In this document: piece by piece, positions 1 to 32,561 of the stretch
How the letters are laid out: the number at the start of each line of letters is the position of its first letter
Position numbering within the stretch: the stretch's first letter is position 1
Source of the DNA: Candidatus Tayloriibacteriota bacterium
GTDB taxonomy: Bacteria; Patescibacteriota; Minisyncoccia; Phycocordibacterales; PALSA-1337
DNA length: 32,561 nt
Assembly: GCA_903893855.1 (NCBI GenBank)
Contig: CAITNV010000054.1
Location: 1-32,561, forward strand
Direction: 5' to 3'
Made by a program: the position numbers and the translations under genes
Notes under the pieces: model-generated
Told to the model about the DNA's origin: nothing
Databases searched by the model: none
What the model saw: the letters and a program-made list of their open reading frames with translations, nothing else

Positions 1-1
1 T

Positions 2-376
2 GAGGATAATTTAAAAGATGAGCTTTTGGCACAGTATGGTGGCTTAGATACTTTTGATGAAAAAACATCGAAAGATGTGCTAACTGATCTTGTAGTTGTT
101 TACAGAGACCCATCATACAGAAGCATATTATCATCCGCAAGAAATAAACTTGAGAAAGTTGGAGTAAATCCGGATGATTATTCAGAAGTATTTACTGATG
201 TGTTTCAAAATGAATCATATCAAATGCTCAAAAATGCTACAGGTGTTATCGTGGAGCTTGGTAGAAATGGGTGGTCGAAAAATGATATAATATCGATGTT
301 ACAAACAGAGCCAATCATAAAATGGCCCAAGGTTGCTAGCAGAATGATTGAGTCTAAAAAATTAAAAGCTAATTAA
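2..376 (+). CDS. hypothetical protein, 5'-truncated by window edge (ORF track start at 26)
   Basis: Frame is open upstream of the annotated TTG start to the window edge; stop TAA at 374-376; no family recognised. Confidence 0.55.
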   Translation, partial: EDNLKDELLAQYGGLDTFDEKTSKDVLTDLVVVYRDPSYRSILSSARNKLEKVGVNPDDYSEVFTDVFQNESYQMLKNATGVIVELGRNGWSKNDIISMLQTEPIIKWPKVASRMIESKKLKAN

Positions 377-385
377 ATATAATTT

Positions 386-964
386 ATGACGATGATTGAA
401 AAAAATATGATACCAGAAAAAGATACTCCGTTTACGGAGGCTGTGGAAAAAGTTCGTAACGATATCGATAAGATACGTAAGTCTGTTTACGAGGAATATA
501 AGCGCGACATGGCTAGACCAATTCTTAGACGCACAAATGGCACGATTTACTACGATGAAAAAGATGCTGAATATAATCCAACTGATGATTTGGGTGATAG
601 TCGTACTGACGAAGAAGTAAAAACTGCTATTGGAAGAAAGTATAGCAGGGATGAAAATTATGATTTTCAGATAAGTAAATATCTGATTGGAGAATTCATA
701 GAACGCGGTCTTCGGAGCGATGCGGTTGACTACTTCTTGGGCAATCCTAAATTTCTAGATAATGTCTGTGACGTGATAAAAGAAAAATTAAAAATTGAGA
801 GGAACTATAAAGAAGAGATTATTGACGGCAAAAAGAAGGTCACATATCTACAGTATGGTGATGGTCCAGAAGATGAGTTATACAAAACCAGAGAAAATTA
901 TATAAAATCAACAAAGAAACATATGGAAGCCCTAAAGAAGTTAACTGATAAGGGTGACAAATAA
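386..964 (+). CDS. hypothetical protein (192 aa), charged, soluble
   Basis: Intact ORF, ATG start, same strand and close spacing to preceding ORF; no recognised domain. Confidence 0.6.
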   Translation: MTMIEKNMIPEKDTPFTEAVEKVRNDIDKIRKSVYEEYKRDMARPILRRTNGTIYYDEKDAEYNPTDDLGDSRTDEEVKTAIGRKYSRDENYDFQISKYLIGEFIERGLRSDAVDYFLGNPKFLDNVCDVIKEKLKIERNYKEEIIDGKKKVTYLQYGDGPEDELYKTRENYIKSTKKHMEALKKLTDKGDK

Positions 965-990
965 GTCCTATCCAAATTTACACTTTTCTG

Positions 991-2961
991 TTATATCCCA
1001 ATCTCTGGATACAACATCTCATCCTCATCCTCCTCAATCGGATAGTTGTTGTTTCTTTTTTCGTACACGAACGTCATCGCAATTGCATCAGGAATTGAAA
1101 TATCAACACCGTCTTCTTTTAGTGTTTCCTTGTCGATAATCTGCATGTTATTGTCATGCTCTTTCCAAGTGATATAGAGGAGATCATCAAAGCGGGGGCG
1201 GTTGAACAGCTTGCCACCGCCTCGAAGCCATTTTGCTAACTTTGCGAAACTAGCTGCATATAAATCTTCATAATGTCCATCACTACTAAACATATACTTT
1301 CTCGTAACATCGAGTCCGTATCTCTGTCGATTTTCATATTTATCAAGTATGAATTTACCCTCAGCATATTTTCTCACAAGTTTGCACAATTCAACTCCAT
1401 TACCGCTATCATCTATGAATATATTCTGGTCTGAAAGTGGCACTTCATATTGCTGTGCTAGTTCAACTACTTTTCTCGCCACTACATCTGGATCAGTCAC
1501 CATCTCGTAATATATTATCTCAGCTCCATTTTCGGTTCGAAGTACGATGGTTGAATGAGTCCTACGTGTATCTGCCAGTATCACACCGAGTATACCTTCT
1601 CCACGATACGGAATCTTTTCATGATAGCTGTCATTGAGTAACTTTTCATCAAAGAGAGAAAAATATCCCTTGTTAATTCTCGAATCTTGCTCAATGACGC
1701 TGAGTACTAATATGCCCAAAGCATCACAGAGGTCATCGTGTGTTTCGCTTCCAAATCCAAGAAGCTGTGTAATCAATTTCTCAGCACCCTTACGTGGGAA
1801 TACCACCGTGCCAGATTGTATGTGATTTGATACGAGTGACAGTCTCGCTCGTTTGTCACTTCCACCTGTCTTCCATTCCTTGGCAGGATATCCATCAGAG
1901 CGTAGTTGATCAACGATTGCTTTCTGGTATGCAACCGATTCAATCCACATGGATACAGGGACTCCGTTACCCAGAGTAGTAGAAAGTGATTTCACTCTTG
2001 ATATTGTTTCTGTAAAATCTAGTTGCTCGTTTATCGGATTCGCTAGTACATATATCTTCAGACTCTTTTTTCTACCGTAGATGTTTCCCGAGACTATCGC
2101 CGTCGAATCATTGTCGCTCTTCTGTCCAATAGCGGGATCTACCCCCATACCTGCATACCGAAGATTGTCATTTGTTGGTAACTCATCGTAATATTGTATC
2201 CATTCTTGACGTATCAGTTGAGTGTCATCCGAGACAATATTGAGCATATATTCTCGTTCCCATGCTTGGAGGCTGGGTACTGACTTTCTCAAGGTATCTA
2301 TATCAGTTTGCAGTGGAAACTTCTCAGGCCACATGGCAGTACCGTCAATATTGAGAAATGAGTATTTTTTAGTGATTCCATCCATTCGTCCCTCAATAAT
2401 GGCGTTTTTTAACTTCGTTATGAGAGAATCATGATGAAGTGCGGTACCGATGACTACAAGCCTCGTATCCTTGTCTCCAAGGGGCATTACATCACCTGTG
2501 AGCCATTTGAACATCTTGTCACGGCTTTCCTGAGTCTTAACGATATCCAAGTCCTCAAGGTCGTCACAGATGATCAGGTCTGGACGGTGTGCCCCGTGTT
2601 TGATACCACGAATTGAGCTTTCAATAGACGCTACGGTTATCCTCGCTCCATATTTAGGAAGCACAATACTTGTCGCTCTCCATCCATCATCTGGTTCCTC
2701 GAATGGTCCAAGATCGGATCTAAGAAGTCCGTTGGATTCCAATTCTATTTTTATGTTTGCTAAGTATTGTCGTGCTTGAGATTCAGTCTTTGCAATCATA
2801 AGCACAAACTTTTTCTGTTGTACTCCAAGTATCGACCAGATGGCATACGAAGTACCCATGATCGTGGTTTTTCCTGATCCTCTGAAGGCCTCTATCACCA
2901 CTGTCTTATCTTTCTCGTCTTCTGTGACTTCAAAGAGCTCTTTGTATCGACCAGATGGCAT
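991..2961 (-). CDS. terL: phage terminase large subunit, main ORF (656 aa), lacks native N-terminus because of duplication-induced frameshift
   Basis: Walker A FRGSGKTT, Walker B LIICDDLED, coupling-type motif LVVIGTALHHDS, RNase H-like nuclease motifs VDPAIGQKSDNDSTAIV and HDDLCDALG. Confidence 0.88.
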   Translation of the reverse strand: MPSGRYKELFEVTEDEKDKTVVIEAFRGSGKTTIMGTSYAIWSILGVQQKKFVLMIAKTESQARQYLANIKIELESNGLLRSDLGPFEEPDDGWRATSIVLPKYGARITVASIESSIRGIKHGAHRPDLIICDDLEDLDIVKTQESRDKMFKWLTGDVMPLGDKDTRLVVIGTALHHDSLITKLKNAIIEGRMDGITKKYSFLNIDGTAMWPEKFPLQTDIDTLRKSVPSLQAWEREYMLNIVSDDTQLIRQEWIQYYDELPTNDNLRYAGMGVDPAIGQKSDNDSTAIVSGNIYGRKKSLKIYVLANPINEQLDFTETISRVKSLSTTLGNGVPVSMWIESVAYQKAIVDQLRSDGYPAKEWKTGGSDKRARLSLVSNHIQSGTVVFPRKGAEKLITQLLGFGSETHDDLCDALGILVLSVIEQDSRINKGYFSLFDEKLLNDSYHEKIPYRGEGILGVILADTRRTHSTIVLRTENGAEIIYYEMVTDPDVVARKVVELAQQYEVPLSDQNIFIDDSGNGVELCKLVRKYAEGKFILDKYENRQRYGLDVTRKYMFSSDGHYEDLYAASFAKLAKWLRGGGKLFNRPRFDDLLYITWKEHDNNMQIIDKETLKEDGVDISIPDAIAMTFVYEKRNNNYPIEEDEDEMLYPEIGI

Positions 2962-3058
2962 ACGAAGTACCCATGATCGTGGTTTTTCCTGATCCTCTGA
3001 AGGCCTCTATCACCACTGTCTTATCTTTCTCGTCTTCTGTGACTTCAAAGAGCTCTTT
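2829..3058. repeat. perfect tandem duplication, 2 x 115 bp (2829-2943 and 2944-3058)
   Basis: Direct comparison: gtatcgaccagatggcatacg...caaagagctcttt occurs twice back to back; flanking bases differ. Confidence 0.95.
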
Positions 3059-3220
3059 TTGAAATCGTGCAGTCTTGTATTTCACATAGTGGGCAAAGTA
3101 CACATGGAAAAACCAATGGTGACATGCCTTAGTAAGCTCACGTCGAACACGCTGATCTTTAACGATCAACGCAAGCTTTTCTTGTTCGATTTCTACATCA
3201 TGATTGTGGAGATTGTTCAT
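2930..3220 (-). pseudogene. N-terminal fragment of terminase large subunit (96 aa ORF) including a second copy of the Walker A segment
   Basis: Shares ELFEVTEDEKDKTVVIEAFRGSGKTTIMGTSYAIWSI with the downstream ORF; removing one 115-bp copy restores a single frame 3220->991. Confidence 0.85.
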
Positions 3221-3626
3221 CGGCTTTTTCTGTTACCACATCCTTTATCCCCAAAGCTTCACGTATGAGAGCTTCTTGCTCTGGGGTGAGAGGGTCTTCT
3301 TTTTCAATCGTCGCTTTCACCACGAGCTTGTTTCCATACTCTGGATGGTGTTGTCTGAGCCAAAGCTGTATCGCATGAAAGTTTTTGTCTTTAATCAAAG
3401 CAATGAGTTGTGATTCGCTCAAATCGTTAATCATTTCCTTGCCGTCTTTCATTGCATCATCAGAATCTTTTTTGAATTGATCGTCCTCGTTTCTCCATCG
3501 GTAATATGTGGGACGAGATATGTTGGTACGCTCACAGGCAAGTTGTATAATCGGAATCTTTTTCAGGTGCTCAAGGAGGATTTTCTTTTCAGCATCTTGT
3601 CTCTTTTGTATGGTTTCCTTTTTCAT
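3198..3626 (-). CDS. HTH domain protein, probable terminase small subunit (phBC6A51-like)
   Basis: N-terminal HTH (IIQLACERTNISRPTYYRWRNEDDQF), adjacent to and overlapping terL. Confidence 0.7.
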   Translation of the reverse strand: MKKETIQKRQDAEKKILLEHLKKIPIIQLACERTNISRPTYYRWRNEDDQFKKDSDDAMKDGKEMINDLSESQLIALIKDKNFHAIQLWLRQHHPEYGNKLVVKATIEKEDPLTPEQEALIREALGIKDVVTEKADEQSPQS

Positions 3627-4381
3627 ATTTCGATGGCTTTAATACCTGTTAATTTTTCAAAGCGATCTATTGCAGTCTTTACATATTCAGGATCAAGTTC
3701 AATACCGATACATAGTCTTTTCGTTTGTTCACATGCCAAGAGACAGGTGCCTGAGCCGAGGAAGCCGTCATACACCACATCGCCGATTCGAGTACTGTTG
3801 AGTATTAGATGGCGGATGAGTGGTACAGGTTTTGTCGTCGGGTGAAACGGACTTTTATTTGGCTTCGGGTGCACGATGACGCTTTTGTCTTTAGATTTTA
3901 GAAATTCATGCGTTCCGAACCATCCATATGCGATGAGTTCATGCATCGGGGCATAGTCCATTCTGCCAATGACAGCATGGGTTTTTACCCAAAATATGAG
4001 CTGAGCGAATTTGCATCCTGTTTGTAGCATTCCTTCACGTAAAGCGAATATCATCTTGTCTGAGTTGAAGATATAGAGCGCATTTTTCTTTTCTAAATGC
4101 GGAGTGATTGCATCGATCCATTCTTTCGTAAAAGTGATGTATTCTTCATCAGATTGGATGTGATCATTTTGAATGATTTTATCTTTCTTCAGTTTCTGAA
4201 AATTTCTTTTAGATTCAGTAACTGCTATGCCGTATGGCGGATCAATTATTACCGCTTTGATCTTCTGCTTGCCAATGACCTTGGCGACAAACTCTTTGTC
4301 TCTGCTGTCACCACACCCAAGAATGTGATCGCCGAGTTTCCAAATCGTCCCTGTCTTAATTGAGTTTTGTGACTTTTTCAT
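3623..4381 (-). CDS. DNA adenine/cytosine-N4 methyltransferase, beta-class (252 aa)
   Basis: Motif IV DPPYGIAV upstream of motif I DGFLGSGTCLLACEQ; ATGA overlap with the small terminase gene. Confidence 0.88.
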   Translation of the reverse strand: MKKSQNSIKTGTIWKLGDHILGCGDSRDKEFVAKVIGKQKIKAVIIDPPYGIAVTESKRNFQKLKKDKIIQNDHIQSDEEYITFTKEWIDAITPHLEKKNALYIFNSDKMIFALREGMLQTGCKFAQLIFWVKTHAVIGRMDYAPMHELIAYGWFGTHEFLKSKDKSVIVHPKPNKSPFHPTTKPVPLIRHLILNSTRIGDVVYDGFLGSGTCLLACEQTKRLCIGIELDPEYVKTAIDRFEKLTGIKAIEI

Positions 4382-5642
4382 TTGGATTGAGTTGCTTAAA
4401 GCGGTTAATAATTAACTGGCAAAAAATTGGTTCCATCTCACAGAGATATGCGGTACGTTTCAATTGCTCGCATGCAGACATAATGCTTCCTGACCCCGCT
4501 GTTAAATCGAGGACAATGTCTCCAGGTTTAGTGCATCTTCGTAATGCTTTTTCGTGGAGAGTTGGCGGTTTCTGTGTTGGATGTTGGTATTCCTGTGACG
4601 GTAATCTTTTCACTAGCCATATATTGAGCATGTCGAGAATGTCATCGCTCAATCGATTGCCAGTCGTTGCTTCTTTGTTCAATATCTCATTCAAGTTCTT
4701 TACCTTGTCGGAGAGGAATGGTGATCCAACTGTTCCGTATACGCAATACTCGGTCACTTTGTTGAATGCGACGTTCGGAGTCGGTGAGGCGTTATCTTTT
4801 ATCCAAATACAGAGTCGTTTCGAATAAATCCCTAGCTCTTTGTATATTTCCTGTAGCAGGTATACATATCGCTCATCACACCAGAACATGATGTGTGCAT
4901 CTTTCTTTGATACAGAGAGAGCATTCTGTATGAGGGTTTTGAGAAAATTTCTGTATTCAGTTTCAGGCTTGTTGTCGTTGGTTGTACCACCATATTTTGC
5001 TTTATTGCCAACACCTTTGTCATAACTTAGATTAATATTAAACGGAGGATCATCGTTCACCATATCTGCCTGTTTGCCATCCATCAGTTTCTTTACTGTA
5101 CTTGGATCAAGAGAATTTCCACACAGTAATCGGTGTCGTCCTAGTGCAAAGTAGTCACCAGTTTTAATATCCGTATTCTTCGCTTTTTCAATTTCCTTTT
5201 CTTCGTCAAAATTGTCATCATTTATCTCAAGTGAATCATCAAATATGTTGGTGAGGTCGTTTGAATCGAAGCCTGATATGAGGAGGGTGTCAATATCAAA
5301 ATCACTCGCCAATATCTCGAAGTCCCATGATCCACCACTACGATTTGATGTGAGTAAATACTGCTTGAACTCACTCGGTGTAAGCTTTCTGTTTGGACTT
5401 CTCACCTCTATTAATTCTTCTCCACGACCAAGGAGTTGAAGTGCTTTGATTCGCTGATGTCCTGCACAGATCTTTCCATCAAGATTTATTGCAGGAAGTT
5501 CTGCGAGATTGAACTTAGTTAAACTTACTTTTAAATCTTCCATTTGCTTGTCAGTGATCTTACGAGGATTTTTCTCGTATGGAAGCAGATCGTTGACTCG
5601 GCGTTTTTCGGTACGCCATACCAATGGTGCTTGTTTTGCCAT
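4356..5642 (-). CDS. ParB-like nuclease domain fused to DNA methyltransferase (428 aa)
   Basis: N-term ParB-like (VNDLLPYEKNPRKITDKQMEDLKVSL...CAGHQRIKAL); motif IV DDPPFN; motif I LDLTAGSGSIMSACEQ. Confidence 0.88.
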   Translation of the reverse strand: MAKQAPLVWRTEKRRVNDLLPYEKNPRKITDKQMEDLKVSLTKFNLAELPAINLDGKICAGHQRIKALQLLGRGEELIEVRSPNRKLTPSEFKQYLLTSNRSGGSWDFEILASDFDIDTLLISGFDSNDLTNIFDDSLEINDDNFDEEKEIEKAKNTDIKTGDYFALGRHRLLCGNSLDPSTVKKLMDGKQADMVNDDPPFNINLSYDKGVGNKAKYGGTTNDNKPETEYRNFLKTLIQNALSVSKKDAHIMFWCDERYVYLLQEIYKELGIYSKRLCIWIKDNASPTPNVAFNKVTEYCVYGTVGSPFLSDKVKNLNEILNKEATTGNRLSDDILDMLNIWLVKRLPSQEYQHPTQKPPTLHEKALRRCTKPGDIVLDLTAGSGSIMSACEQLKRTAYLCEMEPIFCQLIINRFKQLNPNEKVTKLN

Positions 5643-5695
5643 TGTTTTTTATGTTATTTAGTAATGGGAATTACTTTGGAGATTTTGTATACGAA

Positions 5696-5722
5696 AATAC
5701 CCTCAGGATTCCTGAAGGTATT
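5696..5722. promoter_or_regulatory. inverted repeat / hairpin upstream of ParB-methyltransferase
   Basis: AATACCCTCAGG-ATT-CCTGAAGGTATT, 12-nt arms with one mismatch. Confidence 0.5.
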
Positions 5723-5783
5723 ACAGCACGCTGTTTCAATTACTATGTGACAGATTCTCGGCTGAAAAAGTGTCACACCATTG

Positions 5784-6677
5784 TTACATCTTTGATCGGT
5801 ATTTGTGTTGACGAAGCAGATTTGCTTTCTTCTTTTTATCCTTATTCTTCAACGCTCCATGGATTTCGACAGCAACATCGCCATACGTCTTTTTTAATCT
5901 CACCTTAAATGGCTTAACTTTTACATTCGCAACGTCGCGCATTTTTCTCCGATATTCCATTGTTTTACGCTTGACAACATTTGGATCGGTATCATGTTTG
6001 GTCGCTTGTCGCTCCATCTCATTCAAGTTCGGAAACATGAATTCGTGCGTGAGATTGCTTTTTACTTTCTCAACAGTAACTTCTTCCATGAGATTCTTCT
6101 TCAACCCATCTGCGAGATTAACTTTTTTGAAATCAGGCCAATTAGTGTGCTTCATCTTCTGTATCTCTAATTTCCACGCAAGGCGAAGCTCGTCGATTGA
6201 GGTCTCTGGACTTAGCGTGATCCTCACTAATTTTTGATCTGTTTTTTTGGATTTCTTTGCCGGTACAGTATCAACATGGAAAGTATATATTGGCGGGCAG
6301 AGGATGCCTGTGGTGATGAGGGTGACGAGCGTGTCTTTCCATTCAGGCCCGAAGTCTAATTTGTCCATCCACGTATCAAACATTTCTTCTATCTTCATGA
6401 TATGACCGATGCTCATCTGCGACTTAATCTTTCTGCCAATCCCTAATATTATTTCATGGCTTTTGGGGTAGTATGCAAACGCTTCGATTATTAATATGTC
6501 TGTATTGATAAATGGAAGCTCCTCTCGAACGCTCGCCAGATTACCTTCGTTAGCCAACTTTTCAAGATCAAGAAAGAAACCTTTGTTGTTCTTTGCTTTA
6601 CGCCAAAAGAGCCAGTAGTTGCGAGCTAGGGTCTTGAGTAGTGCCATGTGATCGGCTGTACTTAGTTTCTTTTCCAT
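5784..6677 (-). CDS. hypothetical protein (297 aa), phage-cluster associated
   Basis: Intact ORF co-directional with the methyltransferase/terminase cluster. Confidence 0.65.
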   Translation of the reverse strand: MEKKLSTADHMALLKTLARNYWLFWRKAKNNKGFFLDLEKLANEGNLASVREELPFINTDILIIEAFAYYPKSHEIILGIGRKIKSQMSIGHIMKIEEMFDTWMDKLDFGPEWKDTLVTLITTGILCPPIYTFHVDTVPAKKSKKTDQKLVRITLSPETSIDELRLAWKLEIQKMKHTNWPDFKKVNLADGLKKNLMEEVTVEKVKSNLTHEFMFPNLNEMERQATKHDTDPNVVKRKTMEYRRKMRDVANVKVKPFKVRLKKTYGDVAVEIHGALKNKDKKKKANLLRQHKYRSKM

Positions 6678-6912
6678 ATGCCCTAAATGGTAGTAGAAAA
6701 GAGGGGTGGCGTAAAGTAAATGAAACAGTCCTCGAACCGTGTCTTATTTTGTCTCATTTCCATATGATCTTACAGGGCTTCATATTTTTACGCTCATCCA
6801 TAAATTTTACATACTTTTGAGACACTCCGTTTTCTGTCTCGTTTGTAACATTTGCGAAAAACAGACCCAGACCGAGAGGCCTAATTGTGATATATTGAAA
6901 AGCGTCAAAGAA

Positions 6913-6956
6913 CCCTTGTGGGGTCTCACTGTGCATTATCCGAGACCGAGCAAGGG
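6913..6956. repeat. hairpin A: CCCTTG-tgg-GGTCTC / GAGACC-gag-CAAGGG
   Basis: Two perfect 6-bp stems separated by a 3x3 internal loop. Confidence 0.75.
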
Positions 6957-7006
6957 CACAAATACAAAAAAAACGCAGAAGGATCTGCGTTTTTTTGTAT
7001 TTGTGC
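6956..7006. terminator. hairpin B: long bidirectional terminator-like hairpin
   Basis: GCACAAATACAAAAAAAACGCAG-AAGGAT-CTGCGTTTTTTTGTATTTGTGC, 22-23 bp with a single bulge. Confidence 0.8.
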
Positions 7007-7012
7007 GCCTAA

Positions 7013-7034
7013 GAAAGCGCCCTGCGGCGCTTTC
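7013..7034. repeat. hairpin C
   Basis: GAAAGCGCC-CTGC-GGCGCTTTC, perfect 9-bp stem. Confidence 0.85.
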
Positions 7035-7036
7035 GT

Positions 7037-7130
7037 GTTGGAATCGAAAGATTTTTCAGTGTCGAGTGAGCTCGTACTCGAGCGAAATGAGACCGGAAAA
7101 ATACCTGGCTACGTAGTAGCCGATTCCAAC
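7037..7130. other. candidate multi-branched structured element D
   Basis: Outer stem GTTGGAATCG/CGATTCCAAC (perfect 10 bp) enclosing ATTTTTC/GAAAAAT, CGAGT/ACTCG and GCTAC/GTAGC stems. Confidence 0.7.
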
Positions 7131-7182
7131 TTGATATATAAAATAAAAAACCACCACAATCAAATGACTTGGTGATTAAAGT

Positions 7183-7437
7183 TTAGCTCTTTGCGAGATC
7201 ACGTTTATGGGCAATGTCTCTGCGCCGAATCAAATCGAACCAATACGCATTACGCTTTTTAGCCGACAAGCCATATGCGTATAATGCATCGAATTCGAGA
7301 GAAGAATGAAATTCATCCTGTCTGACCCACAGTCTTGCCCACCGATACCTGATGGCACCCAACAATGTGCGGCGCAGGTATCGATCGAGCCTACGGTAAA
7401 GACGGACTAACGACTTCACCAAAGTTAATATTTTCAT
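7183..7437 (-). CDS. small basic hypothetical protein (84 aa)
   Basis: Intact ORF, arginine-rich. Confidence 0.5.
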   Translation of the reverse strand: MKILTLVKSLVRLYRRLDRYLRRTLLGAIRYRWARLWVRQDEFHSSLEFDALYAYGLSAKKRNAYWFDLIRRRDIAHKRDLAKS

Positions 7438-7494
7438 AGTGGTTTCAATCTAAAATAGATGATATCAGTTCAACCTTTAATTGCAACAGCGACT

Positions 7495-7818
7495 CTATTT
7501 TTTATCTAAAATCCTAATTGATCTGCCGATAACCATAAACGCATACGCCCACAGAAATGGCAACCAGAATGGCATTATTCCAAACAGACTATGCCGGTTA
7601 AAGGTCTCTACACCAGTTGAGATGAAAAAGTATTCTGAAAAAAAAAGACCTACGAAACCGAATATTAGAAATGTCCAATCATTCGGCTCTCGTTTAAAAG
7701 TAAGCGTCAATAAAATAAACAGTGTGTATATACCAGCCAGAATAAAATCATTCTCAACAATGGGTATGAGACCGATCATTACGAGGATAATGAAAATGTA
7801 GAAAAATATTTTTCTCAC
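7495..7818 (-). CDS. small membrane protein (107 aa)
   Basis: Several predicted hydrophobic helices by eye. Confidence 0.6.
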   Translation of the reverse strand: MRKIFFYIFIILVMIGLIPIVENDFILAGIYTLFILLTLTFKREPNDWTFLIFGFVGLFFSEYFFISTGVETFNRHSLFGIMPFWLPFLWAYAFMVIGRSIRILDKK

Positions 7819-7830
7819 ATTTTTACTTAA

Positions 7831-8019
7831 TTAAATCTCAACACTCTGAGCCTGCTTGAACACCTTCATCTGGTCCTCGTTAGCTTTACGAGCGGCTTCA
7901 GTAAACACTTTTTTTTGTTCATCAGCAGATGCGTGCATGAAAAAGTCCGAAAGACCCTTATATTTCTCAGGACCCTCTATTTTCTTGCCTTTAAACATGC
8001 TTTTTATTATTTTCAGCAT
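7831..8019 (-). CDS. small hypothetical protein (62 aa), overlaps zeta-toxin-like gene by 7 nt
   Basis: ATGCTGA overlap: its ATG (8017-8019) lies just before the TGA stop (8013-8015) of the upstream gene. Confidence 0.6.
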   Translation of the reverse strand: MLKIIKSMFKGKKIEGPEKYKGLSDFFMHASADEQKKVFTEAARKANEDQMKVFKQAQSVEI

Positions 8020-8735
8020 AGTAATTTCTCTAAATCATCCTTAGTATACCCCACTCCAACATAATGTTCAATCTGTGGGCCGTCTGCCTTGATTTCAACA
8101 ACTTCTTCGACAGCGTGTGTTTCGAAGTTCTTTTTTACAAGAAATATAACAACTCTTTCATCAAAATCTTTTCGTATTCGATCGATTGTGTGTCGAGATT
8201 CTATAAAACGCTCAATAAAAGCTGACTTCGGTATATTTCGACCTTCTAGCGTCTCCCGAGCTATCGTAAACTTCCAAGCTACTTCTGGTTTCTGGTATAC
8301 ATAAAAAATACGGACTTGACGACCCTTATCAAGTGAACGTTTTATATTACGGGCTGACTTTTCGTATTTTGAAAATGTCCCATCGAGCAGAAAAGTTTGT
8401 TTATTATCTATAGCAACATCGTGAATCTTATCAACGATAATAGAAATAGCTCCTTGGAAAAGATATGAATTACTACCACGATAGTCCGGCAGATAATGTC
8501 GCAGATCGTCCCCATCGATACGGATTACTTTATGTTTCTGGTACCTCTCGAGACTTTCAATGAGGTTCTTAGAATATTCAGTTTTACCTGCACCAGGTGA
8601 TCCAGCCATGAAAACTGAGAATGTCTGTTCGTCCGGCGCAAATTTTGCTATGTCTGTTAGCTCCTTGGCAATTCGTTTTTTATTTTGCCGAGCGAATACT
8701 TCAGCAATTTGTTTTATTTTTTCTGCTTCGTCCAT
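8013..8735 (-). CDS. zeta toxin-like P-loop kinase
   Basis: FMAGSPGAGKTEYSKNL Walker A, RIDGDDLRHYLPDY, TFLLDGTFSKYEK; start moved to ATG at 8735 (ORF track 8750) because TACAAT lies 6 nt upstream. Confidence 0.8.
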   Translation of the reverse strand: MDEAEKIKQIAEVFARQNKKRIAKELTDIAKFAPDEQTFSVFMAGSPGAGKTEYSKNLIESLERYQKHKVIRIDGDDLRHYLPDYRGSNSYLFQGAISIIVDKIHDVAIDNKQTFLLDGTFSKYEKSARNIKRSLDKGRQVRIFYVYQKPEVAWKFTIARETLEGRNIPKSAFIERFIESRHTIDRIRKDFDERVVIFLVKKNFETHAVEEVVEIKADGPQIEHYVGVGYTKDDLEKLLC

Positions 8736-8801
8736 GGCATAATTGTACATGAATTAAAAGATCGTGCCTCACAACCACATCTCTCTATTCTCCACATATC
8801 G

Positions 8802-8810
8802 TGGTATAAT
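8802..8810 (+). promoter_or_regulatory. extended -10 promoter TGGTATAAT for 8856 gene (leadered)
   Basis: TGnTATAAT consensus. Confidence 0.55.
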
Positions 8811-8855
8811 ACTTCACGACTTACTTAATTAATTATTAAAATATTATTTAAAACA

Positions 8856-9272
8856 ATGCAAGATCAAGTATCAAATAACGTGACTCCTGCCCCAGAAAAT
8901 GTAACAGCCCCCGTAGCGAGCGCATTGAACCAAACAAATACAAATGAAAGTCATCCTAAACTCGCCCGTTTTCTGAGAATATTTAAGTGGATAACATTAT
9001 TTTTTGTAATTATTTCACTTATCTATCCTGTTACAACAGGGGTTTTTACGCACTCAGTAACTGAACAGTTCATATGGCCTATCTTAGGCCTCGTATCGTT
9101 TCTAGTATCTTGGCACTTGCTCAAAAAAGGAAATATTGTCCCTGCGTTTATACTCATGCTCATTGCATTCGCTTTATCTTTCCTTGCGGTGATAGGTATC
9201 GTAATACTATTGTTCCTCGTCTTGCCAATGATGTGGCAAATATTATTTATGCTCGCAGGTGGAGGTCATTAA
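8856..9272 (+). CDS. membrane protein (138 aa)
   Basis: Pro/Thr-rich N-term plus ~3-4 hydrophobic helices. Confidence 0.65.
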   Translation: MQDQVSNNVTPAPENVTAPVASALNQTNTNESHPKLARFLRIFKWITLFFVIISLIYPVTTGVFTHSVTEQFIWPILGLVSFLVSWHLLKKGNIVPAFILMLIAFALSFLAVIGIVILLFLVLPMMWQILFMLAGGGH

Positions 9273-9287
9273 TTAATAATTTCACAC

Positions 9288-10118
9288 ATGGAACCACAAA
9301 ATCAGCGCAGGACAATATCTACTCTCATCAACACTGATATACAAGTCTTTAAACTTATCCATAAAAAGTTCAGCCTATTCGTACCGTTTCTAATCTCAAT
9401 CGTAGCAATATTTGCAGTCGTTCTAATTCCATTAATAACTGGTTTCAATGGTCAGGTATTAGCATACTTATACAGACATTTTAGTTACACTCATTTTATC
9501 AATCTTTCATTCCCAATTGAAGTATTCATATACTCGTTTATTTGTTGCGCTTTGTATACCCTTAGCTATGTCTTCCTCGGGTATATATTGAGAAAGAAAT
9601 ACTTACACATACAAGAAAGCCCGACTACGGTACTCACTAGATATGTAAAACTTTCAGGATATATCCTCCTACTCGCTTGCACGTGGTTCATCATCTTATG
9701 CACAATCGGTGGACGTCGAAGGAATGGTATTTCATTTCTTGTCACGAGGAGCCTCACAGATATATTAACGATATTCAAACTATTCCTCTATATAAATCTT
9801 GTCCGCGTATCACTTGGTGATGAAAAGAGTGATTTCAAACAAACATACGAATATGTCAAAAAAGACACCTATCAAATACTTACCATCTGGTTTGGTAGCG
9901 GACTGCTGGTATCGATGATATGTTTCGTATGTATCGTCCTTCTTGCCGTCTTTGGAAAAGCTGGCTTCATTCCAAATACAATTACCGTGCAAGACATCGT
10001 AGCTCCAGCAATCTTTCTTGGATTTGGTTTTGTATTAATTTTTCGAGCATTCGCAGAACAAATTGGGACTTTTGCAGTTTACTTGAAGTATAAAAGTAAC
10101 GTGGATATTTTAAATTAA
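9288..10118 (+). CDS. multi-pass membrane protein (276 aa)
   Basis: ~6 hydrophobic helices; closely follows preceding gene. Confidence 0.65.
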   Translation: MEPQNQRRTISTLINTDIQVFKLIHKKFSLFVPFLISIVAIFAVVLIPLITGFNGQVLAYLYRHFSYTHFINLSFPIEVFIYSFICCALYTLSYVFLGYILRKKYLHIQESPTTVLTRYVKLSGYILLLACTWFIILCTIGGRRRNGISFLVTRSLTDILTIFKLFLYINLVRVSLGDEKSDFKQTYEYVKKDTYQILTIWFGSGLLVSMICFVCIVLLAVFGKAGFIPNTITVQDIVAPAIFLGFGFVLIFRAFAEQIGTFAVYLKYKSNVDILN

Positions 10119-10130
10119 AAAAACACACTT

Positions 10131-10943
10131 ATGAAAACAAAAATAATATCAGCAACATCAACATTAATCGTCGGTTTATTAGTCCTCCCCACGGTAACTT
10201 TCGCTTCATGGTGGAATCCATTTACATGGTTTACCACAGCCACTCCCCAGCCAATGCCAGAACTTGTTGTTGAAGCTGTGTCTCTCACTGATCTAGTTTT
10301 TAATAAATATTGTGTTACTCCACCAACAATAAATTACAAGAACACGGATTATTCAGACGCATATATTAAAAGCCTCGGCAATATGGACACAATTGATTTC
10401 GAGAATACATTAAATAACAGTAAGGTTAGTGGTGCTCAATTACCTGAAGCCCTTTATTATTTCGGCTTTAAACTAACTCAAAAAGGCCTTGTGGACGATA
10501 GTCTCAGAATGTATAAATGTGCAGCTGAAAATTATTATGACATTCAAGCAATGTATCGTATGGCAAGCGTATATGACAGCGGCACTGATAGTATCCAGAA
10601 ACAGCTTCCAAATGCATATATAGGAAATAAGATCGCAGTTGATTACAACAAAGCGTATTACTGGCTCGTAGCTTTGATATACAGTGCTAAGCAAGAGAAG
10701 ACGAATTTCCTCGACACCAACACTCAGCGAGGATGGAACACAATAGCGATGCTTGATGATATACAAAACACTCACAAGATCACGGGTGATATTAAAAAGA
10801 TAGAAACTGATGCTATTAAATTTGTAGCGAAAAGATATCCTAATGTTACGACAGCTCAAGGGAGCGTTGGCGCGCATGGGCTTGGAGTTTCATTAAATAA
10901 TTCAACGGCATCAAGTTCAACTTTGCATGCACCGGCAATTTAA
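10131..10943 (+). CDS. secreted protein with Sel1/TPR-like repeat region
   Basis: Signal peptide TLIVGLLVLPTVTFA; LPEALYYFGFKLTQKGLVDDSLRMYKCAAENYYDIQAMYRMASVYDSG resembles Sel1-type repeats. Confidence 0.5.
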   Translation: MKTKIISATSTLIVGLLVLPTVTFASWWNPFTWFTTATPQPMPELVVEAVSLTDLVFNKYCVTPPTINYKNTDYSDAYIKSLGNMDTIDFENTLNNSKVSGAQLPEALYYFGFKLTQKGLVDDSLRMYKCAAENYYDIQAMYRMASVYDSGTDSIQKQLPNAYIGNKIAVDYNKAYYWLVALIYSAKQEKTNFLDTNTQRGWNTIAMLDDIQNTHKITGDIKKIETDAIKFVAKRYPNVTTAQGSVGAHGLGVSLNNSTASSSTLHAPAI

Positions 10944-10975
10944 GCATAACTAGCTTGTAGGTTATAATTCATCAC

Positions 10976-12016
10976 ATGGAAACACCGAAATCATTTGATG
11001 AATCAGCACCCGTACCGACGGACCATATCGAAAAATCAAAAGAACAGGTTTTCGGCGAGCAAATTTCGGCGTATTTGGAAAGTCCACATTTTCTAAATTT
11101 CCTCCATGAATTACCCGATGAGTATAGAGAAAAGGCATTAGGAATAGTCATCGAATACTTTATCATCAACACTGATGGAAATAATGTAGAGACTTTTCAA
11201 GAAAGGATTAAGGGAATACATTTTGATCGATTACATCCTGAAGACGAGGACAGTTTGCAAAGCGCAATATACATGTCTGTTGTCGAACGATTGGGTTTTA
11301 AGGAACCACTAAACAAACTGGATGAGAAAGTTGTTTTTGACTATTTCGTGGAAAACTATATAAAAAACGGATATTTTTTCCACGGTTTTAATGGGACTTT
11401 TGAAGATGTAATTAGAGAAAAAGGCCTAACTCCAGATGAGAGACTGTGGGATACGGAAGACCTTAAAGCAATAACAGAAATCGGGACAAAACATGGTAAG
11501 CCAATGTTGCTCGGTTGGCACAGTATCAATTCTGAAGGAAAGATTTTCTTTGATGCACATACGAAAAATATGTATCGGTATGCGGTAGCTTCTCCTGAAT
11601 GGTTTGCGCACTTCGTGGCGGAAGGTAATCATGTGGAACCTACCGGTGATAATAAAAAAGTTTTTTACACGAGAAACTACGACAAGGCTCGCGCAAATGT
11701 TGTACAGACCTGCAGAGACATGGCGCTGGACCCAGAAGAAGAGAGTCGAGTCATGGCATTCTTTGAAAAATATTGGAAATTATTGGCTCAAGAGAAATCA
11801 AAACCAAAGCTTGCCCTCATTAAACGCACCGCAATCGAGCCCATTGATAAACTTAATGATTTTTATACGTACGAGAATTTTAAAACATTTGGTTTCGATA
11901 ATGTACTTAAGGGATTATTAAGATGGGAAGATAGCGATCAAAGTATACAAGAAGCAATTACGCCCGAGAATATCGTTATTGTTGATTTGCCTGAATATAA
12001 GGCGGTTCATATTTAA
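10976..12016 (+). CDS. hypothetical protein (346 aa), possible ART-like fold
   Basis: FFHGFNGTFEDVIREKGLTP and YRYAVASPEWFAHFV segments; TATAAT 7 nt upstream of ATG. Confidence 0.6.
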   Translation: METPKSFDESAPVPTDHIEKSKEQVFGEQISAYLESPHFLNFLHELPDEYREKALGIVIEYFIINTDGNNVETFQERIKGIHFDRLHPEDEDSLQSAIYMSVVERLGFKEPLNKLDEKVVFDYFVENYIKNGYFFHGFNGTFEDVIREKGLTPDERLWDTEDLKAITEIGTKHGKPMLLGWHSINSEGKIFFDAHTKNMYRYAVASPEWFAHFVAEGNHVEPTGDNKKVFYTRNYDKARANVVQTCRDMALDPEEESRVMAFFEKYWKLLAQEKSKPKLALIKRTAIEPIDKLNDFYTYENFKTFGFDNVLKGLLRWEDSDQSIQEAITPENIVIVDLPEYKAVHI

Positions 12017-12116
12017 TTTCTTGAACACGCTTTGTGTAGTTATTTACAATACTAAATAATTGTGAAATATATCAATAAGATCTTTTCACCAAAAAACCAC
12101 GAACTAATAAAACCTA

Positions 12117-12596
12117 ATGCATAGCACGATAGTCTTAGGCAGTAGCCCACCAAGTTGGTGGCACCGGCACGCAATCAAAGTTAATGTCAAGAAACTTGAT
12201 CCACAGATCGCACAAGATCAAGTCGAGCTTGAATCAAGTACCGTTGAAGTAACTGTTGGTCAAATTGAGAGTGGTATATGGCGTGTGGGCTGGAAAATAC
12301 TACACGGACCAATCAGTCTCGACTCTGATGAATCTGGCGGGCAACGTTTCTTTACGACCGAGGAACTTCTCGCAACCTTCGGACTCAACGAATTCGAGGG
12401 ACTAAGCGAAGCGTTCAATCTCGAGTATGGCGCCCACACCGCAGTCCCCGGCAAATACATCCGTTACGGCCGATGGCTAAATATCCCCTGCCCCGGCACC
12501 GGATGTGACGGCGACCCCGATGTATCGATCTTGGTTGAAGAGACGATCCAAGCGGCAATAATTAAACTCGTCGAATCGAATGTCGTGCCACAATAA
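12117..12596 (+). CDS. hypothetical protein (159 aa)
   Basis: Intact ORF followed directly by a terminator. Confidence 0.6.
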   Translation: MHSTIVLGSSPPSWWHRHAIKVNVKKLDPQIAQDQVELESSTVEVTVGQIESGIWRVGWKILHGPISLDSDESGGQRFFTTEELLATFGLNEFEGLSEAFNLEYGAHTAVPGKYIRYGRWLNIPCPGTGCDGDPDVSILVEETIQAAIIKLVESNVVPQ

Positions 12597-12625
12597 GACC
12601 ACCATTTTGGTTGGTCTTTTTTTAT
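12595..12625 (+). terminator. rho-independent terminator
   Basis: AAGACCACCATTTTGGTTGGTCTTTTTTT. Confidence 0.8.
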
Positions 12626-12694
12626 ATCAAATTACTATATTAAACTTATAAAAATTTTGTCGTGCAGTCTACAATTAAATGCTACTATTACAGC

Positions 12695-13972
12695 ATGAAA
12701 ACAAGACATATTATCGCATCGTCACTCATTATTATTTTATCAGTAGCACTATTCTCATTCTCCTCTGCATATGCTTGCGGTTGCGGCGTCCTCATAACTT
12801 CGGGTGATAAAGGCTCTTGGGCATATGGTGAAGATTCCACTGAGAAATCCTTCATCAATCTCGATAAAGGTGTTGAGAAATTAATCATTAGCCTTGATAT
12901 CAAAAATACTTCGAAAGATTCAGTATTAGTAATCCCCGTCCCTGCTCAACCGGCCACAGTTACCACCGATATACTCGGCGACGTACCTCATATTAGTGGC
13001 TACGATGTTGAAACAGTTGCCCGAGGAAATATAACCCACATTCGTGATGCGCTTCTTGTTACCCAGATTTATCCTGCCGTACCATTGTTTTTATCTGAAA
13101 CTATGAGAAGCATAGGAGACCAAGAAAGCGGTGCTTTTCAGCTTGGCACAAATTCCCCGATCGGTAGTGGCATTACCGTGTACCAACACCTCGAGAAGAA
13201 CGGTATGATCGCTGAAGTGCTTGGGGCTTCAAGCTCAGATGCGCTCTATAGTTACCTTACGGGAAAAGGCCTAAAGGTAGACAAAGACTCAATTCCAATA
13301 TTCCGAGACTATATAAACGATAATTTCTCTTTCATTGTCTCATGGATCAACCCGTCAAATGTTGACGCGAGCGCTCGAGGTATACTCGCTAGCTTCCCTG
13401 CTACAGAAATGTTCTATCCACTAAAACCGGGTTCAGCATATTCAGGCCTCGGTGCGACCAAAACCATTACAGTAATCGGACATGTTAGTCCAAAGATCTA
13501 TAGTGATATCAAGGACAGCACTTTTGTTAATTACCTTTACTCGGACGAAGGCTCGTCATTTAAAGACTTTTTTACTTCTGAAGACGGCTTTGCTTTCACC
13601 AAAATAACAATATTTGCAAAACCCTCGGCACTCACGCAGGATCTCTACATCTCAAACGCTACACCTTTGCGAATATATAATGCCCAATTTATTAACCTTT
13701 ATCCCGTGACATACGGCATTATCCTACTCCTCATCATATCGGCTTTGTCAGTCTGTATTACTGCGGGGATACTGTATCGGAATGAACTAACATGGACTAA
13801 ACTATTGAGATTATTCATCTCGTCCTGCTTTACAATTATCGGAACTGCAGTTGGATCTAGATTATGCTTGGAAAATAAAAGAATTAAATACGTTCTGTTA
13901 CATTCAATACTATTTACCGCAATTACGCTTAGCGTATGGTATACGATTTTTGCAACGTTTCGAAACTGGTAG
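12695..13972 (+). CDS. DUF2330-like secreted/membrane protein
   Basis: Signal peptide then ACGCGVLI..., C-terminal TM helices; start corrected from 12662 to the ATG preceded by TACTAT-N6. Confidence 0.6.
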   Translation: MKTRHIIASSLIIILSVALFSFSSAYACGCGVLITSGDKGSWAYGEDSTEKSFINLDKGVEKLIISLDIKNTSKDSVLVIPVPAQPATVTTDILGDVPHISGYDVETVARGNITHIRDALLVTQIYPAVPLFLSETMRSIGDQESGAFQLGTNSPIGSGITVYQHLEKNGMIAEVLGASSSDALYSYLTGKGLKVDKDSIPIFRDYINDNFSFIVSWINPSNVDASARGILASFPATEMFYPLKPGSAYSGLGATKTITVIGHVSPKIYSDIKDSTFVNYLYSDEGSSFKDFFTSEDGFAFTKITIFAKPSALTQDLYISNATPLRIYNAQFINLYPVTYGIILLLIISALSVCITAGILYRNELTWTKLLRLFISSCFTIIGTAVGSRLCLENKRIKYVLLHSILFTAITLSVWYTIFATFRNW

Positions 13973-14017
13973 CGGGATTTAATAGAAATCTTGTCCACAT
14001 TAGATTATACTTAGACT

Positions 14018-15337
14018 ATGAAGCCCGAATCTAATTTCCTACCAGAACTTCCACCCAGAGAAGCGGTGTCGCGTGATGCCACCAGCATTTTACGTGCACA
14101 GCTCGAATCGTCCGAGCGACCGAGCACTTTTGACACTGAGATTATTAACCTACTTAAAGAGGTCTCAGGTAGTGAATCAAAATCAGCCATAGTAAATGAA
14201 CTTGCACGAAGAGGACTGATTGCAGGAACATTTATTGCGAGTAAAGCCATCGGTATTGTGGCAGGGCTCGGCGCCGGCGAAATGGGTAAAAATTACGCGA
14301 CGCACCGAGCAGGTGAATATTTATCGCGCTTTCTTCTCACTCCTCAAGCCGTTAAAGGCGCAGCGTCACATGTGGCAGGTGGAATAAAAGACACGGTCGG
14401 GAAAGCTGCGAGCGTAGTGACCGATGCTTTGCCAACAAGCGTGACATCTGGAATCCAATCAGCATGGAGTAGTGTCGTCAAGCATGTTCAAGACTTCGGA
14501 CACAGCGTCACGACGACACTTCCAGAAATGAATGGTGTTATTGATACGGCTTCACATAAGGCTCACGCTCTCGGTGAACTCGGCGATCAAGGCCTAACAG
14601 GATCAGTACACGCTGTTAATGAATACGTAGTCCAGCCCACCATCGATGTCACCGCAAAGGGTACCGGATATGCAGCATACCTCCCTTCTGCAACAATAGG
14701 ATACCTTGCAGGTAGTGCGCTATTCGGTGGAGCAGTGGGTGTGTACCAAGAAATTAAAAAAGAACATAGTTTCGCTGTCGTAAAAGAATTGATCGATACT
14801 ATGGAATCAAGTGTCGATGCAAGCAGAGAAAAAAGGGATGCTTGTTTGGAACTCATTGCGACATTCACAAAGATTTCGAATAAAGTTAAAGAAGTTGATA
14901 AACACGGTTACTCTTTCACCAGAGATCAATGGCTAGCTTTCGCCAGTGCGGTGCGTGAAGCAAAAGTCTATTTATTACGAGACAAAACCAAACCCGCAGA
15001 GATCATTGCAGACCCTGCTGTAAAGAAAGGCATGGAAGTTCAAAATGAAGTTGTCAGAGGAATAATTGATAATCAAAAAGGATTAACCGACGCCGATAGA
15101 GAATTGGCAACTGCCATACTAGGTCAATTCTGCACCGCTATTTCACAAGACATCGATCCTATCATGAGAGAGCATGCTGCCCACAACCATATCGCCTCAA
15201 GAATACAGCGCTATTCGGGAGTCTTCGTACGTAAAGGTTTCGCAGCGACTGGTCTACCCCTCTTATGGAGAGCGATGAAAGTGGCATTAGAGACCGGAAG
15301 TTTTGCAGCTCGATTAGCAATCCCTTTTATAAAATAA
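14018..15337 (+). CDS. hypothetical protein (439 aa) with Gly/Ala-rich hydrophobic segments
   Basis: Intact ORF, TATACT-N6-ATG upstream. Confidence 0.65.
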   Translation: MKPESNFLPELPPREAVSRDATSILRAQLESSERPSTFDTEIINLLKEVSGSESKSAIVNELARRGLIAGTFIASKAIGIVAGLGAGEMGKNYATHRAGEYLSRFLLTPQAVKGAASHVAGGIKDTVGKAASVVTDALPTSVTSGIQSAWSSVVKHVQDFGHSVTTTLPEMNGVIDTASHKAHALGELGDQGLTGSVHAVNEYVVQPTIDVTAKGTGYAAYLPSATIGYLAGSALFGGAVGVYQEIKKEHSFAVVKELIDTMESSVDASREKRDACLELIATFTKISNKVKEVDKHGYSFTRDQWLAFASAVREAKVYLLRDKTKPAEIIADPAVKKGMEVQNEVVRGIIDNQKGLTDADRELATAILGQFCTAISQDIDPIMREHAAHNHIASRIQRYSGVFVRKGFAATGLPLLWRAMKVALETGSFAARLAIPFIK

Positions 15338-15341
15338 ATAT

Positions 15342-15680
15342 ATGAATGAACAAAACAAACAATTTAATATGATAGCTGAATTCGTTGACGATCTATTTGG
15401 TGAAATTGGCATTGATCCAAATGTAAGTGACTTTGACAAGCTTCGCACTACCATCGAAGACCGAGTAATTGCCCGAGTCTTCCTTGAACTCGTCAATTCC
15501 CTCACCCCACAACAAGCCGAACTTGTTGCAAATGATCTTTCTGTCGGCGAAAAGGAAAACCCCGATGCAATATTTACCAAACTCGTTAAAGAAATTCCCA
15601 ACTTGCAAGGCATCATCATAGGAATTCTTGCGAAGATAAGACTCGAGCTTATTGCAGAGTTGAGAGTGATTTCAAAATAG
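15342..15680 (+). CDS. hypothetical protein (112 aa), DUF5663-like
   Basis: Small helical protein, FVDDLFGEIGIDPNVSDFDKL...; follows 14018 gene by 4 nt. Confidence 0.5.
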   Translation: MNEQNKQFNMIAEFVDDLFGEIGIDPNVSDFDKLRTTIEDRVIARVFLELVNSLTPQQAELVANDLSVGEKENPDAIFTKLVKEIPNLQGIIIGILAKIRLELIAELRVISK

Positions 15681-15704
15681 CTTAGTTTTAAAAAAGTATA
15701 AAAA

Positions 15705-15727
15705 ATCCCCGCAAATAAAGCGGGGAT
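15705..15727 (-). terminator. terminator of ter-type operon
   Basis: ATCCCCGC-AAATAAA-GCGGGGAT followed on minus strand by T-rich tract. Confidence 0.85.
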
Positions 15728-15742
15728 GTGAACACCAAAGAA

Positions 15743-16558
15743 CTATTGAGCCTTTTGCTTCAACCACTTAGTGAGCTCCTCGGGAAGGAGTTGCTCATAG
15801 AGGTCGTCAGCATCGACAAACCTTGCGAGATCTTTGACGCTTAAGAAGCCGACATTGTCGAATTCCTCCGCGATCTCCTTCAAGAATTCGAAGTTCGTCT
15901 CTCCAATACCGATGAACATAAAATACATGTTCACCTTCGCACGCTGACATTCCAAGAGAATGTCCCGCACATGAGCTTTGTCATCATTCTCGCCGTCGGT
16001 GAGGAAATAGTTAATAACCGGTTCCCCCGATGTCGATTCAGCGACAAGCCTGTTTGATTCAGATCGGCTCGGCGTGGCATCTTCATCATTCCCCAAGCCA
16101 ATTGATTGACAAAGCCGTCCCATCCAACCTTTTGCTTTCGGCACGGTATTCGCACGACTGTTCCCTTGAACATCCTCTTGATAGAAGCCGTACTCGATAA
16201 GCATGTTTTTGATAACAGGATAGTAGTCCGTACCTCCCCATTTCGGCACTGAATGCTTGCTGAGGATTTCACGCTCAACAAAACCTTCATAGTTGTTTCG
16301 ATTGATCTTGGTAATATCGCTTACATAGCTCTCCCCCGAAGAAAAAGTCTTCACATCGAGGCAACCATTGTCATCGAAACGTAAGCCCACAGGGACGATC
16401 TGCTCAACTACTCGTTGAACCCTACCTTCACGGTAAAGTCCTTGCATTGAGCTACTGACATCGAGAGTGATCCCGACAGCAGCGCACATTTTGGGCAAGT
16501 TGCGCTTCTCGAGCACGAACTTGACCCTTTTCTCTTCTTTCTCCAAGTTAAATTTCAT
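15743..16558 (-). CDS. vWA domain protein, TerF/TerY-like
   Basis: MIDAS DVSSSM, GGTDYYPV, TDGENDD; QGLYREGRVQRVVEQIVPVGLRFDDNGCLDVKTF typical of Ter-linked vWA. Confidence 0.8.
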   Translation of the reverse strand: MKFNLEKEEKRVKFVLEKRNLPKMCAAVGITLDVSSSMQGLYREGRVQRVVEQIVPVGLRFDDNGCLDVKTFSSGESYVSDITKINRNNYEGFVEREILSKHSVPKWGGTDYYPVIKNMLIEYGFYQEDVQGNSRANTVPKAKGWMGRLCQSIGLGNDEDATPSRSESNRLVAESTSGEPVINYFLTDGENDDKAHVRDILLECQRAKVNMYFMFIGIGETNFEFLKEIAEEFDNVGFLSVKDLARFVDADDLYEQLLPEELTKWLKQKAQ

Positions 16559-17505
16559 ACACGTTGTAATCCTTGTACTATCCTTTGTTGTGTGTTTGTA
16601 ACACTCGCTACAATTGCATCATCAAGCTGCGTACCATTTGCAATTGCCGTCAAAACGCAGAGATAATTCGTGCGCCATGCCGGTATATCCACCAAAAGTG
16701 TATTCGAAACACAATCAATGATATGCACGATGGATGCTGCCAAATATTGCCGTTGTAATTTACTCACTTCGAGCATTGCAATTGTTGAGGTGAGACTCTC
16801 GATACGCGAATCGAGCTTTTTCATTTGATCCTCAATACGAACTGCTTCAATTGCACCGTTGTATTTACCTGACCTACAATAGAAGATGAGATATTTTCCT
16901 GCGATAATGACTGCCATAACCTCATCAAGTAATGTAAGCGTGTCTGTACGTAACAACTCTGCAGATCTCGCCAATTCTTCCAATTGCGGTATTCGCGCAT
17001 TTAGATTAGTGACGAGATTGTGGAGATTACGATATTCTCCTTCAAATTTCGCGATCGATTCACCGCGTTTACCGATTTGAAGTTTATTGAGCGCATTGAC
17101 TATCGCACTAATTTCTTGTTTTGAAGCGTCCATCACCGGCGAATGAACAATGTGTGTTTCTCTATCAAGAAGTTTTGAAGCATTCCGCTGGAATTCTTCA
17201 CCCCAGTGGAGGAACTTTTCATCCCTTCCATCATCGAGATTGGTCACACGAATATGTTGACTCGCTTTAGTGAACACTGCGATGTCGCACCCTTCCGTAA
17301 TCATCGAGCGTAGTTCATACGCTGAGACCTCAATTCGCTTCCGAGCAGTTCCACCGTGGAAAATAACACTCGGTAAAACCGGTTTACTTTCTTCACGGTG
17401 GACTGCTGGAGTGCCGAATGAGAGCACGGAAGGTTTAACTTCCTGTTGTACATCTGGCAGTATGCGTATGCCAGAAGTTTTCGGTTTATCTTCTGGCTTT
17501 TTCAT
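16555..17505 (-). CDS. TelA-like toxic anion resistance protein
   Basis: Long helical region with TelA-style pattern and ter-cluster context; start corrected to ATG at 17505, since the 17712 ORF start lies inside terD. Confidence 0.6.
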   Translation of the reverse strand: MKKPEDKPKTSGIRILPDVQQEVKPSVLSFGTPAVHREESKPVLPSVIFHGGTARKRIEVSAYELRSMITEGCDIAVFTKASQHIRVTNLDDGRDEKFLHWGEEFQRNASKLLDRETHIVHSPVMDASKQEISAIVNALNKLQIGKRGESIAKFEGEYRNLHNLVTNLNARIPQLEELARSAELLRTDTLTLLDEVMAVIIAGKYLIFYCRSGKYNGAIEAVRIEDQMKKLDSRIESLTSTIAMLEVSKLQRQYLAASIVHIIDCVSNTLLVDIPAWRTNYLCVLTAIANGTQLDDAIVASVTNTQQRIVQGLQRV

Positions 17506-17506
17506 A

Positions 17507-18112
17507 TTAGCTATACTGCGTGAGCACATCTCCCAATTCCACCTCAGAACCAACACCCACGGCCTTGAAGGCCCAAGTGCCATTTTCACGAACAAGACTA
17601 CCAACTTGAATTGCCCGATTACCGGCGAATTCGCGAGACAGGTCATACCGGCAGAGCTCTTCGCCACTATCGGCATCAAGCACTCGGACGAATGCATTGT
17701 TGACGCGCCCAAAGTCCTGCTTGCGTTTCCGAGCTTCGTAAATGGTGACGAAGAGTGACACTTCGACGAGCGCTTGCGGCAAACGGGAGAGAGCGATCTT
17801 GATCACTTCATCATCCCCTTCGCCGGCACCCGTCCGATTATCACCCGTATGCGTCATCGTTCCGTCGGTCGTTTCGAGGCTACCGTCCGGATTCTTCGTA
17901 AGATCGGTGTTCGCATAACATACCGCATGCGAACCATCCCCGAAGAATTTCGGCGAGCCTTGTGGCGTAATGACGAGCCCGAATGCACTCGCATCGAGAT
18001 CGAAATTCTCACCAGCTTTCTCGGCAACATCCCAACCCATTGCGACCATAACTGTCGCAACACCCTTGTTGATCTGGAATTTTTTGCCTTTTTGCAGATT
18101 AAACGTGGCCAT
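17507..18112 (-). CDS. terD: TerD family protein
   Basis: MATFNLQKGKKFQINKG, GENFDLDASAFGL, GDNRTGAGEGDDEVIKIALSRLP; AGGAGA upstream. Confidence 0.92.
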   Translation of the reverse strand: MATFNLQKGKKFQINKGVATVMVAMGWDVAEKAGENFDLDASAFGLVITPQGSPKFFGDGSHAVCYANTDLTKNPDGSLETTDGTMTHTGDNRTGAGEGDDEVIKIALSRLPQALVEVSLFVTIYEARKRKQDFGRVNNAFVRVLDADSGEELCRYDLSREFAGNRAIQVGSLVRENGTWAFKAVGVGSEVELGDVLTQYS

Positions 18113-18256
18113 AATTTCTCCTATACTGTTCGATTGTCAAAGAAACAGATTTGTTTGCACTCCTCTGCCAGAGATCGTTCGCGACGCGAACTTTTAATCT
18201 CTGGATAAAGGAGGTAAGTTGCCAATTTACCTCGTGCATGTAATACGCCTTCGTAA

Positions 18257-19006
18257 TTACTGATGCTTTTGCTTAAACGTATCCCGCAGCATCGCACCAG
18301 CAATGATGACAATAACACCGATAATCTCTCCGATTTCACCGAGATTGAAGTGATACGGCTTGAACACCGCAAGTGACACACCAATTTTGTCCCCCACCCA
18401 CACCAGAGTCTCCGCTCCGTGCTCCGCGAGCATCATGAGTCCGAGAAACGCGAGGATTATATACGCAGCATCCTCGAGCGCGGGGAATTTCGACATGACC
18501 TTGCGGACTACTTGCGCCGCTATCGCCAACATGACGATTGAAGCAAGGACACCAATGATGATGATCGCAATGTTTTGACTCATCGCAACCACCGCAATGA
18601 TGTTGTCCGTTGAAAGGGACAAGTCTAGGAAGCCGATAGATATCAAGACTTTGATAAGACTGGCAGTTTTAGGCTTTGCTGTGCCGTCTTCGTTTTCTTC
18701 GTCTTTACTAAAGTGACCCCAGCAAAGGTAGAAGAGGTAAGCGGCTCCAAGCACTTGCACCCATGGGTTGCGCGCGATAAACGCCGCGAAACCGAGGGCT
18801 ACGACACGGAGAACCGCCGCAAGAATCATCCCGAACCAAATCGCTTTACTGCGCATCTTGGCCGGAAGATCCATAACCAAAGCATTGATCGCTATGGAAT
18901 TGTCGCCGGATAGCGCCGCATCCATAATGAGAATCGCGAATATTACCCCGATTCCCTGCACACCAATGTTTCCCAGACCGACTACGAATTCATTAATAAC
19001 GGTCAT
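18257..19006 (-). CDS. terC: TerC family membrane protein
   Basis: ILIMDAALSGDNSIAINALV, LDLSLSTDNIIAVVA, multi-TM; GGAGG SD. Confidence 0.9.
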   Translation of the reverse strand: MTVINEFVVGLGNIGVQGIGVIFAILIMDAALSGDNSIAINALVMDLPAKMRSKAIWFGMILAAVLRVVALGFAAFIARNPWVQVLGAAYLFYLCWGHFSKDEENEDGTAKPKTASLIKVLISIGFLDLSLSTDNIIAVVAMSQNIAIIIIGVLASIVMLAIAAQVVRKVMSKFPALEDAAYIILAFLGLMMLAEHGAETLVWVGDKIGVSLAVFKPYHFNLGEIGEIIGVIVIIAGAMLRDTFKQKHQ

Positions 19007-19055
19007 ATTTCCTCCAATTACTATTTTGTTGTTATTGCGTTTACTATCTGACGGA

Positions 19056-19083
19056 AGAATACTCCCGCTGGAAAAAGTGTCAA
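19056..19083 (-). promoter_or_regulatory. sigma70-type promoter for ter operon
   Basis: TTGACA-N16-TATTCT on minus strand. Confidence 0.7.
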
Positions 19084-19132
19084 TTATGATTAGACAAAAT
19101 GAATTAGATAATCTATATCAAAATAGAAAATA

Positions 19133-19161
19133 AAAATAAGCTCTATTTTAGAGCCTATTTT
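19133..19161. terminator. bidirectional hairpin between trmB-type gene and terC
   Basis: AAAATA-A-GCTCTA-TTT-TAGAGC-C-TATTTT. Confidence 0.65.
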
Positions 19162-19226
19162 ATGCATACTTTTTAGTTTTATATTATCGGTTTATCTAGT
19201 TTAAATTAGATAATTAAAGTCATATT

Positions 19227-20018
19227 TCATTTCGTCTCTTGCGTCGCGCTTTCATCACTTCCACGAGTACCCTTTAGGGCAAGTTTAAAAATACTCACTA
19301 GTGTCTCTGCGAGCTCCTGATTTTTAATTAAAATGCCGTGCATGTCTTTACCGAGCATATGAATCCTAACCTCATCTTCAAATATACTTATATCGCACGA
19401 GAGCGGATACAGCTTATTATCAATCCTCACCGCCTCTTGCCCTTCCCCATCAGTAGGGATCTCTCCTTCGTCGGATGTATAGAGAACCTTAAAATGCTTG
19501 TTATCACGAATTCTAAAATCGATATATTGTCGCAAGTGTCGCGAACTAAAAAGTTTATGAATTAATTCAAAAGGGAAAATTCCATAGTCGAGATTAGCCC
19601 TAAATGCAGGATTACTCGCAAGCTCTTCCATCGAAGCCTGCACCGCCGCTTCTCCTTCGAGAATCTTCACCAAAGGTGGCTCTCCCTTACGACGAAGGGT
19701 GGCTTTAAGCTGAGGCATGATAGCATCGATATTTTTAATGCTCTGCTCGGTCTTCAGCTTCAATTCTTCAAGGAGGAATTTAATGCGCTCGGGGCTCTCT
19801 GCAGCATATGCGCTTCTTTTGCCACGTTGGATCTCGAAAACAAGGCCTTTTTCTTTAAGAAAATCGAGCACGACGTAGACGGTCGAGCGCTTGAGCCTCG
19901 TCTCCTTCGCTATATCCATTGGTAATGCAGATTCGACAGATAGTAAATATAGATAGACAGCTATTTCTTTATCAGAAATCCCAACGTTCTTCAAATAATC
20001 AAAAAAGTTGCGAGACAT
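19227..20018 (-). CDS. TrmB-family transcriptional regulator
   Basis: N-term winged HTH (DYLKNVGISDKEIAVYLYLLS...RLKRSTVYVVLDFLKEKGLV); start corrected from 20282; TACGAT-N6-ATG. Confidence 0.8.
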   Translation of the reverse strand: MSRNFFDYLKNVGISDKEIAVYLYLLSVESALPMDIAKETRLKRSTVYVVLDFLKEKGLVFEIQRGKRSAYAAESPERIKFLLEELKLKTEQSIKNIDAIMPQLKATLRRKGEPPLVKILEGEAAVQASMEELASNPAFRANLDYGIFPFELIHKLFSSRHLRQYIDFRIRDNKHFKVLYTSDEGEIPTDGEGQEAVRIDNKLYPLSCDISIFEDEVRIHMLGKDMHGILIKNQELAETLVSIFKLALKGTRGSDESATQETK

Positions 20019-20071
20019 GTATATATCGTAACAAAGTATAGCCTCGTTAACAAACACCGGAATAAGCGTGC

Positions 20072-20102
20072 AAAAAAAGGGCGCACCTCGTGAGAAGTGC
20101 GC
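20072..20102 (-). terminator. terminator of 20132 gene
   Basis: GCGCAC-ctcgtgagaa-GTGCGC with minus-strand T tract. Confidence 0.8.
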
Positions 20103-20131
20103 TTGTATAGAAACGTAGAAACGTTTGGAGT

Positions 20132-20932
20132 TTATTTCTCCGCTAAGACCGCCGGCGCAGGTGTTGCCGTGGTGGCTTTTGCTGCGGCAGCTTTTGCCGC
20201 GAGTTTTCTTTTGGCCTCTGAGTACAGATCCTCCAAGGTCAGGTCCATGGGACACCAACCGACCTTTGCCAAAGCCGTCCAACCCATCCTTGCATGATCT
20301 TTGGCCAGTTCAAAACTCGATCGATCAACTGTTCCAGCTATAAAACCAGGCTCGAGCTCCTTCACGTCCTCGGCAGTTCTCGAAAGAACCCGCTGGACCG
20401 CAACTGTAACAGTTGTTGGAATTCCTGTCGCCCGTTCGCAGGGTGCGCTTTTTAAGCGATCAAGGTCGTGACCTGACACCCAACCTGTTGCGATCTCGAC
20501 ATCACGCTTGAAGTCCTGAGTCTTCCAATTCACAGCAAGCCATTGGCCGATCAGAATTTTCGAAACTGAATTGGCCCAATGCACAGCCGCCACGAATAAG
20601 CACCCTTGTGCAATCGAGACCAACAGGAATCCTGGCGCGAACCACGTGAAATTTTCCACGTGGTTTTCGAACGCGCCGTACTCAAAGTACGTGAGTGCGA
20701 AAAGGGCGATCGCCCCCAGAATTACCCCGAAACGGAATGGCATTCGGAAGCGATTGACCTGGTTTGACACCTCCTCAAAATGAGGCACCGGCCTGATGCT
20801 TTTGTCACCGCAGTACGTCGTACCAGCGACCCATGTCAGACTAAAATCGCTGGCAAGTTGTTTGTACCAAGTTTGCTGCTCGCAAACTTTGGTATAAGTA
20901 TTAATGTTTTCTTGATCCGAGGTACTATTCAT
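20132..20932 (-). CDS. membrane-associated hypothetical protein
   Basis: Two TM helices centrally, Ala/Lys-rich C-terminus; GGAG upstream of ATG at 20932 (ORF track start 20950). Confidence 0.6.
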   Translation of the reverse strand: MNSTSDQENINTYTKVCEQQTWYKQLASDFSLTWVAGTTYCGDKSIRPVPHFEEVSNQVNRFRMPFRFGVILGAIALFALTYFEYGAFENHVENFTWFAPGFLLVSIAQGCLFVAAVHWANSVSKILIGQWLAVNWKTQDFKRDVEIATGWVSGHDLDRLKSAPCERATGIPTTVTVAVQRVLSRTAEDVKELEPGFIAGTVDRSSFELAKDHARMGWTALAKVGWCPMDLTLEDLYSEAKRKLAAKAAAAKATTATPAPAVLAEK

Positions 20933-21127
20933 TTTCAACGTTCTCCACACACCTTGGTTTAATACGATAGGGATGCTCTCCCCCGCCTATGACTCGATAC
21001 TCTCAAAGCCATACACTAATCGTAGTGCTGATAGGTGTACTCAGCAGGTGTACCTTATCATGAAAGACGAGTATTGTCAACTATATTACTGAACACCAGA
21101 ACCGTGATGAACACACTGATGCCACCC

Positions 21128-22198
21128 TTATTTAGAGCCGTTTTTAACGTATTTAGCGTATCTACCTTCGAGCTTGGTGAAAGCGTCTTTTGAACTGAAT
21201 AGATAATGATACCCGTACATTTTTGACAATTTCGTGCCATCGACAGCAATAGGATATGAATATGATTTCCAACCACCGCGAGACGTGGTGATTTTACCGA
21301 GCGTTATATGCCACATACAAAAGAAAGCGATACGAATAAGCCATGGGGGCAGACATACCGACTTCTTACCAACTGCGCGAGCCATATCAGGACCTAAAAC
21401 CACCTCCCCCGCGGGACAAATATTAAATATTTCAAAATCGCTCTTAAGGTCGTTCAAAGCGAGAAGCTCAACAATGTTAGTCACATCGTCTTCATGAATA
21501 AATTGTCGGAGCCACTTCTTGGTAATCGGCACGAACGACACCATTGCTTTAACAATACTATATGCAAAAGACCCAGATATCTGCCCCGATAAAGCAGACT
21601 GAAGGCCAAAACGAATCTTGAGATATCGCCCGCGTGGACCGGTAATAGCAACTGGCCTAACTACAGCCACCTTCGGGACGTGCCCTCCCCTACTCTTAGC
21701 CGCGGTGAATTTCTGAGCGAGATGCTCCTCGACGATACGCTTCTCTTCGGCATAGAGATAATTGCTCTTACGGAAACCCTCTTCTTCTTTAAAAAAATGA
21801 TCCGTAGTATTCTCGGGAAATGCTCCATATGAAGCTACGGTTGAGAAGTGGAGCAGGCGCTTCACTGACGGTAAAGAAAAAGCAAGATCGAAAACATTAT
21901 CGGAACCGACAACATTCCACTTCCATTGAAGTGGCTTTTTCATATACATTTCTCGAATCTGCCAAGCAGTGTGAATGATAACGTCTGGTGCGAAGGCCTT
22001 CACACTATCCTGCCAACCATTGTCCCCAAGATTTGCATGTATGAAGCTTATCTTCGAAGAGAATGGGTGCGTCTTCAGGGCTTCAGCGAGTGGCTCTTTA
22101 TCAAGCAAGAGAATTGCTTCCACATCCATTCGTGATGCGAATTGTTCGGCGAGCATTGCGCCAACATAGCCTGAGCCTCCCGTGATAAATAATTTCAT
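21128..22198 (-). CDS. NAD-dependent epimerase/dehydratase (extended SDR)
   Basis: MKLFITGGSGYVGAMLAEQF, later YLYAEEKRIVEE. Confidence 0.85.
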   Translation of the reverse strand: MKLFITGGSGYVGAMLAEQFASRMDVEAILLLDKEPLAEALKTHPFSSKISFIHANLGDNGWQDSVKAFAPDVIIHTAWQIREMYMKKPLQWKWNVVGSDNVFDLAFSLPSVKRLLHFSTVASYGAFPENTTDHFFKEEEGFRKSNYLYAEEKRIVEEHLAQKFTAAKSRGGHVPKVAVVRPVAITGPRGRYLKIRFGLQSALSGQISGSFAYSIVKAMVSFVPITKKWLRQFIHEDDVTNIVELLALNDLKSDFEIFNICPAGEVVLGPDMARAVGKKSVCLPPWLIRIAFFCMWHITLGKITTSRGGWKSYSYPIAVDGTKLSKMYGYHYLFSSKDAFTKLEGRYAKYVKNGSK

Positions 22199-22210
22199 TT
22201 AGCAATTGTA

Positions 22211-23569
22211 CTACATACCACTTCGCGATAAAAGTGTTCGAATGGTTCGCAAAACGATACGAATGTCGAGGATAACCGAGCGGTTCTTAACGTAGTACAA
22301 ATCATATGCGAGACGGATTTTCGTTGCTTCAAGAGACTGCGGTGGAAGATCTTGACTTACCTGTGCCCAACCAGAAAGCCCAGGGCTTATAACGCTACGA
22401 ATAGAATAATATGGAATTGCAGACTCTAACTCCTTGCCAAGGTTGTAGATATCAGGTCGTGGACCAATAAGAGAAAGGTCACCTTTTAATACACTCCAAA
22501 TTTGTGGAAGTTCATCAATACGACTCTTTCGGAGGAATTTACCTACGCGCGTTACTCGAGTATCATTTTCTTTAAGCCAAATACCCTTATCGCTATTCCT
22601 CTTCCTCATACTTCGGAATTTAATCATTTTAATGAGCTTACCACTCTTGCCAATACGCTCTTGTTCGATAAAAATCGGCCCACCATCGTCGAGTTTAATT
22701 GCGATATACACAAATGGATAAAATAAAAGTGAAATAGCCCCACCAATGATAGAGAGCGTAATATCGAGGATTCGCTTGAAAAGATCGTGAACTACTTTAG
22801 GCGACGTCGAGATATTCTCGAGGAACCAGTAGTGATGTAACAACGATAGTGGCTCTCGTTCAAAGATATTCTCATAGAGTTTCGCAACATCGATAAATTC
22901 AATCTTTGAGAAAATAAGGCTATACAAATACTCCGCCGCAGGCTTTACTTTCTCATTTTTTAGATCAAGGACAACGACACTCACCCCCTCCTTTGCAATA
23001 CTCTCTGCAAGCTCGTGTCGAAGCCCTTCAGCAGAATGGACAGAGACGTCGATAGTACGGACGAATTTTATGGAATATCGGTTATTGGAATTAATCTCAT
23101 GTTCGAGCTCTTTCATTTCATCGCCTGTTGCAACGAGGATAGCATTTGATTTCTTTTCATTATTCCAACGAGAAAATACTCGTTCGAAGAGCCACAATCT
23201 CCATACGAAAATAAATACGAGGGAAACGATAAGGAATATAAACAAACTCGCTTTCGGTGTAATCGTAAGATACGGAATAAAATAAAAGAAAAGCACTGCA
23301 ACAACGCTGTTGATTATCTCAGTGTTGAGGATGATTTGTGGAAGCTTATTCTTGAGTATCGTTGTGTGCTTCTCATACAAGCCGGCAATGAAGAACGATA
23401 TGACCCAAAAAATGAAGAGGATAGAAAACGGGAGTAAATGATACCCGAGAATATCCGTATCGGGGAACTTGGCGTATCTCAATAATAGCGTTATATAGAG
23501 CGATATGTAGAGGAAAAACACATCGCCCACTAAGAGTACATATCGTTCAACTTTATGTAATGTTTTCAT
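22211..23569 (-). CDS. initiating sugar transferase (undecaprenyl-phosphate glycosylphosphotransferase family)
   Basis: N-terminal TMs, CoA-binding-like domain, C-term KRILDITLSIIGG...FIEQERIGKSGKLIKMIKFRSM...DELPQIWSVLKGDLSLIGPRPD. Confidence 0.92.
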   Translation of the reverse strand: MKTLHKVERYVLLVGDVFFLYISLYITLLLRYAKFPDTDILGYHLLPFSILFIFWVISFFIAGLYEKHTTILKNKLPQIILNTEIINSVVAVLFFYFIPYLTITPKASLFIFLIVSLVFIFVWRLWLFERVFSRWNNEKKSNAILVATGDEMKELEHEINSNNRYSIKFVRTIDVSVHSAEGLRHELAESIAKEGVSVVVLDLKNEKVKPAAEYLYSLIFSKIEFIDVAKLYENIFEREPLSLLHHYWFLENISTSPKVVHDLFKRILDITLSIIGGAISLLFYPFVYIAIKLDDGGPIFIEQERIGKSGKLIKMIKFRSMRKRNSDKGIWLKENDTRVTRVGKFLRKSRIDELPQIWSVLKGDLSLIGPRPDIYNLGKELESAIPYYSIRSVISPGLSGWAQVSQDLPPQSLEATKIRLAYDLYYVKNRSVILDIRIVLRTIRTLLSRSGM

Positions 23570-23629
23570 TATCAAAATGGTACACTAAGTACACTACAAT
23601 ATCCAGCACAGCGCTATACACAAAAAAGC

Positions 23630-23657
23630 TTGACAAAAAATACGGCGGGTGTATGCT
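23630..23657 (+). promoter_or_regulatory. sigma70-type promoter for candidate ncRNA
   Basis: TTGACA-N16-TATGCT. Confidence 0.65.
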
Positions 23658-23663
23658 TTTCAA

Positions 23664-23882
23664 TGGACCAAGGGTATATACCCGAGAACCTGAATCTAGG
23701 GTGCATCGCAACCAGTTTCATAAAGCAAAACGGTCCTACACCGGCCAAGTAAGAAGTTCTTTGCCTCTGCTGACGTTAATATGTAGAAAAAGTTTGAGAC
23801 AAAGTTTACCAACGACCTCGCCGGTCAATTTCCGAGGATTCGTCCTCACCCCCCCCGACACATGTTGTTGGGGTTGTTTTTT
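23664..23882 (+). ncRNA. candidate structured ncRNA, unidentified
   Basis: Promoter directly upstream, terminator at 3' end, palindrome GGGTATATACCC (23672-23683), hairpins CGGT-cctac-ACCG and GAGGA-TTCG-TCCTC, no plausible protein. Confidence 0.5.
23852..23882 (+). terminator. rho-independent terminator
   Basis: CCCCGACA-CATGT-TGTTGGGG followed by TTGTTTTTTA. Confidence 0.75.
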
Positions 23883-23915
23883 ATATATAAAACCGCCGAC
23901 CCTGCATAAAAGAAG

Positions 23916-23945
23916 AAACGAGCAAGGTTATTGCTCGTTCGTTTA
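23916..23945. terminator. bidirectional hairpin
   Basis: AACGAGCAA-GGTTA-TTGCTCGTT, T-rich on both flanks. Confidence 0.65.
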
Positions 23946-24176
23946 AAGATCCAGACTATCAGGATATAAAGAGTGAATTGCTTGCTTTGTAGATAGCTAA
24001 GCGGCGGCGAGACGGCGCTATGCCGGGGCGGCACCATACCGAGGCGTTCGGCCTTATAAGACTCTTTATATATGTCCGACCCTGATTTTGGTTTTACTGC
24101 GGGCAAGTATGGAGCAAGTCACACACGAGCGAGCGCACGAAGAGGGCTGTCTGTATCCCCCACAAGGCCAACACTA

Positions 24177-24737
24177 CTATAACCGATTGTGAGATTTTGT
24201 CAACAGTTCGCCTTTCTGCCACGGAGTACCGAGCTTTGGTAAAAGCCATCTATCAATTCCTATACACCCTGCAACTTTCCAAGCCAACATAATTCCGATC
24301 GACAACGTAAAGAGAATTGGATTGACGCTAACCGTCCCCGCGAGGAGATAATTGAGATTCATAAATAAACCGAAAAATGCCGCAATTCCCGTGAATATTC
24401 CAAGTATCAAAGCGATACCCACAGCGAGCTCTCCATACGCCACCACATATGACCAGACAGGTGCATGTGCGAGTACTGCGTGCTGTAAAAACCAGCCATA
24501 CCAACCCTGAACATCGGGATGTGCTCCGCCAACCTTCGTCAATGCTCCTGAAAGGAAGCCTGACAAAGCCTGTCCTGCACCATTTCCAACCCAAGCTGAG
24601 CTCGTAACCTTCTCCCAACCAGCAACAGTCCATTCATACCCGACATAGAGGCGTACAATAAGCCAGAACCAAGAACTCTTTGTACTATTAAATAAAAAAT
24701 GAGAAACGGGCGATTCACCAACAGTGTAATTTTTCAT
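24177..24737 (-). CDS. DoxX-family / DoxD-like membrane protein
   Basis: Four TM helices, RLYVGYEWTVAGWEKV, ELAVGIALILGIFTGIAAFFGLFMNLNYLLAG. Confidence 0.8.
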   Translation of the reverse strand: MKNYTVGESPVSHFLFNSTKSSWFWLIVRLYVGYEWTVAGWEKVTSSAWVGNGAGQALSGFLSGALTKVGGAHPDVQGWYGWFLQHAVLAHAPVWSYVVAYGELAVGIALILGIFTGIAAFFGLFMNLNYLLAGTVSVNPILFTLSIGIMLAWKVAGCIGIDRWLLPKLGTPWQKGELLTKSHNRL

Positions 24738-24743
24738 ATAAAA

Positions 24744-24749
24744 ATTATA
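24744..24749 (-). promoter_or_regulatory. leaderless promoter -10 (TATAAT, extended TGA-TATAAT) of DoxX gene
   Basis: TATAAT-N6-ATG. Confidence 0.65.
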
Positions 24750-24782
24750 TCACGACTTTCAGGTGAAATTCCTCAAATAGGC

Positions 24783-24788
24783 TATACT
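24783..24788 (+). promoter_or_regulatory. leaderless promoter -10 (TATACT) of MliC-like gene
   Basis: TATACT-N6-ATG. Confidence 0.6.
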
Positions 24789-24794
24789 GTTAGC

Positions 24795-25751
24795 ATGAAC
24801 ACTTCAAAAAATGAAAGAAATACCGTAGCTATAGTCGGCCTAATCGTAATTGCTATCGTTGCAGCATATGTGTACAAAAATAGTCTTTCAGTGAGCGTCG
24901 TCAAAACAACGCCAATAGTAAGCACTGCCACGCCTATCACAACAGCAAATTATGCTTGCGGCGACTCTTTGAGTATTAACGCATCTTATTTTACTGGTGA
25001 AGCGAATGTGTCGACAAGCTCATCTACTCCACCAACTCCAACTGGTTATGTACAGTTGTCATTGAATGACGGTCGATCTTTTACACTTAATCAGACTTTA
25101 TCCGCTGATGGCGCTCGATATGCTAATAGCGACGAGTCCTTTGTCTTCTGGAGCAAAAGCAACGGAGCACTTGTTAACGATACAGCAGTATCTAAAAATT
25201 ACACATCATGCATTATCGTAAAACCCGACACCGACGCTTTACATTCAGTCTATATTTATCAAAGTACATCGACTAATTTTAGCATTCGTTATCCAGACAC
25301 TTTTACAAAAAATGTTTCATATGTTTATCAAGAACTAGGCCCGAACAAAGATATTCACGGAGTGCAATTTACCATCGATCCAAAAATTGCTTCTGGTACA
25401 AATCTCTCAAAAGATAGCTATATAAGCGTCGAGAATTTACCACTACAAACGGGCCAGACATGTAAAGCGAAAAACTTTATTGATATTGGAAACCTCGCAA
25501 ATAAAAACGATGTAGTCATTACTGATAGAGACGTCGAATACTCTTTCGCTTCAACAACTGGCGCCGGAGCAGGTAATCGATATGAGGAGACAGTGTATGC
25601 CCTTCCCTACAGCAATCCCTGCATAGCGGTGCGTTACTTCATCCACTATGGCGTTTTCGAAAACTATCCTGCCGGCACTATTAAGGAATTCAATCGTTCA
25701 GACCTTATCGGCATCTTCGATACGATTCGACAAAGCCTCGTTACAAACTAA
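24795..25751 (+). CDS. membrane-anchored protein with MliC/PliC-like lysozyme inhibitor domain and C-terminal extra domain
   Basis: YACGDSLSINASYF...YVQLSLNDGRSFTLNQTLSADGARYANSDESFVFWSKSNGALV; N-term TM; start corrected from 24699. Confidence 0.72.
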   Translation: MNTSKNERNTVAIVGLIVIAIVAAYVYKNSLSVSVVKTTPIVSTATPITTANYACGDSLSINASYFTGEANVSTSSSTPPTPTGYVQLSLNDGRSFTLNQTLSADGARYANSDESFVFWSKSNGALVNDTAVSKNYTSCIIVKPDTDALHSVYIYQSTSTNFSIRYPDTFTKNVSYVYQELGPNKDIHGVQFTIDPKIASGTNLSKDSYISVENLPLQTGQTCKAKNFIDIGNLANKNDVVITDRDVEYSFASTTGAGAGNRYEETVYALPYSNPCIAVRYFIHYGVFENYPAGTIKEFNRSDLIGIFDTIRQSLVTN

Positions 25752-26487
25752 GTATAAAAATTTCCATTGCTGTTTCGAAGTCGTGCAAACCTCGATGCGC
25801 ATCATGATATAGTCGAACGATATCTTCAAGAGTCTTTTCTAATTCTTGTTGAGAAAAATTCTCCGCGAAACTTTTCGCTTTACTGTACACGAATGGATTA
25901 AGCCCTGCTTCTGTTGCAGACTTAGTACGCGAAGCTAATACGATAGATTTAACTTGCCAAAAAAGTATACCGTGAATCTCTTCTGGCACTTTGCCCGCAT
26001 CAATTGCTTCACGATACAGACTCCAAAGACGCTTCTTGTCTCTACTTCCGAAAGCATCTCCGAGAGCAAATATATTAAATGATCCATCACCACTTTTTTT
26101 GCCTTTCGCGCCTTCGTCTCCACCGGTAAATTCTTGCGTTTTACTGGCATGCTTTTCTATCTTCTTTAATGAAACTTTGTCGATACTTGCTTCAGTGAAG
26201 ATGAAAATATTCGGCGATTCCGCAAAGAGTTCAATCTTATCGAGGAAAATTTCTTTACGATCTTTTTTCGCCAAAACATCCTTTACCAGAACAATGTATT
26301 TTTTCTCGAAAAGACCTTGTCCACCAGTGTATTCATCGATAGCTGATTCATTCCAATTATCTTCATTGAGTTCGAACAGACTAGCGTCGGGCTTTTTCTT
26401 CAAAAGCTCAGCGGAAAGAGTTGCAGCTTTTTTACCAACAAGCTTATTACCCTCTTGTGTATTGTCTCCGTATAGAAAATATATCAT
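25741..26487 (-). CDS. holA: DNA polymerase III delta subunit-like (short)
   Basis: MIYFLYGDNT..., ALGDAFGSRDKKRLWSLYREAIDAGKVPEEIHGILFWQVKSIVLA. Confidence 0.65.
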   Translation of the reverse strand: MIYFLYGDNTQEGNKLVGKKAATLSAELLKKKPDASLFELNEDNWNESAIDEYTGGQGLFEKKYIVLVKDVLAKKDRKEIFLDKIELFAESPNIFIFTEASIDKVSLKKIEKHASKTQEFTGGDEGAKGKKSGDGSFNIFALGDAFGSRDKKRLWSLYREAIDAGKVPEEIHGILFWQVKSIVLASRTKSATEAGLNPFVYSKAKSFAENFSQQELEKTLEDIVRLYHDAHRGLHDFETAMEIFILSL

Positions 26488-26517
26488 GAATAGTTACGCG
26501 CTTTTAACCTCAGAAAA

Positions 26518-28950
26518 CTACAGATCACTCCAGTTCACACCTGTTGCATACTCGACCACCGCTCGCACTCCATGAGTAAGTTTTGGATCGATAACACTCT
26601 CCATTATTTCTTTAATTTTTGGAGCCACCTCCTCGACCACACTATTCTTAATCTCAAAAAGTAATTCATCGTGAACCTGCAATAACATATGAACATCGTC
26701 GCGTAAGCCTTCTTTCTCGAGATACGCATCGACGGCAATCATTGCAAGCTTTGTGATATCAGCACCAGTCCCCTGAATCGGCGCATTAATAGCCATACGC
26801 TCGGCCATAGCTCTGATAAAAGGTACTTTTGACTGTATCCCTTCAAAATACCTTCTTCGACCAAAAAATGTCTCCGTAAACCCGCGTCGTGCAGTCTCTG
26901 CTTTCACATGGTCGAGATATTCTGCAAGACCAGAAAAAGTCTTAAAATAATCATCATAAAACTTCTGTGCTTCAGCACGATCAGTTCCCAAATTTACCTT
27001 AAGTGCACTCACTCCCATGCCATACATTACGCCGAAATTGATCACCTTTGCACGGCGACGCATTTCATAATCTACTTTATCGACGGGTACATTAAAGATA
27101 GCAGAAGCGGCCGCACTATGTACATCCCCTCCACCCTTGAATATCTCTATTAATTTTTTATCTCCTGAAAGAAACGCTGCAATACGAAGTTCCATTTGAG
27201 AATAATCAAAAGAAGCCAGTGTAAATCCTCCTTTACCGGCAATGAATGCTTTTCGAATTCTTTTACCAAGCTCGGTCTTCACGGGAATATTCTGAAGATT
27301 GGGATTGACCGATGACATTCGTCCTGTGGTAGTGCCTGCCTGTACGAGACTGCTGTGGAGACGACCCTCTTTATCAACCTGCGTTGGTATAGTGTCGATG
27401 TATGTACCGAGAAGTTTCTGAAGCTCTCGATATTCGAGAATGAGCTTTGCAATAGGCTTATCTGCAGGTTCAATCTCCGCAAGTTTTGCAAGCTCTGATT
27501 CTTTCGTTGAGCGCGCACCTGCTCCGGTCTTTTTCGCATTCTTTATTACAAGACCCATTTTATCGAAGAGTATTTCTGCGAGCTGTTTTGGAGAATTAAT
27601 ATTAAATTCAAGACCCGCAATATCCCAGATCTTTTTCTCTAGCTCCCCTGCTGCTTTATGATATTCCTTACCGAGCTCTGCAAGATATGGAACATCGATG
27701 GCAATTCCTCGCTTCTCCATACGATCGATAATAGGAATAAGAGGCAATTCAATATCGCTGTATACTTTTTCAACTTCACGACGCTTCATTTCGGTAAATA
27801 TTATCTCTTGTGCTTTTTTGAAATCCCTCGCTTCTCCAGATAAATTCGCGAAATTATACATATCCTCAAGCGTCGGATCCGTGAGATCGGACTTCACGAG
27901 CCATAGAGCAATAGCCGTCTTTTTAAATTCTAGTGGATCTATAGCCTGCTGTGCGGCTACCGCTTTCTCCTGCTCGGCTTTTTTTGAAACAGCTGCGGCC
28001 ACTTTCCCCGCGAGAGCATTCGTCAATCGCGAACTAAGCGTTCGAAAATCTAGCTCATTAAAGAGTGTATTAATCTTCGTCATATCAATGCCATCACGAA
28101 AGTCTTTTTCCGGTAAAGCAAAATTGATCGGCGCATCACGACGAATAGTTGCGAGCATTTTACTAAATTCAGCCTCTTCTTTTCCATCTTCGAGAAGTTT
28201 TATGATACGGTCGGTGATACCGGCCTTTTTAAATTGTTCATAACTATTTTTTTTATCCTTTGCAAGCACCTTATACATATTCTCAATCGTGCCGAATGTC
28301 GTAATGAGAATAGTTGCAGTCTTCTCGCCGATTCCTGATATTCCAATGATATTGTCAGATGGATCACCGCGAAGACCTTTATAGTCAGGTAAAAGCTCCG
28401 GACCAAAGCCGAATCTCGCACGAACCGCTTCTTCATCATAAAGAATCGTGTCGTTAATCCCCTTCTTCAATGTATAAACCTGCACTTTTTTATCATCCAC
28501 GAGCTGGAGTGTATCCATATCGCCAGAAGCGACGATGACGTCCACCTTGGTAGCGCCCTTTATTTTATTGGTCTTTTTAATTTCCTCGACAATGGTGCCG
28601 AGCATATCGTCGGCCTCGAAACCCGCTTTATCGTATATCGGAATATTAAAAGCAGTAAAAACGTCTCGCGAACGAATAATCTGTGATACGAGTTCGCTGT
28701 CGGTCTTCTTACGTCCTGCTTTGTAGTCCTTATATGCATCGTGTCGATAGGTAGGACCGGGGAGATCATAACAAGCCACGATATAGTCTGGCTTCAAATC
28801 TGCAATTATTTTAATAAGAATTGTCGAAAGTCCGTAGAGTCCGCCAGTCGGTTCGCCTTTGGCAGAAGCGAAGTCAGGCAACGCATGATACGCACGGTGT
28901 AGAATAGCGTGGGAATCAAGGAGAACTAGACGTTTGGCAGTTGAATTCAT
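26518..28950 (-). CDS. polA: DNA polymerase I (810 aa)
   Basis: 5' nuclease N-term (DSHAILHRAYHALP), polymerase motifs TTTGRMSSVNPNLQNIP, ASFDYSQMELRIAA, RRRAKVINFGVMYGM, LLQVHDELLFEI. Confidence 0.97.
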   Translation of the reverse strand: MNSTAKRLVLLDSHAILHRAYHALPDFASAKGEPTGGLYGLSTILIKIIADLKPDYIVACYDLPGPTYRHDAYKDYKAGRKKTDSELVSQIIRSRDVFTAFNIPIYDKAGFEADDMLGTIVEEIKKTNKIKGATKVDVIVASGDMDTLQLVDDKKVQVYTLKKGINDTILYDEEAVRARFGFGPELLPDYKGLRGDPSDNIIGISGIGEKTATILITTFGTIENMYKVLAKDKKNSYEQFKKAGITDRIIKLLEDGKEEAEFSKMLATIRRDAPINFALPEKDFRDGIDMTKINTLFNELDFRTLSSRLTNALAGKVAAAVSKKAEQEKAVAAQQAIDPLEFKKTAIALWLVKSDLTDPTLEDMYNFANLSGEARDFKKAQEIIFTEMKRREVEKVYSDIELPLIPIIDRMEKRGIAIDVPYLAELGKEYHKAAGELEKKIWDIAGLEFNINSPKQLAEILFDKMGLVIKNAKKTGAGARSTKESELAKLAEIEPADKPIAKLILEYRELQKLLGTYIDTIPTQVDKEGRLHSSLVQAGTTTGRMSSVNPNLQNIPVKTELGKRIRKAFIAGKGGFTLASFDYSQMELRIAAFLSGDKKLIEIFKGGGDVHSAAASAIFNVPVDKVDYEMRRRAKVINFGVMYGMGVSALKVNLGTDRAEAQKFYDDYFKTFSGLAEYLDHVKAETARRGFTETFFGRRRYFEGIQSKVPFIRAMAERMAINAPIQGTGADITKLAMIAVDAYLEKEGLRDDVHMLLQVHDELLFEIKNSVVEEVAPKIKEIMESVIDPKLTHGVRAVVEYATGVNWSDL

Positions 28951-28956
28951 GCCAGT

Positions 28957-28962
28957 ATTGTA
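28957..28962 (-). promoter_or_regulatory. leaderless promoter -10 (TGC-TACAAT) of polA
   Basis: TACAAT-N6-ATG. Confidence 0.6.
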
Positions 28963-28983
28963 GCATTTTGAAACTCTCTTGCT

Positions 28984-29451
28984 CTATAGACTTTCTATTG
29001 TGCGTGTATTCTCGTCTATAAAGGTAAATTTGAGACGGGTGTGATCGGGAGGCATTATAGTCGCAACCTTTTCTGGCCATTCAATGAGGATAATGTTGTC
29101 AGGATTTGATATGACTTCTCCCCAACCGAGACGAGCGAGCTCTTCTGGTTTATCGAGTCGATACGCATCAATGTGGATAAGATGTGTAAAAGTGGTGTTT
29201 TTTAGTGGATAAACCTTTTCGATTACGAAGGTTGGGCTCGTAATGGGCTCATTTATCCCCAAAGTTTGTGCAACCGCCTGCGTAAAAGCCGTCTTCCCCG
29301 AACCAAGGTCACCGTAGAGGCCGACGACGAGGGCTTTGTTTGTTCCGCCAGAATCGGTCGATGCTGCAGATGCGCGCTTAGCAAGCGTCTCCGCTACCCA
29401 TGCGGTGGCGAATTTTTTTGTATCTTCTAATGAATGCGAAGTAAATACCAT
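28984..29451 (-). CDS. tsaE: tRNA threonylcarbamoyladenosine biosynthesis ATPase TsaE
   Basis: GLYGDLGSGKTAFTQAVAQTLGI, SPTFVIEKVYP, HIDAYRLDKPEELARLGWGEVI, LIEWPEKV. Confidence 0.95.
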   Translation of the reverse strand: MVFTSHSLEDTKKFATAWVAETLAKRASAASTDSGGTNKALVVGLYGDLGSGKTAFTQAVAQTLGINEPITSPTFVIEKVYPLKNTTFTHLIHIDAYRLDKPEELARLGWGEVISNPDNIILIEWPEKVATIMPPDHTRLKFTFIDENTRTIESL

Positions 29452-29457
29452 ATAAAA

Positions 29458-29463
29458 ATATTA
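29458..29463 (-). promoter_or_regulatory. leaderless promoter -10 (TGC-TAATAT) of tsaE
   Basis: TAATAT-N6-ATG. Confidence 0.55.
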
Positions 29464-29527
29464 GCATATCGAACAGTTTTGCCATAACAATATAAGCCGG
29501 CGTCAAATCTATTTATATAAAAAGTTT

Positions 29528-29558
29528 CCCCGTGCCGAAGCTTGCGCTCGGCACGGGG
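29528..29558 (-). terminator. rho-independent terminator
   Basis: CCCCGTGCCGA-agcttgcgc-TCGGCACGGGG, perfect 11-bp stem. Confidence 0.85.
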
Positions 29559-29566
29559 TTTTGTAA

Positions 29567-30031
29567 CTAACGGCGGGGGCCTTGTTGACCTCCACCCTGA
29601 CCGCCTTGGTGACCTTGGCCACCTTGTTGGGGCCCTTGCTGGTGGCCGCCCTGTCCCGGTTGGCCATGTTGGCCTTGGCCGGGTTGACCGCCATGGGGAC
29701 CTTCGCGGTAACCTTCGTGCCGAGGGAAGTGGCCCTCAGCGCGCCGAGCGACATAGTGCCGCTGGCCGTTGATGAACACCACGCTGTACCCGCCGCCACC
29801 GTAGCCGGCTGGGTAGTTATAGCCATAACTTGGGACGCCGTCGAAATTGACGACCTCCTCACCAGCTTCGGGCTGACATTCCACTTGCGGGAACACCAGC
29901 CTTGGAAACACCACCCGAAGGTGTGCGTGCCCGCCGATGTCACCGCTGATGCAGCCGGTGCCGACAAGTACCAACACAAGAGCGGTTAAAAGGACCGCTA
30001 CCTTGTTCATTTTTTTCATAAAAAACTTCAT
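29567..30031 (-). CDS. lipoprotein with Gly/Gln/His-rich C-terminal tail
   Basis: Lipobox-like LVLVGTGC; tail GGQPGQGQHGQPGQGGHQQGPQQGGQGHQGGQGGGQQGPRR. Confidence 0.7.
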   Translation of the reverse strand: MKFFMKKMNKVAVLLTALVLVLVGTGCISGDIGGHAHLRVVFPRLVFPQVECQPEAGEEVVNFDGVPSYGYNYPAGYGGGGYSVVFINGQRHYVARRAEGHFPRHEGYREGPHGGQPGQGQHGQPGQGGHQQGPQQGGQGHQGGQGGGQQGPRR

Positions 30032-30134
30032 TTAAAGGACATTTTTGATTTCAAACGTTGACTGGCAGTATTATAGCACACTATACACCATAAAGTCAAG
30101 CACCTATAAGTACCCAAAATTAACCCTCAAATGC

Positions 30135-30140
30135 TATACT
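30135..30140 (+). promoter_or_regulatory. leaderless promoter -10 (TGC-TATACT) of pilB
   Basis: TATACT-N6-ATG. Confidence 0.6.
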
Positions 30141-30146
30141 TATTGC

Positions 30147-31838
30147 ATGCTCCAATTTGACGAAGACAAACAAAATCGTAAAGTCGGCGACCTCCTCCAT
30201 CGCGAAGAAGAAGAGTTGGTCCAATTCCTCTCTACGAAGTACGGTATTGAATATGTAGACCTTACTTCTGTCGGTATTAACGGCGACGCTATTCGTCTTA
30301 TTCCCGAAGCAACCGCCCGCGAGATAAAAGCGGCAGTCTTTGCCCTTTCTGATAAAAAGATCAAGATTGCCCTTCGTAATCCCGACTCCGAACAAGCAAT
30401 GAATGTGATTAATGAGCTAAAAAATAAAGGCTACGTCCCTACCCTCTTCATAACGTCGACATTAGGCCTCGAGAAAGCATGGCTTACCTACAAGGACCTG
30501 TCTTTCGCTTCTGAATCGAAGGCTGGCTCTCTCGATGTTTCAAGCGACGAGATATCTGCCATCGTTAATAAAGCAAAAAGCCTTCCTGAGATTATTGTTA
30601 TCCTTGAAGATATATTGAAGCAAAAGAAAAGCTTCCGTGTCTCTCGTATTCTTGAGACCATTCTCGCAGGCGCGCTTGCAACAGGAGCATCTGACGTTCA
30701 TATTGAGCCCGAAGAGACATTCATTCATCTTCGCTATCGCCTCGATGGTGTGCTCGTTAATGTCATTGATTTTGATAAGGAGACTTACGACCTCGTGCTT
30801 TCCCGCGTGAAGCTCCTATCGGGACTTAAATTAAATGTAAAAAAGAATTCTCAAGACGGTCGTTTTAGTGTCCACGTTGCAGAAAATGACATTGAAATCC
30901 GTACATCGGTCCTCCCCGGTGCATACGATGAGTCTATTGTTATGCGACTTTTGAACCCGAAGAGCATCAGTGTCCCTCTTGAAAGCCTTGGTATTCCCCC
31001 AAAACTCCTTACGATTCTCCTGAAACAAATCGACCGTCCAAACGGCATGATACTTACCACAGGACCAACTGGCTCTGGTAAAACAACGACGCTGTATGCA
31101 TTTTTAAAGAAAGTTCGTGATCCGGGTATTAAAATTATCACGATTGAAGACCCGATTGAATATCACCTTCCGGGGATTGTTCAGACTCAGGTGAATGAAA
31201 AAGGCTACACTTTCCTCGAGGGACTACGCGCAGCTGTTCGACAAGATCCTGACATTATCATGGTTGGTGAGATCCGAGATAGCGAGACCGCATCTATCGC
31301 TATAAACTCCGCTTTGACAGGACACTTAGTATTCTCGACGCTTCACACCAACAATGCAGCAGGTACATTCCCTCGCCTCATAGATCTTAACGTGAACCCG
31401 AAGATTCTTTCTTCTGCGCTTACGGTGGTGCTTGCCCAGCGACTCGTGCGAAAGCTTTGTCAGTATTGTAAAAAAGAAGTTGTTCTCGAAGGACAATCAA
31501 AAACAGCCGTTGAAGCAATCATCGCTACGATATTCGACAAAAAAGAAATTCCAACACAAGACGGCTCCCCTGCTGGAACTTATACTAAGACTTGGCAAGC
31601 TGTTGGTTGTGAGAAGTGTAATAAAACAGGTTACAAAGGCCGTATCGGAATTTATGAAGGTATTCTTGTTGGTGATCCTGCGGTAGAAACGGTTATTGAA
31701 GTTAGCTCAAGCGAACGAGAAATCGCCATGGCTGCAACTCCACAAGGAATTCTAAATATGCAACAAGACGGAATGATAAAAGTTGTTCAAGGAATGACTT
31801 CAATCGAAGAACTTCGACGAGTTATTGATATTGATTAG
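30147..31838 (+). CDS. pilB: type IV pilus/type II secretion assembly ATPase PilB/GspE
   Basis: GPTGSGKTTTLYAFLKK, TIEDPIEYHLPGIVQTQVN, RQDPDIIMVGEIRDSETA, CxxC pairs (CQYC, CEKC); start corrected from 30045. Confidence 0.93.
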   Translation: MLQFDEDKQNRKVGDLLHREEEELVQFLSTKYGIEYVDLTSVGINGDAIRLIPEATAREIKAAVFALSDKKIKIALRNPDSEQAMNVINELKNKGYVPTLFITSTLGLEKAWLTYKDLSFASESKAGSLDVSSDEISAIVNKAKSLPEIIVILEDILKQKKSFRVSRILETILAGALATGASDVHIEPEETFIHLRYRLDGVLVNVIDFDKETYDLVLSRVKLLSGLKLNVKKNSQDGRFSVHVAENDIEIRTSVLPGAYDESIVMRLLNPKSISVPLESLGIPPKLLTILLKQIDRPNGMILTTGPTGSGKTTTLYAFLKKVRDPGIKIITIEDPIEYHLPGIVQTQVNEKGYTFLEGLRAAVRQDPDIIMVGEIRDSETASIAINSALTGHLVFSTLHTNNAAGTFPRLIDLNVNPKILSSALTVVLAQRLVRKLCQYCKKEVVLEGQSKTAVEAIIATIFDKKEIPTQDGSPAGTYTKTWQAVGCEKCNKTGYKGRIGIYEGILVGDPAVETVIEVSSSEREIAMAATPQGILNMQQDGMIKVVQGMTSIEELRRVIDID

Positions 31839-31849
31839 CGTTACGAAGC

Positions 31850-31881
31850 AGTAAAAGTTCTCTGTCAATTGAACTTTTACT
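31850..31881 (+). terminator. inverted repeat after pilB, terminator/attenuator candidate
   Basis: AGTAAAAGTTC-TCTGTCAATT-GAACTTTTACT, perfect 11 bp. Confidence 0.6.
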
Positions 31882-31902
31882 AAAGAGGAGTAAGATTGAT
31901 GC

Positions 31903-32110
31903 AGTTCTTCGAGAAGAATTGTATCGAGTACATGAATCTCTAAGCAATACTTTCAATGCGATCATCAAAAGTTAAACATAGCTCAAAGGATAACCCCAGT
32001 ACGCGCACACAGGGTGGCAACCAAAATGTCCTCAAGGCTATGTCAGATACGCGGAGTTAACCGCTTATATTGCTTAGAGATTTATGAACTTGATAGGGCG
32101 AATACAGCAA
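31903..32110 (+). ncRNA. candidate structured ncRNA with 6S RNA-like architecture
   Basis: 28-nt arms 31922-31949 / 32068-32095 pair at 27 of 28 positions (2 G-U, one A-A mismatch); inner stem ACATAGC/GCTATGT; 3'-bubble hairpin GCGG-AGTTAA-CCGC; strand and ends inferred. Confidence 0.55.
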
Positions 32111-32179
32111 AACTGCAACCGTTATTTACCAACACGTCAATATTCAGTTCGATAGGTATCCTAGCATATATTACATTTT

Positions 32180-32561
32180 ATGTCAAGTAAGATTATAGAA
32201 AAAGACAATGAAGAAAAGGACACTGTCCTTAATAATCCTGAGGCTTCACACCTCGATCAGACACTTCGTCCCAACCGATGGAACGACTATATAGGACAAA
32301 AAAATATAAAGGACAATTTACACATCCTCTTAAGTGCGGCCCAGAAACGTAAACATCCGCCAGAACATATTCTTTTTTATGGCCCTCCCGGACTCGGCAA
32401 AACCACGCTCGCCCACCTCATTGCCAAAGAGACCGGAACACAGATAAAGATCACTTCTGGACCTGCAATTCTTAAAGTTGGAGACCTTGCTGCTATTTTA
32501 ACGAACCTTTCTTCTGGAGATATACTTTTCATTGATGAGATACACCGGCTCAACAAAGCCA
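32180..32561 (+). CDS. ruvB: Holliday junction branch migration helicase RuvB, 3'-truncated by window
   Basis: [29 protein letters not shown]...[23 protein letters not shown]...SGPAI...[15 protein letters not shown]. Confidence 0.93.

Follow-up and report, generated by a model that had tools for sequence, protein, structure and literature searches.

The window analysed here, that is the whole stretch of 32,561 nucleotides from a Candidatus Tayloriibacteriota bacterium, contains only one close-armed long inverted repeat in its 32.5 kb, and the position of this repeat between pilB and ruvB raises the question of whether it encodes a structured RNA, on which strand, and what such an RNA might do. 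The earlier note had seen in it a candidate 6S-like RNA read from the plus strand, in which a long closing helix and an apical stem delimit a large open bubble. The computational analysis answers the first part of the question: the region contains a stand-alone non-coding RNA gene located on the minus strand, which has its own promoter and a P1–P4 fold and is kept across the order as well as in other orders. To our knowledge, the candidate phyla radiation (CPR), made up for the most part of uncultivated bacteria with minimal genomes, has yielded very few structured RNAs.

Fold and strand of the RNA

The arms had been placed exactly (31922–31949 and 32068–32095); read on the plus strand they pair at 27/28 positions, with two G-U pairs and one A-A mismatch. 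Also present are two smaller elements described in the earlier note, a small hairpin and the ACATAGC/GCTATGT apical stem, and the note's premise of a structured RNA between pilB and ruvB is strongly supported by covariation, promoter and breadth of occurrence. Compared with shuffled sequences, the fold energy of the 241-nt region yields a z of −5.97 on the plus and −4.91 on the minus strand, that of the exact minus-strand RNA a z of −6.74, and 0/200 shuffles fold as well as the real sequence.

Two alignments document the covariation of the helices. In the first and sequence-based one (A1, 30 sequences), two-sided changes are found in 44/63 pairs, a result matched by 0/500 shuffles, and the covariation score is 0.387 as opposed to ~0.1 with slid partners. 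In the alignment of 84 sequences, some rows of which are model-fitted so that structure is favoured, compensatory changes occur in 57/63 pairs and the doubly changed cells number 864, compared with 147–179 after a shift of the 3′ partners by 1–3 columns. The long stem, whose covariation among relatives the earlier note had proposed as a check, does covary: in the larger alignment P1, which consists of 26 nt per strand, displays two-sided changes in 24/25 pairs, with 94% of the cells paired, and P2 in 7/7 pairs, even if the latter hairpin is lost or nearly so in L080, L086, L088, L105, L108, L084 and L070. The order of the elements on the minus strand is P1–P2–P3–P4–P1, and the region enclosed by P1 forms a compact junction, three- or four-way, in which P2, P3 and P4 all covary (Table 1). 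The “large open bubble” is thus a product of reading the complement, since on the true strand this region is filled by the three inner elements.

The assignment of the RNA to the minus strand, and not to the plus strand as had been supposed, rests on three types of data: over all helices G-U cells outnumber A-C cells by 702 to 116; the consensus fold energy is −92 on the minus and −66 on the plus strand; and the covariance model built from the 84 sequences (R2; its predecessor R1 was built from 30) scores the RNA of the window with 143.2 bits (E 2.1e-41) on the minus and with 67.8 bits on the plus strand.

Table 1. Positions (in window coordinates) of the RNA, its elements, its transcription signals and the neighbouring genes
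Feature	Position	Strand	Properties and basis
Structured RNA core, 172 nt, P1–P4	31923–32094	−	5′ end 32094, 3′ end 31923; R1/R2 covariance models and covariation
P1 closing helix, 5′ strand AUCAAGUUCAUAAAUCUCUAAGCAAU	32069–32094	−	Inner part CUCUAAGCAAU nearly invariant; covariation
P1 closing helix, 3′ strand AUUGCUUAGAGAUUCAUGUACUCGAU	31923–31948	−	Covariation and fold
P2 hairpin	32047–32068	−	Variable, missing in some relatives; covariation
P3 apical arm	31976–32044	−	Near-invariant AGGAC (32032–32028) facing UAUCCU; conserved tandem G-U step (CUGG/CUGG-type)
P4 hairpin ACUUUUGAUGAUCGCAUUGAAAGU	31950–31973	−	Stacked between P3 and P1; many conserved G-U wobbles
Sigma70-type promoter of the RNA	32158–32186	−	TTGACA (32186–32181), 17-nt spacer, TGC extended −10, TAGGAT (32163–32158); overlaps the ruvB start codon
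Predicted 5′ leader	32095–32152	−	Between the inferred start site (~32151) and P1; from promoter position
TTGAAC-16-TAAGAT element	31869–31896	+	Conserved in ~8 close relatives
pilB	30045–31838	+	Convergent; flanks the RNA on its 3′ side
ruvB (beginning only; truncated by the window edge)	32180–32561	+	Divergent neighbour

Transcription signals, genomic position and distribution

The TTGAAC-16-TAAGAT element that had been taken for the promoter of the RNA lies on the wrong strand, the RNA's own promoter being located upstream of the other arm. A promoter of the type TTGACA-N16-18-TANNNT is present on the RNA strand in 98/101 loci, as opposed to 6 for the mirror strand and an expectation of 7.7 from shuffles, and 94 of these 98 promoter-bearing loci have an extended TG. 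Downstream, 18 loci have terminator-like hairpins followed by T runs on the RNA strand, compared with 1 in the mirror test. Of the 67 loci with long leaders, 9 carry, between promoter and RNA, a terminator-like hairpin with a U run (e.g., L018, L023, L114 and L055) that looks like an attenuator or a processing site. As to the plus-strand element, it is preceded by TGTCAA and GAGGAG, these too being conserved in the ~8 close relatives, and is likely a candidate promoter reading antisense across the RNA towards ruvB, thereby generating an antisense overlap.

The element is single-copy in its own genome, of 0.94 Mb, of which the contig of the window is a part. In ~85/90 loci ruvB is the divergent upstream and pilB the convergent downstream neighbour of the RNA, and the arrangement is identical in class-level relatives; this fixed position probably reflects vertical inheritance. 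In L100 and L102 pilB is no longer adjacent and the RNA is still found beside ruvB; in L111 the copy is inverted relative to pilB and ruvB, hence sense to the latter, and in L092 the RNA is tandemly duplicated (3414–3592 and 3613–3792), the structure being retained in both cases. The second copy of L092 has an altered P1 in which pairing is maintained, whereas the copies of L111 (3428–3649, 222 nt) and L054 (1501–1739, 239 nt) bear insertions. Elsewhere in the window, positions 2829–3058 consist of an exact 115-bp tandem duplication.

At the DNA level, the element was detected in 38/100 genomes around that of the window. With R1, matches were obtained in 204/247 genomes of the order, corresponding to 134/152 genera, there being usually one place per genome, since second matches mostly represent that same place on the opposite strand. 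Using strict filters, the R1 matches in a phylum sample (16/380) all fell within the order, and R2, when run sensitively, recovered 5/20 of the listed order misses (E<1e-7) and detected divergent copies in additional orders of the class (G367, G381, G335, G603, G410 and, weakly, G353), which occupy the same position between pilB and ruvB. Outside the class, which we take to be the Paceibacteria from the record titles and the GTDB taxonomy, a single marginal match was obtained in 40 genomes. The order genomes in which no copy was detected amount to ~15%, so that either the RNA is perhaps not essential or the model is too narrow. The named matches, over 117 stretches, belong mostly to Nomura-, Taylor-, Zambryski-, Vogel- and Adlerbacteria or to Paceibacterota bins, nearly all genomes being metagenome bins without strains. 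The pattern of the RNA also occurs in records labelled Burkholderiales and Gracilibacteria (L224, JAMPXW010000001.1, and L138, JAIPIK010000015.1, respectively), which are more likely mislabelled bins than cases of transfer.

Relationship to known RNA families

The Rfam comparison that the earlier note had proposed, with 6S and with all other families, gave no match: none was found for the RNA when the window was searched at gathering score, none among 4227 families when its region (371 nt) was searched at E≤10, and permissive thresholds applied to the window and to divergent relatives returned only matches at chance level. ARAGORN detected neither tRNA nor tmRNA in the window. The housekeeping RNAs expected in such genomes were likewise discarded as candidates: neither tmRNA (RF00023) nor RNase P RNA (RF00010/RF00011) matches at the RNA, and in the relative G054, whose genome is one contig, tmRNA and, by pattern only, an RNase P P4 signature are located at other sites. 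Over 700 kb of G054, Rfam recognizes tRNAs and tmRNA only, and the RNA described here is accordingly one of very few structured RNAs in that genome.

Comparative genomics has brought to light several orphan structured RNAs of bacteria, such as OLE, GOLLD, ROOL and raiA, which share with the present RNA a conserved structure and a function that is either unknown or of ribonucleoprotein (RNP) type but differ from it in size and architecture, and the absence of an Rfam match sets it apart from them. The RNA is not described in the literature on non-coding RNAs of CPR/Patescibacteria covered by our search, which took in few subscription journals, so that an earlier publication is possible. It appears to constitute a new, previously unclassified family, without match in the 4227 Rfam families.

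Bacterial SRP RNA (RF00169, RF01854) is also small and stand-alone and has a long hairpin arm, and SRP RNA was considered because Rfam finds none in the order (among genomes taken order-wide and phylum-wide, 0/31 for RF00169 and 0/21 for RF01854). This identity was rejected: Ffh is missing too, with no protein above cut-off in 16 order genomes or in a phylum sample of 145; the SRP domain IV core, with its symmetric and asymmetric loops and GNAR tetraloop, has no counterpart in the alignment of the RNA; and Rfam gives no match. The loss of SRP in Parcubacteria has already been published (PMC4508563). As SRP is absent from the lineage, this RNA is not its RNA, and an apparent tie of this RNA to the loss of SRP was dropped, SRP being missing from the whole phylum sample and not from the class alone.

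The comparison with 6S RNA (RF00013, ssrS) deserves more attention. Were the RNA 6S-like, whether by very distant descent from 6S or by independent origin as an analogue, it would mimic an open promoter, bind the RNA polymerase-sigma70 holoenzyme and damp transcription. The layouts do resemble each other: 6S RNAs, including those of other Patescibacteria classes (L234–L243), are likewise single-copy, stand-alone RNAs of ~150–190 nt with a strong sigma70 promoter, a long closing stem, an apical arm and a small hairpin 3′ of the centre. Furthermore, Rfam 6S is absent both from the order (0/31 genomes, control genomes being positive) and from the same-class genomes sampled in the phylum search, whose matches (14/192 genomes) all come from other classes.

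However, RF00013 matches neither the window at E≤10 nor 14 divergent loci at E≤5, and a 6S model made for the phylum (R3), which found the held-out L244 and L245 (E 3e-7 and 1e-3, respectively), recognized 0/28 loci of this RNA, a result to be read mainly as a test of sequence since the structure of R3 comprises 9 base pairs only. With the same model no 6S was found in one near-complete relative and in the window. In the reciprocal comparison, the best value given by R1 against the 6S loci was E 0.019, due to a short palindrome, and at a 6S locus proper it was 0.43, on the wrong strand. The anatomy also differs: the closing and apical stems of the 6S type are present, but the 3′ side of the presumed bubble is the hairpin P4, and in place of the long unpaired 5′ bubble strand of the phylum 6S RNAs this RNA has the hairpin P2 or a few nucleotides, the whole forming a compact junction. 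The CCCACCU...AGG 3′ hairpin motif of the phylum 6S is lacking, and the closing helix is conserved in sequence, whereas the closing stem of 6S is usually far less conserved than the helices seen here. Finally, none of ten folded phylum 6S loci lies beside pilB or ruvB, in contrast to the fixed position of this RNA. Membership of the 6S family, as had been suggested, is thus not supported by the Rfam model, the phylum-specific model, the bubble anatomy and the gene neighbourhood; the RNA may nevertheless act on RNA polymerase in the manner of 6S, and the 6S-like reading as a whole is unlikely. Concerning 6S itself, the Rfam matches of 12/14 genomes (L234–L245) are below gathering score and yet look genuine, as they share the CCCACCU...AGG hairpin, so that 6S is probably under-annotated in the CPR.

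Possible function of the RNA

If the RNA belongs to none of these families, what could be the reason for its conservation? An RNA that is kept in most genomes of the order, can be traced through the class at one locus and has a strong promoter must repay its cost. The reading that we favour, with a probability of roughly 0.55, is that this stand-alone minus-strand gene produces a trans-acting RNA that works within an RNA-protein particle. The promoter reads away from ruvB, and the product would operate as an RNP component. The faces that are conserved in sequence are nearly all double-stranded, namely P1 in its inner half, the AGGAC/UAUCCU internal loop and the tandem G-U of P3, and P4, a pattern such as the docking of a protein would leave, and the junction holds these faces together. 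Indeed, 38 of the 39 columns conserved at ≥90% are paired and 1 is unpaired, the longest conserved unpaired run being 2 nt, which argues for the recognition of a shaped double-stranded surface and against a base-pairing regulator. The partner would most likely be a general machine of transcription, translation or RNA turnover and not one confined to a single pathway, because genomes of 0.5–1 Mb keep very few other structured RNAs and because the promoter is strong; RNA polymerase, as in a 6S-like action, is one candidate.

The strict position of the RNA in the order and in class-level relatives, the overlap of its promoter with the ruvB start codon and the promoter-like plus-strand element that close relatives conserve on the opposite flank could all be accounted for by a regulation in cis, by which transcription of this RNA in antisense to the ruvB 5′ region would interfere with ruvB/pilB transcripts, or run against them, and the fold would merely stabilise the antisense RNA. 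This is improbable, because antisense action would not require a conserved fold of four helices and covariation specific to wobble pairs and because the RNA persists where it is inverted with respect to both genes (L111) or where pilB has moved (L100 and L102). Still less credible is a small RNA regulating mRNAs in trans by base pairing, for which the independent transcription unit, with its promoter and in some loci a terminator, would be suitable but which would find no seed in the conserved columns. A mobile palindromic element or a DNA-only terminator or cruciform, suggested by the long close-armed inverted repeat, can be dismissed in view of the single genomic copy, the vertical inheritance at one locus, the RNA-specific wobble covariation and the absence of the element from viral contigs (by exact pattern) and plasmid records.

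Returning to the RNP component, a more specific and somewhat less probable formulation, to which we give a little under an even chance, is that the RNA represents a new class-wide housekeeping RNA of the Paceibacteria, a large group with few cultivated members, residing in an RNA-protein particle and kept in genomes without SRP. The covariance model, the promoter and the boundary determined here offer a handle for metatranscriptomics and biochemistry, and the RNA itself a marker of the clade. Should the housekeeping role be true, the near-universal RNA machines of the lineage (rRNA, tRNA, tmRNA and RNase P) would be joined by one more.
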